From assembly GCA_023144005.1 (NCBI GenBank), contig JAGLGN010000025.1, positions 1-48,944 on the forward strand: a DNA stretch of 48,944 nucleotides, read 5' to 3'. Of the stretch, positions 1 to 48,944 are shown one piece after another; positions within the stretch are counted from its first letter, which is position 1; each line of letters starts with the position of its first letter. The notes under the pieces are model-generated. The model made no database searches. It had not been told where the DNA came from and saw only the letters and a list, made by a program, of their open reading frames with translations. Position numbers and translations under genes: made by a program. Origin of the DNA: a bacterium. GTDB lineage: Bacteria > AUK180.

Positions 1-97
1 ATAATATATATATCTTTCTTTTTGAGCATCATGAAATGATGTGAGAAAAGCATATGTCAAAAATGAAACGATGGATCAAAACTCCATCAAACAATTT

Positions 98-766
98 TTA
101 TGAATCAGAGCACCTAGCCCCAAAGATACCCGTTCCGAGGCGTATCATATTGGCCCCTTCTTCAATGGCGTGAAGATATGTATTGCTCATTCCCATTGAG
201 AGGTTGGTAAAGTCGTTCGGAGATGATATCTTTTGGCGAATCTTATCAAAGTATAACTTCATTTTCCGAAAGAAAGGGACACTCTCCGCAGGGTCCGCGA
301 AATACGGCTCAATCGTCATCAAGCCCACCAGCCGTAAGTTTTGCAGAGAATCGATGAATCCGGCAAGCTCTAAGCTTTCTTTGAAAAGTGTTCCCGATTT
401 GCTTTCCTCATCACCCGAATTGATCTGTATCATAACATCCATCTTCTTGCTTTTAAGATCACAGCGCCTTTCAATAACATCTGCCAATGCGGCAGAATCT
501 ACGCTTTGAATGCACGAAAAAAGATCGACGGCGTATTTGGCCTTATTTTTCTGAAGGTGTCCTATCATATGATGCTCGGGAGAAGACTTGATCGTCTGGA
601 TCAGGTTTTTCCCTTCCTGGACATAATTATGGCCCAGGATGTTGATCCCAGCCGCGACCGCTGATTCTACCTCAGAAGAAGACCTGGTTTTCACGGCAGC
701 CACTATCTTTACATTCGCCGGGATCTGCTCTTTGAGGGATTTAATATTCTCATCTATTCTATTCAC
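98..766 (-). CDS. yggS: YggS/PROSC family PLP homeostasis protein
   Basis: A 222-residue alanine-racemase-fold protein that binds pyridoxal phosphate and buffers its level in the cytoplasm; no catalytic reaction is established for the family. Lys26 in AAVKTRS is the expected PLP lysine. HNYVQEG, HMIGHLQKNK, IQSVDS and the C-terminal MGMSNTYLHAIEEG with RLGTGIFGAR are the family signatures. The length is normal. The start codon is GTG at 766; no Shine-Dalgarno sequence is visible, but a promoter -10 lies 5 nt upstream, so the transcript may be leaderless. It is divergent from the gene at 823. A weak hairpin (70-88, 6-bp stem followed by a T-rich stretch on this strand) could end transcription. 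Confidence 0.95.
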   Translation of the reverse strand: MNRIDENIKSLKEQIPANVKIVAAVKTRSSSEVESAVAAGINILGHNYVQEGKNLIQTIKSSPEHHMIGHLQKNKAKYAVDLFSCIQSVDSAALADVIERRCDLKSKKMDVMIQINSGDEESKSGTLFKESLELAGFIDSLQNLRLVGLMTIEPYFADPAESVPFFRKMKLYFDKIRQKISSPNDFTNLSMGMSNTYLHAIEEGANMIRLGTGIFGARCSDS

Positions 767-771
767 GGAAT

Positions 772-800
772 AATATATATGATATTTGCTTAAAAATCAA
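772..800 (-). promoter_or_regulatory. Promoter of yggS, apparently leaderless
   Basis: On the minus strand TTGATT (795-800), a 17-nt spacer and TATATT (772-777) lie 5 nt before the GTG start. Transcription would begin at or next to the start codon. Confidence 0.55.
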
Positions 801-822
801 TTATTTCTAATGGGGCGCAAAA

Positions 823-2052
823 TTGAATTTATCCATCGAATATGCTATATTTTATAATGAGTTCAACATGAAAGTATCTGGAGAAAGACTCCTTAGTTTC
901 CGCAAGCCGAAGGTCAATACATCGTCCAATAGATCGATCGGAAAATTCTTTTTTCCCGGAAAATTGGAGCTTTGTAAGAATATTCAGGAAAGTGACAAGG
1001 ATACGGGTGCGGCAAGTTTCAAGGATAATTCGGTCGCCATCATTTCAAACGGCTCCTTTATCCCTTCTTTAGGCAAGTTACCTCCTGATGCATTACTCCC
1101 CCTACTGGAAGCGAAGGCGGTATTGTATAAAAAGCTCAGCGGCATTGATGCCGTTCCACTGGTGATAAAAGCGGAAGACCCGGTGGAATTCGCCAAAACA
1201 ATAAGCAATATCTCCCCTTCTTTTTCCGCTATCGATATTGACTTCGTTTCAAAGAAATTCCGGAAAAACCTGATGGATTTTCTTAAAACCGACCTCGAGA
1301 TCCCCTGCGTTATTTCTCAGGAGATCTGCAGAACAACTGTTATGATCTCCGGGATTCTTACCGCTGTGAACGCGCTTGATCTGGAAGTAGGGACAGTTAA
1401 AGTTGCGCTGATACACAATAGTAAACCTTCCCTGTTAAATGAACTGTTATTGGGGACGGGCTTTTTAAAGAAAAATATTAAAAACATTACTTGGAAAAAG
1501 ATAGAAAATTTTTACTCTTTGCCGGAACCGGCTGAAGAAGAGAGCACTCCGAAGAGCAAGGAAAAATCACCCATCAAAGGATACAATATCCTCATCTGTA
1601 TGGATCAAGATGAAGGCGTGGTTCCTCCCGCTTTGATAGACGATCTTTCAACGAATTCAATACTTTTTTCCACGGCATTTCCCGAGGCGGGATTCTACCC
1701 CCGGAATGTGCATGAACAAGGGGTTTTCGTAGCCGCTACTCTGATGGATAAATATCCCAACAGAATAGGCGATGAGATATTCTTTCCCGGATTTATGAGA
1801 ACCGTCATTGACCTTGGGATAAAGGAAGTATCCACCGAACTCCTGATCGAGGCGGCAAAGGCGATTACGGAGTATATGCCGGATAAGCGTGACCGGTTCA
1901 GCATATTTCCTGAAGCGGGTGACAAGGGCTTCATTGAGCACCTGTCCGTGTCTTTGGCAAAAAGGGCAAAGATGGCAGGGATCATTGAGGTCACAAGCGA
2001 TCATTCAATGAAACAATTAATAAAGAAAATAAAGAGGAATCTAAGGGGATAA
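823..2052 (+). CDS. Degenerate malic-enzyme-like protein, probable pseudoenzyme
   Basis: A 409-residue protein with the order of malic enzyme segments but altered active-site positions. Recognisable parts are FFPG (family YTPG), AIISNGSFIPSLGK (family SDGTAVLGLG), LLEAKAVLYKKLSGIDAVP (family MEGKAVLFKxFAGIDAFP), PSFSAIDIDFV (family PTFGGINLEDI) and KYPNRIGDEIFFPGFMRTVI (family [21 protein letters not shown]). The catalytic Tyr is Phe, the metal-binding Glu-Asp of NLEDI and the Asp of HDDQHGTA are gone, and the GxGxxG dinucleotide loop is absent. The lysine of the EGK motif remains. The frame is open throughout, so it looks retained rather than decaying. The start is TTG at 823 or ATG at 868. 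It ends 2 nt before the next gene and is probably co-transcribed. Malate oxidation is unlikely; the present function is unknown. Confidence 0.7.
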   Translation: MNLSIEYAIFYNEFNMKVSGERLLSFRKPKVNTSSNRSIGKFFFPGKLELCKNIQESDKDTGAASFKDNSVAIISNGSFIPSLGKLPPDALLPLLEAKAVLYKKLSGIDAVPLVIKAEDPVEFAKTISNISPSFSAIDIDFVSKKFRKNLMDFLKTDLEIPCVISQEICRTTVMISGILTAVNALDLEVGTVKVALIHNSKPSLLNELLLGTGFLKKNIKNITWKKIENFYSLPEPAEEESTPKSKEKSPIKGYNILICMDQDEGVVPPALIDDLSTNSILFSTAFPEAGFYPRNVHEQGVFVAATLMDKYPNRIGDEIFFPGFMRTVIDLGIKEVSTELLIEAAKAITEYMPDKRDRFSIFPEAGDKGFIEHLSVSLAKRAKMAGIIEVTSDHSMKQLIKKIKRNLRG

Positions 2053-2054
2053 CC

Positions 2055-2885
2055 ATGAGAACATTATCTGAAGAACTACTTTACAGGTCGGTATATCACG
2101 GGATCAGAGTAAGCTCCTATTCCATTCCCGGAGATATTTCGAAGATGCTTAAAAATTCTGTTCTTGAGCAGAAAGAAGAGGCGGATAAGGATATTTATAA
2201 AAAGCCTCTTATCAAAGCCAAGGACTCCAAAAAGAATTTTACTCCCCTGCTGAAGGATACAGGGCATTTCAATATTTTTATCGGGTGGGGTGACAAAGTG
2301 TGCTTCAACGGGATCTCAGCCGAAGCTACCATCCAAAAAGCTGTCAAAGACGCTTCAAAAGACCTCTTTCTGAAACCCTCTACCGTCATAGATCCTCTCT
2401 TTCGAAAGAACATCGGAGACAATCTCCCGGCGGTGATACATTGGAATGTCGTTGAGGGGGAAATGATCAAGATAACCGTAATACCGCGAATGGCAAGATC
2501 AGAAAACCTTTCATTGATAAAGATGCTTCCGGAAGACAGCACCAAGGAACAGATCACTGATTATGTCGTGAAGACAATAAAAACCATGAAAAAGGAAGAA
2601 AATTCTCTGATATTCGCAGGCATAGGCATCGGGGGTAACTCAGAGACATCGCTCATGGAAGCAAAAAAGGCGATGGTGAGTCCTGAACCCAACAGCGGGC
2701 CGCTGTATATGGAAATGGAAGATGAGATCAAGGAAAAGTGCAATGCGGGAAATAAGGGAAACGGCTCACCGGACTTCATTGTGATGCGTATCCGGATAAA
2801 CACAGTGCCGTGTCATATAAATTCGATGCCGGTCGCGATCACGATCAATCAGAACTTCAATCAATACTGGACCAGCGAAATTTGA
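2055..2885 (+). CDS. Degenerate class I fumarase alpha-like protein lacking Fe-S cysteines
   Basis: A 276-residue homologue of the alpha subunit/N-terminal domain of class I fumarate or tartrate hydratases, of normal length. KDTGHFNIFIGWG aligns with family CQDTGxxxxF, FAGIGIGGNSETSLMEAKKAM with the GIGGTxxxAxxLAKKAL block, and HINSMPVAITIN with the HxASLPVAVNxxC end. The three cysteines that hold the 4Fe-4S cluster are replaced (CQDTG to LKDTG, the Cys before GIGG, and the QCW cysteine to NQN), so hydratase chemistry is not expected. No beta-subunit gene follows. It has a good ribosome site (AAGGGGATAACC before ATG) and sits directly behind the degenerate malic-enzyme-like gene, so the two products may act together. 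Confidence 0.75.
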   Translation: MRTLSEELLYRSVYHGIRVSSYSIPGDISKMLKNSVLEQKEEADKDIYKKPLIKAKDSKKNFTPLLKDTGHFNIFIGWGDKVCFNGISAEATIQKAVKDASKDLFLKPSTVIDPLFRKNIGDNLPAVIHWNVVEGEMIKITVIPRMARSENLSLIKMLPEDSTKEQITDYVVKTIKTMKKEENSLIFAGIGIGGNSETSLMEAKKAMVSPEPNSGPLYMEMEDEIKEKCNAGNKGNGSPDFIVMRIRINTVPCHINSMPVAITINQNFNQYWTSEI

Positions 2886-3132
2886 GGCGAGTAAAATAGG
2901 GAAGGTTCACAGGTTCTCAGGTTCCAAGTTCGCAAGTTGAGAAATACCATCCACGAGAATAATCTCATTGTGTTCTATCTTCTAATTCTCAATTTCTCTT
3001 ATACCCTCTGAACCAACCTCTAACCTCCAACCTTCTTTTCTAATTGCATTTTCCCACTTTACACTTCAGACTTCACACTTCAGACTTGCTGAGCAAGCTC
3101 AGCATTGCTTGTGCTCCGGTGCTCTTATCAAC
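2886..3132. repeat. Intergenic stretch of dispersed repeats
   Basis: No gene is seen. It holds low-complexity blocks such as AGGTTCTCAGGTTC and ACTTCAGACTTCACACTTC, a copy of an AACCAACCTCTAACCTCC repeat (3011-3034) that recurs at 24821-24860 and 43686-43725, and a 29-nt block (3084-3112) found again in opposite orientation at 48688-48716. That block contains an 8-bp inverted repeat TGCTGAGC-AA-GCTCAGCA. Confidence 0.75.
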
Positions 3133-3450
3133 CTACTTTTCTAAGTACGCCTTCACGACCTCTTCGACCACACCGGGAAGGTTCTCGACATATTTAATGC
3201 CGGCGGCGGTCAATGTATCGCCCGCTTTGGGTCCCATCGGGCCTCCGGTCAAAACCACTTCAACACCCTTCTCGGCAAGCAGCGATGCTGTACCTGTACC
3301 CGCTCCATGATCATAGCCTGCACTGTCATTTTTGATAATACTGTATTCTGTTGATTCAGAATCATAGATCACAATATACTGGCATCTTCCAAATCTCTCA
3401 TCAACATTAGCAGTGGACGACTGGCCCTGTGATGTAATTGCTATTTTCAT
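3133..3450 (-). CDS. NifX/NifB C-terminal-like (MTH1175-type) metal-cofactor protein
   Basis: About 105 residues of the dinitrogenase iron-molybdenum cofactor biosynthesis family. The hallmarks are MKIAITSQG, VDERFGRCQYIVIYD and the glycine-rich VVLTGGPMGPKAGDTL segment. Stand-alone members occur in anaerobes that lack nitrogenase and are thought to bind or carry Fe or Mo-Cu clusters. Here it is last in an operon with two ferredoxin-containing MinD ATPases, the setting typical of orange-protein-like complexes. The second of two adjacent ATGs (3450) is preferred because it sits 5 nt after GGAG. The start overlaps the TGA of the disrupted upstream gene. Confidence 0.85.
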   Translation of the reverse strand: MKIAITSQGQSSTANVDERFGRCQYIVIYDSESTEYSIIKNDSAGYDHGAGTGTASLLAEKGVEVVLTGGPMGPKAGDTLTAAGIKYVENLPGVVEEVVKAYLEK

Positions 3451-4018
3451 CATCTCTCCTTTCTTATTTGCTTCAAAAGCTTATTTAACGCTTCAGCATT
3501 AGAATAATTTTCTATTTTGATGTTGACATCCTTTACTTCAGTGTACTGTCTCATAAATACGATGACAATGGAATGTTTGGATTTAAGTCAATTCCAACGA
3601 ACGATAAGCGCGGCGTACCCTTTGTGGTCCGTAAGCGAAGAGAGAGGAAGAAATTGACCAAAGATGACATTCCCTTCGGGCTGAAGATCTTTTTCTGTCT
3701 TCTGCGTTGCTCGTTACTTACATACCGCTCTGGGTATGCTGCGCTCCTCGCGCCTTGAATCCGTGACAAAATAGCTTCAGCCATTGTTACCGTAGTCATG
3801 AGACAGTGCACTAACGCCAACAATCCTTTCTTGATCTCTATCGTCAATTGAAAAGCCAGGGGGCACACGGACGAGGTCGGCCTGAATACAAGATCTATCA
3901 CTCCATCTTTTTCAGATATCTGCAAGTCCTTGATCAGCCTCAATGTATATACATCAATGCCCATTTCAGGATCAATGATCCCCTTCAATACATTAACCAC
4001 ACTTTCTTTATTGATCAT
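3450..4018 (-). pseudogene. DUF59/MIP18 (SufT-like) gene interrupted by an inverted-repeat element
   Basis: The 5' half (from ATG 4018) encodes a clear DUF59 domain, with DPEMGIDVYTLRLIKDL, RPTSSVCPLAFQL and its conserved Cys. After LLALV the frame runs into the element at 3540-3812. Beyond the element, in the matching frame, 3450-3540 encodes EVKDVNIKIENYSNAEALNK, which is what a DUF59 C-terminus should look like, and ends at a TGA overlapping the next ATG. Joining the halves restores LLAL-EVKDVNIKI. DUF59 proteins help Fe-S cluster assembly. The intact gene would have completed the MinD/NifX operon. The truncated ORF could still yield a hybrid protein, but its tail is element-derived. Confidence 0.85.
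3540..3812. mobile_element. 273-bp MITE-like element inserted in the DUF59 gene
   Basis: Its ends are 15-bp inverted repeats, AGTGTACTGTCTCAT at 3540-3554 and ATGAGACAGTGCACT at 3798-3812, with one mismatch. It encodes no transposase. The interior contains a hairpin CATACC-N6-GGTATG (3721-3738). A full second copy of 271 bp lies at 35299-35569 with partial copies beside it. The short plus-strand ORF within is similar between copies, but most differences change the amino acid, so it is probably not a gene. Confidence 0.85.
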
Positions 4019-4883
4019 TTATACCTCTCAAAATTCCCTCCTTTATTGCTCTGAAGGTCTCTTTTATATCTTCGTCACCATACTCATAAGGCGTCATCCG
4101 TTTCTCTATCGCTTCGAGATACCTGATATCATACGGTATCTCACTCAGCAGAGCAATGTTATTTGCCTCACAGAACTTCCGGATCTCTTGTGTCTTTTTC
4201 GGGTTCAGCGTACTCTTATTTACAATACAAGCGCTCTTGATCTTGAAGTGTGTCGCTAATGAGTGAGCTCTTTTGAGGTCTGAAACGCCGGATACGGTAG
4301 GTTCGGTAACAATAAGCGCATAATCCGCTCCGGTTATGGAAGAGATCACCGGGCAGCCTGTACCGGGAGGACCGTCTATCAGGATGAAATCACGCTTCTC
4401 CTCTTCGGCTCTCAACCGTGCCTGATGTCTCAGCATCGTGATAAGTTTGCCGGAGTTTTCCTCTCCCGGGATCAGATTGGCGTGATAAAAGGGGCCGAAT
4501 CGGCTCTCGGACTCATACCATTTTCCGGCGATTGTTTTTTCCATCTTTATTGCGCCGGCGGGACATAAGTGATAGCAAAGACCGCAGCCCTCACAGAGAA
4601 ATTTATTTACTTCAAACTTACCGTCAATATTACTGATGGCATTGAAATGGCATTTTTTCTCACATAGCCCACAATTCGTACATATCTCATTATCAATTAT
4701 TGCATTCTTGCCGCCGGGAAAGAGATTTTCATTCTTAATATCCGGCTCTAAGACAATATGAACATCCGGAGCATCCACATCACAGTCAACGATCACACTA
4801 TTATCAAAAAGAGGCAACAGGCCCAATACAACGGTAGTTTTACCTGTCCCGCCCTTGCCGCTTATTATTACTATCTGTTTCAT
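4008..4883 (-). CDS. MinD-superfamily ATPase with inserted ferredoxin domain (second copy)
   Basis: A 291-residue Mrp/MinD-type P-loop ATPase. Deviant Walker A is SGKGGTGKTTVVLG near residue 10. Two 4Fe-4S motifs follow at roughly 65-110 (CTNCGLCEKKC and CEGCGLCYHLC), then the DGPPGTGCPV switch. Such proteins, usually in pairs, are proposed to assemble or move metal-sulfur clusters together with NifX-like proteins. The start ATG overlaps the stop of the preceding paralogue, and its own stop overlaps the DUF59 start. The paired arrangement suggests a heterodimer. I infer a cytoplasmic location because no signal or membrane segment is visible. Confidence 0.92.
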   Translation of the reverse strand: MKQIVIISGKGGTGKTTVVLGLLPLFDNSVIVDCDVDAPDVHIVLEPDIKNENLFPGGKNAIIDNEICTNCGLCEKKCHFNAISNIDGKFEVNKFLCEGCGLCYHLCPAGAIKMEKTIAGKWYESESRFGPFYHANLIPGEENSGKLITMLRHQARLRAEEEKRDFILIDGPPGTGCPVISSITGADYALIVTEPTVSGVSDLKRAHSLATHFKIKSACIVNKSTLNPKKTQEIRKFCEANNIALLSEIPYDIRYLEAIEKRMTPYEYGDEDIKETFRAIKEGILRGINDQ

Positions 4884-5734
4884 ATGTTTAGTTCCCTAGA
4901 AAGTGCTTCGGCTATCTGATCGATCTGTACCTTGAAATACTCATAATAACGCTCGATCTCACCGCGGGAATAATATTCCGCTCCCTTGAGGTCAAATGGG
5001 ATCGTACCGAGGATCGATACATCGGAATTTGCGGCTATCTTTTCGATCTCTGAATCATTGCCGCTGCTCTTGTTTATCACTATTGAATACTTGACCTTTA
5101 ATTCTTCGAGAAGCTCCATCGCCAATTTCATATCATGTATACCGAATGGCGAGGGTTCCGCCACCAGAATGGCGTGGTCTGCAGTAACTGCGCTTTTTAC
5201 AACCGGGCACGAGGTCCCGGGAGGTGAATCTATAATATTAATACCTTCATCTGATGCATATGACAATACCTTCGAGATCACCGGATCAGGCATCATCTTC
5301 CCGATATCGGATTCGCCCGTAATTATTTGTGTATCCTGAAATTGATTGAATCTCACTTCTCCAACTGAAAAGGGTTTCATCTCGATCGCCTTTTCCGGAC
5401 AAAGCTCAAGGCATGCTCCGCAACTGTGGCAGAGATCATCCCAGATCATCGTTTTTTTCTGTTTCTTCATTATCACGATCGCATTGAAATTGCAAACGCG
5501 CGCGCATCTTCCGCAGAAATTACATTTCTCTTCGTTAATTCGCGGATAATCAACAAAGACCATTTCAGGCGGCCTCACTTCTTGCCCCTTCATAAGGAGA
5601 TTTAAGTTAGGTGACTCCACATCGCAATCCAAAGCTGTAACTTTGGTTTTATCACAGAACGCAAGTATCAGGGAAGCGGAAAGGGAGGTTTTTCCTGTCC
5701 CCCCTTTCCCGCTTAAAATGGCAATTTTCTTCAT
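4880..5734 (-). CDS. MinD-superfamily ATPase with inserted ferredoxin domain (first copy)
   Basis: A 284-residue paralogue of the next gene. It has Walker A SGKGGTGKTSLSAS, two 4Fe-4S motifs (CNFCGRCARVC and CHSCGACLELC) at about residues 70-115, and IIDSPPGTSCPVV. Both cluster motifs are complete, so it probably binds two 4Fe-4S clusters between its nucleotide-binding segments. It begins directly after the DUF5320 gene, with 0 nt between them, and overlaps its paralogue by 4 nt. It belongs to the operon controlled from 6558-6585. Confidence 0.92.
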   Translation of the reverse strand: MKKIAILSGKGGTGKTSLSASLILAFCDKTKVTALDCDVESPNLNLLMKGQEVRPPEMVFVDYPRINEEKCNFCGRCARVCNFNAIVIMKKQKKTMIWDDLCHSCGACLELCPEKAIEMKPFSVGEVRFNQFQDTQIITGESDIGKMMPDPVISKVLSYASDEGINIIDSPPGTSCPVVKSAVTADHAILVAEPSPFGIHDMKLAMELLEELKVKYSIVINKSSGNDSEIEKIAANSDVSILGTIPFDLKGAEYYSRGEIERYYEYFKVQIDQIAEALSRELNI

Positions 5735-6058
5735 CTATTTCTTGCCGGAATTTTTCAGCTTGCTCTTCAATTCCTTGATCTCTTCAGCAAGCGCGTCGAT
5801 GCGGTCAAGTATGTCATTATTGACTGTTTCGACTTCCCTTTCTTCCTCAACATATCTTACCGGTGTTCCGTATGGCCTTCTGTTAACACCTCGGCCTACA
5901 AAATTCCTTCTGTTGCGCCCTCGGCCATTGCCGCGTCCGCCGCCATAACCGAAATCGTTATCAACATATCCCGGCTCATCGTATCCTGCACAAAATCCTC
6001 TCTGCCTTCCTGTCATCGGGCCGTCACTATTGGGGCCTCTTTTGTCACCTCTTGGCAT
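5735..6058 (-). CDS. DUF5320-like small Gly/Arg-rich protein with C-terminal coiled coil
   Basis: A 107-residue protein beginning MPRGDKRGPNSDGPMTGRQR, the usual opening of DUF5320 proteins, followed by a Gly/Arg/Asn-rich stretch and a C-terminal coiled coil (ILDRIDALAEEIKELKSKLK). The ATG at 6058 is chosen over the longer frame because GAGGAGGAAACA stands directly before it and the extra N-terminus overlaps the DUF134 gene. Proteins of this kind accompany DUF134 and MinD-ferredoxin genes in many anaerobes. Their role is unknown; metal-cluster handling is inferred from context only. Confidence 0.85.
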   Translation of the reverse strand: MPRGDKRGPNSDGPMTGRQRGFCAGYDEPGYVDNDFGYGGGRGNGRGRNRRNFVGRGVNRRPYGTPVRYVEEEREVETVNNDILDRIDALAEEIKELKSKLKNSGKK

Positions 6059-6521
6059 TGTTTCCTCCTCTGTTTCTTCTTCCTCGTCCCTGATTACAGC
6101 AATCTCCATGACCAAATCTGCCGGCAAATTCACGGATATGTCTGCTGCCGCACTTTGGACAGATCAGGGACTTATCGGACATATCGGCAAAATACCGCTC
6201 ACCGCAATCAATACATATGCATCTGTTTCTCTTGAAATGTATACTGCCGCCCTGAATTATCAGATGAGCGCCCGTTACAAGGAACTCTGCCGCCTTTTTC
6301 CTGGCGCTTTCTATTAAGCGTGAAAATGTGGGTCGGGAGATCCCCATTTTTTCCGCCGCGGAAGCGTGATCCATGCCTTCAAGGTCAGCAAGCCGAATGG
6401 CTTCATATTCATCAAGTGTCAGATTGACTGTGCTGAGTTGTGTGGCGGGAACTCCCACGGGTTTAAATTCGTTGAATTCAGGTGGCCGCCCGACCCAGCG
6501 GTTGCGTTTTGGTCTTACCAT
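6045..6521 (-). CDS. DUF134 family DNA-binding protein with zinc-ribbon tail
   Basis: About 158 residues. The N-terminal DUF134 domain contains a sigma-region-4-like helix-turn-helix (LTLDEYEAIRLADLEGMDHA, then AAEKMGISRPTFSRLIESAR). The C-terminal part has paired cysteines (CICIDCGERYFA and CPKCGSRHI), likely a zinc or Fe-S ribbon, and a basic Gly/Arg tail. ATG 6521 is used; a TTG lies two codons upstream. It is first in the operon and lies behind a promoter overlapped by a near-palindrome, so it is a good candidate for autoregulation. It overlaps the DUF5320 gene by 14 nt. Confidence 0.9.
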   Translation of the reverse strand: MVRPKRNRWVGRPPEFNEFKPVGVPATQLSTVNLTLDEYEAIRLADLEGMDHASAAEKMGISRPTFSRLIESARKKAAEFLVTGAHLIIQGGSIHFKRNRCICIDCGERYFADMSDKSLICPKCGSRHIREFAGRFGHGDCCNQGRGRRNRGGNNAKR

Positions 6522-6534
6522 TTTCAAATCGTTA

Positions 6535-6548
6535 TGAACATATGCTCA
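6535..6548. promoter_or_regulatory. Near-palindromic operator candidate
   Basis: TGAACATATGCTCA, palindromic at 12 of 14 positions (form TGARCATATGYTCA), lies between the predicted transcription start and the DUF134 start codon. That is a typical place for a repressor site, and the DUF134 protein itself is the likeliest binder. Confidence 0.6.
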
Positions 6549-6557
6549 TTACAACTT

Positions 6558-6585
6558 AGTATAACACTTATTTTCTATTTGTCAA
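6558..6585 (-). promoter_or_regulatory. Promoter of the DUF134-MinD-NifX operon
   Basis: On the minus strand TTGACA (6580-6585), a 16-nt spacer and TATACT (6558-6563). The predicted start near 6551 gives a leader of about 30 nt that contains the operator candidate. Confidence 0.75.
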
Positions 6586-6603
6586 GTAAAGAGTCGGAAT
6601 TTT

Positions 6604-6708
6604 GACACCAGAAAATACAGTTTCCCTACATACCTGCAATTCACTCTCGTAAATAAAGTTAACTTTTTTTTAGCTCTTCGAAATTATTTGTGATATTTCG
6701 CCGATATT
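6604..6708. repeat. Direct repeat unit 1 around the small membrane-protein gene
   Basis: This unit of about 105 bp matches 7134-7238 at roughly two thirds of positions. Shared blocks are CAGTTTCCC, ACATACC, CTCG followed by ATAAA, and AGTTAACT followed by a T-run and TAG. Shorter related pieces occur at 7302-7345 and 7376-7397. Confidence 0.6.
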
Positions 6709-6774
6709 ATCCCACGAATTAATGGCATTTACCGATAAAAAGAGAGCGACTCCCTTTTCAAAACTGCAGATCTC

Positions 6775-7068
6775 TTATAATTTATTATCAGTATCGTCTT
6801 TTACCTTCTTAAGATTACTTCCTTTCTTGCCTTTACTTCTCTCACTAATTACAATGAAAGCCATCATTATTGTAGCCAATATGGAAATAAGTGCATTTCC
6901 TGTATTCAGAGAAATAGAGGCGCCAATTAATCCTACAAATACAAAATTAATAAAGTGATATTTTGCATCAAAATTCTTCACTTTTTTGCTGGTTCTAACC
7001 AAAATCTTATAAATGAAGAATATAATAAGAATGAAGATCAGCATAATTTGAAAGCACAAGTTCTGCAT
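6775..7068 (-). CDS. Small membrane protein of unknown function
   Basis: About 97 residues. A first hydrophobic helix (IMLIFILIIFFIYKILV) and a second pair-like hydrophobic stretch (FINFVFVGLIGAS and ISILATIMMAFIVI) suggest two or three membrane spans, followed by a charged Lys-rich cytoplasmic tail (SKGKKGSNLKKVKDD). No family is recognised. The start at 7068 is preferred to the longer frame (7104) because AAGGGG stands 4 nt before it and a promoter fits upstream. The gene is flanked on both sides by copies of a direct repeat, as if it moves with or was captured by it. Confidence 0.6.
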   Translation of the reverse strand: MQNLCFQIMLIFILIIFFIYKILVRTSKKVKNFDAKYHFINFVFVGLIGASISLNTGNALISILATIMMAFIVISERSKGKKGSNLKKVKDDTDNKL

Positions 7069-7085
7069 AAAACCCCTTTTGTACA

Positions 7086-7114
7086 TGATAATACATAAGA
7101 ACAAGAAATGTCAA
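7086..7114 (-). promoter_or_regulatory. Promoter of the small membrane-protein gene
   Basis: On the minus strand TTGACA (7109-7114), 17 nt, TTATCA (7086-7091), followed by a short leader with AAGGGG. Confidence 0.45.
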
Positions 7115-7133
7115 GGTACTAGGTTGACATTTT

Positions 7134-7397
7134 ACCACTTTCAAAATCAGTTTCCCCAACATACCAGATAAACAGCCTCGATAAATAGTTAACTATTTTT
7201 TAGATCCGCATAGGAATTGGAGATATTCACCGCTGATTTCAAGAGATTTCAAGCACTATTTCTACAAAGGTAAACATTTTAATCAGTTGCGATAAAATTC
7301 AGTTTTGAAAATAGTTAAGAATTTTTTGAGATGGTTTTACCTTCCTAGAAATTGGCTTTTCTCATTCAATTCTAAAAAGGTTAACTATTTTTCAGGG
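7134..7397. repeat. Repeat units 2-4 with recurring GTTAACTATTTTT core
   Basis: Unit 2 is 7134-7238. A diverged third unit (AGTTAAGAATTTTTTGAGA, from 7313) and a short fourth (GGTTAACTATTTTTCAG, from 7379) follow. No gene is seen in this 570-bp gap between 7069 and 7643 apart from these and the repeat at 7431. Confidence 0.5.
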
Positions 7398-7430
7398 GGT
7401 CTCTTTCTATTTATTCTCAACTTGTGCACT

Positions 7431-7520
7431 GCGTAGCATGTTCCACTGGGATACTGGGCAACTGGGCTACTTACTACTGTTCCACTGGGTCCCTGGGTCA
7501 ACTGGGCGACTACGAAGCGT
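7431..7520 (+). repeat. Dispersed repeat module, left flank of the island
   Basis: It contains CTGCGTAGCA, two copies of GTTCCACTGGG and CGAAGCGTCATTG. Related modules lie at 24752-24800 (opposite orientation) and 35222-35273. It is non-coding; the ORF through it is a repeat artefact. Confidence 0.7.
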
Positions 7521-7642
7521 CATTGTCAATGCGATTTCCATAAAATACAATCAAATGATCTCAAATATATTTTACTCTCTTGGTATTGGGAAGTATTCCG
7601 GGTTCATTACTGGCCTGCTTATTCACTAGAAAATCCGGTGGC

Positions 7643-9703
7643 TCAGTTCTTTTCTGACAGGCTAAGTACTTCAAATAGTTGGTATATTTCGCTTTTCTGT
7701 TCCTTTGATAACTCGCTTTCTTGAAGCCATTTTTTAAGTTCCTTGAGAGACCAATCAATTATAGGATTACCTTTCATTACTTTTTCGAATTTATTTATGC
7801 TAACAGATTTTTCCCTTTTAGAAACGATACTACAGATAAGATCGAGTAGGCAGTATATAGGCTCGTACTTAGTGTTTTCAATCCTTGTGGAAATGGTCTC
7901 TAATTTTTCTTCACATTTTCTGTATTCGCTAGATACTAAAAAAAGCTCTGCGAGAGCAATAATTGCATCGATATTATCTTTCTCCATATCAAGAATTGTT
8001 TCAAAGTCACTTATTGCAGCTTGATAATCACCGATTCTAATGTAATGGTTAACTCTCCCAAAGTAGGGGGCATTATTAGTTGGGTCTATTTCAATCGCTT
8101 TGTTAAAATCATCGAGGGCTTTTTCATATTCTTCAAGCTCGATCAACGCAAATGCCCTGTTGACAAGAGCTTCATAACCTCTTTTGTCAATCTCTAATGC
8201 ATGGGTAAAATCATTAATTGCGTTCTTAAATTCCTTTATCCGCGAATAATTTATCCCCCTACTGGCATACGCTTTATAATTCTTGGGTTCCAAATTTATT
8301 ACATGATTCAGATCATTTATGGCCTTTTCATATTTTTCTTGATTTAGATAGAGATTTGCTCTATTATAATACACATGTGCAGATTGAGTATTCAATTCTA
8401 GTGATTTGTTGTAATCAGCAAGAGCAAGATCTTCCTTTTCCAACTTCATATAAGAATTTCCTCTATTAAAATATGCCAGCCCGTTATTTGGCTTTAGCCG
8501 AATTGCCGTCGAATGATCTTTAATCGATTGTTTGAAATTGTTGATCATGTGGTAAGCGCTCCCTCTTCCAGTATAAGGTTCAAATGCATGTGGATTGCAT
8601 TTGATCGCAGATGTGAAACCTTGAATTGCCTTCTTATATTGCTTAAGGTGATGGAGACACAAAGCTCGAAAATATATCGCGTGATAACTATCCGATGCCA
8701 TTTCAAGTGCTTTCGTGAAATCGTCAATTGCTTCGGAATAGCGTTTGATGTTAGAATATGCAACACCTCTGCCGATAAAAGCACTAGAGCTTTCCATTCC
8801 GGTTGATATTGATTTGGAAAAATCATTTATTGCTATACCATAATTACCTTTTCCAACTTCGCGGTTACCTTTTTCTATTAACCGAATCCCTTCTATTACT
8901 GTGTTTTGGGTTTGCAATAGTAAAGAAATCAATGGTTCATTATCATTTAATTTCTTTGATGTCTCCATATTATCATCAAGCTGCTTTAGAACGTCTTTCT
9001 TCTCCTGTAATATTCGACTCTCTTCTGGATCATTCGAAACAGAAAATACCCTTTTCTCTAGTTCATCAATTCTTTTTTCCAAATTGTCCTTTTCAATTAG
9101 TGCTTCTTCTTGAGGATTCATCCGAATTGCCACAATTCGCTCATTTGCCTGTTTCAAAGATTCCTGTAATTCGCCTACTTCTCTTTCACTTTGACCAAGT
9201 TTCATTTTTAAATCGATAACTTCCTCGGTTTCAATTAATTTAGTTTCAGCATTAACTTGATCTACATCTTTCAATTCATTGATGGCGATGATTAGCTTTT
9301 TTCTAAGTTCAGGTAATTTAGTACTAGAGTATATTATGTGACCCATATCACGAATATCAAAAGGTGCTTCCTCGATTTTTTGCGTAATTATTATTATTTT
9401 CTTTTTCGAAATGCCATGAGCAAACCCAAGCTCGTAAAAGACATTAGGATTTTTACCTGTGGTGTCTACAATTAGATAGTTTGCTTTTTGAATATTTTGG
9501 CAAATCTGTTGGCACCAAATAGAAAATGTTGAATATTTTGCATCTGCTCTTTCACAAAGATAATCATTGTCAACTTCCCTAATGGATTGTTGTACAATAT
9601 CATAAACTGAATCGAATTCAGCGAAAGGCATTAATACGAAAATATAATTTGGATCAACTACAATTTTGTGGTGACACTCCCCCCCCGTTTTATGACAGAA
9701 CAT
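7643..9703 (-). CDS. Deoxyribosyltransferase/TIR-like domain protein with coiled coil and TPR array
   Basis: A 686-residue, three-part protein. Residues about 20-145 form a Rossmann-like domain with YIFVLMPFAEFDSVYD, CERADA, NYLIVDTTGKNPNVFYELGF and KKKIIIITQ, the pattern of nucleoside 2-deoxyribosyltransferase-like/TIR-like domains. The Glu of FYELG is at the expected catalytic position. Residues about 160-250 are a charged coiled coil, and about 265-640 are some nine TPR repeats. The first 12 residues hold Cys/His pairs (CH and CHH) that may bind metal. N-glycosidase domains fused to TPR sensors are common in phage-defence and abortive-infection proteins, so NAD or nucleotide hydrolysis on sensing is a reasonable inference, not shown. 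CAGGAG precedes the ATG. It lies alone in AT-rich DNA. Confidence 0.8.
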   Translation of the reverse strand: MFCHKTGGECHHKIVVDPNYIFVLMPFAEFDSVYDIVQQSIREVDNDYLCERADAKYSTFSIWCQQICQNIQKANYLIVDTTGKNPNVFYELGFAHGISKKKIIIITQKIEEAPFDIRDMGHIIYSSTKLPELRKKLIIAINELKDVDQVNAETKLIETEEVIDLKMKLGQSEREVGELQESLKQANERIVAIRMNPQEEALIEKDNLEKRIDELEKRVFSVSNDPEESRILQEKKDVLKQLDDNMETSKKLNDNEPLISLLLQTQNTVIEGIRLIEKGNREVGKGNYGIAINDFSKSISTGMESSSAFIGRGVAYSNIKRYSEAIDDFTKALEMASDSYHAIYFRALCLHHLKQYKKAIQGFTSAIKCNPHAFEPYTGRGSAYHMINNFKQSIKDHSTAIRLKPNNGLAYFNRGNSYMKLEKEDLALADYNKSLELNTQSAHVYYNRANLYLNQEKYEKAINDLNHVINLEPKNYKAYASRGINYSRIKEFKNAINDFTHALEIDKRGYEALVNRAFALIELEEYEKALDDFNKAIEIDPTNNAPYFGRVNHYIRIGDYQAAISDFETILDMEKDNIDAIIALAELFLVSSEYRKCEEKLETISTRIENTKYEPIYCLLDLICSIVSKREKSVSINKFEKVMKGNPIIDWSLKELKKWLQESELSKEQKSEIYQLFEVLSLSEKN

Positions 9704-9894
9704 ATTTGTCTCCTGTTCGAATTTTACTAATTATTTCAGAAGCTATCAAATATTCTCTCATTACAAATAAATCGTATCACATTTCTCGTGGTTTTTCAAA
9801 TAATCGTAACCACAGAAAAGGAATCTCGCACCCTATTAGTAGTGTTGGAAGCTTCATCATCCTACGGAAGTATATATTGATGGGCAATATTAAT

Positions 9895-10629
9895 TTAATC
9901 ATTGTTCGTAGAGTCAAATTTTTGGGTGAATTCAGAATATTTGGAGTCTCCTATGGCTGATCTGATTTGATCAAGGACATCTACATCTTGAATGAGATTG
10001 GAGTAAGAAAATACAACATCCAAATATACAAACCAAATACGAAATAGTAGCCATTGCCACATTTGATAATCTAAAAGAAATATTAAGCCATTACTAGCCT
10101 TCAAAAAGCTTTGATCGGTGGTGATGTTAGTAGTAGGAATACCATTGGAATTTTGTGATGATTGCATCAATAAATGAACTTTTGTAAACCCTAAATCAAG
10201 GTGTTTCAAATTAATTAATATTCTCTTATGTAAATAATTCCAACATTCCCCATCACGCAAAATGCCCTTTAAAATTGGAGTTGATACGGGAATTCTAACA
10301 GGAGGTGGAGTGCTGGTAAATTTAAAATATTTAAAGAAATAACCATGATCATGAGGATTACTGACCTGGTCTGTAGGATTTAAATAATTTAAGTTGTTTA
10401 TTCTATCTTCATTGAAACTGTAAAATGTAGATGACATTAGCTCAATGAAGTCATTCTTAGAGACGTATTTTACCCAAGCTCCTTCAAGTAGTCTCAAGTT
10501 TAAATCTAATTCGTATAATAGAGAATTCACTATTCTCTTTTTTTGCCTTACAATTTTCTTTCGGTCAATTGTTACAATTAAGATTATCGTACAACAGCCA
10601 ATAATAATAGGCAATAATTCAAATGCCAT
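9895..10629 (-). CDS. Membrane-anchored protein of unknown function
   Basis: 244 residues. The N-terminal helix LLPIIIGCCTIILIVTI is a probable single membrane anchor, followed by a basic stretch (DRKKIVRQKKR), so most of the chain should be cytoplasmic. A Trp/Phe-rich hydrophobic stretch (LDYQMWQWLLFRIWFVYLD) near residue 190 may be buried or membrane-associated. No family is recognised. GGGGAG lies 8 nt before the ATG. It sits between the TIR-like gene and the radical SAM cassette on the same strand but is separated from both by gaps of about 190 and 450 nt, so it is probably its own transcript. Confidence 0.65.
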   Translation of the reverse strand: MAFELLPIIIGCCTIILIVTIDRKKIVRQKKRIVNSLLYELDLNLRLLEGAWVKYVSKNDFIELMSSTFYSFNEDRINNLNYLNPTDQVSNPHDHGYFFKYFKFTSTPPPVRIPVSTPILKGILRDGECWNYLHKRILINLKHLDLGFTKVHLLMQSSQNSNGIPTTNITTDQSFLKASNGLIFLLDYQMWQWLLFRIWFVYLDVVFSYSNLIQDVDVLDQIRSAIGDSKYSEFTQKFDSTNND

Positions 10630-11085
10630 AATAATCTCCCCTTTGTCGTTACTCTGAAATTTCTAGGTTCTCAGTTAAATATATCAAGATCGCTTATATT
10701 TAATTTCTTCGATAATATTTTACTTGATTTAGTATGAATTTTCAAATATCGTCTTTATAAAGAAAGGAGTAATCCACCCTCGCTTTACTGAGATGCAGGA
10801 GCACAGCCCTCAAATACCCATTTTCCGCATGGATACAGTGGGGATTCTAAGTCGTAACAATGGTAAGGTAATTGTTGTTGATCATCCCCATAACTAAAAG
10901 AGGTAATTTGTATTTTATGATAGTAGGTCTAAATAACCATATCCAAAATAAATTCTCCTTCAAACTCGTGCATGGTTTGCCACCTTTTTGATTTTTCTTC
11001 TAACTAACGTATAGAGTCACAACATTTTGAATTTTTTAGAATGTGACCTAGTAATAGATATAAAAGAGAACCCTCGTTCCCCGGT
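10630..11085. other. Gene-free AT-rich spacer
   Basis: No convincing gene. The only minus-strand short frame (about 14 codons from 10973) lacks a ribosome site. It contains a 12-nt match to the 16S rRNA 3' region that I regard as chance. Confidence 0.5.
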
Positions 11086-12132
11086 TTATGTGTTTTCTAA
11101 AAGATATTTTAACTTTGTTGAATCAATCTTATACAAGGATTTCACAATCCAATAAGGATTATTAGTAGAATTAATAACACTAGAAAATTCTAGATCCTTT
11201 CTAAGTTTCAATAATATCTCAGAAAAAGGAATGGTTAATAATTTAATGATATAGCTTTCAGATTTGATAAAATTATTCATTAACCTTGAATCGATTGTTT
11301 CTTTGTATACATTACCAATTATGCTTGTTTCAATTCCATAGAAATATACGTCACCATTAGGCCTTATTGTAATGTCAAATCCTGGTCTGCCCCTCCCCTC
11401 TAAACCCCCCAAAGTAAAGTTCTTACACATACGTTTTTCTAATATTTTAATATATTCTTCAATTGAGTATAAATCACGAAGACCTATTTTATCTGGGTTA
11501 ACAATATTTTGAAAATCAATTGGATATTGTAACCTATTCAATTTTACGAAGCCTTTTAAGTTGTCTAAACTAATGCCGCCATATTGAATGCTATTCTTTA
11601 TGCATAGTTTATAGAAATAATTGTTGCAGAACTGAATATCAGAAGTAATTGATCTAAAACCAATCTCAATATTCTCGTTCGGTATCGAGTTTACTAAATC
11701 TAGAAGTTTAGGGATGTTATACTTCTGCAAAGAAGATTCATGAAATCTGTCGATACTTACTCTGATTCTGAACTTTTTGTTATTAGAATGGCGCACTAGT
11801 TCAGTTACAAGATTTGATAATAAAAGAAAATTATAATTTAATCCGGTTGTAAAATCATAGAGGCAATCATTTCCTGCTTGAAAAATATCAACTACTGCTT
11901 TTGAATTATATATAGGTTCACCTTCGCCGCTAATCCCGACTCTATTTGCCTTGCTTAGCAGATATCGAATATTGCCCAATACCGTGTTGTTGATATTGAT
12001 ATTTGTATTATTGCGTTTATCTGAGTACATACAAAATTTACAATTGTTATCGCAAACATCCGTTACCTGAATATAGAGGATATTACCATCATCAAGAAAT
12101 AGGCTATCATTAATTTTTTGTTGAGTAACCAG
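11086..12132 (-). CDS. Radical SAM protein, probable CTG start
   Basis: Starting at the first ATG (12030) would give 314 residues without the cluster motif. The same frame stays open upstream to a TAG at 12142 and encodes VTDVCDNNCKFCMYSDK, a complete CX3CX2C motif. CTG at 12132 is preceded at 5 nt by AGGAGG, giving 348 residues. GISGEGEP corresponds to the GGEP SAM-contacting motif. The C-terminal half has GGLEGRGRPGFDITIRPNGDVYF, similar to the segment in SPASM-type enzymes where a product or auxiliary-cluster region follows, but few cysteines. The substrate is unknown. It is last in the seven-gene cassette, 167 nt after the previous stop. Confidence 0.8.
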   Translation of the reverse strand: MVTQQKINDSLFLDDGNILYIQVTDVCDNNCKFCMYSDKRNNTNININNTVLGNIRYLLSKANRVGISGEGEPIYNSKAVVDIFQAGNDCLYDFTTGLNYNFLLLSNLVTELVRHSNNKKFRIRVSIDRFHESSLQKYNIPKLLDLVNSIPNENIEIGFRSITSDIQFCNNYFYKLCIKNSIQYGGISLDNLKGFVKLNRLQYPIDFQNIVNPDKIGLRDLYSIEEYIKILEKRMCKNFTLGGLEGRGRPGFDITIRPNGDVYFYGIETSIIGNVYKETIDSRLMNNFIKSESYIIKLLTIPFSEILLKLRKDLEFSSVINSTNNPYWIVKSLYKIDSTKLKYLLENT

Positions 12133-12298
12133 TTTCTCCTCCTATATTTTCGTAACAAATAAGCGATGTACATAACAACGTATAAGGTTTTTCAATATAC
12201 TTCTGGATTTCAATTTTTGTAATTAGCTGGAAACAGTATTTTTCCGATACTGAATTTTAGTCTAGTAAAAGCAAGATTCACGATTTTTCCTATCATAC

Positions 12299-13300
12299 TT
12301 AATCCACTAAATTGTTCTTTTTCCCTTCATTAAATGGTAAGTTTACATGGTATTTCATTGGACAATGCTTACACCAACCTGGGCCTTTAGCACGAATTCG
12401 TTGCCATTTATCAGTCCGTAGCAAGTCACTCAAATTATTTTTGAGTAAATTACCTATCGTAGGATAATGGTAATATTCAATTGCACTACATGAGTGTACA
12501 TCTCCATTAGCTAAAATTATACACATAGTTCTGTTATATTTACAAGGATAATCACCTCCTTTTCCAGATTTCAGTAATATCAGATTTTTCGCTATTTTTT
12601 TCATTTGCAATTTTCGGGATTTGGATTGTTTTTCTTTATTTGTATTATTGATAAAATTAATACATCTGGGCAATACATCTGCTATGAAATAATTAATATC
12701 TTCAATACTTGGTTCAAATCTGTTAATATATCTGTGGAGACCTTCTAAAAATGAGATAAATAATATTTCTGGCTTAAATTGAGATATATACTGTAAGAAA
12801 ACATCAAAAACACGGATATTATAATTGGTCATTATTGTTTGAAGATATAAATCTATTGAAGATTTTTTTAGTAATATCATTGTAGTTCTAAGATTAGAAT
12901 TATCATCATTAATATTCTTTATTCTATTATGAATTTTAATGTTGTGACTGTACAAAGAAATTGTTATAGAATCTAACTTATATTCACTAAGATTATTAAT
13001 ACAATTTGAAGTCAATATATATCCATTTGTATTTAAATTAACATGGTATCCTATATCCTTTCCAATTTTAACTAATTCAAGTAATTGTTTGTAAAGTAAT
13101 GGTTCACCGCCACTTATGTGTAAATATTTCGCACCAAGATATTTTGCTTCTGTTAATATTTTTTCCCACTCATTTATACTTAACATTATATTTGATTTTA
13201 ATTTGCTATGCAATTTTAACCTTGGTTTACAAAATTCACATGATGCATTACATAATAAAATAGGTTTTATTACTATATGATCCAACTTATAATATTTCAT
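12299..13300 (-). CDS. Radical SAM/SPASM-like maturase
   Basis: 333 residues. CNASCEFC (C17, C21, C24) binds the radical SAM 4Fe-4S cluster, and SGGEP is at 63-67. The C-terminal part contains YPCKYNRTMC, GDVHSC and WCKHCPMKYH, the cysteine spacing of SPASM/twitch auxiliary clusters, which are common in enzymes that modify peptides or proteins (PqqE, AlbA and sactisynthase relatives). It overlaps the kinase-like gene by 4 nt. A peptide substrate is inferred from family behaviour; no precursor peptide gene was found in the cassette. Confidence 0.88.
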   Translation of the reverse strand: MKYYKLDHIVIKPILLCNASCEFCKPRLKLHSKLKSNIMLSINEWEKILTEAKYLGAKYLHISGGEPLLYKQLLELVKIGKDIGYHVNLNTNGYILTSNCINNLSEYKLDSITISLYSHNIKIHNRIKNINDDNSNLRTTMILLKKSSIDLYLQTIMTNYNIRVFDVFLQYISQFKPEILFISFLEGLHRYINRFEPSIEDINYFIADVLPRCINFINNTNKEKQSKSRKLQMKKIAKNLILLKSGKGGDYPCKYNRTMCIILANGDVHSCSAIEYYHYPTIGNLLKNNLSDLLRTDKWQRIRAKGPGWCKHCPMKYHVNLPFNEGKKNNLVD

Positions 13301-13905
13301 AATGTTCCTAAGAAATATATATCATTAAGCAACATAAAGTACATTCTAATAATTTGAGATGTCCCAATTTCTAAGGGTAAAATATCTCGCCCATAATCAA
13401 TAAATTTTAACTTCTCATTAACAAGGATAAAATTTTTTACTGTCATATTAACAGTAATATATTTAGATTTAGTCATTTCATTAATAATCTCAATCACTTG
13501 ATTTTTATAAAGGATATTCCAATTTTCCTTAAGCATTAAATTTGATAGAGTCTTCGACTCTTCAAAGGGATATTCTATTAATAATATATTCCTATCAATT
13601 TTTTTTACATGATATTTATAGAAATATTCTGATTCCTTTATTTTACAGTTGAAATTATTTAAATAATTAAAAGTTTGATCGATATTGGGTCTATATGATG
13701 GAATTAAACTCCAATTAAGAATAAATTTTTTCACTAAATCTCCGTCTTTATAGACAAAACCTTCTTTTCCTACTCCTAATAGTAACGGATTATTTAAATA
13801 ATTTTTACATTTTTTGTCTAAAATACTAAATAAGTCTAATTCAGAAATATAATTTATCTTTTCTTTCCAATAGTTCATCATAGATTTACATAGTTTTTCT
13901 CTCAT
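13297..13905 (-). CDS. Small kinase-like protein, catalytic Asp apparently missing
   Basis: 202 residues with a compact protein-kinase/aminoglycoside-phosphotransferase-like layout. The glycine loop is LLGVGKEGFVYKDGDLVKKF, with the Lys of VKKF at the ATP-lysine position. The region corresponding to HxDxxxxN reads NMTVKNF, so Asn replaces the catalytic Asp. FIDYGRD stands for the DFG metal site. The nucleotide may still bind, but phosphotransfer is doubtful. It overlaps the glycosyltransferase by 1 nt and the SPASM protein by 4 nt, so expression is tightly coupled. A regulatory or substrate-holding role is possible. The assignment rests on motif reading alone. Confidence 0.6.
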   Translation of the reverse strand: MREKLCKSMMNYWKEKINYISELDLFSILDKKCKNYLNNPLLLGVGKEGFVYKDGDLVKKFILNWSLIPSYRPNIDQTFNYLNNFNCKIKESEYFYKYHVKKIDRNILLIEYPFEESKTLSNLMLKENWNILYKNQVIEIINEMTKSKYITVNMTVKNFILVNEKLKFIDYGRDILPLEIGTSQIIRMYFMLLNDIYFLGTL

Positions 13906-15041
13906 TATTCCTCAAAAAATGTCTTCAAAAAATAATTTAGTATTTGATTTTTTGAAATTCTAATCTTTATTTTACATCTCAACTTTCTAATTTCTTGTAG
14001 GTTTTTAAATATAGAAAGAATATTCTTTGAAAGTACTTCAATATTGTATATTTCTGAAAATATATTAAATTGACTAGTTGTGAGGGCGGCAACTTCTCTA
14101 ATACCTGAAATATCATAGCCTACAATAGGTAGTCCACATAAAACTGCTTCAATAGCAGAATTACATAATCCTTCTCTTACAGAAGTAGTAATATAGAAAT
14201 CAGAGGAATTATAAATTTTGTACATATCACTTTCATTTAAAAAACCAAGAAATATTACATTATGTATTTTCTTATCTTGAATTAGTTTCCTTATTTCATT
14301 TTGGTATATTTGATCTTCATACACATCACTATTACCAACTAATATTAATAAACTATCAATATTGGCAATTTTCCATGCCAATAACAGATCATGCAAATTT
14401 TTAATTTCAGTAATCCTACCACTCCAAATAGCAATTGATTTATCAATTGGCAAATTAAAATATTTCCTAAAACTATTCCTCTCTTTTATAGGATAACACC
14501 TATACTTACTATCATCATAAATATTATATATTACATCGACACGTGATTCAATTTTATCATCCAATACTATCTTGGATTTCATAAATTCTGTTGGTACAAT
14601 TATTTTGTCACAGGTTGTAATTTGCTTTATTCTCTCATCATTGTTTATTACATCCTCAAAATCACCAGTTGTAGCAATCCGTAAATAAACTTTGTAATTC
14701 AATAGTTTCGCATATTTTATGCAGCTAAGTTGAGCATTGATTAAATTCTCATACTCTAATCCAATAAAAAATATATGCTTATAATTTTTCCGTTTCTCTT
14801 TTATGCAGGGAAGTAAATTATTCCAAAACCGTTCTCGAGTCCCAGGTAGATATTCTATCTTAGCATTAACACTTCTTAGTAATTCTCGGTGTACCTTTCT
14901 ACCTAATTCAGGTTCAGGGGAAATGATTCTAACACGGATCCCTTCTTTTAAAAATGAATTAGACAATCTGTTTGTAAAATGTTGTAATCCTCCATATGTA
15001 GGATAGAAATATTGGGGAACAAAAATAATTCTATTTTTCAT
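13905..15041 (-). CDS. Family 4 glycosyltransferase
   Basis: 378 residues with the GT-B fold of retaining GT4 enzymes. The acceptor-domain opening is VPQYFYPTYGGLQHFTNRLS; the donor domain starts near IWSGRITEIKNLHDLLLAW; the nucleotide-sugar signature is REGLCNSAIEAVLCGLPIVG (EX7E type). It transfers a sugar from an activated donor to an unknown acceptor in the cytoplasm. No sugar-biosynthesis genes are nearby, so the donor is presumably a common UDP- or GDP-sugar. It overlaps the cyclase-like gene by 4 nt. Confidence 0.9.
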   Translation of the reverse strand: MKNRIIFVPQYFYPTYGGLQHFTNRLSNSFLKEGIRVRIISPEPELGRKVHRELLRSVNAKIEYLPGTRERFWNNLLPCIKEKRKNYKHIFFIGLEYENLINAQLSCIKYAKLLNYKVYLRIATTGDFEDVINNDERIKQITTCDKIIVPTEFMKSKIVLDDKIESRVDVIYNIYDDSKYRCYPIKERNSFRKYFNLPIDKSIAIWSGRITEIKNLHDLLLAWKIANIDSLLILVGNSDVYEDQIYQNEIRKLIQDKKIHNVIFLGFLNESDMYKIYNSSDFYITTSVREGLCNSAIEAVLCGLPIVGYDISGIREVAALTTSQFNIFSEIYNIEVLSKNILSIFKNLQEIRKLRCKIKIRISKNQILNYFLKTFFEE

Positions 15042-15775
15042 TTTTTATCTAATAAGCTCCCTTTTGAATCCATATTTTCACTCCAAAATCTATAATACAT
15101 GTTAAAGGGTCTTATCCTAGGATCAAAAGTTTTTTTAAAGTTAAATTCCCCATCACCCTTACCAGCTTCTTTTTCATACCAGAAAATTGGATAGTCCCTT
15201 ATGAGTTTCTGTTCAGAAATACCTTTTAATTTTGCACTAGCCACAAAGAAAAGTTCTTTGCAATTTCCTAAACACTTTGCTAAATTGTAACAAACTATTA
15301 TTCTATTCCCTTCCACAAATTTTGCAATTCTAAATCCTGTATCAATATGTTCCCCTAGAAAATCAACAATTTTCGATTTATCGGGGCCTTTTGTATATTT
15401 ATATAATTTTATTTCATTATTTCCAGCAAGCCAAATAGCACATTTAATATCGATTTCAACATAATTTTCCTTATTTTGTTTTTTTATAAATACAATATAT
15501 TCTTCTCGGATTTTTTCAAATGAATCAGAAATTTTCTTTATTTCTTTATTGATATTATTTTTAATGTAAACTTTATTAAATTCTTTATATAAAAGAACTT
15601 CGTCACCAAGATATTTCCATATTTTATAACTATTATTTTTACATAATGAACTGAAAATCAAATTATAAAATTTGTCAAATTTATCAATCCATTTAGAGTC
15701 ATATATTTTATATTTAGTTCCATTAACAATATCAGACGATATAAATATATGTGGTACTTCTATTAATTTATACAT
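15038..15775 (-). CDS. Class III nucleotide cyclase-like protein
   Basis: 245 residues with the landmarks of a class III cyclase homology domain. HIFISSDIVNGTKY carries the first metal Asp, KYLGDEVLLYKEF the second, and DFLGEHIDTGFRIAKF is equivalent to the DxxGxxVNxAAR segment, with the transition-state Arg kept and the Asn changed to Asp. Both metal ligands are present, so activity as a homodimer is possible; the base specificity cannot be read. Cyclases of this class also make cCMP or cUMP in Pycsar defence, but no cyclic-nucleotide-binding effector is evident here. It lies inside a modification-type operon, which is unusual for a cyclase. Confidence 0.65.
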   Translation of the reverse strand: MYKLIEVPHIFISSDIVNGTKYKIYDSKWIDKFDKFYNLIFSSLCKNNSYKIWKYLGDEVLLYKEFNKVYIKNNINKEIKKISDSFEKIREEYIVFIKKQNKENYVEIDIKCAIWLAGNNEIKLYKYTKGPDKSKIVDFLGEHIDTGFRIAKFVEGNRIIVCYNLAKCLGNCKELFFVASAKLKGISEQKLIRDYPIFWYEKEAGKGDGEFNFKKTFDPRIRPFNMYYRFWSENMDSKGSLLDKK

Positions 15776-15784
15776 ATCGTCCTC

Positions 15785-16576
15785 CTATTTCTTTTTATAT
15801 AATCCTTTTATTTTGTCATCTTCACAAAAATTATCATGAAAGAAATTTAAATATCTTCTCGTTTTGGATTGCCGTATTGCTTCCTTCAAGTGAGTACCAC
15901 CAACTATTCTATATGATTTAGGAAATAGAGAGGATGTAAAAAAATATCCATTCTTCTTTAAGGCTTTATGTATAATTGTTAAAATTGAATAAGGGTCTCG
16001 TATATGTTCCAATACTTCTCTACATATTATCATATCAAAGTAAGAATTATTCATTTTGGGACATACGTTATTGCAAGTTAACTCTTCGATATGTGTTTTC
16101 ATTTTCCTTGTCTCAAACCTGAATTTAGTGAATTCTAATAATTTATTTTTAAGATCACAAGCATAAGTTTCATAACCTAATACATTCAAGGCAATACATA
16201 TATCACCAATACCGCAACCATAGTCATAAATTCTTGTATTTTCAATAGAAATATGTTTCTGAATAAAATCTAATATCGGATACATCATTTCAATTTTGTT
16301 TAACCTTCCCAACATGTGCCTAACAGCATACAGCTCTGATGCCCATTCATAACATTTAAAAAGACCCCAGTTGAATTTTGTTAGTTCTGATGGAAAAAAT
16401 GAATGAAGAACCTTTTTGAATTCATCAGAATTGAAAGGTACAATTGTTCCTAATTCCTCTAAGTATTCCTTTGTAATTCCCCAAAATTGCGTAAATTCAT
16501 TCCGTCTATCTTCATAAAAACTTGCATTCTTATCTAATTGGCTTAAGAGCTTAATTTTTTCTAACGAATAAGTCAT
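15785..16576 (-). CDS. Class I SAM-dependent methyltransferase
   Basis: 263 residues. Motif I is IYDYGCGIGDICIALNVLG, followed by YACDLKN (acidic residue for the SAM ribose) and NSYFDMIICREVLEHIRDPY (motif of UbiE/COQ5-type small-molecule methyltransferases). An N-terminal helical region of about 90 residues probably covers the substrate. The substrate is unknown; the setting suggests it methylates the product of the cassette. It overlaps the MiaB-like gene by 4 nt and is separated by 9 nt from the cyclase-like gene. Confidence 0.88.
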   Translation of the reverse strand: MTYSLEKIKLLSQLDKNASFYEDRRNEFTQFWGITKEYLEELGTIVPFNSDEFKKVLHSFFPSELTKFNWGLFKCYEWASELYAVRHMLGRLNKIEMMYPILDFIQKHISIENTRIYDYGCGIGDICIALNVLGYETYACDLKNKLLEFTKFRFETRKMKTHIEELTCNNVCPKMNNSYFDMIICREVLEHIRDPYSILTIIHKALKKNGYFFTSSLFPKSYRIVGGTHLKEAIRQSKTRRYLNFFHDNFCEDDKIKGLYKKK

Positions 16577-17739
16577 CCTACACTCTCTAATATATAATTA
16601 AACCGGCTGTTTATTTCATTCTTTGATAATTTATTTTTCATTTTGTATGAGATTGTTTTTTTATGAGAGAAATATTTGAAAATTTTAAAATTTACATAAT
16701 TCAACTCTTTTATTTGTTCAATATTAATATTTACGTCTGTCATTGTTTCTCCAGGAAACCCAACCAAAATATGGCCATGTAATTGAATATTTGCATTTTT
16801 TTCGTTTACTTTATGAAAGAAGTTTATTACACCTGAGGAACTATATTTTCTATTCATTTTCCTTAGTATATTATCAGAAAAGCTCTGAATTGGTATCACA
16901 ATGTGCTTGAAGTTCATTGAAGTATTATTAAGTAAATCAATAAGTCCACTAGAGTAGATATTTAGAAAAGTTGGATTTAAGCCTGTTAAAGCAATTTCTT
17001 TTTTCAATTTTAATGTATTCACCTGAATAAATAGATCTAATAAAGTGCACCCTTTGTCAATTCCATATGCTCCAGTATCTTCAGCAGTAAATGTAAGTTT
17101 TTCGTCATTGCAACTTAGTATCTCTTCTATGATTTTAGATATTGGTTTACTTCGAAGATTTCCCATTACAGGTTTAATTGCACAATATGAGCAATTTGAC
17201 AAACAACCACTTGCAATTTTGATAATTCCTGAAGATTCTTTAAAATTTTGATAATTAATATTAGATTGAATTCTAGTTGAAGCATTATGAAATTTATCAT
17301 TGCTTTTAATTTTTAAAACATCGGAGTAGCTTTTTATATTTGAAATTTTATAGGGCTCAGATATTTCTGAAAAAGGAATACTTTGCTTTTCCAAAATATT
17401 TTGAACTTCTGAGATGTTGTTTGGACTTATATAATAATACTTACTACTATTATTTTTGTGATACTCATTATTCATATGAGGAAAACATCCCAAGACAATA
17501 ATTTCCCTATTATTTTGCTCAAAATGGAAATGCTGTGTAATATTATTAATAATCGCGATTGAATCATCCTGATTTCTTCCATCATATCCACAAGTACTTA
17601 TGAGAATTATATCAGCTTCTTGAATATTATCTGAGTTTATTAGACCATTTTTCTGTAACCATATGGCTATTTTCTCAGCTTCAATTTTGCGTCTAATACA
17701 TCCATTTGCACAAATGAAGTATTTCTTTTTTTTATTCAT
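16573..17739 (-). CDS. MiaB/RimO-like radical SAM methylthiotransferase without TRAM domain
   Basis: 388 residues. The N-terminal UPF0004 domain has its three auxiliary-cluster cysteines (ICANGC, ISTCGYDG, VLGCFPH). The radical SAM core has SGCLSNCSYCAIKP near residue 180 and later HGHILVGFPGETMTD. The chain stops near residue 388 without the RNA-binding TRAM domain of MiaB, RimO and MtaB, so tRNA or ribosome modification is less likely and a different substrate is suggested. It is first in the cassette. TATAAC lies 5 nt before the ATG, but no good -35 is seen. Confidence 0.85.
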   Translation of the reverse strand: MNKKKKYFICANGCIRRKIEAEKIAIWLQKNGLINSDNIQEADIILISTCGYDGRNQDDSIAIINNITQHFHFEQNNREIIVLGCFPHMNNEYHKNNSSKYYYISPNNISEVQNILEKQSIPFSEISEPYKISNIKSYSDVLKIKSNDKFHNASTRIQSNINYQNFKESSGIIKIASGCLSNCSYCAIKPVMGNLRSKPISKIIEEILSCNDEKLTFTAEDTGAYGIDKGCTLLDLFIQVNTLKLKKEIALTGLNPTFLNIYSSGLIDLLNNTSMNFKHIVIPIQSFSDNILRKMNRKYSSSGVINFFHKVNEKNANIQLHGHILVGFPGETMTDVNINIEQIKELNYVNFKIFKYFSHKKTISYKMKNKLSKNEINSRFNYILESVG

Positions 17740-17926
17740 TGTTAGTTATAACATTTTCTACTCAAATTTTTTCTAAATATTTCTTTTTTTAAGCTCATTT
17801 CTTTTGTTATTCCCCTTCGCTGCATTTATTTCGTATGCAATACTTAATTTCCTTATGAAATTGAAGCGCTTCCCCTTAAATGAGAAAATCTCACGCATTT
17901 CAGTTGACAACACTAAATCAGGCATC

Positions 17927-18108
17927 TCACAATTCTCCCTGTTTTTCAAATCCTCTAAGAGAATTGTATTTCAGAGAAGAAAGCATCCTCTCCTTGTTGT
18001 AGCATTCTTTGAAATTGTCCAATCCCTCGCAAGATTTCTCATATGTTTCAAAATCATTAAACCATATACGCTCCTTCTCCAAGTTCTTGATGCCTGTAAT
18101 ATTTTAAC
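17927..18108 (-). pseudogene. Relic of an IS3-family transposase C-terminus
   Basis: The minus strand, with an in-frame stop near 18060, reads FNDFETYEKSCEGL and FKECYNKERMLSSLKYNSL, then FEKQGEL and a stop at 17927. This follows the IS3 OrfB ending (tyrosine-asparagine-arginine YNxxRxHSSLxYxSPxxF pattern), with degenerate positions. The upstream part of the element is missing, cut off by the gene ending at 18111. The rest of the 370-nt gap down to 17740 holds no gene. Confidence 0.65.
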
Positions 18109-18110
18109 AA

Positions 18111-19727
18111 TCATTTTCTCTCTAATTTATTCATGATATCCATTAGTAAGTCTTTATTTACATGAGTTGATGCATTTGGTAGAGACCTAATATTACTTAG
18201 CAGGGTTTCGTTTTTATATTGTTTCATATTTTCTACTATGCTATTTAACAGTATAATTAATTCACCCGATTTAAAATTTTCCTTTATTAGAAAATCTGAA
18301 ATTTTATCTGCAATTTGGCTTTTTCTATTTTTTCTCATTATTTTCGACACTTTTCCATAAAGAATATTAATTATTTCCAATTTCTGTATTGATGTATTCT
18401 TAACTATTTCATCTACTATTCTCTCCATTAATATAACAAGATCATTTTTTTGCATAATATTCTCAATGTTGTCCCAGAATAAATCAAGTTTCTCATCATT
18501 AATGTTCTTTACGATTAGATTACCAATTTCAATAAAAGTCATCTCTAAAGGCTCTTTCTTAATGAATTTAATTAAGAATTCTAAGAACTCCTCCGATAAA
18601 TCAGCCCAGCAAATTTTTATTGTATCTTTAAGAAATTCCTTAATACTCTCTTTAAGTAAATCGATTATTATGTAGACTTCATAGTCAATATTTAAAGATA
18701 AGAAAGTGCAAGCTTCATCCCACAATGGGTCCCACTCTCCATTATCTTCCCTGCTATTTAAAATACTGACAATTTCTTTTTTCACTGCAGTTTTCTTTTT
18801 TATTAAATTATTCTTCAAGAAATATATATATTCAGCTTCGGCATTTTCTTTGAATAAAATCGAATAATATAATAACATTTTAACATCGGTTTCAATTTTG
18901 AGAATCGCTTTGCAAATAAGATCTTTTTGAGGAAATCCTTTTCCATTCTCCAAATTTGATAGAAAGAAATCTACTGAACTAAATTCTTTAATATATTTAA
19001 GGTACTCTGAAAGTAAATCAACATCCGTTTCTTCAAAATTTAAACCATTTATAATACTTATATAATTGCTGCTAACTCTTTGTCCATTCGCATTATAACT
19101 GACGATGCTTTTGCTAATGTCTAAATGAAATAAAATAATCAATAAATATAGCATAATAAAATAATCTATATTTTTCCGTTTATCCTGATGCAAACCCATA
19201 ATAAAAAAATGTTCTAATTTTATTGCTTTTTCCCCTTGCTCTGATGCCAAACTAACTAAAATAAGAAAGAGAAATTCCCAGAATTCCTTATACTCCAATA
19301 ATGAATTATATTTCTCCTTTATGGTGCTTAAAGAATGCATTTTATAAAAATGGTCGCTGATTTTGATTATCTTATCATAATTGATTTTTTCTTTTTCTAC
19401 AGTAAAATATGTTTTCATCATTTTGCTGTAGAGCCTATAATCATTTTCTAGAATGTTGTAGAATACGGCAGTCTCATTCATATTTAAGTCTGTTTCTATA
19501 GAAATTAGTTCAATAATTTCGTCCCACCTATCTTCGACTAACTTATCAACAATTGACTTAAATTCATTATCACTACTAAATAGATATTTGTAATACTCCA
19601 TTTTTGCTTCGTCTTCTTTTTTCTCTAGTTGTGAAAAAAATGTTTCCTTTGTCACTTGTAAAATATCTCCATCAATGCTTATCATTTTCAAAATTCCATT
19701 TATTATCGTACTTTTATTATTCATCAT
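18111..19727 (-). CDS. Large helical protein of unknown function, partner of the KAP NTPase
   Basis: 538 residues, almost entirely predicted helical, rich in Lys, Glu, Ile and Leu, without a recognised domain, signal peptide or clear membrane segment. Repeating blocks of hydrophobic and acidic residues (for example FLEFLIKFIKKEPLEMTFIE) resemble alpha-solenoid or helical-bundle proteins. It starts 1 nt after the stop of the KAP NTPase, so the two are translationally coupled and very likely act as a pair. Base composition is the low-GC type of the island. Function is not known. Confidence 0.7.
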   Translation of the reverse strand: MMNNKSTIINGILKMISIDGDILQVTKETFFSQLEKKEDEAKMEYYKYLFSSDNEFKSIVDKLVEDRWDEIIELISIETDLNMNETAVFYNILENDYRLYSKMMKTYFTVEKEKINYDKIIKISDHFYKMHSLSTIKEKYNSLLEYKEFWEFLFLILVSLASEQGEKAIKLEHFFIMGLHQDKRKNIDYFIMLYLLIILFHLDISKSIVSYNANGQRVSSNYISIINGLNFEETDVDLLSEYLKYIKEFSSVDFFLSNLENGKGFPQKDLICKAILKIETDVKMLLYYSILFKENAEAEYIYFLKNNLIKKKTAVKKEIVSILNSREDNGEWDPLWDEACTFLSLNIDYEVYIIIDLLKESIKEFLKDTIKICWADLSEEFLEFLIKFIKKEPLEMTFIEIGNLIVKNINDEKLDLFWDNIENIMQKNDLVILMERIVDEIVKNTSIQKLEIINILYGKVSKIMRKNRKSQIADKISDFLIKENFKSGELIILLNSIVENMKQYKNETLLSNIRSLPNASTHVNKDLLMDIMNKLERK

Positions 19728-19728
19728 C

Positions 19729-21615
19729 CTACTCCATATCTTCTTTAAACAGTTCGGTCATGATTTTTTCGAGTATCAGCTTCTTTCTCTTCTGGTCCAA
19801 GTCTTGATTATTCATTAGAAATATTAATCCTTCTCCACTAATTTGATCTATAAATAAATTTTGTTGTTGCTTTTCGATTGTGTGAATTATCAATGATCCA
19901 ACTTCCCTTTTAAATAATATTGAAAACTTTTTAGATATTGAATCTTTAAAGTAAAACAACAAATAATACAATTTACAATAAAAATCGAATTCTCCGTCGC
20001 TCACTTCATCCATTATATTTCTAATATAAGGTTCAATTTTATCGATAGATATTTTGTTTAGAATATTTTCTATTTCATTACTATCACCAGCACTGTTTTC
20101 ATTCAGTGCTTGAATTTCTGAAATAAGTTTATCTTTATAAAGTAAATCAGAAATATCAAATGTTTTGTATTTAAGAATCTTATAGCTTTTTTCTAATAAA
20201 ATATTGCTATAATTCACTTTATTTAGGTAATTAATTATTCTTTTTACCTGTTTGTCGTTGTCCTTACCTGCTTTTCCTTTCTTTAAATAATCTAAAAAAG
20301 ATAAATGGCATTTATACTTTTGACACCCAACATAGACACCAACCAAAACCACATCTAACCAGTTACCTTTTTGCATTCTCTCGCTCTCATTACTAATTGC
20401 TCTGATTAGGCCATAGTTGATTGATACTTCATTTAAATAGTTTATTATTTCTCGTGGGGTAATTGGCTTACTGTCACTCAAAAAAAGATAAAATATGCGA
20501 ATTAGTATATTCTCTTTTTCTTTTTCTTTTCCAAATAATTCTTCAAATTTTTCCTTAAAGATATTTCTCCAATTTAACTGTGAAATGTCGGGGATTTCTA
20601 TTGTATACGGAAATACTTTTTCAATAAATTCTTCTTCAAAATGATTTAGTTGTTGACCCAAATTTTGTTTGTCATTTCCATTTATACTCTCATTTACATA
20701 GCTATTGTTTTTTATTGATGAAAATACAGCTTTTACTCTTTCTTTATCAATGGGAATAACAAACCATACATTATTAAATTTCTCATTTTCATAGCTCTTT
20801 AATCCCTCTATTGTAAGCATTAACAACGAAATCATTCTCATTATGGTTCCATTATCAACTCTATCAAGATCATCTAACACTATTACTAATTCATCTAAGC
20901 TGGACCCATCGATGTTTTCAAGTATTTCTAGAAATAGCTGTTTATACACATAAGAAGGAAAATCTTCCGATTGTTCAGTTTCATTTGTATCTGTAATATT
21001 ATAGTCGCCTTTTAATAGTAAATCAGATATTTTTTTTAGGTTTTTGTCATCAAGGAAAGCTAAAAGGAATAATGTACCAACAGATATTACTGATACTGCT
21101 AGAGCAACAAGTGAAGAATGGAAAAAATTGTTTAAATTTTGAAAAATTAAATGAAACAAAGAAACACCTAAGACATTTATCAATAATAAAAACATTAAGA
21201 ATTTCGTAATAAAACTAAATGAAATGTCATCCTTATTTTTAGTGACATGTCTCTTTACAATTTTCCTAGTAATATTTTGCTCTAATGATTCTTTCTCCAT
21301 CGGAAAAAAATCATATAAATTCTTCAGGAAAACTCTATACAAATAATCATCTTTATGTGCCCATGAATTAAAAATAAATACATTATTACTTCGTTCTGTT
21401 TCCACTAATTCTATAATGGTTGATTTTCCTGACCCCCAATTCCCAAATAGACCGATTACATGTTTTTCTATTGGGATTTTGTTATCCATTATTTTTATTA
21501 TAGTTTTTGAAATTGTTTGGTGTATTCCAATTTTATCTTCTTTTGAGGGAACATCTTTTAAAATTTTAATTTTACTTCGGTGTTGATTTTCTTCTTTATT
21601 ATTGCGATTCTCCAT
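19729..21615 (-). CDS. KAP-family P-loop NTPase with inserted membrane segments
   Basis: 628 residues. Walker A is GLFGNWGSGKST (residues about 55-66), followed by VFIFNSWAHKDDYL, characteristic of KAP NTPases. Two transmembrane helices are inserted between Walker A and B (FLMFLLLINVLGVSLFHLIF and VALAVSVISVGTLFLLAFL, about 135-185). Walker B is ELVIVLDDLDRVD. Bacterial KAP proteins are often mobile, membrane-linked and found in defence islands. A sensing or membrane-remodelling role with the helical partner is an inference. GGAGG lies 6 nt before the ATG. Confidence 0.88.
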   Translation of the reverse strand: MENRNNKEENQHRSKIKILKDVPSKEDKIGIHQTISKTIIKIMDNKIPIEKHVIGLFGNWGSGKSTIIELVETERSNNVFIFNSWAHKDDYLYRVFLKNLYDFFPMEKESLEQNITRKIVKRHVTKNKDDISFSFITKFLMFLLLINVLGVSLFHLIFQNLNNFFHSSLVALAVSVISVGTLFLLAFLDDKNLKKISDLLLKGDYNITDTNETEQSEDFPSYVYKQLFLEILENIDGSSLDELVIVLDDLDRVDNGTIMRMISLLMLTIEGLKSYENEKFNNVWFVIPIDKERVKAVFSSIKNNSYVNESINGNDKQNLGQQLNHFEEEFIEKVFPYTIEIPDISQLNWRNIFKEKFEELFGKEKEKENILIRIFYLFLSDSKPITPREIINYLNEVSINYGLIRAISNESERMQKGNWLDVVLVGVYVGCQKYKCHLSFLDYLKKGKAGKDNDKQVKRIINYLNKVNYSNILLEKSYKILKYKTFDISDLLYKDKLISEIQALNENSAGDSNEIENILNKISIDKIEPYIRNIMDEVSDGEFDFYCKLYYLLFYFKDSISKKFSILFKREVGSLIIHTIEKQQQNLFIDQISGEGLIFLMNNQDLDQKRKKLILEKIMTELFKEDME

Positions 21616-21636
21616 ATTTTTCCTCCGATATTGTAT

Positions 21637-21645
21637 ATTATATCA
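21637..21645 (-). promoter_or_regulatory. Extended -10 promoter of the KAP gene pair
   Basis: On the minus strand TGATATAAT (TG-N-TATAAT) with no good -35, leaving a leader of about 15 nt with GGAGG. The rest of the 309-nt gap (21616-21924) shows no convincing gene; a 64-codon frame there has no ribosome site or family. Confidence 0.45.
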
Positions 21646-21924
21646 AATTCTCTTCAGTCCCCAGATAGCACAGATCGTTACCTTTTTTGATATGAATACT
21701 GTGTTGAGAAATGTTATTTTCAGTCATTAGTCCTCTCACATCAATAATAGTAAAGCACCTTATCGACAAAGTATAACCTGAAGAAACTGAGAAGTCAAGA
21801 AATTGGAAGACATTCCTTGCATTGTTTGGCATTTTTTTCGAAGATCCCGTAGAGGCTTGTTAGCGAATCCCCTCTTGGCTACAATAATCAACTTGTGAGC
21901 ACCTTAGCATTTCCATATTGTGCT

Positions 21925-23421
21925 CTACTCTTTTTCTCCAACTATCTTCTTGAATTCTCTCGTATTTCTGATATTAGTAAAATCGTCTTCATGCTGAGCT
22001 CTTATCTTACAAAACTCATCAATATTTACAGCCCTTTCTAAATACTTGATCGCCCTGGATGTTTTTTTCTGAATTGAGTATAAACATGCTAAATCATAAT
22101 TGAGCAGCGCTTGATCCTCACATTCATTTATTGCCTGCTTATAGATCGTTTCCGTCTCTTCATAACGCTTTAATTCGATTAGCAGAACTCCTAATCTTTT
22201 ATATGCAAAATACTTCTTCGGATTAATCTTAATTGCCTTCTTGTAGGCTTCTTCCGCTTCTTTGTAACGATTTGATTCGGCCAGTAAATCTCCTAATTCT
22301 TTGTATATGAAATATTCATTCGGGTTAATTTCTATTAATTCCCGGATCTTCTTTTCGCTGTAGTACTTTCTTATATCGTCTAACATTTCAGTAAAATCAT
22401 TATTATCAGGTATTGTCTTTTTTCTGTTCTCAATTAAATTGCACGCCTTACTGAACTCTTGCGTAGATTTTTCATAAAGCTTCATAGATTCCCGGCATAG
22501 TATTTCATAATCAGCTTTTTCTTGAAGTAAGCTCTTATCTAAATGATAATTTGCCTGACAATAATAAATGTCTCCTCTAAAATAGTGTAATGCTATTTTT
22601 GCGTTTTCAAATTCCTCATCAATTGAAGCCTTACGGTCAAAGATCTTATTAAAATGTACTTCGGAATTACTGTGATCCTCGTCTAATAGGCATACTATGC
22701 CAAGCGTGGAATGTGTCAGAAATACAAGTGTATTGGAGATGCTTTCTGTGAGATATGTGATCTTGAATTTCTTGCTTATTTCTTCTAATGTCTGACCTTT
22801 ATTCTTTTCAAATTCGATATTCCTCACCATTTTAATCTCAGGGCTTTTCACAATCGTAAGAGAAGTTTTGACTGTAACATCATCGTTCCATCCCCAGATT
22901 ACCATAATAGTCTTTGCATTTTTCCGGGTGCAGATACTACCCTCTTTTAATGCTTTCTCGTGACTGGGAATAATTTGTGAAGAAGTTACAACTTTAATTG
23001 ATGATAAATCATTCTCATTTATCTCTTTTAAAAAAGCTTCCCGGATTCTTTTCGAGATATTGATCTTGCTGTTACCTTCATTGATAAATTGCGAAATAAC
23101 TATGATCGTCTTATTCTGATTTCGGTAAATATCAAAAGGTTTGATCGCTATGAAAAGAAATATAGCGGCCAATACAACAGAACATAGGTATATTGTTTTA
23201 GTTTTTGCATTTTTCACCTTTTTGATGATCAGAAAAATGGCACCCGCTATAAGAAGGATCAAAAGAATATTGATAATGATCGGACAGGCAATATACTTTC
23301 CAGTCCTCTGAAATAGAATTGTAAGCCCTTTAATTATCGGGTTAGAGATTACCGCTGTTACCACTCCTATGACGATTACTGCTACTATATATTTTTTAAC
23401 CCAATTAATTATTGAGGTCAT
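21925..23421 (-). CDS. Membrane protein with three N-terminal spans and C-terminal TPRs
   Basis: 498 residues. Three membrane helices lie near 9-28, 44-64 and 75-95 (VAVIVIGVVTAVI, ILLILLIAGAIFLII, LCSVVLAAIFLFIAI). Next comes a globular part with TIIVISQFINEG and NAKTIMVIWGWNDDVTVKTS, similar in style to TolB-N/FlgO-like sensor segments seen in other TPR proteins. The C-terminal 140 residues hold about three TPRs (YKELGDLLAESNRYKEAEEA and its repeats). The substrate and partners are unknown. It follows the 108-residue membrane protein by 21 nt and is probably co-transcribed with it. GC is slightly higher than in the radical SAM cassette. Confidence 0.75.
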   Translation of the reverse strand: MTSIINWVKKYIVAVIVIGVVTAVISNPIIKGLTILFQRTGKYIACPIIINILLILLIAGAIFLIIKKVKNAKTKTIYLCSVVLAAIFLFIAIKPFDIYRNQNKTIIVISQFINEGNSKINISKRIREAFLKEINENDLSSIKVVTSSQIIPSHEKALKEGSICTRKNAKTIMVIWGWNDDVTVKTSLTIVKSPEIKMVRNIEFEKNKGQTLEEISKKFKITYLTESISNTLVFLTHSTLGIVCLLDEDHSNSEVHFNKIFDRKASIDEEFENAKIALHYFRGDIYYCQANYHLDKSLLQEKADYEILCRESMKLYEKSTQEFSKACNLIENRKKTIPDNNDFTEMLDDIRKYYSEKKIRELIEINPNEYFIYKELGDLLAESNRYKEAEEAYKKAIKINPKKYFAYKRLGVLLIELKRYEETETIYKQAINECEDQALLNYDLACLYSIQKKTSRAIKYLERAVNIDEFCKIRAQHEDDFTNIRNTREFKKIVGEKE

Positions 23422-23442
23422 GTGTTTTTGATCCGCATCTGC

Positions 23443-23769
23443 TTAATCTGTCTTTTCTCCAAGGCTTTTCTTCTCATTCCACTTCAAAGATTCATTTATC
23501 ACGGTATTCCAGCCGTACCCAAAAGCAAATGCTGTCGCAAATACTTTGAGCGCCATCCAGAGATCAGTAATCTCCGCTTCCGCTTCTTTGTATTGAGGGA
23601 GGATCAATAATACCGATACACCGGACAGGATGATTGAGCCCAGCGCAAATTTGATGAATTTCTTATCGAATTTTTCTATCTTTCCCTGCTTGAGCTTGCG
23701 CATATACGGAACCCATGTACGCATGAATACACCGAGAAATAAACCTAATAATTGTACTGCTATTTTCAT
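23443..23769 (-). CDS. Small two-span membrane protein of unknown function
   Basis: About 108 residues from ATG 23769 (MKIAVQLLGLFLGVF). Hydrophobic segments at about 3-18, 42-60 (FALGSIILSGVSVLLIL) and 78-93 suggest two or three spans, separated by a basic loop (RKLKQGKIEKFDKK). No family is recognised. A frame nine codons longer exists, but GAGGG stands just before 23769 and the extra residues would come from a hairpin sequence. The ribosome site lies inside that hairpin. The TPR membrane protein follows. Confidence 0.65.
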   Translation of the reverse strand: MKIAVQLLGLFLGVFMRTWVPYMRKLKQGKIEKFDKKFIKFALGSIILSGVSVLLILPQYKEAEAEITDLWMALKVFATAFAFGYGWNTVINESLKWNEKKSLGEKTD

Positions 23770-23794
23770 GATACCCTCTCGGAAAAAGGGTATC
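23770..23794 (-). promoter_or_regulatory. Hairpin covering the ribosome binding site
   Basis: A perfect 7-bp inverted repeat, GATACCC-N11-GGGTATC, ends directly at the ATG. The GAGGG Shine-Dalgarno is partly in the 3' arm, so folding would hide it. Translation control by structure is possible. Confidence 0.5.
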
Positions 23795-23892
23795 ACAATT
23801 TGTAATATTATTCAAGAGATTGGTATGAAGCGAAATGCTTCATAGCACTGGGTCTTTTCTCCTGCGATTCTGGGTTATACCGAATGGTATAT

Positions 23893-24056
23893 ATTAGGGA
23901 CGGTCTTTGATTTTGTACACTATCGACATGCAAAAATGTAAATCAAGTTGAATGATATATTTTCTGCACTGTAGGCGATATAGTTTATCAAGACTGCAAA
24001 TTTATTGAAATACCGCTCTTAAAAACAAGTGAACAAATTCAAACACCGTCCCTAAT
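23893..24056. mobile_element. 164-bp MITE-like element with 28-bp inverted ends
   Basis: The ends read ATTAGGGACGGTCTTTGATT on the left and, in reverse complement, ATTAGGGACGGTGTTTGAAT on the right. The match continues to 28 bp with three mismatches. It has no coding capacity. The GGGACGGTGTTTGA type of end is known to me from small transposase-associated elements in many genomes. It stops 4 nt before the end of the next gene. Confidence 0.8.
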
Positions 24057-24059
24057 TTC

Positions 24060-24683
24060 CTAATACTCATAGAGATGGAAGCGGCCGCGCTTGCCGGCAA
24101 GCCGGATCATTCCCGCGCGACGGAAGGTAAGTGTCAACGCCGATACCAGATGGCGGCGGATACTATACATTTCAGCGAGATCTCCGTTAGTGAACTGCTT
24201 TGGCAGTGATGGGGAGAAGAGCTTGAAATAATCACCCGGACAGACAAATCTTCGTTTACCGAGAACTTCTAAAAGAGTTCTTCCGGTAATGCCGTAACCC
24301 TTCCTTGAACGGTTTCTCTGCCTGTGCTCTGTGACAGAACATTCCAAGACCTCAAGGGAGAAGCCCGGCGTAGACAGAAGATTGCCGATGGATGAAAGCT
24401 CATTGAATATATGGAAGATGGACCTTCTCCGTGGAGAAAGGCGGGCCTTTTTATCGGAATATTTGATATATGTCTTTAACACAAGTGGATATACTACTGT
24501 GAGTTTTGCTTTTTCGCTGAGGGTCTCGAACTTCTTTCTGCATGTATGAAAGCTACCGGTCTGAACCTCCAGCAGCAGATCGCCTCTAACGATATCAACA
24601 ATGTAATTGTCATATTTGACCTCTAACCGGTCACCGGGCATTGAGATCCAAGCCTTCAGTTGACGATGAAGGTCACCCTCCAT
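24060..24683 (-). CDS. Nuclease-like protein (PD-(D/E)XK-type motif), uncharacterised
   Basis: 207 residues from ATG 24683 (MEGDLHRQLKAWISMPGDRL). The N-terminal part has EVKYDNYIVDIVRGDLLLEV followed by QTGSF, the D...ExQ/K arrangement of restriction-endonuclease-like folds. LHRQLKAW and LTVVYPLVLKTYI complete the pattern of a widespread uncharacterised family I recall by sequence style only. The C-terminal half includes a basic HTH-like region (FTNGDLAEMYSIRRHLVSAL). The longer frame to 24797 runs into a dispersed repeat and is rejected; TTG 24749 is an alternative start. DNA binding or cleavage is an inference. Confidence 0.65.
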   Translation of the reverse strand: MEGDLHRQLKAWISMPGDRLEVKYDNYIVDIVRGDLLLEVQTGSFHTCRKKFETLSEKAKLTVVYPLVLKTYIKYSDKKARLSPRRRSIFHIFNELSSIGNLLSTPGFSLEVLECSVTEHRQRNRSRKGYGITGRTLLEVLGKRRFVCPGDYFKLFSPSLPKQFTNGDLAEMYSIRRHLVSALTLTFRRAGMIRLAGKRGRFHLYEY

Positions 24684-24751
24684 ATAAGTACCGAAGTCAT
24701 TCTCATTCTGACCCGGAAGGCGATTATTGCTGATACAATTCTCTTTCAAGA

Positions 24752-24860
24752 CTATGCTACGCAGTGGACCCAGTAGCCCAGCGTCCCAGTGGAACAAGAG
24801 AAAGGGAGCTTTCTTTTCTCAACCAACCTCTATCCTCCAGCCTCTAACCTCTATTTTCCT
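24752..24860. repeat. Dispersed repeat modules, right flank of the island
   Basis: 24752-24800 is the reverse-complement partner of the 7431-7520 module (CTGCGTAGCA, GTTCCACTGGGA). 24821-24860 is a 40-nt AACCAACCTCTATCCTCCAG-type repeat almost identical to 43686-43725; it runs over the stop of the next gene. Confidence 0.75.
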
Positions 24861-25887
24861 CGTTCCATATACTTGTGAAAAGCTCCTCGTCTTCCTTTGT
24901 GAATTCAAGGCCTCTTCTGGGCATTACGGCTTTCGCGGTTCCCATGGCCTTTTCCAGTTTATATATAGTACCCCTATCCGCCCGGCCCCAATAATATGAT
25001 GTATATTCTTTTTTGAAAAAACCGCCGCCAAAGAGGTTTGCCGAAAAACCGATTACCGTACCGCTGTTTATTAATGTTCCGATACCCGTCTTGGAGTGAT
25101 CACCACAGAAGGTGCCTATCTTATTCGAGCCCGTATCGATCAATTTACCATTTAACTGTATGGCGATTCCGCCATAAGTGTTCTTGAGGTCGGATGTCGT
25201 GGTGAATGCACCGAGATTCACGAACGAGCCGAAGATCGAATGGCCGACAAAACCCTCATGACACTTATTGGAAAAGGGATAGAATATCGAATCTTCAACT
25301 TCACCGCCGATGCGGACCTTGTCAAAGAATGAACAGTTCTCCCTGACCTTCGCGGATAATATCTGCACATCACGACCGATATATGCCGGGCCTTCGATTC
25401 TTGAAAAAGCATTGATCACCGCGCCTTTGTCAATAATTACCGGACCGTCCGATGTATCAAAATGAACATGTTCCTCTATTCTTGCAGCGCCCAGATCCGT
25501 CACCTTGTTTTCTTCGAATCCCAAGAATGCGGCATCTTCTTTGATAAAGGTACCGTTATCCATCATCATTTGAAATGCATATTCAAACAATAGCGATTCT
25601 TCAGTATCCACGCGTTCTTTCTCTTCACCGAAAGATGCCACCATCCTTCCCGAAGCATCATATAGCGCCTGGCCCGGCTGAAGGGCAAAGATCTTCTCAA
25701 GAGCTGCAAATCCCCTGAACGCTCCGTTAATTTCGACATCCATTGTTTCAGGATTGTGATCCTTCGTCATACAAAAACCGGCAACGCGCATTCTATTGGT
25801 CATCGTTCCATAGAACATATCAACCGATTCCCTTGAAAGAGAAAAGGGATACATATTATCCTTTCCATCATCAAAATAATTTATCAT
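24844..25887 (-). CDS. GlmU-like left-handed beta-helix acyltransferase domain protein
   Basis: 347 residues. The C-terminal two thirds show hexapeptide-type repeats (VIIDKGAVINAFSRIEGPAY, IGTFCGDHSKTGIGTLINSG) and NLGAFTTTSDLKNTYG, as in GlmU and the alternative GlmU-like sugar nucleotidyltransferase family of Bacteroidetes-like bacteria. The N-terminal part keeps the linker-like region but lacks the GxGTRxxP pyrophosphorylase signature, so only acetyl or acyl transfer to a sugar phosphate is expected. It is last in the long minus-strand operon and overlaps the MBL gene by 17 nt. The C-terminal codons fall in a dispersed repeat. Confidence 0.75.
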   Translation of the reverse strand: MINYFDDGKDNMYPFSLSRESVDMFYGTMTNRMRVAGFCMTKDHNPETMDVEINGAFRGFAALEKIFALQPGQALYDASGRMVASFGEEKERVDTEESLLFEYAFQMMMDNGTFIKEDAAFLGFEENKVTDLGAARIEEHVHFDTSDGPVIIDKGAVINAFSRIEGPAYIGRDVQILSAKVRENCSFFDKVRIGGEVEDSIFYPFSNKCHEGFVGHSIFGSFVNLGAFTTTSDLKNTYGGIAIQLNGKLIDTGSNKIGTFCGDHSKTGIGTLINSGTVIGFSANLFGGGFFKKEYTSYYWGRADRGTIYKLEKAMGTAKAVMPRRGLEFTKEDEELFTSIWNEENRG

Positions 25888-26509
25888 CTGCCATTACCTC
25901 TTTTAATATTTGATTGTACTTCAATTCCTTTCCGAGCTCAGTGATCTCCATATGACCGGGAAGAATGACCGTTTCTCCGGGAAAGAGTTCAGCGACTTTT
26001 CTCAGGCTTGCGCTCATCTGTGCCATATCCCCTCCGAAAAAATCGGTTCGCCCGATCGAATCTTTAAATATGAGATCCCCGCAAAAAAGATGAGCCTCAT
26101 AATAGAAAGCGAGGCCTCCGGGAGTATGCCCGGGCAACAAATAGGCCTCCATCGCAACTCCATCAATGGTGAGTGCTTCCTTTTGAGACGAAACAATGAT
26201 ATCCGGCTCCAGTGTGAAGCCTTCCATATCGAGAAATTCGGAAAGCGAACCACCCATATTGTGAAATTCCAACTCATCCTCTGACATTAGAAGCTGACAG
26301 TCAAATTTCTCTCTTAATGCTTGCACACCGCATGCATGGTCATCATGACAATGGGTGAGCAGGATGGCTGAGATATTCTTTCCATTTAACTTAGATAGGA
26401 TATCTCTGTCTCCCGGATCAATGATGATATAGCCGGTGCTTCCTTTGATCAAATAGCAATTGGTGCCAAGGTCGCCTACAATAAGTTTCTCATAGATTTT
26501 CTTTTGCAA
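25871..26509 (-). CDS. MBL-fold hydrolase, glyoxalase II-like
   Basis: 212 residues with the metallo-beta-lactamase HxHxDH motif THCHDDHACG (H53, H55, D57, H58) and later LPGHTPGGLAFY, LFCGDLIFKDSIGRTDFFGG and ILPGHMEIT. This is the YcbL/GloB2 subgroup of hydroxyacylglutathione hydrolase-like enzymes, which hydrolyse thioesters in the cytoplasm; the true substrate is uncertain. The start is TTG, supported by GGAGG 8 nt upstream. It overlaps the ROK kinase gene by 20 nt. Confidence 0.9.
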   Translation of the reverse strand: MQKKIYEKLIVGDLGTNCYLIKGSTGYIIIDPGDRDILSKLNGKNISAILLTHCHDDHACGVQALREKFDCQLLMSEDELEFHNMGGSLSEFLDMEGFTLEPDIIVSSQKEALTIDGVAMEAYLLPGHTPGGLAFYYEAHLFCGDLIFKDSIGRTDFFGGDMAQMSASLRKVAELFPGETVILPGHMEITELGKELKYNQILKEVMADDKLF

Positions 26510-27446
26510 GCAGATAGCCTCCGTATAATGCGGAATTTTCAGAAAGATCTATTCGGCGTAAACGCAGCCCCTTCACCATCTCGGGGAAACCGTTTGTCCG
26601 AAGATATTCTCTCGCGGTCGGTAAAATATATTTCAAAGCAAGATACATCCCGCCGCCTATGAAGATCGCTTCCGGATTAAAGATATTTGTTATGGTCGTC
26701 AAGCCCATGCCCAGATAATGCCCCGTTTGCTCAAAAAATTCAATTGCATGCGGATTACCGGCAGCGGCTTCCTTATAGACCTCTTTCGGGGTGAACTCCT
26801 TGAGTTTGCTTAGGAACTCCTTCTTCTTAACAGGGTCACCCAGCAAGAGCTCCAAGCGCTTTTTTATTCCGCTTGCCGATACATATGCCTCAAGGCAGCC
26901 GGCAGAACCACATCCGCAATCAATACCCTCGTTCATGATCTCGATATGGCCGAATTCGCCAGCGAAGCCGTCTCGTCCGTGAAGAAGTTTGCCGTCTTCA
27001 ATATACGCTCCGCCCAGTCCGGTGCCGAGTGTGAGTACTATCACATAGCTGTAATGGGACCGTAATTTCCTGTAGTATTCGCCAAAAGCGACAAGGTTAA
27101 CATCATTATCAAAATACGAAGGTAAGTCGTATGCCTTTGAAAAGAACTCTTTAAAATTGACATTCTTCCAACCGGGGAAATTCGCGGAGTGATGCATGAT
27201 CCCCTTTTTGATATCAAGAGGCCCGGGAGATCCCATCCCGATGGCAGCCAGATCATCCTTTGTGATAAGGGCCTTCTTGAGCATACTGTCAATTTTGCTC
27301 TTCAGCTTTTTAAAGAACCGCTCAACTCCAAATTGTGCTTCGGTGGCAAATCTGCCTTTTTTAACAATACTTCCGGTATTGTCCATGATCGCAAGCTTAG
27401 TTCCATTTCCCCCAAGATCGATCGAAAGTATAAATTTTTCTCTCAT
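26490..27446 (-). CDS. ROK family sugar kinase
   Basis: 318 residues. The ATP motif is LSIDLGGNGTKLAIMD, the substrate region IGMGSPGPLDIKKG, the catalytic Asp lies in SYFDNDVNLVAFGEY, and the zinc-binding ROK signature is CGCGSAGCLEAYVSASG. GTGLGGAYIEDGKL completes the family pattern. It most likely phosphorylates glucose or another hexose with ATP. No transcriptional-regulator HTH is present, so it is an enzyme rather than a NagC-type repressor. It overlaps yifB by 4 nt. Confidence 0.92.
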   Translation of the reverse strand: MREKFILSIDLGGNGTKLAIMDNTGSIVKKGRFATEAQFGVERFFKKLKSKIDSMLKKALITKDDLAAIGMGSPGPLDIKKGIMHHSANFPGWKNVNFKEFFSKAYDLPSYFDNDVNLVAFGEYYRKLRSHYSYVIVLTLGTGLGGAYIEDGKLLHGRDGFAGEFGHIEIMNEGIDCGCGSAGCLEAYVSASGIKKRLELLLGDPVKKKEFLSKLKEFTPKEVYKEAAAGNPHAIEFFEQTGHYLGMGLTTITNIFNPEAIFIGGGMYLALKYILPTAREYLRTNGFPEMVKGLRLRRIDLSENSALYGGYLLAKENL

Positions 27447-28957
27447 ATTCCCCTATCTACTATTCTGTAATTCAATGCCTCGCTTAAATGCTGCGGCATA
27501 ATCTCCTCGGCACCTTCAAGGTCGGCTATCGTTCTGGAAATCTTCAGTATCTTCTTATAGCTCCTCGCGGAGAATCTGTATAATTTCATCGCGTCAACAA
27601 GAAGTTTCTCTGATTCTTTTCCAAGACGGCAGTATTCCTCTAAGATCTTATCATTCATATTGCCGTTTTCCGAAAACTTTTCATTCTTGTATCTTCCGCG
27701 CTGAATATCCCTGACAGTCTCTATTCTTTTTCTAATGATCTCCGAGCTTTCACCCTGCGGGCGTTCCTTCAATTCCTCAACTGCCACCGGCATCACTTCA
27801 ATATGCATGTCTATACGGTCCATTATGGGGCCCGAGATCTTCTTTCTATATCGATGGATCTCATTCATAGAGCAGGTACACTCATGATACGGGTCGTTGA
27901 AGTATCCGCATGGGCAGGGATTCATGGCAGCGACAAGAATAAAGTCAGCCGGAAAATTGACAGTCGAACGGGCACGCGATATTGTAATATCCCCATTCTC
28001 CAGAGGTTCACGGAGCGCTTCCACAGAGGCCTTTGAAAACTCAGGAAATTCATCCAAAAAGAGAACGCCTTTATGGGCAAGTGAGATCTCTCCCGGCCTG
28101 GGAAATGTACCTCCGCCGATAAGCCCGATCTTTGAAATTGAGCTGTGCGGGTCTCTGAAGGGCCTGACAGATACAAGATCACCGGAAGTGAGCCCGGCGA
28201 CCGAATGAATTCTGGAGACCTCAATGGCCTCATCCAGTTCCATTCGCGGCATGATCGAAAGAACCCTTTTGGCCAGCATTGATTTACCCGCTCCGGGAGG
28301 GCCGATCATCAGTATATTATGTCCGCCGCCAATGGCGATCTCAAGGGCTCTCTTTACCAGATACTGCCCTTTGACATCTGAGAAATCCAAGGCGTAATCA
28401 TTGAGTTGATCCCGATATTGCTCGAAATTGACCTTATGCCTTACACCTGTATCGCTTCTGATATGCTCTATGACATCATAGAGATTATCAAAGCCGTAAA
28501 CATTTACTTCCTCTATGATCGCGCATTCCGTCGCATTTTTCTTAGGTACGATCACATTTCTAATTTCTTTGGACTTGGCGAGCATGGCAATAGAAATACC
28601 GCCCGAAATAGGCCGCAGTTCGCCATTCAATGAAAGCTCTCCCGCAAAAAGCGTATCCGCCGAAGGGGCAGGGATCAGGCCATCTTCCGCTAAAATACCG
28701 AGCGCAATGGGAAGGTCATACGATGAGCCTTCTTTTTTTATATCCGCTGGAGCAAGATTTACCGTCAGGCGTTTCAGCGGAAATTCAAATCCGCTGGAAG
28801 AGATCGCGGTACGGACCCTTTCTCTGCTCTCCTTAACTGCATTATCAGGCAGACCCACAATTGTAAATGCGGTCAGACCTCCGGAGATATCGATCTCCAC
28901 CTCAACCCTTCTGGAATCAAGCCCCTCTATTGAAGCCGATAATAATTTAGTTACCAT
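27443..28957 (-). CDS. YifB/ComM family AAA+ ATPase
   Basis: 504 residues. The N-terminal Lon-protease-like domain (about 20-170, without protease activity in this family) is followed by a Mg-chelatase-type AAA+ domain with Walker A GPPGAGKSMLAKRV at 219-232, LFLDEFPEFSKASVEALREP as Walker B, and the zinc-like AAMNPCPCGYFNDPYHECTC. The C-terminal helical domain ends LSEALNYRIVDR. ComM acts as a branch-migration helicase during natural transformation. The length and motifs are complete. It overlaps yraN by 7 nt. Confidence 0.96.
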   Translation of the reverse strand: MVTKLLSASIEGLDSRRVEVEIDISGGLTAFTIVGLPDNAVKESRERVRTAISSSGFEFPLKRLTVNLAPADIKKEGSSYDLPIALGILAEDGLIPAPSADTLFAGELSLNGELRPISGGISIAMLAKSKEIRNVIVPKKNATECAIIEEVNVYGFDNLYDVIEHIRSDTGVRHKVNFEQYRDQLNDYALDFSDVKGQYLVKRALEIAIGGGHNILMIGPPGAGKSMLAKRVLSIMPRMELDEAIEVSRIHSVAGLTSGDLVSVRPFRDPHSSISKIGLIGGGTFPRPGEISLAHKGVLFLDEFPEFSKASVEALREPLENGDITISRARSTVNFPADFILVAAMNPCPCGYFNDPYHECTCSMNEIHRYRKKISGPIMDRIDMHIEVMPVAVEELKERPQGESSEIIRKRIETVRDIQRGRYKNEKFSENGNMNDKILEEYCRLGKESEKLLVDAMKLYRFSARSYKKILKISRTIADLEGAEEIMPQHLSEALNYRIVDRGI

Positions 28958-29298
28958 TTAAAATATCCCCTCCTGAAATCAATTTCTTCTCCTGTTATTG
29001 AAACGATGCCGAAAGTCACATTAAAATTCCTGTATCCTTTCCTCTTTGCCAGAAAACCCTTCGCAGCGGTCATGACATTGTTCTTCTTTCGACTGTCAAC
29101 GAACTCAAATCCCCTGCCGTAGGCGGGACTATATCTGAATTTCACCTCTACAAAGCAAAGCTCTTCCGCTTTTACTGCGATCAGGTCAACTTCCTTGTGT
29201 CCAAAGATGTAATTCTCCTCTATAATGGTCCAGCCGCGCTGCTGAAGATAGGTCCGAGCGATCTTCTCGTATTTTTTACCCTCTGCGCGTTTATTCAT
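28951..29298 (-). CDS. yraN: YraN family (UPF0102) endonuclease-like protein
   Basis: 115 residues. GKKYEKIARTYLQQRGWTII is the usual YraN opening. IFGHKEVDLIAVKAEELCFV with EVKFRY provides the D...ExK restriction-nuclease core, and the C-terminus carries INVTFGIVSI-like FNVTFGIVSITGEEIDF. It is nuclease-like, with genome-maintenance function suggested by its constant association with rnhB and yifB. It starts 4 nt inside the end of rnhB. Confidence 0.92.
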   Translation of the reverse strand: MNKRAEGKKYEKIARTYLQQRGWTIIEENYIFGHKEVDLIAVKAEELCFVEVKFRYSPAYGRGFEFVDSRKKNNVMTAAKGFLAKRKGYRNFNVTFGIVSITGEEIDFRRGYFKW

Positions 29299-29939
29299 GA
29301 AAATAAATTATCCTCTCCCATCGACCTCATCGGTTCAAAGCTCCGGCGGTGAACGGCGGATGGCCCAAATTCATTAATGGCCGCAAGATGTTCTTTTGTC
29401 CCATATCCCTTATGCTTCGCAAAGCCATATTGTGGATACTTCTCCCCCAATATGATCATGAGCCGGTCACGCACCACCTTCGCGATAATGGAAGCCGCAC
29501 CGATGGAGTAGATCCGCAGATCCCCCTTAATGAAGGAGTGCTGCTCAATATCAGCAATGGGAAGCTTCAAGGCATCAAGTAAAAGTACCTGAGGCGAAGG
29601 TGAAAGCATTGCAACAAGCCTTACGGCGGCATTCTTTGTCGCATTGAGAATATTCACCTTATCGATTTCCTCCGGCCATGAGATCCCGACGCAGTATGAA
29701 ATACAATGCATCTGGATCTGATAGAACAGAGATTCCCGCCTCTTAGAAGTAAGCTTCTTTGAGTCAGTTATCCCCTCGATCCTCTCAGAGATCATTACTC
29801 CGCCAACGACCACGGGACCGGCAAGGGCACCCCTGCCGGCCTCGTCTATGCCGCAGATCCTTGTAAAGCCTTTTTCCCGTAAAAGGTTTTCAGCATCGAA
29901 AGGCGAACCTTCTTCAAGGCCGCCGTCCAAGAAAATCAT
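29295..29939 (-). CDS. rnhB: Ribonuclease HII
   Basis: 214 residues. It removes the RNA strand of RNA-DNA hybrids and single ribonucleotides from [20 protein letters not shown] contains the catalytic Asp-Glu pair, [10 protein letters not shown] the third acidic residue, and [30 protein letters not shown] and [12 protein letters not shown] are invariant family segments. It overlaps rplS by 4 nt. It carries a short N-terminal extension before the catalytic core. Confidence 0.97.
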
Positions 29940-30304
29940 TTTCTTCTACTTGGTTCTTTAATTCTTGCTGATTTGCCCTTTCTTTCTCTAAGGTAATAGA
30001 TCTTGGCTCTACGGACCTTTCCTCTTTTCACCACATCGATCTTCTCGATGGAAGGTGTAAATAATGGGAAAGTTCTCTCAACGCCCACATCCATGGAAAC
30101 CCTTCGGACGGTAAAGGACGCTTCAACGCCTTTTCCTTTCTTTCTGATCACAACTCCCTGGAAACCCTGGAGTCTGCTTTTACTTCCTTCGACGACCCTT
30201 ACCCATACTTTCACCGTATCACCTACGGAAAATTCGGATATGTTCCTGTCTTTGGAAAGCTCTTCCTCATAATGTTTTTTTATGTCGTTCATGAGGTCGT
30301 TCAT
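29936..30304 (-). CDS. rplS: 50S ribosomal protein bL19
   Basis: 122 residues, normal length. [59 protein letters not shown] and [20 protein letters not shown] are diagnostic. It sits at the 30S-50S interface. It starts 2 nt after the SPOUT methyltransferase gene. Its position at the 3' end of the rpsP-rimM-trmD cluster is the conserved bacterial order. Confidence 0.98.
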
Positions 30305-30306
30305 AA

Positions 30307-30882
30307 TTAATCCTCCTTATACATCAATCTGTCTAAAATTATTGAAGCAGCCGAACGCACGGAAAGATGATTAAAATCCGAGTATCCGTTCACTGCTTCC
30401 AAGATGAGATCTGACTCAAGCATGATCTCATCGGGTATTCCCCATCCGGTTCCAAAAAGGATGAGAAACACGTCATCTTGAGAGAATAGTTTTTCTCTCA
30501 GATCAGCATAGCTTATGGTATTTGGAAATACCTTAGCAGAAGTAGTTACAAGTATTGGTCTTTTCTTCTCCGCTCTTTCAATAAATCTCATCGCGGCTAC
30601 AAGGTCGTTCACCGGTTTGATGAGCTTCAATGCGATCTTTCTGTTATGATTAAAAGAGCTTCCGAACCCTTTTTCCCAGTATTCGACTATTCTATTGATC
30701 AGTCTCTTCTGCGAGGGTACGGGATTTATCAGAAAATACCGTTTAACGCCATAAGTGGCGGAAGCACGCGCGATATCGTGAACACTTAACGGAGTGATGG
30801 AAGTAACAACAAGGTCCTTCATCTTGTTAAGGCTGGGATAATTCATAAGGGCTGTATAGACAGAGGCCTTTATTTTTTTCAT
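30307..30882 (-). CDS. SPOUT-type RNA methyltransferase (RNA_Me_trans, PF09936 type)
   Basis: 191 residues. [52 protein letters not shown] and [21 protein letters not shown] follow the small SPOUT family that sits next to trmD in Thermotogae, Aquificae and several candidate phyla. The trefoil-knot C-terminus should bind SAM. The RNA target is not known; tRNA is likely from the context. It overlaps trmD by 4 nt. Confidence 0.9.
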
Positions 30883-31514
30883 ATCCTCTCGCTATTCTCC
30901 TCTCTCCATTTGTCGATCTTCGCATGGTTTCCCGAGAGCAATACGGAAGGGACACTGATCCCACCGAACTCCCTTGGACGGGTAAATTGAGGGAAATCCC
31001 TCTGTGAACCCTTGGAGTAGGTTTCATTTGCCGTAACTTCCGGATCAAGGATCTCGGGTATAAATCTGGCAGCACTTTCTATCAAAGTCATCGCGGGGAT
31101 CTCTCCTCCGAAAAGAACATACTTACCGATAGAGACCTCTGCGTCAACACAGTCCAGAAAGCGTTGATCAACACCCTCATATCTTCCGCAGAAAATGAGT
31201 AGATGATCATGTTTACTGAATCGGGCTGCCCGGGTCTTTGTGAGCAGCTTTCCACCGGCGCTCATAAGAATGGTAAATGTATTGTCTTGTTTCAATGTCT
31301 CCCATGCCCTGTAAAGCGGCTCGATCATCAAGATCATTCCGCGGCCGCCGCCAAAGGGATAATCATCCACTTGACGATGCTTATCGCGGGTAAAGGTCCG
31401 AAGATCGTGGGCTTGAACTTCTATCTTTCCTTCCCTGATGCTCTTGCCGAGAAGGCCGCTTTCAAAGAAGGGTTCAAAAAGTTCAGGAAAGATCGTTACA
31501 ACATCAATCCGCAT
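30879..31514 (-). CDS. trmD: tRNA (guanine-37-N1)-methyltransferase TrmD
   Basis: 211 residues. Family segments are VVTIFPELFEPFFESGLLGK, DLRTFTRDKHRQVDDYPFGG, LIFCGRYEGVDQRFLD, GKYVLFGGEIPAMTLIESAA and PSVLLSGNHAKIDKWR. It methylates G37 of tRNAs next to the anticodon to prevent frameshifting. It is about 20-30 residues shorter than the usual form because the C-terminal helical extension is trimmed, but all catalytic parts are present. It overlaps rimM by 11 nt. Confidence 0.97.
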   Translation of the reverse strand: MRIDVVTIFPELFEPFFESGLLGKSIREGKIEVQAHDLRTFTRDKHRQVDDYPFGGGRGMILMIEPLYRAWETLKQDNTFTILMSAGGKLLTKTRAARFSKHDHLLIFCGRYEGVDQRFLDCVDAEVSIGKYVLFGGEIPAMTLIESAARFIPEILDPEVTANETYSKGSQRDFPQFTRPREFGGISVPSVLLSGNHAKIDKWREENSERI

Positions 31515-32034
31515 GATAGTCCTTTATCCTGGCGGAATTCCAGATCACCACTCCCTTCTCAAGATCAACCTGAACAATGAGTTCCTGAAGGAATGGAATT
31601 TCCGTGATCCTGCCTTTAGCATCTTTGACTGTGATCAGGTCATACATTGGCGTTTCAATAAAGCCGTTTACCACTCCGAAAATATTTCCTTCCTCATCGC
31701 TGCAGGAAAGTCCTTCAAGATCGGAATAATAGATCTCGCTGTTCTCACGGGGAAGGTCTTTCGAGCGCATATAAAGTTCCCTGCCGACAAGTTTCTCCGC
31801 TTCATCTATAGAAGCACATCCTTCGATGGTAATGACCAGAGCGGCTTTATGACTTCTTGCATCAAGAACCTTAACGGTTTTCATTTCTTCACCGGCCTTC
31901 ATATACACCGTCTTTGAAGATATGATCTCAGGATCAATACTCCATTGAGAATAGAGTTTCATCTGACCCTTAATGCCGAATGTCGTTGATAATTTGCCCA
32001 AAAGTAAGAGATCGTCAGTTTTCTTTGTTGTCAT
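31504..32034 (-). CDS. rimM: 16S rRNA processing protein RimM
   Basis: 176 residues, normal length. LLGKLSTTFGIKGQMKLYSQ is the N-terminal barrel signature. YYSDLEGLSCSDEEGNIFGV and TEIPFLQELIVQVDLEKGVV form the C-terminal PRC domain. It helps 30S head maturation around uS19. It overlaps khpA by 20 nt at its 5' end and trmD at its 3' end. Confidence 0.95.
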   Translation of the reverse strand: MTTKKTDDLLLLGKLSTTFGIKGQMKLYSQWSIDPEIISSKTVYMKAGEEMKTVKVLDARSHKAALVITIEGCASIDEAEKLVGRELYMRSKDLPRENSEIYYSDLEGLSCSDEEGNIFGVVNGFIETPMYDLITVKDAKGRITEIPFLQELIVQVDLEKGVVIWNSARIKDYHAD

Positions 32035-32263
32035 TAAATCTTACAATGGCTCCTTTGCCATGTTTTCTTGCGATCGATGTGACTATTGTCCTGATAGCGC
32101 TGGCATTCCTGCCTGATTTACCAATGACCTTTCCCACATCCTTTGGATCTACATTGATCTCAAAAACAAACTCCGACGAACTCTGCACCTGCACAATGCT
32201 AACAGCGTCCTTATTATCCACAAGACACTTAATAATGCTTAAAAGTACTTCTTTGATTTCCAT
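32015..32263 (-). CDS. khpA: KH-domain RNA-binding protein KhpA
   Basis: 82 residues, a single type II KH domain with DVGKVIGKSGRNASAIRTIV (GKSG is the GxxG RNA-binding loop). Found between rpsP and rimM in most bacteria; partners with KhpB in some species to bind small RNAs. Length and order are typical. Confidence 0.95.
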   Translation of the reverse strand: MEIKEVLLSIIKCLVDNKDAVSIVQVQSSSEFVFEINVDPKDVGKVIGKSGRNASAIRTIVTSIARKHGKGAIVRFNDNKEN

Positions 32264-32299
32264 AATCTCATCACCTGATATAGCCGGTGTACCAGAATA

Positions 32300-33043
32300 C
32301 TACTTCTTATCCTCTTCAGATGCCGCGGCTTCTTCGGCTACGGGCTCATCCTTTGCCTCAGGTTTTTCTTCCTTTGCTTCTTCAGCGGCGGGAGCTTCTT
32401 CCTGAACTTCAGATGCCGCAGCATCTTCGGTCTTGGCTTCTTCAGCTACGGGCTCATCCTTGGCCTCAGGTTTTTCTTCTTTTGCTTCTGCAACAGGAGC
32501 TTCTTCCTTCACTTCAGATGCCGCAGCATCTTCGGTCTTGGCTTCTTCAGCTACTGGCGCTTCCTTTGCTTCAGGTTTTTCTTCCTTGACTTCAGGAGCG
32601 GGAGCTTCTTCTTTTGCTTCAACCTTCGGGGGTTCGGCAACGGCTGCAGGCGCCTGCGATTGCGTTTCAGCTTCTTCAGCAACGGCCTGAGCTTTGTTTT
32701 TATTCTTTTTCAGGCGGTCTTTTTTGGGTTTTTCCACAAGCAGAAGTTCTTTCGCGGGAAGGGCTTCGATGGAAGGATCTTTCTTGAAATCCTCATACCA
32801 TGTGAAAAAGCCGGCTTTTGAAAGAAGGTTCTTAGCAACTAATGTGGGCTTCGCGCCTTTGCGCATCCATTCAGCAATGACCTTCGAGTCGGTCTTGAGA
32901 AGGAGTTTACTCTTGAGAGGATTATAATGCCCCAATCTCTCCAGAACTTCTCCGTCACGAGGCTTTCTCGAATCAGCAACTACCAAGCGGTAGTAGGGTT
33001 GTTTTTTCTTGCCAACCCTTTTCAATCTTATTTTTAACGACAT
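32300..33043 (-). CDS. rpsP: 30S ribosomal protein bS16 with long repetitive acidic tail
   Basis: 247 residues against the usual 80-90. Residues 1-95 are normal bS16 ([48 protein letters not shown]). After a basic linker ([15 protein letters not shown]) comes a tail of about 125 residues made of Ala, Glu, Lys, Pro and Val. It has three imperfect repeats of period 35-36 that begin KEEKPEAK at residues 153, 188 and 224, including [14 protein letters not shown]. The tail should be unstructured and strongly acidic. AT-neutral coding DNA repeats accordingly, so copy number could vary by slippage. Tails of this style occur on S16 in a few phyla; the role is unknown. Confidence 0.95.
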
Positions 33044-33060
33044 AGTACCTCCTATTATCT

Positions 33061-34383
33061 CTAAAAAGGTAGATTAATATTTTTCATCATCTTCTTCATA
33101 TTTCCCTTCTTCATCATCTTTTTTGTCTTGTCGAAGTTCTTTATGAAGCGGTTCACATCAATTATTGAATTGCCGCTGCCCGCGGCGATCCTCTTTCTTC
33201 TATTATGATTTATCATTGAGGGAGTAGATCTTTCTTCCGGTGTCATGGAAAGTATCATCGCCTCAATATGCTTAAGATCTTTCTCGGATGGGATCTGCGA
33301 TTTCATCTGTTTTGACATCTGGGAGAAGCCCGGCATCATCTCAAGTATCGATTCCAGTGAGCCCATTTTGTTTATCTGTTTCATTTGTTCGAGATAGTCA
33401 TTGAAATCAAAACGGGCGCTAAGTATCTTCTCCATCTGCTTTTGTGCCTGCTCTTCATCAATAGCATCCTTGGCTTTCTCGACAAGTGAGAGAACATCGC
33501 CCATTCCCAGAATACGCTGAGCCATTCGATCGGGATGGAACACTTCCATATCCCCGATATGTTCGCCTGTACCTGCAAAAAGCAGAGGAGCATCAGAGAT
33601 TGCCCGGACAGAGAGCGCAGCACCGCCGCGCGTATCGGAATCAAGCTTTGTAAGAATGCTTCCTGTAATATTCAGAAGTTCGTTGAACTCCCTGGCAACA
33701 TTAGCCGCGTCCTGACCCGCCATGGAGTCAACCACCAGGATGATCTCATTGGATTCGGCGGTTTTCTTGATAGCAAGCGCCTCCTTCATCATGGCATCAT
33801 CGATATGCAGTCGTCCCGCGGTATCTATTATAAGAATATCGTATCCGTTCTTTCTTGCGTGATCATATGCCTTTTTCGCTATCTTGACGGGTTTACTGCC
33901 AGAATGATCAAAGCTCTCAAGGTCGTTGTTATTACACAGTATCTTCAGCTGCTCAATGGCGGCAGGCCGATAAACATCAACGGAAACCGTAAGGACCTTG
34001 AATCCAGCGCTCTGAAAATGATGCGCGAGTTTCGCTGTATGCGTGGTCTTTCCTGAACCCTGAAGCCCAACGATCTCAAAGACGGTAAGCTTTCCCTTGA
34101 CAGGCGCTAATTCTACTGCCGTCTCACCCATGACCTTGACGAATTCCTGATACACTATGTCGATAATCTGCTGATATGGGGTGAGGGAAGCAAGTATCTT
34201 CTCTCCGGTGGCCAGTTCTTTGACATTCTTGATAAATGAGGAGGCAACCTTATAGTGAACATCCGCTTCCAAAAGCGCTACACGCACTTCACGGAGAACT
34301 TCTTCCACATAGGATGCGGTAAGGCGCTTGCCCTGCAGTTTTGCAAAAGTATTGCGCAGACGCTCTTTCAGATTATCCAGCAT
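33061..34383 (-). CDS. ffh: Signal recognition particle GTPase Ffh
   Basis: 440 residues from ATG 34383, preceded by AAGAGGG. The N domain opens [19 protein letters not shown]. The G domain has [24 protein letters not shown] and [14 protein letters not shown]. The M domain is methionine-rich, with [16 protein letters not shown]-like [19 protein letters not shown] for 4.5S RNA and ends [16 protein letters not shown]. It targets ribosomes making membrane proteins to FtsY. The start overlaps ylxM by 11 nt. Confidence 0.98.
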
Positions 34384-34657
34384 CGGATACCCTCTTGGCT
34401 TCGGCAAGCTTGTATTGAGAAATGGTCTTTCTCATTTTTAATACCTGCAGTTTATCCTCGAATTTCTCCATCTTACCAATGCCGCGCATGATAACATCAT
34501 ATACGCATTGCCTTGTCTTTCCCTCGACCTCGCCGATCTCTTCCAGAGTATAATTATCCTCATAATAGCGGATAAGATAATTACGCTGTTTACTGGACAG
34601 AAGATCGCCATAAACATCAATAAGGGGTCCGACTACGAAATGGTCTTTCTTAAGCAT
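34373..34657 (-). CDS. ylxM: YlxM family SRP-associated HTH protein
   Basis: About 94 residues from ATG 34657; GTG two codons earlier is unlikely because it would touch the -10 box. GDLLSSKQRNYLIRYYEDNY, LEEIGEVEGKTRQCVYDVIM and KMEKFEDKLQVLKMR match the sigma-region-4-like YlxM family, which is co-encoded with ffh and modulates the SRP pathway. It is the first gene of the long operon, and transcription probably starts at its start codon. Confidence 0.93.
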   Translation of the reverse strand: MLKKDHFVVGPLIDVYGDLLSSKQRNYLIRYYEDNYTLEEIGEVEGKTRQCVYDVIMRGIGKMEKFEDKLQVLKMRKTISQYKLAEAKRVSDAG

Positions 34658-34664
34658 AGGCACT

Positions 34665-34692
34665 ATTATACCCTATTAGAATTTATTGTCAA
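34665..34692 (-). promoter_or_regulatory. Consensus promoter of the ylxM-ffh operon, leaderless
   Basis: On the minus strand TTGACA (34687-34692), 16-nt spacer, TATAAT (34665-34670), then 7 nt to ATG 34657. Its -35 box faces another TTGACA-like hexamer at 34702-34707 in mirror orientation. Confidence 0.85.
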
Positions 34693-34714
34693 GTTTTTTC
34701 TTTGACAAGCACTT

Positions 34715-34743
34715 TTGCATAAACCTCATTCTTATGTTATGTT
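34715..34743 (+). promoter_or_regulatory. Probable leaderless promoter of the small secreted-protein gene
   Basis: TTGCAT (34715-34720), 17 nt, TATGTT (34738-34743), then 5 nt to ATG 34749. Confidence 0.4.
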
Positions 34744-34748
34744 AAGGT

Positions 34749-35153
34749 ATGAAGAAGCTCGTATTGCTGATCTTAATTATTGTAACTGTTTTAGCCACTG
34801 CTGATGAGGATCCCCTGACCATCAACACCGATGAGATCCGCAGGATCGCTCATTCCCAGGCAAAGGAAGACAGCTCTCCTATGATCTGGTATGCTGCAGG
34901 ATGTTCCCTTTCTTTCTGGGGTATTTTCGGTGCAATGATAATCGAGCCCACACCACCCGTGGCGGCGCTGATAGGAAAAAGCCCGGATTATATTGAGGTT
35001 TTCAAGGATTATTATATAAGAGAGGCAAAACGGCTGCAGACCCGGGCGGCGGGCTGGGGATGTGCTTCATCGGGACTGGCTTCCGTCGCCACCATCGCAC
35101 TGTTTTTCTGGTATTGGGAAGCAGGCGGGTACCCCGATTTTTACTATTATTGA
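34749..35153 (+). CDS. Small secreted or membrane protein, paralogue of the protein at 40228
   Basis: 134 residues. N-terminal signal peptide (MKKLVLLILIIVTVLATADE), a hydrophobic segment near 47-65 (MIWYAAGCSLSFWGIFGAMI), the block EPTPPVAALIGKSPDYIEVF followed by a basic amphipathic stretch, and a second hydrophobic segment near 100-120. The same order, including W(Y/F)xAG, PxP, LxG(K/R)SxD(Y/F), Y and a later GC, is found in the 146-residue protein at 40228. No characterised family is recognised. The arrangement suggests two membrane spans with a conserved loop between them. Confidence 0.7.
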   Translation: MKKLVLLILIIVTVLATADEDPLTINTDEIRRIAHSQAKEDSSPMIWYAAGCSLSFWGIFGAMIIEPTPPVAALIGKSPDYIEVFKDYYIREAKRLQTRAAGWGCASSGLASVATIALFFWYWEAGGYPDFYYY

Positions 35154-35221
35154 TCAGACAAAATCTCTTTGCTTTATCAATTTCGTCTTGTCTATATCAT
35201 TATCTTAAAACTGCAACCTTT

Positions 35222-35298
35222 CTCTTGTTCCTCTGGTTCACTTGGCCCTGAGTCCACTGCGAAGTGTCATTGCCATCGTATTTATGGATCAGATCACA
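35222..35298. repeat. Dispersed repeat module plus inverted partial MITE end
   Basis: 35222-35273 is related to the 7431 and 24752 modules (CTTGTTCC, CCACTGCGAAGTGTCATTG). 35270-35298, read in reverse complement, matches the left end of the 273-bp element (CTGATCCATAAATACGATGG), so a truncated inverted copy abuts the full one. Confidence 0.6.
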
Positions 35299-35569
35299 AG
35301 TGCTCTGATTTAAAATCCGCTGACAATGGAATGTTTAGATTTGAGTCAATTCCAATGAACGATGAGTGCAGCGTACCCTTCGTGGTCCGTAAGCGAAGAG
35401 AGCGGAAGAAATTGGCCAAAGATGATATTCCCTTCGGGCTGATGCTCTTTTCTGTCTTCTGCGTTGCTCGTCGCTTACATACCGCAGGGGGTATGCGACG
35501 GTCCTCGCGCCTTGAATACGGATTAAAACAGCAGCAGCCATTGTTAACGTCTTTATGGATCAGAGCACT
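35299..35569. mobile_element. Second full copy of the MITE-like element, 271 bp
   Basis: The ends AGTGCTCTGAT (35299-35309) and ATCAGAGCACT (35559-35569) are perfect 11-bp inverted repeats. The interior closely matches 3540-3812 in the same orientation. The internal hairpin is at 35478-35495. Confidence 0.85.
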
Positions 35570-35668
35570 AATTACTTACATACCACTGCGGGTATGCGGC
35601 GCTCACTGCGCCTCTCATGCTGAACAAAATAGCATCAGCCATTGTTATCGGATTTTGAATCAGATCAC
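35570..35668. mobile_element. Truncated third MITE copy
   Basis: It begins at the TTACATACC part and ends ATCAGATCACT (35658-35668), so it represents the right third of the element in tandem behind the full copy. The hairpin CATACC-N6-GGTATG recurs at 35579-35596. The right end touches the stop of the next gene. Confidence 0.75.
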
Positions 35669-36957
35669 TTAAGTCCTTCTTTGATATTTGAGTAATCGAT
35701 CAAATACCTGGCTTCATCAAAACCAAGCAAAGTAAATGGGTCGGCATTATTATCTCTGAGTCCTTTTATGAGTTCGATAACCCCCTGTTCCCCCTGATCC
35801 GCTAAAAACCTGTGCCAGAATAAATTTGATGCCCAGAAATAGGCTTCTCTATCCGGATCAGGGTCTTCGCCGGTATAGCCCGGGGGCGGAGGTCCCCAAT
35901 CCCGTATATCCAGGATCTTTCCTTGATAATCAGAGTTATCCTTGAACTTCATGAATTTATTTTCTTTTTCCATTACCGCCTCAAAGAGAATATCCAAAAG
36001 GATCACTTGAATGCCGCTCTGGATGAAATACGGAATGTCGCCAAGCTCTTTGACCTCTTGAGAAACGATATTTATCAGAGAAGTGTAGGATGCCACGCCT
36101 CCGGAAGAAAAGCCGAATACCTTCAGCAGGACAGATGAAACCCAGGTAACAGGGACGGAACCTGAGTCCATATTTATGACAAGCAACCCTTCTTTATATG
36201 TCTTTTTGTCAAAAAGTAGTAATCTGTAATCCGAAAGATCGGTAAAGCCCCAATTATTTAACACGAACAAACCCTTGTCAAAATACGGCTTCATCTTATT
36301 ATATTTCTTCAGTCCGGCAGAGTCGGCATAGTATATGATCTCATCCGCGGCCGTGAAAATGGTCGGGTCGAGAAAAAGGATACGCCAATGCTTTTCCTTG
36401 CCGTTGAAAATATTATATCTGTTCGGGCGTATCTTCATCCCTTCTTTTCCGATATACGAGAGGGTGTATGCATCCGCATTAAACTCATTCGGTAATTTGA
36501 TCGTGATACCGTCCGCAAAAAGGTAAAACAGCGGATCATCATTACGGGAAAAGTTGAACACTGTATTTTGATCAGTTCGCTCAGAAATATAGAAATTTTT
36601 CAACTTCCCCTTTGACAAGGTGGCGGCGGTTTCCCGAAAACGCGGAAGGATGCCATCCAGAAGCTTGAAGTCCGGCGGGATAGAGGGAGTATTCTCTAAT
36701 ACTTCCCAGCCGATCTCTGATCCGTCAATATGCTCCACCACAAAGCCCGACTCTCTGAGCTCTTTGCCAATGAGAATATTGATCTCTGAAGCGGATGAGG
36801 GATAAATGTATAAAGGATGTCCGCCCGCTTTCAAACGAAGCCGCCAGGAATAGGTTCCATGCTTCGTGGTGTTATTGGAGAACCTGAAGTGAACAAAAGG
36901 TTCATCGGATGAAGGTATCGGAACATCAATAGAATTCGGAAAAGCAAATAACACCAT
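35665..36957 (-). CDS. Uncharacterised protein, possibly exported and distantly gluzincin-like
   Basis: 430 residues from ATG 36957. The frame is open upstream to 37017 and encodes KIAFLLFFIIPMVLFAFP across the ATG, a good signal peptide. CTG at 37002 with AAGAAGG 6 nt before it would give 445 residues, so the real start is probably that CTG or a near neighbour. The C-terminal part, with YFWASNLFWHRFLADQGEQG and IELIKGL, resembles the helical end of gluzincin peptidases, but no HExxH is present; a catalytic role is doubtful. GPPPPGYTGEDPDPDREAYF is a flexible linker. It follows the MarR gene directly and overlaps it if the CTG is used. The stop lies at a MITE end. Confidence 0.6.
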   Translation of the reverse strand: MVLFAFPNSIDVPIPSSDEPFVHFRFSNNTTKHGTYSWRLRLKAGGHPLYIYPSSASEINILIGKELRESGFVVEHIDGSEIGWEVLENTPSIPPDFKLLDGILPRFRETAATLSKGKLKNFYISERTDQNTVFNFSRNDDPLFYLFADGITIKLPNEFNADAYTLSYIGKEGMKIRPNRYNIFNGKEKHWRILFLDPTIFTAADEIIYYADSAGLKKYNKMKPYFDKGLFVLNNWGFTDLSDYRLLLFDKKTYKEGLLVINMDSGSVPVTWVSSVLLKVFGFSSGGVASYTSLINIVSQEVKELGDIPYFIQSGIQVILLDILFEAVMEKENKFMKFKDNSDYQGKILDIRDWGPPPPGYTGEDPDPDREAYFWASNLFWHRFLADQGEQGVIELIKGLRDNNADPFTLLGFDEARYLIDYSNIKEGLK

Positions 36958-36994
36958 AGGGATGATGAAAAATAATAGGAATGCTATTTTTCCC

Positions 36995-37402
36995 CTATTC
37001 AGAAACAGCCTTCTTTATCAATTCTAACAGGGTAAGACGCTCGTCTTCAGAAAGGTTTTCTAGACATTTGTTCATCACTTCTTCATCGATGAAATCAAGG
37101 ATATGTTGTAATTGAAGGGCTTTGGGAGTGGGAGAAATAATATTGGCACGGGAATCGGTTCGCTTCCTCTCTCTGGCAATATAACCTTCCCTCTCAAGAC
37201 GGGTGATGCCGCGTGATATGGTCCCCTTATCCGCACCTGAAACACCTGCGAGCTGATCCTGTGTCATCTCACCTTCACGAAGTAGAATGGACAGAAGGTT
37301 AAATTGCGCATAGCCCAATTTGAAGACCTTTAATTTGTACTTCAATTCGGTGAAGATCCTTCTGTGTAATAGAGTAATGACCTCGAAATTGCCCATTTTC
37401 AT
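36995..37402 (-). CDS. MarR family transcriptional regulator
   Basis: 135 residues. A dimerisation helix, then the winged helix YAQFNLLSILLREGEMTQDQ, LAGVSGADKGTISRGITRLE and the wing REGYIARERKRTDSRANIIS. It binds operator DNA as a dimer and responds to a ligand not predictable here. It probably controls the downstream gene and perhaps the divergent lipoprotein gene at 37476, whose promoter faces its own. TATAAT is 5 nt before the ATG. Confidence 0.92.
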   Translation of the reverse strand: MKMGNFEVITLLHRRIFTELKYKLKVFKLGYAQFNLLSILLREGEMTQDQLAGVSGADKGTISRGITRLEREGYIARERKRTDSRANIISPTPKALQLQHILDFIDEEVMNKCLENLSEDERLTLLELIKKAVSE

Positions 37403-37407
37403 ATTTG

Positions 37408-37435
37408 ATTATACCAAAATTGATTGTATTTGCAA
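37408..37435 (-). promoter_or_regulatory. Leaderless promoter of the MarR gene
   Basis: On the minus strand TTGCAA (37430-37435), 16 nt, TATAAT (37408-37413), 5 nt to ATG 37402. Confidence 0.6.
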
Positions 37436-37441
37436 CATTTA

Positions 37442-37470
37442 TTGACCACAAAGGATATTTATCCTATAAT
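37442..37470 (+). promoter_or_regulatory. Leaderless promoter of the lipoprotein gene
   Basis: TTGACC (37442-37447), 17 nt, TATAAT (37465-37470), 5 nt to ATG 37476. Divergent from the MarR promoter with only 6 nt between the two -35 boxes. Confidence 0.75.
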
Positions 37471-37475
37471 GATAT

Positions 37476-38111
37476 ATGAAGAGGCTGTTTATTCTCTTTC
37501 TTATGCTGTTTGCTCTGATCTCATGCGGACCGGGAAGGCCGGAGATCTCAGAGTATTCTTCAGAGCCCATTACAGCTGAAAAAACACCCGAACAGTTCAC
37601 ATATGAGGGAGAGGAATTCTTTGTCAAGAAAACCAAGCCGGCGGCGTGTATGATCAGGCCCAAAGCGGAGTATTATATCAATGCGAGAGTACTCAGCACA
37701 AAAAAGTATAAAAGCGGATGGACATCTGCCATTTCTCCCGTAGATTTCGCTCTGGGGTGGGGACAGCAGCTCTCGACAGAGAAATATGACGAATATATTA
37801 AATTCAGCCAGAGCGGGAGATGGTATTATTTTAAATATGAAGCTGACTGCCCACTTTCTGAAAAAGAAATACAGTATAACTCCTCTAATCATCATATTAT
37901 TCCCGCAACCGATAATGTTTGGAAGGCGGTATTGACCGTAAAAAAGAACGACTTGATATATATGCAGGGCTACCTTGTGAGAGTCGAAGCAAATACAGAG
38001 CACGGATTATCCGAGTGGATCAGTTCACTTACCAGAAAGGATAGCGGCGACCGTTCGTGTGAGGTATTCTATGTTGATATGATCCAGATAGAGGATCGGG
38101 TTTACAGGTGA
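37476..38111 (+). CDS. Lipoprotein of a widespread uncharacterised family
   Basis: 211 residues. The signal peptide ends in the lipobox LISC (Cys17), so it should be lipid-anchored. The mature part has SPVDFALGWGQQL, IKFSQSGRWYYFKY, HHIIPATDNVWKAVLTVKKND and GYLVRVEA with SSLTRKDSGDRSCEVFYVD, a pattern I recognise from many exported proteins of unknown function. Conserved Trp, His and Asp positions could form a binding site, but no activity is established. The cyclase gene starts 3 nt after it. Confidence 0.8.
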   Translation: MKRLFILFLMLFALISCGPGRPEISEYSSEPITAEKTPEQFTYEGEEFFVKKTKPAACMIRPKAEYYINARVLSTKKYKSGWTSAISPVDFALGWGQQLSTEKYDEYIKFSQSGRWYYFKYEADCPLSEKEIQYNSSNHHIIPATDNVWKAVLTVKKNDLIYMQGYLVRVEANTEHGLSEWISSLTRKDSGDRSCEVFYVDMIQIEDRVYR

Positions 38112-38114
38112 TAT

Positions 38115-38717
38115 ATGGGAAGGTATGAGGATTTTCTCGGGCTATTGGACAAGAGGGATCAAGCAGACGATCCGGCGGCATTCGACAAGATGATATTTGA
38201 TAAATACGGCGAAACGCTTACCGTGATGATAACGGATTCGTCAAATTTTACACGGCGGACCAAGCAGTATGGTATTATACATTTCCTTTCAACCATGCAG
38301 AAAGCGTACGGGGAAATGGGTATCGTCATTCAGGCACATGGCGGTAAAGTCGTAAAGGAATGGGCGGATGATATCTTCGCGGTATTCCCCTCTTCCAAGG
38401 CAGGATTGACATGCGCTATGAATATGCAAAAAAGGCTGCAGGAGATGAATGCAGGAAAGCCGGAAGAAGATACGTTCACCATCTGTGTTGGTTTAGCCAA
38501 AGGCGAGATACTGTTTCTCGAAAGAGAAATATTCGGCGACGCTGTCAATATTGCATCCAAATTGGGTGAAGACCTGGCGTCATCTGATGACATATTGCTG
38601 AGTGAGAGCGTTTATGAGGACGTACAGAGAGAATTCCCGCAATTAAATTATGAGCAGAAGCATGCAAAAATGAGTGGCGTGGAGTTCAATTATTATTTAG
38701 TGATCTGCGAAGCGTAA
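38115..38717 (+). CDS. Class III adenylate/guanylate cyclase domain protein
   Basis: 200 residues, essentially one cyclase homology domain. TVMITDSSNFTRRT carries the first metal Asp, VVKEWADDIFAVF the second, and FGDAVNIASKLGEDLASS is the NxAxR segment with Lys where the transition-state Arg is usual. ICVGLAKGEILF corresponds to the IGIxxGxxxxG strand. It should make cAMP or cGMP if the Lys is tolerated. It has no membrane or sensory domain. It is co-transcribed with the lipoprotein gene. Confidence 0.85.
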   Translation: MGRYEDFLGLLDKRDQADDPAAFDKMIFDKYGETLTVMITDSSNFTRRTKQYGIIHFLSTMQKAYGEMGIVIQAHGGKVVKEWADDIFAVFPSSKAGLTCAMNMQKRLQEMNAGKPEEDTFTICVGLAKGEILFLEREIFGDAVNIASKLGEDLASSDDILLSESVYEDVQREFPQLNYEQKHAKMSGVEFNYYLVICEA

Positions 38718-38758
38718 CTTTTGAACAATCATCTCCACCCCACGCTGTGAGCGGGTGA

Positions 38759-40060
38759 TCAATCGAGGCCGGTAACTTGCGTAATATCTCTTGCTACGAT
38801 AAGAACCGCGGGCTTTCCCTTATAATGTGTGTTATTTGATGAGAATTCAATCTTTCGAACTTCTCCGTTCTTCCTGATAACCTTGGCAGTGTACATCTCG
38901 GGAACCTTCTTGTTTTCTTTCCTTGCTACCGCTATTGCGCGGATCTTCTCTCTGTCATCCGGATGAATGATCTCCAAACTGTTCATATCGATCAACTCAT
39001 CTCTTAAATAACCGGTCATCTCCATAAAGCTGTCGTTAAAAAAGGAATATCTACTGTCAGAAATAATAAAGATAGCATCGTGGATCTCTTCGATCAGCAT
39101 TCGGTATTTTTCCTCTGAATCTACAAGTGATTCTGTTGTTTTGATCCTTTGTATAGTTAATTCTTCCAATCGGGCGAGGATTGAAAGTTTTTGCAGATCT
39201 TCATCCGAAAAGATCGCATCGTATTTTCCAAGGGTCATGGCACCGAACATTTCCCCACTTGCAGAAAATAAAGGGACAGAGATCACGGATTCCCGTTCAT
39301 CAATATTCTCATCGGTACCGGGAATATGAACGGCGATATCAAAACTTTGATCGTAATTAATATAAGTCGGCACCCCAGATTCGATAACCGTGCCGCTTAA
39401 TCCTTCGCCGAGCTCTATCTTGTAATTCATAATAGCTTCTCTATCTTCTGGGGCAGCGTTAGAGTAAACCGGCTCAAGTACCATGTCCTCATAATTAAAG
39501 ATATACACAGCGCAATCATTGGCATTGAGAATTGACTTAGCATGATCGGCGATCAATTTGATGATCACATCGATATCATTCTCTTCTGCAAGTCCCAGTA
39601 CGGCATCATAAAAAATATGAAAGGCCTTGTCCGATGATTCGAGAGCTTTCTTTGCCTCGAATTCCGATTGAATATTCTTAAAAGATGAAAGGATTCCGGT
39701 CAGGTCATTGTTCTTGTCAAGCAAAGGGACCATATTTATAGAATACATGATCCTCTTTCCTTTAGAGATCTCAAGGGAACACTTGAAATCGGTAACAGGT
39801 ATCTTCTGAGTAGCAACGATATTCATGGGAAGGGTTTCAGGCAGGAGAGGGTTGCCCATTATGTCAAATACACCTTCCTTCCTGATCACATCGGCAATGG
39901 AACCGGCCTTGGACGCGTCAGATACTCCGAGCGTCTCCAATGCGTTTCTATTAGCCCAAACCATTTTACCTGCCTTGTCAAATTCTATTACTGCTAATTT
40001 TGCGGATTCTATCAGCAAATGATATTGGTGAAGGAGTTCGCTTCTTGGTTCAGAATTCAT
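38759..40060 (-). CDS. PAS-GAF-PAS sensor protein without output domain
   Basis: 433 residues from ATG 40060, behind GGGGGG. PAS domain 1 at about 10-140 (YHLLIESAKLAVIEFDKAGK), GAF domain at about 150-310 (CAVYIFNYEDMVLEPVYSNA, GEGLSGTVIESGVPTYI, SVPLFSASGEMFGAMTLGKY), PAS domain 2 with its PAC motif at about 320-430 (YRMLIEEIHDAIFIISDSRY, IIHPDDREKIRAIA, VARDITQVTG). The chain ends there with no kinase, GGDEF or HTH. It may signal by protein contact. The downstream convergent cyclase gene is 41 nt away. Confidence 0.88.
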   Translation of the reverse strand: MNSEPRSELLHQYHLLIESAKLAVIEFDKAGKMVWANRNALETLGVSDASKAGSIADVIRKEGVFDIMGNPLLPETLPMNIVATQKIPVTDFKCSLEISKGKRIMYSINMVPLLDKNNDLTGILSSFKNIQSEFEAKKALESSDKAFHIFYDAVLGLAEENDIDVIIKLIADHAKSILNANDCAVYIFNYEDMVLEPVYSNAAPEDREAIMNYKIELGEGLSGTVIESGVPTYINYDQSFDIAVHIPGTDENIDERESVISVPLFSASGEMFGAMTLGKYDAIFSDEDLQKLSILARLEELTIQRIKTTESLVDSEEKYRMLIEEIHDAIFIISDSRYSFFNDSFMEMTGYLRDELIDMNSLEIIHPDDREKIRAIAVARKENKKVPEMYTAKVIRKNGEVRKIEFSSNNTHYKGKPAVLIVARDITQVTGLD

Positions 40061-40183
40061 TTTCCCCCCTGTCTTTACATTCTTCTTATTCACTTAGAAT
40101 ATATTCCTCCGCTCTTTCATTATATTACTTTTTTCGTCTCATTTCAACTGCAAAGGGAAGCTGAGACGCACAAGACACAATAT

Positions 40184-40212
40184 TTGATAAATTCGTGTTT
40201 ATCAATTATAAT
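40184..40212 (+). promoter_or_regulatory. Promoter of the small-protein/histidine-kinase pair
   Basis: TTGATA (40184-40189), 17 nt, TATAAT (40207-40212), followed by GGAGG at 40219-40223. Confidence 0.75.
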
Positions 40213-40227
40213 CAATTCGGAGGTATG

Positions 40228-40668
40228 ATGAAAACAGCGATCATGATTTTCTTATTGACATTTCTTTCTGTCGCCCCGTTAAGCGACAGTGTCATTTCTC
40301 CCGAAGATGGAGCTAATCCCCTCTTTCTTTCAGAATATGATGCAACCGTATATGCGAACAGAACGCTCTGGTTTTCAGCGGGAGTTCTCTTTAATATCTT
40401 TGCTGTTGGAATATCTTATCTCTTTGTGCCTGTACCATCCCCGGAATCCCTTGTGGGGAGAAGTGAGGACTTCGTTGGTATTTACACTGAAAATTATCGG
40501 AAAATCCTGCAATCCATCAATACGAAATGGGCAATTTTCGGCTGTGTCGGAAATACCGCCGTCCTGTCTACTATCTTCTTGGTCTATGCGATAAGAGACG
40601 GATGCCAGGAGGCCTGCTCAAATGTTATCGGGGCAATTTTCGAGCAAGGATGCTCCACAGGATCATAA
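40228..40668 (+). CDS. Small secreted or membrane protein, paralogue of the protein at 34749
   Basis: 146 residues. N-terminal signal (MKTAIMIFLLTFLSVAPLSD), a span near 50-70 (LWFSAGVLFNIFAVGISYLF), the PVPSPESLVGRSEDFVGIYT block, and a final hydrophobic part (WAIFGCVGNTAVLSTIFLVY) with a Cys-rich tail. The similarity to the 34749 product covers most of the chain. ATG 40228 is preferred over 40225 by its spacing from GGAGG. The histidine kinase starts 3 nt after it, so the two probably work together, for example as an accessory sensor. Confidence 0.7.
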   Translation: MKTAIMIFLLTFLSVAPLSDSVISPEDGANPLFLSEYDATVYANRTLWFSAGVLFNIFAVGISYLFVPVPSPESLVGRSEDFVGIYTENYRKILQSINTKWAIFGCVGNTAVLSTIFLVYAIRDGCQEACSNVIGAIFEQGCSTGS

Positions 40669-40671
40669 TTT

Positions 40672-42090
40672 GTGAAATTTAAAAAGAATCTAACCACAAA
40701 CATCAAAAAACTCGTGATCCTGACATTCTGTATACATTTCGCGGCAATCGTAGCGATCGCCCTCATATCAAATAAGATCATCATTCCACGCATATTGAAA
40801 TATTTCGATTTTTCTGTCCTTAAATATTCCCTCACCAATGTCATGGAAAGATATGATATTTCCGATGAGAATTCCTCGGATAAATTTAATAGTGAAATGA
40901 CAGTGTTCCTGAGCTCGCTTAAACCTCTGGAAAATCTGATCATATTTGATGAGAACGATGATGTGATCTGGGAACATGTGGCCTGCGTGATCACGCATGA
41001 AGAAATGAGAAGCATACAAAGGCAGAAGTATTACCCGGGAAAAATGAAACTTTACTCGAGGCAATTGATCGAACTGTCTAATGGGAAGAAGTACGCATCG
41101 TTCTTCAGCGCGGATTTCAGAGATTTCGTATTGATATATTACCTGACATTTATCATCTTCACTTTCATACTCTTTCTCATCAATCTTGGTATGGGCATCT
41201 TCATCTACGGGAAATTCAGAAGGATCACAGATCCTGTACTGCAAGAGATCAATGCTTTAGATGAGAGTACGGAGATCACTGAAGGAAAGGTGTATGAGGA
41301 CGAAAAGGATTTCCTCTGCTCCACCATAGACAGGTATAAGCAGAATAATCTAGAGTATATCAGTCAATTGGACAAAAAAACAAATCAGCTCTTAATAGAG
41401 AATCGCCGGGTGCAGACCTTATTGAAATTCAGAGATACCTTCACATCAAATATCACGCATGAATTAAAAACCCCTCTGACCATTATGAAGGGATACTTCC
41501 ATCAATACCTGAAAGAGCCGGAAAAGTATCGCGAGAAGATGGAGGATTACTTCACGAAAAATCTCAAGCGATTGGAAGAATTGATAAATCACATACTTGA
41601 AACAAGCAAGATCGACAATATCTTGGATGAGAAATTGAACATCAAGGAAAACGACCTTAAGAAATTGCTTTTCAAGATCGTGGATGAGTTGTCTCCTGCC
41701 GTGGTCGATAAAGAACTTCAGATGGAAACAGAGATCGAGGATATTGATCAAATGATCCCGTTTGATAAGGACATACTCAGCAGTGTTTATGAGAACCTTA
41801 TAACGAACAGCATGAAATTCTCCGACCCCGGAGGTGTTATCACAGTGTATCTTATGAGGAAGGGCTCAAATATCATCACAGGCGTACGCGACACAGGACG
41901 AGGAATACCTTCACATAAACTTAAGAAGGTTTTCGATCTGTATTATCAAGCCGACATCAATCCTTCTTCGGGGGTTGGCTTAGGTCTTGCCATCGTCAAA
42001 GATATCGTAGAGAAACATGGATGGGAGATACAAATCGATTCCAAGATCACCAGAGGAACAGACATTTCTTTCATCATTCCGCTTGAATAA
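40672..42090 (+). CDS. Orphan transmembrane sensor histidine kinase
   Basis: 472 residues, GTG start. TM1 is near 12-35 (LVILTFCIHFAAIVAIALIS), then a periplasmic domain of about 120 residues, TM2 near 150-175 (LIYYLTFIIFTFILFLINLG), a HAMP-like linker and coiled coil, and HisKA with FTSNITHELKTPLTIMKGYF (phospho-His in HELKTP). The ATPase domain has N box ENLITNSMKF, DTGRGIP and GVGLGLAIVK. All catalytic boxes are present. No response regulator lies nearby; the DUF2089 gene downstream has an HTH but no receiver domain. Confidence 0.93.
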   Translation: MKFKKNLTTNIKKLVILTFCIHFAAIVAIALISNKIIIPRILKYFDFSVLKYSLTNVMERYDISDENSSDKFNSEMTVFLSSLKPLENLIIFDENDDVIWEHVACVITHEEMRSIQRQKYYPGKMKLYSRQLIELSNGKKYASFFSADFRDFVLIYYLTFIIFTFILFLINLGMGIFIYGKFRRITDPVLQEINALDESTEITEGKVYEDEKDFLCSTIDRYKQNNLEYISQLDKKTNQLLIENRRVQTLLKFRDTFTSNITHELKTPLTIMKGYFHQYLKEPEKYREKMEDYFTKNLKRLEELINHILETSKIDNILDEKLNIKENDLKKLLFKIVDELSPAVVDKELQMETEIEDIDQMIPFDKDILSSVYENLITNSMKFSDPGGVITVYLMRKGSNIITGVRDTGRGIPSHKLKKVFDLYYQADINPSSGVGLGLAIVKDIVEKHGWEIQIDSKITRGTDISFIIPLE

Positions 42091-42173
42091 AGCAAAATCA
42101 AAACTATATCATTCTTTCATTATCTTCATATTCCTTCGCGATTTTCTTACTTTTCTCAATGTGATATATTAAT

Positions 42174-42216
42174 TTTCTTAATATTTTTTGACTTTTTCCT
42201 TGACTTTCTTAATATT
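42174..42216. promoter_or_regulatory. Pair of TTTCTTAATATT direct repeats
   Basis: Identical 12-mers at 42174-42185 and 42205-42216, 31 bp apart (three helical turns). The second overlaps the spacer of the DUF2089 promoter. Possible binding sites for a dimeric regulator. Confidence 0.45.
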
Positions 42217-42228
42217 ATACCTTACAAT
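42200..42228 (+). promoter_or_regulatory. Promoter of the DUF2089 cluster
   Basis: TTGACT (42200-42205), 17 nt, TACAAT (42223-42228). Confidence 0.65.
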
Positions 42229-42249
42229 ATGACACAAGAGGAGTTAACA

Positions 42250-42621
42250 ATGAAGATAATCAGAAACTGCCCGGCCTGCTCCGCGGCAACAAAAGTGTCC
42301 GAATTGACCTGTACAGGCTGCGGCTTAACGATGCAGGGGAATTTTGATACCGATCCGTTTCTTCATCTTTCTGGTGAAGAAGTGGACTTTGCGCTGGTCT
42401 TTATAAAGAACAGAGGGAATATCAAGGAAGTAGAAAGAGAATTGAATATCTCCTACCCGACTGTAAGGGCCAGATTGAATACCTTGATCGCTGCTTTGGG
42501 ATTTTCTTCCGAAGAAAGCGAAGAGGACACCGGGACAAATCCCCGGATGGAGATCATTTCGAGAATGGAAAGAGAAGAGATCTCTCCCTCAGAGGCAGCT
42601 AAATTGCTGAAGAATCTATAA
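42250..42621 (+). CDS. DUF2089 family zinc-ribbon/HTH protein
   Basis: 123 residues from ATG 42250, preceded by AAGAGGAG at 6 nt; the earlier ATG at 42229 has no ribosome site. Zinc ribbon CPACSAATKV...CTGCG at the N-terminus, then an HTH (GNIKEVERELNISYPTVRAR), and a C-terminal SHOCT-like helical motif (MEIISRMEREEISPSEAAKL). Probably a DNA-binding regulator. Similar proteins often precede beta-solenoid LiaX/YvlB-like genes. A 25-codon frame (42621-42698) overlaps its stop and the next start and could couple translation. Confidence 0.85.
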   Translation: MKIIRNCPACSAATKVSELTCTGCGLTMQGNFDTDPFLHLSGEEVDFALVFIKNRGNIKEVERELNISYPTVRARLNTLIAALGFSSEESEEDTGTNPRMEIISRMEREEISPSEAAKLLKNL

Positions 42622-42690
42622 TGAACGGTTTAATGAACTTGAACAATTCTTTGAAGAAAGCAAAATCCAGAATTAATAAGGAGGAACATC

Positions 42691-42834
42691 ATGAGTGAAG
42701 AGTTAGGAAAAGTATTGGGAATGTATCGTAAAGGCAAATTGTCAGATGAAGAATTCGATCTTCTTGTGGAAATAATCACATCTGACATCATTAATGACAG
42801 CTTGGAAAATAATAAGGAGGAAAATCATGGATAG
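42691..42834 (+). CDS. 47-residue SHOCT-like protein
   Basis: A short gene preceded by AAGGAGGA at 4-5 nt. The product is a two-helix motif (GKVLGMYRKGKLSDEEFDLL) that matches the pattern LxxxxxGKISxxEFxxLV seen in both neighbours. Its stop overlaps the start of the next gene by 8 nt. Such SHOCT-like modules usually mediate oligomerisation. It stands alone here, perhaps as a regulator of its neighbours' assembly. Confidence 0.7.
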   Translation: MSEELGKVLGMYRKGKLSDEEFDLLVEIITSDIINDSLENNKEENHG

Positions 42835-43597
42835 CGAACTCAATAGAATTATTGATCTATTTGAAGAAGGGAAGATCTCAAAGAAGGAATTTCTCGAATT
42901 GGTAAATGCCTTGAAGGAAGGAGATGTTCGGACACATCGGAGGAACTTCGACAGAAAAGCAGAGAAATCCTTCGGCAAAGCAATGACGAATATGAAGGAT
43001 ACTTTCAAGGATGCCTTTGGAAAAATGGAGATCTTCATGGGTGAAAAAACCAAAGATCTCGAGGATTCGACCGTTGAGATCGAGGCAGATTCGATCAAGA
43101 ATGTAGTAGCCTTTGTTACCGGCGGCGACCTCAATGTCACACAAGGTGATAAGAAGGATATCTCTTTCTTCAAATCTTCATTTGGCGGTAAAGCTGATGT
43201 TGACGGGGATACTCTCCGGATCAAAGTATTTGCCGGCACCGGAGATCTAACATTGCCAAGCACGATCGCCGGACTGAAGGTAAACCTCACCGGAGGAAGC
43301 ATGAAATTGGACGGTGCCCTGGAGGAATTTGAACTTGATGTAAAGGGTGGCTCTGCCTTCTTGACACTCAATGATTTTCAGAAGATAGAAGTCCGCTGCA
43401 TGGGTGGGGATATTGAACTTAAATTACCCAAAGTAAAGGATGCGACTATTGCGGTGAAGGCAACGGCAGGTGATTTTTCCTGCCAGCTTCCCAATGACTG
43501 TGAAGAAAAGGATGGCCTTTACTCAGGAATTCTGGGCAAAGGCGGTGACCGTACTATCAACGGATCCATATTCGGCGGAAATATCTCGATAAGCTGA
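42827..43597 (+). CDS. SHOCT-like plus beta-solenoid (DUF4097/LiaX-like) protein
   Basis: 256 residues from ATG 42827 with AAGGAGGA just upstream; a longer frame to 42794 lacks a ribosome site. The N-terminal 30 residues are the helical motif NRIIDLFEEGKISKKEFLEL. A charged linker follows, and from about residue 90 a repeating beta pattern (VVAFVTGGDLNVTQGDKKDI, LKVNLTGGSMKLDGALEEFE, IEVRCMGGDIELKLPKVKDA) as in DUF4097 proteins that respond to envelope stress. There is no signal peptide, so it is likely cytoplasmic or membrane-peripheral. Confidence 0.8.
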   Translation: MDSELNRIIDLFEEGKISKKEFLELVNALKEGDVRTHRRNFDRKAEKSFGKAMTNMKDTFKDAFGKMEIFMGEKTKDLEDSTVEIEADSIKNVVAFVTGGDLNVTQGDKKDISFFKSSFGGKADVDGDTLRIKVFAGTGDLTLPSTIAGLKVNLTGGSMKLDGALEEFELDVKGGSAFLTLNDFQKIEVRCMGGDIELKLPKVKDATIAVKATAGDFSCQLPNDCEEKDGLYSGILGKGGDRTINGSIFGGNISIS

Positions 43598-43635
43598 TGA
43601 GGTAATTGTAAAATAATATCCTCACTCTCTCGGAA

Positions 43636-43725
43636 GGGCACGGCATGCCGTGCCCCTACGGGTTATTCTCCATTCTTCCTTCCTTAACCAACCTCTAACC
43701 TCCAGCCTCAAACCTCTATTTTCCT
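43636..43725. repeat. Intergenic palindrome and dispersed repeat
   Basis: 43636-43655 is the perfect 20-bp palindrome GGGCACGGCATGCCGTGCCC followed by CTACGGG, a REP-like unit. 43686-43725 is the 40-nt repeat shared with 24821-24860 and partly with 3011-3034. Confidence 0.85.
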
Positions 43726-43739
43726 CCCCATCTATAATG

Positions 43740-43768
43740 TTGACAATTCTGCGCTATTGCAGTATAAT
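43740..43768 (+). promoter_or_regulatory. Fully consensus promoter
   Basis: TTGACA (43740-43745), 17 nt, TATAAT (43763-43768). The predicted start near 43775 leaves about 10 nt, just enough for GGGAGGA, before ATG 43785. Confidence 0.85.
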
Positions 43769-43784
43769 TTTACGGGAGGAATTC

Positions 43785-44162
43785 ATGGCAAGTAAGCGAA
43801 ATATCCTAAGGAAATTATCGAGAAACAAGATCTCTGTATCTGATGCTCAAACTGCCTTGAGCTCATGTGACGGAAAGCGCGCTTATTATGTGCTGAAAAC
43901 GAATTTTCTCCGTGTTAAGATCAAAACCGATTCAGGACCGAAAAATGTTCGACTTAACTTCTTGATACCCTTGGGACTAGTAAGGCTTGCACTGCCGCTT
44001 ATCAATAAGAAATTATTGAAGAAGGCAAAGATACCCAACTTAGGCATTTCGGTTTCTGATCTTCATATTTCTTCTCTTCTTGATGATCTCAGGCATTTCG
44101 GACGATTCTCGCTTGTGGAAGTCCACGACGAAAATACACATGTTAATATCAGTTTTAAATAA
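43785..44162 (+). CDS. LiaX/YvlB-like small protein with SHOCT-like N-terminus
   Basis: 125 residues. The first 25 residues (SKRNILRKLSRNKISVSDAQ) repeat the helical motif of the preceding three genes. The rest has VRLNFLIPLGLVRLALPLIN, LGISVSDLHISSLLDDLRHF and LVEVHDENTHVNISF, the pattern of the small cytoplasmic domain that accompanies LiaX/YvlB-like proteins. The start is fixed by GGGAGGA and the promoter. It has its own promoter, although it belongs to the same functional cluster. Confidence 0.75.
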   Translation: MASKRNILRKLSRNKISVSDAQTALSSCDGKRAYYVLKTNFLRVKIKTDSGPKNVRLNFLIPLGLVRLALPLINKKLLKKAKIPNLGISVSDLHISSLLDDLRHFGRFSLVEVHDENTHVNISFK

Positions 44163-44174
44163 TGGAGAGTGATT

Positions 44175-44780
44175 ATGAAAATTAAGATGTTCCTCTTTGA
44201 CTTCGGCGGCGTGATATCCCCCGAGGGTTTTCAGATCGGCCTGCTTAAGATCGCCCAGGAAATTGGCAGGGACTTTGAAGTGGTAAGAGAAATAGCGGTA
44301 AATAAAGCCGGATTGGCGACGGGATATTTTGCTGGCAAAGCAGCGGAAAATGATTTCTGGGACGCGCTGTCTGAAGGGCTGGGGCTGGATTATTCATTAA
44401 AACCGTTAAGGTATCATTTCATTGATAATTTCATAACAAGGAGCCAGGTCACTCGGCTTATAAAAGGGCTTTCGCATTTCTATACCGTCGCATTATTCTC
44501 TGATCAGACCAATTGGATCTATGAGGTTGACACTGTTTATCCATTCCTTCATATTTTTGATCATAAATTTATATCCTGCAATAGCGGCTATACAAAATTG
44601 GATGATAAATTCTATCGTTTACCGGAGGAAAAAACAGGCATACCGCCCAAGGAAACCATGTTGATCGATGATAAGGACTCTGTTCTGGCAAAAGCCGACA
44701 AATTGGGATTCAATACACATAAGTTTACTTCAGTAGCGGACTTCAAGGAATTTATTGTAAAAGAGAGATTGCTTCCCTAA
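44175..44780 (+). CDS. HAD superfamily hydrolase
   Basis: 201 residues from ATG 44175 (GGAG upstream; GTG 44169 less likely). Motif I MFLFDFGGVISPEGF (the Asp that forms the phospho-enzyme, in the DFGGV form of the YihX-like subgroup), motif II VALFSDQTNW, motif III region near YRLPEEKTG, and motif IV MLIDDKDSVLAKA. Likely a small phosphatase acting on a sugar phosphate or nucleotide. The substrate is unknown. Confidence 0.88.
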   Translation: MKIKMFLFDFGGVISPEGFQIGLLKIAQEIGRDFEVVREIAVNKAGLATGYFAGKAAENDFWDALSEGLGLDYSLKPLRYHFIDNFITRSQVTRLIKGLSHFYTVALFSDQTNWIYEVDTVYPFLHIFDHKFISCNSGYTKLDDKFYRLPEEKTGIPPKETMLIDDKDSVLAKADKLGFNTHKFTSVADFKEFIVKERLLP

Positions 44781-44812
44781 TCTGGAAAATCCAGGGACAA
44801 TCTATCCTTCTC

Positions 44813-47104
44813 TTATATTTTCAATATCAACGGCTCCATTATAAATAACGGAGTTAGTGCGGGAAGCCCGAGAAATGAAATGAAACTTTGCATATCCGTA
44901 GAAAGAAGTCCCGGAGGAGAAGAGGCATTCAATCTTTCAATTTTCACCTCATCATAGCCCTTCTCTTTGCATAATTCTTCTATCACCCCATAGAGAGTCG
45001 CGGTCTTATCTATAAGTTTGATCTCCTCTGCCTGTACGCCTGAATATATCCGCCCGCCGGCCAATGTCCTCAATTCTTCCAATTTAATATCCCTTGAATC
45101 CGTGATCCTCTTCAAAAACAGATCATAAAATTTTGTGAGGTAGAGTTTATACTTTTCCCGTTCGTTATCGGAAAAAGGAGTAAATGAAGAGAAGACATCC
45201 GTGTTATTGCCTACTGCTATTGTCCCCTTGCCGATGCTGAGTTTTTTCAGGAGTCCGGCAAAATTCATCTTACCACCAAGTACACCTATACTACCGGTGA
45301 GCGTAAACGGGGAAGAGTATATCCTATCAGCATTTATTGCGATGTAATACCCGCCGGAACCAGCGATATCCAGCATATACACATAAACTCTTTTGCCCTT
45401 CTTCTTAAGAGCCTCGGTGAGTTCAAATATCAGATCGGACGCGCTGCCCGAACCACCCGGGCTATCAACAAGGACCAAGATCTCATCAGACGGATGAGCT
45501 TCTATCTTCTTACTCAAGCGCTCCCATAATTCCGGCGTGATACTTGTTTCATTTGTAAAAGGAAGGCCCCCTGAGCCGGGTTGGTCCTTTACGATACCGG
45601 AAAGCAGAACTACCGGAAGTGATTTTCTGTCTTCAACACCCCAATTCGCTATGTATTTCTTTCTTATAGAAACGAGGCGCAGCTTATTCTTGAAATGCTC
45701 AGCGGGGTCTTTTATAAATTCCGTTGAATCTATCATTCCCTTTTCAAGAGCATCGGCGGCGGAGAAGAGGAAGTTCTCTTCAGACAGCTTATCAAGATCA
45801 ATGTTCCTAGAGGCCTTTATTCCATCAACGATCATATTGTAGAAATCGCCCAAAACCATCTCGATATTGCTCTTTGCCTCAGGGGAGGGGTCGTCTCTCA
45901 TAAATTGCTCATATGCGGCTTTGTGTGTACATTCGTCAGGGCGTATGAATTCCCCTTCTATACCAAAACGCTTCAGCGCTGATTTGAAGTATAGGGATTC
46001 TCCTCCAAAACCGGAGAGAAACATTGAAGCTCCTTTATCCATGACTATCTTGGTAGCAATGGAGGCAAGATAATACTCCACCAGTGAAGTGGAAGACGAA
46101 AGCTGAACAACGATCTCGCGATCCTTGGAGGCCGAGGCAAATCTCCCGAGAACGGTGCGTAATTCATGTATCTGTGTCAGTGAGAGATTATTGGGGCCGA
46201 TCTTTATATACATGCCTTTTGCCGCATCATTATCTATTTGATCGGCGATATTCTTTATTAATGCCCAGAAATCGGTCGCACCCGTCGAGCCGAAAAACCT
46301 GAAAATCCCCTGAGAACCACTGGGAAAATAGGAGAAACTGCCCTTCAGATCCAATCGATAGATCCTGTCTTTTCTTCCATACTTCTTGTCGGTACCGTCA
46401 TCTGAGAGTGATGCCGAAGAGATCCTGTAATTATTTTCATCCAGGTACGATGCGCTTGATCTGCTGCTTCCCGAGGTAATTGAGATACCGCCCCATAACT
46501 CCCAATGCTCCTCCTCAAAGTAATTGAAATCGGAGAAAAGAGATATCTTGTCACAAATGCCCAAGGATGCTCCCGCATGAAAATAGGTCTTTTCCAAATA
46601 ATCCGTCTCATCGCTTTTCAGATCTGTGATAGCGTCAAGTGAGATCAGCAGAGAGATGTTCTTTTGCAATGGGTGAAAACCCAAAGACAGCATGAGGTCT
46701 CTGCGGTCTCCCCATTCAAAAGATGCGCCCAGACGAAAGCGTTTGAATAATAATGCCGTCCCGGCCGATGCCCACCATTCCTTTGAGATATCTGAAAGGT
46801 CAGAATGGTATGAAAAGCCGAAAGCGGTGTTTCTTCTTATAAACGAGGTTGAATAGTGCCAGAATATCTGTTCATCACCATTAAATTCAAGTCCCAGTCC
46901 GGTTCCTGAATAAGAGGATAAGAACCCGCCCGTGCCCTTGCCTTCATTATTATAAAATACCTCAAATCCGGGGCTCAAAGAAGTGAGCGCGGGATTGAAA
47001 AGAAGGGCGGCGGGGCCCTCTGTCGTTGAATAGCTCTCCATTTCCCAAGCATGAGCAACGGTTACTGCCAGAAGCACAACAAGTATTAGCAATGCATTCT
47101 TCAT
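44813..47104 (-). CDS. Outer-membrane beta-barrel fused to SppA-type (S49) protease
   Basis: 763 residues. Signal peptide MKNALLILVVLLAVTVAHAW, then about 220 residues of alternating aromatic strands (FGFSYHSDLSDISKEWWASA, RFRLGASFEWGDRRDLMLSL), suggesting a PorV-like barrel or half-barrel. From about 260 there are two S49 repeats as in long SppA. The first has LVEYYLASIATKIVMDKGAS, where the Lys corresponds to the general base. The second has LDIAGSGGYYIAINADRIYS, with the nucleophile Ser in GSGGYYIA, and TLTGSIGV. Such a fusion would place a peptide protease at the outer membrane. TATAAT (47122-47127) and GGAGG precede the start. Confidence 0.85.
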   Translation of the reverse strand: MKNALLILVVLLAVTVAHAWEMESYSTTEGPAALLFNPALTSLSPGFEVFYNNEGKGTGGFLSSYSGTGLGLEFNGDEQIFWHYSTSFIRRNTAFGFSYHSDLSDISKEWWASAGTALLFKRFRLGASFEWGDRRDLMLSLGFHPLQKNISLLISLDAITDLKSDETDYLEKTYFHAGASLGICDKISLFSDFNYFEEEHWELWGGISITSGSSRSSASYLDENNYRISSASLSDDGTDKKYGRKDRIYRLDLKGSFSYFPSGSQGIFRFFGSTGATDFWALIKNIADQIDNDAAKGMYIKIGPNNLSLTQIHELRTVLGRFASASKDREIVVQLSSSTSLVEYYLASIATKIVMDKGASMFLSGFGGESLYFKSALKRFGIEGEFIRPDECTHKAAYEQFMRDDPSPEAKSNIEMVLGDFYNMIVDGIKASRNIDLDKLSEENFLFSAADALEKGMIDSTEFIKDPAEHFKNKLRLVSIRKKYIANWGVEDRKSLPVVLLSGIVKDQPGSGGLPFTNETSITPELWERLSKKIEAHPSDEILVLVDSPGGSGSASDLIFELTEALKKKGKRVYVYMLDIAGSGGYYIAINADRIYSSPFTLTGSIGVLGGKMNFAGLLKKLSIGKGTIAVGNNTDVFSSFTPFSDNEREKYKLYLTKFYDLFLKRITDSRDIKLEELRTLAGGRIYSGVQAEEIKLIDKTATLYGVIEELCKEKGYDEVKIERLNASSPPGLLSTDMQSFISFLGLPALTPLFIMEPLILKI

Positions 47105-47156
47105 AATACCTCCAATGATACATTATAACGGATTTTGATTATTTTTTCATGATTCT

Positions 47157-47184
47157 TTGATATGCTTTTCATTTATGCTATAAT
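47157..47184 (+). promoter_or_regulatory. Promoter of cdd-hemW
   Basis: TTGATA (47157-47162), 16 nt, TATAAT (47179-47184), then AGGAGG before ATG 47200. Confidence 0.7.
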
Positions 47185-47199
47185 CCACAGGAGGTAGAT

Positions 47200-47592
47200 A
47201 TGAAGGAAAAAGAGACCTTTGAGTTGCTTTATTCAAATGCCAAGAAGATCATAAATAACAGTTATTCACCATACTCATCTTTCAAGGTGAGCGCCGCTGT
47301 TTTAACATTGACCGGAAAGGTCTTTACCGGGATAAATGTGGAAAATGCCTCTTACGGCCTCACCGTTTGCGCCGAAAGAAACGCGATATTCAATGCGGTC
47401 GGCAATGGAGAAAAGAAATTCTCCGCATTATTGATCTATACGGAAACCGAAGAATTCACGCCACCCTGCGGAGCCTGCAGGCAGGTGATGGCTGAATTTG
47501 CCCCTGAAGCCGATATTTTTCTGACCAATATCTACGGTGAGTACAAGAAATTCTCTTTAAAAGAACTCTTCCCCTGGAATTTTTCTTTGTAA
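47200..47592 (+). CDS. cdd: Cytidine deaminase
   Basis: 130 residues, the short tetrameric type. SYSPYSSFKVSAAVL, TGINVENASYGLTVCAERNA (the catalytic Glu in CAE) and PPCGACRQVMAEF supply the zinc ligands, Cys of CAE and the two Cys of PCGAC. It deaminates cytidine and deoxycytidine to uridine in pyrimidine salvage. It ends in TAATG, overlapping the hemW start. Confidence 0.97.
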   Translation: MKEKETFELLYSNAKKIINNSYSPYSSFKVSAAVLTLTGKVFTGINVENASYGLTVCAERNAIFNAVGNGEKKFSALLIYTETEEFTPPCGACRQVMAEFAPEADIFLTNIYGEYKKFSLKELFPWNFSL

Positions 47593-48647
47593 TGGAATTA
47601 TACGTACACTTTCCGTTCTGCAGGAAAAGATGTCCCTATTGTGATTTCTTTTCCCTGATCAAACACATTGATCATAATGAATACCTTGAACTTCTGCTCA
47701 AAGAGATTGCTTTAAGAAATAGCGGCCTTTCGTTCAACACCATATACTTCGGCGGAGGCACACCCTCCTTGGCGGATCCCGCATTTTTTGCGGCTATAAT
47801 TAATACCGTGAAAGGAATGAAGAAAGAGATCACCATGGAGATGAATCCTGAAGACATCAGAGACTATCCGCTTGAAGCATTAAAGAAAGCGGGCGTTAAC
47901 CGATTGTCTGTCGGGATACAGAGTTTTGATGACCGTGGACTTAACCGCCTGCAAAGGGAGTATTCAGGCAAGGAAGCATTGGAGGCATTGCAAAAAGCAG
48001 GCGGTGTTTTTGATAATATCTCCTCTGACAGGATCATCGGGTTCAAGGGCGATTCGCCTGAACTTCTTGAAGAAGATCTCTCCATGTTTTTAGCGAATGG
48101 TGTTGAGCATATCTCTGTCTATATGCTTACATTGAATGATATCCAGAGAAAGAACATCGGTTCGGTTGATGATGACACAATGGCACTGCTTTATCGCACG
48201 GCATGCGAGTTCCTCTGCAAGGAGGGCTGGGATCACTATGAGGTCTCTAATTGGACAAAAAGTAAACCCTGCGCTCACAATCTGGCGATATGGTCTCAGG
48301 AGAATTACATCGGCTTGGGACTCGGCGGTGTGGGAACCGTAGATAATATCCGATATTTCAACTCCGCGTCAATGAGAACATATAAAAGGATGCTGCTGGA
48401 AAATATATTTCCCTATGAGCAAAAGGAAGTTCTGAGCAAGAATACCCTTCTTCTTGAAAAGGCGATGCTGGGGATGAGGACTTCCAAAGGAATTCGACAA
48501 GAAGATTACCATTCCCTGATACTTCCCGGTGGATTGGAATATTTGGAAAGCGAGGGGCTTGTGATCCTGGAAAATGGGAAGATACTTCCCACAGAAGAAG
48601 GGTTCCTATTTAACAATCTTATTCTCGAGCAGCTCTTAGATTTCTAA
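47592..48647 (+). CDS. hemW: HemW-type radical SAM heme chaperone/coproporphyrinogen oxidase-like protein
   Basis: 351 residues. HFPFCRKRCPYCDFFSL has CX3CX2C (C10, C14, C17) with Phe where HemN has its fourth Cys, which marks HemW rather than the oxygen-independent oxidase. TIYFGGGTPSLADPAFF, NRLSVGIQSFDDRGLNRLQR and the C-terminal HemN_C-like winged part complete the family. HemW is thought to hand heme to target proteins. Gene length is slightly below the usual 370-380. Confidence 0.92.
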   Translation: MELYVHFPFCRKRCPYCDFFSLIKHIDHNEYLELLLKEIALRNSGLSFNTIYFGGGTPSLADPAFFAAIINTVKGMKKEITMEMNPEDIRDYPLEALKKAGVNRLSVGIQSFDDRGLNRLQREYSGKEALEALQKAGGVFDNISSDRIIGFKGDSPELLEEDLSMFLANGVEHISVYMLTLNDIQRKNIGSVDDDTMALLYRTACEFLCKEGWDHYEVSNWTKSKPCAHNLAIWSQENYIGLGLGGVGTVDNIRYFNSASMRTYKRMLLENIFPYEQKEVLSKNTLLLEKAMLGMRTSKGIRQEDYHSLILPGGLEYLESEGLVILENGKILPTEEGFLFNNLILEQLLDF

Positions 48648-48944
48648 TCCATAAATAACATGACAATGGCTAATAGGGGCACAAGCGACAAGCAATGCTG
48701 AGCTTGCTCAGCAAGTGTGAAGTATGAGGTGTGAAGTGGGAACTAGGATGAAATAAAACTGGATCCCACGGTCGCAAGCTCCCTCTGGATGACATTCTCT
48801 CTTCTTCATTTCCTTCTCGCATCCGCTCACCGGGAGCCCGGCAGCGCCGGGCGACCAACCCAAAAGAGTTTTGAACCGTTTAAGTGACATTGACATTTTT
48901 AACGGCATGAATGAGTGGTGGCGAAGCCGAAAATATCCAATTGT
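48648..48944. repeat. Terminal intergenic repeats
   Basis: It contains the inverted partner (48688-48716) of the block at 3084-3112, followed by AAGTGTGAAGTATGAGGTGT-type low-complexity DNA, and CCCGGCAGCGCCGGGCGACC, whose CCCGGC-AGC-GCCGGG hairpin lies near 48838-48852. No gene is seen; the minus-strand frames here are repeat artefacts. Confidence 0.65.

Follow-up and report, generated by a model that had tools for sequence, protein, structure and literature searches.

Three groups of described enzymes stand closest to the locus reported here. The methylthiotransferases MiaB, RimO and MtaB (TIGR00089) combine a UPF0004 domain with a radical SAM core and carry three auxiliary-cluster and three SAM-cluster cysteines, together with a TRAM domain. 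PqqE, BlsE, MoaA and viperin have a radical SAM core in common with SPASM cysteines. In Pycsar, a class III cyclase, PycC, is paired with an effector responsive to cyclic nucleotides (PycTM or PycTIR), and base selection in PycC clades B, D and E is attributed to Tyr/Phe at one position and Lys/Gln/Asp at another (PMC11224242).

In the 48,944-nt stretch of bacterial DNA that was analyzed (the window), relatives of all three groups are encoded together on the minus strand, as determined by ORF reading and domain searches (Table 1). A literature search recovered no described cassette with this gene set; the vWA/MoxR conflict system of PMC7159879 was considered as an identity and rejected. We suggest that the locus is a laterally acquired, translationally coupled cassette of six genes within a mobile, defence-type insertion. 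Its most likely product, in our tentative reading, is a small molecule derived from a modified nucleotide or nucleoside.

A packed six-gene cassette in an insertion at a variable site

In transcription order, the junctions between the seven genes are -4, +9, -4, -1, -4 and +166 nt, the last measured from the CTG start at 12132. Tight packing is thus confined to six genes, all with intact reading frames: four of their five junctions are overlaps of 1-4 nt, and the remaining one is a gap of 9 nt. When each of the six was compared with the pool of the other five, codon usage was homogeneous (z -0.7 to 1.4), and the KAP NTPase gene also fit this pool (z 0.6), while values outside the six were 2.7 for rSAM3, 5.7 for the TIR-like/TPR gene and 2.7 for the 538-aa gene; these z values are rough, the genes being short. 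Because of this translational coupling and shared codon usage, the six genes are likely to form a unit. The preliminary description had placed seven overlapping genes in one acquired unit with no described pathway. Six of them conform to that picture; rSAM3 lies apart, has relatives of its own elsewhere and may be a later add-on, which leaves the seven-gene unit weaker. A weak terminator-like stem (11082-11065) follows rSAM3 on its 3' side. No Rfam match was obtained.

Table 1. Features of the cassette, its surroundings and the compared plasmid loci
Feature	Position	Strand	Size	Remarks
MiaB-like radical SAM protein	16573..17739	-	388 aa	First in transcription order
Class I SAM methyltransferase	15785..16576	-	263 aa	Second
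Class III nucleotidyl-cyclase-like protein	15038..15775	-	245 aa	Third
GT4 glycosyltransferase	13905..15041	-	378 aa	Fourth
Kinase-like protein	13297..13905	-	202 aa	Fifth; kinase call by motif only
Radical SAM + SPASM protein	12299..13300	-	333 aa	Sixth
rSAM3	11086..12132	-	348 aa	Probable CTG start behind AGGAGG; possible seventh member
Short ORF MIGKIVNLAFTRLKFSIGKILFPANYKN	12210..12296	-	28 aa	Two nt past the SPASM stop; weak precursor-peptide candidate
Insertion missing from G003	7583..21931		~14.35 kb	Approximate limits
TIR-like N-terminal domain fused to TPR repeats	7643..9703	-		Inside the insertion
IS3-type transposase end, remnant	17926..18110	-		Upstream of the cassette; rve_2 E 0.0055, 58-aa reading, below curated cut-off
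538-aa protein and KAP NTPase	18111..21615	-		Defence-type neighbours within the insertion, 1 nt apart
Geobacter anodireducens pSD operon	L006 8896-12725			Largely unannotated; TRAM-less methylthiotransferase leads
Enterobacterial plasmid cassette	L007 4113-13354; L008 4097-13336			Contains rSAM3 relatives

The cassette lies in an AT-rich island with a GC content of 0.23-0.36, compared to about 0.44 in the flanks. In a genome of the same genus (G003), the blocks matching either side (window 7513-7582 to 10665-10734 of contig L114, and window 21932 to L114 11077) are 343 nt apart versus 14,350 nt in the window, and for this reason the cassette is taken as part of an insertion. Composition favours gain in the window over loss from G003, in agreement with the earlier proposal that the genes were acquired. 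G003 carries other variable genes at this locus, which is therefore a variable site.

Two sets of defence-type neighbours share the insertion. The KAP NTPase (Pfam KAP_NTPase 2.4e-20; PADLOC PifA 3.2e-11 and QatA 4.8e-8) precedes the 538-aa protein, which had no family match and no relatives in a plasmid search; the pair is a possible two-gene defence unit. The TIR-like/TPR protein sits beyond rSAM3 and orf244 and matches a PADLOC TIR effector (1.2e-9), its N-terminal domain reaching only E 0.14 against CAP12-PCTIR_TIR, and no cyclic-nucleotide-binding domain was found in it. Neighbours of these types would suit any mobile island.

The MiaB-like protein and a proposed nucleotide-derived product

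The first protein of the cassette has the UPF0004 and radical SAM core of the methylthiotransferases (Pfam UPF0004 4.7e-11, Radical_SAM 3.4e-12). In an alignment with 13 relatives, its auxiliary-cluster cysteines (14/50/85) and SAM-cluster cysteines (179/183/186) are all invariant. Unlike MiaB, RimO and MtaB, it ends before the TRAM columns of the alignment, and it scores 194.8 bits against TIGR00089, under the cut-off of 251. Three other members of the family in the same genome are of TRAM length (418-440 aa). Of the matches to this protein in the phage collection, the two inspected closely are full-length, TRAM-sized family members, and short MiaB-family frames in two sampled genomes (G081 and G100) proved to be ordinary MiaB genes amid housekeeping genes.

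A parallel comes from Geobacter anodireducens plasmid pSD. There, a TRAM-less methylthiotransferase comes first, and the genes after it encode a P-loop protein resembling deoxynucleoside kinases and two sugar-transferase-like proteins with weak or no family matches. Both cassettes thus have a TRAM-less methylthiotransferase at the head along with sugar-transferase-type proteins, but the Geobacter operon has the P-loop kinase where the window has the cyclase, methyltransferase and SPASM protein. The two methylthiotransferases are 26% identical (125 bits), no closer than ordinary family members, which reach 138 bits; the comparison therefore speaks for a common theme but not for common descent, and the parallel may be convergent. 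A MiaB tree pairing the two proteins (93/93) was not used because both sit on very long branches.

We infer a nucleotide substrate, an order of steps and a biological role in defence or competition as follows. The cyclase would make or bind a cyclic nucleotide, and the TRAM-less MiaB-type enzyme would place sulfur or a methylthio group on a small-molecule base in place of tRNA. The SPASM enzyme would carry out a second radical modification, after which the methyltransferase and GT4 enzyme would complete the product. The substrate class is assigned because of the relatives of these enzymes and is the weak link of the model. Besides the complete methylthiotransferase core, the missing TRAM domain and the three other family members in the genome, the model draws on the packing and shared codon usage of the six genes, on their absence from the sister genome and on the retained fold and metal-binding residues of the cyclase described below; the Geobacter gene order would fit by analogy. 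Against it, remote homology among radical SAM enzymes is a poor guide to substrate, neither a resistance nor an export gene could be recognised, and no second copy was found. The Geobacter comparison and the kinase-like protein also count against it, the latter being unsupported and apparently without a catalytic Asp. The presence of a TRAM-less methylthiotransferase beside three members of its family makes the proposed small-molecule substrate testable.

The cyclase and its family's Pycsar-like context

Neither Pfam nor NCBIfam gave a significant match for the cyclase. Its AlphaFold model (pLDDT 80.6) matches CyaB (3r5g) by Foldseek at 1e-9 with a probability of 1.00, and superimposes on class III cyclases with TM scores of 0.59-0.71. 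Aligned with 30 other members of its family, it keeps all invariant residues, including the metal-binding D15 and D58; K54, D138 and R149 are also present, and the usual catalytic (transition-state) Asn reads Asp (D145) both here and throughout the family. Fold and alignment confirm the original call of a class III cyclase-like protein, any cyclase activity being putative.

Plasmid and phage searches placed relatives of the cyclase on Leptospira plasmids, a Sphingomonas plasmid and the Clostridioides phages phiC2 and phiCD27, and alignment scans added 31 viral-contig and 37 genome loci. At 24 loci with a resolved cyclase frame, a gene for an M78 peptidase, CapP-like in PADLOC where scanned, is present and almost always at -1; a small membrane protein lies near the cyclase at 13 loci, and those scanned match PycTM. 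Many related cyclases end in an additional domain that matches Nudix structures. The window cyclase lacks both this tail and the M78/PycTM neighbours. The preliminary description had singled it out as the odd member of the cassette, which is borne out by a Pycsar-like family context whose partners are missing here.

A possible though doubtful alternative is that the cyclase responds to phage by producing a signal, with the other enzymes modifying this signal or forming an effector, and the insertion acting as a defence island. The M78 and PycTM partners seen elsewhere, the KAP NTPase and TIR-like protein in the island and the occurrence of rSAM3 relatives within a JukA/PDC-M40B plasmid cassette would all be consistent with such a role. 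However, the operon contains no M78 peptidase, PycTM, PycTIR or other cyclic-nucleotide-binding effector, PADLOC reports no Pycsar protein in the window, and position in the island is association only. At the positions of the PycC base-selection residues, located by offset, the window cyclase has S13 in place of Tyr/Phe and L56 in place of Lys/Gln/Asp (PMC11224242). Membership in Pycsar was rejected on the missing effector and on these residues.

The family shows two arrangements. The first is the recurring cassette already noted, composed of a CapP-like M78 peptidase, a class III cyclase, often with the Nudix-like tail, and in about half of cases a PycTM-type 2TM protein (for example, L041 9392-10855, L052 9393-11866 and about 22 similar loci, including Clostridioides and Leptospira prophages). 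PADLOC detects the partners and not the cyclase. This cassette, found repeatedly in bacterial genomes and in prophages, could be tested for a defence function by itself. The second context is separate from the Pycsar-like one: cyclase relatives in L004, L043, L048, L057, L066, L069 and L070 adjoin a conserved gene, which encodes a SpoIIE/PP2C-type phosphatase on L004, the other six loci being alphaproteobacterial.

The SPASM protein and a possible peptide substrate

The sixth gene encodes a radical SAM protein (Radical_SAM 2.2e-16) with a SPASM domain scoring above its cut-off (1.3e-8) and cysteines at 17/21/24 and 253/260/271/310/313. Among proteins of solved structure, BlsE, PqqE and MoaA are closest to it, and viperin is a weaker match. 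Three of these, BlsE, MoaA and viperin, are nucleotide or nucleoside enzymes, which suggests a substrate of that type, while PqqE acts on a peptide. The protein lies under the cut-off of every named NCBIfam family. Prokaryotic viperin was rejected as its identity on an NCBIfam viperin score of 61.7 bits against a cut-off of 180; the PADLOC pVip model, for which no cut-off is displayed, gave 75 bits.

The SPASM domain leaves room for a RiPP-like pathway, in which the SPASM and MiaB-like enzymes would modify a peptide encoded elsewhere or by the 28-aa ORF, the GT4 enzyme would glycosylate it and the cyclase would regulate the process. Among named families, the GT4 enzyme (Glycos_transf_1 5.6e-23) is best matched by TIGR04157 (71.9 bits), a model named for its radical SAM association, followed by BshA (61.9 bits), both far under cut-off. 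The short ORF just past the SPASM stop begins with an ATG without a Shine-Dalgarno sequence, has a shorter GTG form behind AGGA and is possibly a chance ORF. No convincing precursor was found among the small ORFs. Since the unit encodes neither a leader peptidase nor a transporter and the SPASM protein is far under all peptide-maturase cut-offs, we consider this pathway unlikely. The peptide and defence readings are nevertheless nearly as likely as the nucleotide reading.

The remaining enzymes and rSAM3

The methyltransferase (Methyltransf_23 4.9e-14) has a DYGCGIGD motif at residue 118 and an N-terminal extension of ~95 aa. Its call, and those of the MiaB-like protein without TRAM, the SPASM-like protein, the third radical SAM protein and the GT4 enzyme, agree with the preliminary ones by Pfam/NCBIfam and alignment. 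The kinase call lacks statistical support. The protein has suggestive motifs (GVGKEGFVY at 44, VKKF at 58, NMTVKN at 153 and IDYG at 169), but it has no Pfam match, a best NCBIfam hit to a Bud32 model at E 0.11 and hhalign scores to Kdo and APH kinases at the level of shuffled controls. Locally, the best match to Kdo kinases falls in the catalytic-loop region, where the protein has Asn in place of the expected Asp. A single-sequence fold prediction reached pLDDT 36, and a plasmid search gave no relatives. Given the lack of a recognisable profile and the apparent loss of the catalytic Asp, the protein is best left unassigned.

In rSAM3, the radical SAM motif reads CDNNCKFCM. Because the ATG ORF (to 12030) would lose this CX3CX2C motif, a non-ATG start is needed, as proposed earlier, and CTG 12132 is probably used. 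Its only relatives found are three enterobacterial plasmid proteins with 28-29% identity, from Citrobacter, Enterobacter and Raoultella. Their cassette encodes WYL, JukA-like, PDC-M40B-like, radical SAM, PHP, unknown, GT32-like and GT9-like proteins, and one example adjoins AbpA; it is a possible JukA-based multi-gene system. It shares with the window an rSAM3-type protein, glycosyltransferases and adjoining defence genes, but its JukA, PDC-M40B, WYL and PHP proteins are missing from the window cassette. Membership in Juk or PDC-M40 was rejected, no JukA or PDC-M40B match being found among the window proteins scanned. Viral-contig scans with rSAM3 and the MiaB-like protein, as single proteins and as two- or three-row alignments, gave no relatives.

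GT4 enzymes and methyltransferases are common in surface-glycan loci, and the plasmid cassette includes PHP and GT32/GT9-like proteins. On this basis, the GT4 enzyme, methyltransferase and kinase-like protein might cap a surface polysaccharide or lipid, and the radical SAM enzymes might modify a sugar. We regard this as improbable, given that no nucleotide-sugar, flippase or polymerase gene is present and that the MiaB-like protein and cyclase would have no clear role.

Search for a second copy

None of the cyclase-bearing loci (31 viral-contig, 37 genome and related phage and plasmid loci) contained another cassette gene (tblastn, E 1e-4), and the cyclase was found in 0/6 other genomes of the phylum. 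Searches with the kinase-like protein and rSAM3 were confined to sampled genomes, viral contigs or plasmids, and neither protein had a match beyond chance in the 386 genomes sampled. The absence of a second copy is provisional because these collections were limited and the scans used short exact patterns, which distant cassettes could escape. The preliminary description had set recurrence of the set as its check, with genes that never co-occur elsewhere counting against it; as far as searched, the set occurs nowhere else. The claim of a conserved system is therefore weaker, and the genes are not thereby shown to be unrelated. We regard the cassette as a real, unusual orphan whose mechanism we infer.

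That the genes are a chance collage of acquired sequences with no joint function would agree with the single copy found, the transposase remnant upstream and the deviating codon usage of rSAM3 and its neighbours, but the overlaps, the common strand, homogeneous codon usage and intact frames of the six genes argue against it, and we find it hard to credit. Least probable of all, and to be regarded as speculation, is a new kind of signalling or toxic molecule consisting of a cyclic nucleotide covalently decorated with methylthio, methyl and glycosyl groups, made by a Pycsar-family cyclase together with a methylthiotransferase that lacks TRAM and would use free nucleotides as substrates. If functional, the cassette would join radical SAM sulfur chemistry and a Pycsar-type cyclase in one operon, a combination described in no source found.

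Repeats occur on both sides of the insertion region. At the left edge of this region (window 6653-7395), a 21-nt repeat centred on GTTAAC occurs in three near copies, and to the right of the insertion (window 23893-24056) lies an inverted repeat of 29 nt (90%) whose arms are separated by 106 nt.

Follow-up and report, generated by a model that had tools for sequence, protein, structure and literature searches.

The closest described relatives of the locus studied here belong to a four-gene Toastrack context with DUF2089, a protein with a zinc ribbon, an HTH and a SHOCT-like part, in which SHOCT-like hairpins also stand at the Toastrack N-termini (PMC11237479; mSystems 2024). A role in membrane stress has been predicted for this context, the hairpin has been predicted to act as a membrane anchor, and LiaI/LiaF-TM, PspC and B-box membrane partners are found as variants of it (PMC11237479). 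In LiaX, a relative of the Toastrack proteins, the N-terminal helical part senses antimicrobials and the C-terminal part inhibits LiaFS; a canonical SHOCT domain showed no self-oligomerisation in a published test. SHOCT-like hairpins occur widely. Adaptor and anchor models of their action can be distinguished in a compact natural setting, the DUF2089 operons, where the hairpin recurs in two to four separate proteins and sometimes stands alone. Coming from a small and largely uncharacterised phylum, the locus described here is a divergent example with one unusual extra, a very short gene that seems to be copied from part of its neighbour and whose module has been lost in the nearest relative. 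As the DUF2089-Toastrack context with its SHOCT-like domains is already known (PMC11237479), the modest interest of the locus lies in its mini-SHOCT ORF, the likes of which occur elsewhere, and in a conserved promoter element.

What do the genes of this locus have in common? In the window, by which we mean the whole stretch of 48,944 nucleotides from an uncultured bacterium that was analysed, four adjoining genes, coding for DUF2089, a 47-aa ORF, a Toastrack protein and a further protein, P0007, carry one small two-helix module. A preliminary description had proposed the pattern LxxxxxxKISxxEAxxLL for all four; the module indeed lies where it was placed in each product, but the literal pattern matches none of them (0/4). 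A relaxed form, [ILMV]x6[KE][ILV][ST]xx[ED][AFG]xx[ALVI][LVI], is present in 4 of the 275 six-frame ORFs of at least 40 aa in the window, exactly these four genes, and in 5 of 1091 control genes from DUF2089 loci, a comparison that is partly circular and descriptive because the motif was drawn up after the four had been seen. Less circular is a test with two HMMs, one built from DUF2089 tails alone and the other from neighbours in other genomes. P0007 scores 11.3-11.9 bits on both, which is reached by 0 of 2000 shuffles, and the Toastrack N-terminus 6.4 and 9.3 bits on the DUF2089-tail and neighbour HMM, respectively (4 and 1 of 2000 shuffles); the DUF2089 tail in turn obtains 12.3 bits with the profile built from other genomes' neighbours. 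The general profile thus supports the motif in P0007 and Toastrack, and leaves it unsupported in the 47-aa ORF, which scores weakly (-2.3 and 2.4 bits, at best 74 of 2000 shuffles).

The copies also fall under the thresholds of the established domain families: the DUF2089 C-terminus is recognised by the SHOCT-like PF22746 with 15 bits and the 47-aa ORF by the SHOCT family PF09851 with 12.4 bits, each short of the required 27, and a PF22746 search lists neither the 47-aa ORF nor Toastrack nor P0007. In the source genome (G000), this cut-off is passed only by the partner in a second DUF2089 operon, at C35. The copies do agree with the broad definition of a SHOCT-like module, a pair of short helices linked through a G/E/N-[KE]-[IL]-S turn, with modelled helices at residues 2-12/18-28 in P0007 and 2-13/19-31 in Toastrack; the 47-aa ORF counts as SHOCT-like in this broad sense only through its similarity to the Toastrack N-terminus. 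The replacement of A by F at the second helix is rare, being found in 5 of 192 scored neighbours, including the Toastracks of the window and of another genus in the same family (G002). While the low Pfam scores of all four copies and the weak score of the 47-aa ORF would suit a mere chance resemblance of common amphipathic helices, we regard this as extremely improbable in the face of the shuffle tests, a profile-profile match of the P0007 family and a strong positional enrichment across 158 loci, with an equal frequency in control genes having been looked for and found absent (7/1091). The shared bi-helical SHOCT-like module at the locus is thereby confirmed.

The enrichment emerges from a survey of 158 DUF2089 loci (80 named loci, 60 further genome stretches and relatives), which are not phylogenetically independent and whose genes were called by a simple ORF picker rather than a trained gene finder. 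With a hairpin called at 8 bits or more on the HMM built from DUF2089 C-termini alone, 87 of 134 first (65%) and 51 of 87 second (59%) genes downstream of DUF2089 carry it, compared with 0.6% of the controls. The seven high-scoring controls share the strand of DUF2089 and are apparently operon partners that the 250-nt rule failed to catch, so that the contrast, for which they were kept as controls, is if anything understated. Counting DUF2089, SHOCT-bearing genes stand singly in 56 loci, in consecutive runs of two in 66, of three in 31 and of four in 5, giving two to four such genes in 102 of 158 loci. Sharing of the hairpin is therefore a general property of DUF2089 operons, and the suggested link to envelope stress gains support, as the module so common in these operons is tied in the literature to PSP/Lia-like systems. 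LiaF-TM proteins in DUF2089 operons bear the hairpin as well (L014, L046, L072), which places the module at the membrane. However, hairpins are no more similar within operons than between them (0.648 vs 0.651) and thus give no sign of matched pairs; a partial Mantel correlation, considered as a sign of pairwise docking, is weak (r 0.16) and was set aside, the test being anti-conservative. In three loci (L176, L180, L185), LiaF-TM-like segments are fused with a SHOCT-short protein in a single chain, which suggests that the separate LiaF-TM and SHOCT-short proteins found elsewhere act together at the membrane.

All genes of the window locus lie on the forward strand. The DUF2089 regulator (42250..42621) comprises a zinc ribbon, an HTH and a C-terminal SHOCT-like hairpin (residues 99-123, about 42544-42618); it matches PF09862 with 79 bits and PF22747 with 33.8 bits, both above cut-off, and its tail aligns with other DUF2089 tails. 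A consensus scan places a sigma70-like promoter, TTGACT-17-TACAAT, at 42200..42228, with the same hexamers in the sole congener (G001). The direct repeats noted earlier over this promoter do exist: two 17-bp copies 31 bp apart (42169-42185 and 42200-42216) are 15/17 identical, and 6 of 500 dinucleotide shuffles are as good; the congener also has 15/17 (3 of 300 shuffles). The proximal copy makes up the promoter's -35 hexamer and spacer. Its distal counterpart is conserved both in the congener and in G002, at an equal distance from the -35, and the element with this copy agrees at 25 of 31 positions between the window and G002, matched by 0 of 2000 mononucleotide shuffles. Since the distal copy is kept across genera, sequence conservation makes a regulatory element upstream of the DUF2089 promoter likely. 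Alternatively, its place upstream of the -35 would suit an AT-rich UP element for RNA polymerase; that DUF2089 binds the repeats is conjecture. Elsewhere in the genome, the 17-bp repeat has two further near matches, neither of them in front of genes of the DUF2089-locus kind. Behind the DUF2089 gene and ahead of the 47-aa ORF, at 42623-42676, another frame reads ERFNELEQFFEESKIQN (ERFNELEQFSEEGKY in the congener), which resembles the first helix of a SHOCT hairpin and is possibly a relic of one more hairpin copy, or chance. In the second DUF2089 operon of the source genome (L040:3007-3773, G000 C35), a SHOCT-short gene follows directly with a 4-nt overlap, and a histidine kinase is convergent.

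The Toastrack protein (DUF4097, LiaG/LiaX-like; 42827..43597) scores 30.2 bits on PF13349 against a cut-off of 22.9 and is modelled (pLDDT 77) with the SHOCT-like hairpin at residues 2-31, a long helix at 43-73 and a beta-solenoid at 81-255; the model matches the fold of PDB entry 4qrk with E 3e-9. It reaches 25.7 bits on NCBIfam LiaG (cut-off 285) and 13.1 bits on LiaX (NF038025, cut-off 350), and has no liaFSR neighbours. PDB sequence searches with the DUF2089, P0007-family and Toastrack alignments returned nothing convincing. The labels beta-solenoid and LiaX/YvlB-like, earlier given to two different proteins, thus both belong to this one Toastrack, and P0007 comes from another family.

Between DUF2089 and Toastrack lies the 47-aa ORF (42691..42834), which has a strong Shine-Dalgarno sequence (SD), an EF-type SHOCT-like segment and an 8-nt overlap with the Toastrack start. 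Its product resembles two Toastrack N-termini, that of the window (SW 56) and that of G002 (SW 62), each reached by 0 of 2000 shuffles, and has no significant similarity to the DUF2089 tail or P0007 in shuffle tests. A block spanning Shine-Dalgarno and start is repeated at 42671-42693 and 42807-42829, with 21/23 identities over 23 nt at an offset of 136, and the coding parts of the two genes also align best at this offset (34/84), the next offsets being barely lower (33/84). The repeated block and the protein similarity fit an old tandem duplication, and the ORF, as judged from its sequence, probably arose when the start of the Toastrack gene was partly duplicated in tandem. In the congener, 87 nt of it are absent in frame and the hairpin is gone; MSDIINDSLENNKEENHG remains, and the start, the SD and the Toastrack overlap are retained. 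In G002, DUF2089 and Toastrack are 13 nt apart with nothing between. The module in the ORF is therefore dispensable on an evolutionary scale; with two genomes to compare, the persistence of SD and tail in the congener makes a loss there the simpler reading. This speaks against the ORF being needed as the free adaptor that had been proposed. We find it rather probable that it is no working adaptor and is either decaying as a partial duplicate or serves as a leader frame coupling translation to the Toastrack gene: the 136-nt tandem offset, the in-frame gap in the congener, the absence from G002 and the weak score on the general SHOCT profile all point this way. However, the key motif positions are intact in the ORF, the difference in the congener keeps the frame, and free mini-SHOCT genes exist independently, two of them in a genome of the same class (G006) and one at L098. 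This explanation concerns the 47-aa ORF alone and is compatible with a sub-membrane assembly of the other products.

The two G006 proteins, at L017:6841-7023 (60 aa) and L227:1943-2122 (59 aa), are related to each other, share a tail ALY...E...F.E/K and lie one within a DUF2089 operon and one elsewhere; they are a real stand-alone mini-SHOCT family. At L098:5376-5537, a 53-aa ORF between DUF2089 and Toastrack joins a hairpin directly to a strand-like end like that of the SHOCT-short proteins, as if the middle were deleted. A weak match of the 47-aa ORF at C13 of the source genome was rejected, as it overlies two large unrelated called ORFs.

P0007 (43785..44162), a SHOCT-short partner, consists of the hairpin (residues 2-28) and a predicted ββααββ domain. 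Its subfamily matches the SHOCT-short family in hhalign over 118 columns spanning hairpin and C-terminal domain (prob 98.7, E 1.7e-16), and P0007 scores 83 bits on the SHOCT-short family model, whose rows include P0007 itself. Its structural model has a pLDDT of 82-94 in the hairpin and 44-70 in the remainder (mean 67); a fold search with it gave no match at E <= 0.001, and the viral contigs searched with P0007 held no relative. It is preceded by a perfect sigma70-like promoter, TTGACA-17-TATAAT (43740..43768, 12/12), identical in the congener, and followed after 12 nt by a HAD-like hydrolase lacking the SHOCT-like motif (44175..44780; TIGR02247 42.5 bits, under its cut-off), an order kept in the congener (L012). 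Hydrolase and P0007 are probably co-transcribed, and with its own promoter and the hydrolase behind it, P0007 probably forms a separate unit, so that a single unit of all four genes is not supported. Between Toastrack and P0007, about 110 nt (43601-43710) are absent in the congener and contain an almost perfect palindrome (cggaagggcacggcatgccgtgcccctacg) that may be a small dispersed repeat.

Control downstream of an orphan kinase had also been suggested for the four products. The kinase gene ends 160 nt before DUF2089 on the same strand, the order is alike in the congener, and LiaX-type Toastracks do work with a kinase, LiaS, all of which would accommodate a control of the module through phosphorylation. 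However, among the 158 loci a kinase lies directly before DUF2089 only in the genus of the window (the window and L012/L063) and, with a different kinase, in L214; a promoter separates kinase and DUF2089, DUF2089 has no receiver domain, and the G002 gene pair does without a kinase. Kinases are abundant in all seven genomes of the phylum, with an orthologue of this one (95% identity) only in the congener. The adjacency is thus nearly genus-limited, and kinase control, which we consider very unlikely, is not supported. The kinase may have an input partner in a 147-aa protein (40225-40668) that is encoded 3 nt ahead of the kinase gene and lies upstream in the congener too; this protein has hydrophobic stretches and matches no Pfam family.

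What can be proposed about the function of the shared hairpin? The architecture, conservation and positional linkage can be read from the sequences: a regulator, a Toastrack and a third protein all carry it. Our best reading, offered tentatively and with less than even confidence, is a hairpin-tethered, stress-responsive DUF2089-Toastrack assembly beneath the membrane in which DUF2089 regulates its own expression. The hairpins would gather DUF2089, Toastrack and P0007 at the inner membrane face, either by docking onto one another or by docking on a single common site, the Toastrack solenoid serving as platform. Envelope stress may alter the assembly, freeing or reshaping DUF2089, which would then act on its own promoter via the TTAAYTTTNTTAATATT element; the 47-aa product, if translated, could compete for the docking site. 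The hairpin enrichment downstream of DUF2089, the runs of SHOCT-bearing genes, the hairpins of LiaF-TM proteins, the Toastrack fold, the cross-genus promoter element, the published membrane-stress prediction (PMC11237479) and the sensing and inhibiting parts of LiaX all argue for this reading. Against it stand the probable promoter of P0007's own, the lack of self-oligomerisation in canonical SHOCT, the lack of a pairing signal in the hairpins and the lack of a transmembrane partner gene beside the locus, where none of the seven genes at 40225-44780 matches LiaF-TM or PspC. A membrane partner is not obligatory, though, as the published context has variants and, at 36 of the surveyed loci, nothing but a SHOCT-bearing long gene lies downstream.

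Alternatively, the hairpin may be a lipid anchor and no protein adaptor, each product tethering independently to the inner leaflet and the genes sharing the hairpin only because all products work there. This is the published prediction (PMC11237479), and the failed oligomerisation test and the missing signal of cognate pairing agree with it. However, the membrane-spanning LiaF-TM proteins carry the hairpin too, where an anchor is redundant; the window hairpin's hydrophobic moment does not exceed that of shuffles (233/1000), and the helix following it is only mildly amphipathic (65/1000). On balance we consider independent anchoring rather unlikely, and retain the docked assembly as our provisional choice. 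Extending the latter, the hairpin could be a common docking tag of DUF2089 systems. Free mini-SHOCT proteins, of 47 aa in this locus, 59-60 aa in G006 and 53 aa at L098, would then arise time and again from partners that are partly duplicated or internally deleted, and would compete in soluble form and so fix the level at which the stress response sets in; we regard this proposal as a whole as improbable at present.

How, then, does the locus relate to the known systems? Like the published context (PMC11237479), it has a DUF2089 with zinc ribbon, HTH and SHOCT-like tail and an adjoining Toastrack whose N-terminal SHOCT-like hairpin is backed by profile score (9.3 bits, 1/2000 shuffles) and model; unlike it, it lacks a LiaI/LiaF-TM or PspC partner gene, contains the inserted 47-aa ORF, the upstream kinase and a P0007 behind its own promoter, and has hairpins that are all divergent. 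With LiaX, LiaG and YvlB, the Toastracks of the Lia response, the window protein shares an N-terminal helical part and a C-terminal DUF4097 beta-solenoid, but it stays under the LiaG and LiaX cut-offs and has no LiaFSR genes beside it. The hairpins are short bi-helical end modules with a turn G/E-x-[IL]-[ST]-x-x-E/D-[AF], as in SHOCT (PF09851) and SHOCT-like_DUF2089-C (PF22746), yet all remain under the gathering cut-offs, and the Toastrack and 47-aa copies have EF in place of EA at the second helix. P0007 resembles the SHOCT-short family (L040:3390-3773, L014:9903-10307) in its hairpin and a domain ending LVEV...D..V.I.LE, but belongs to a divergent subfamily with L042, L096, L123 and L139 and stands outside the DUF2089 transcription unit. 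Judged by these comparisons, the locus is a divergent member of the known DUF2089-Toastrack gene set with its predicted role in membrane stress, and is not unique in its motif.
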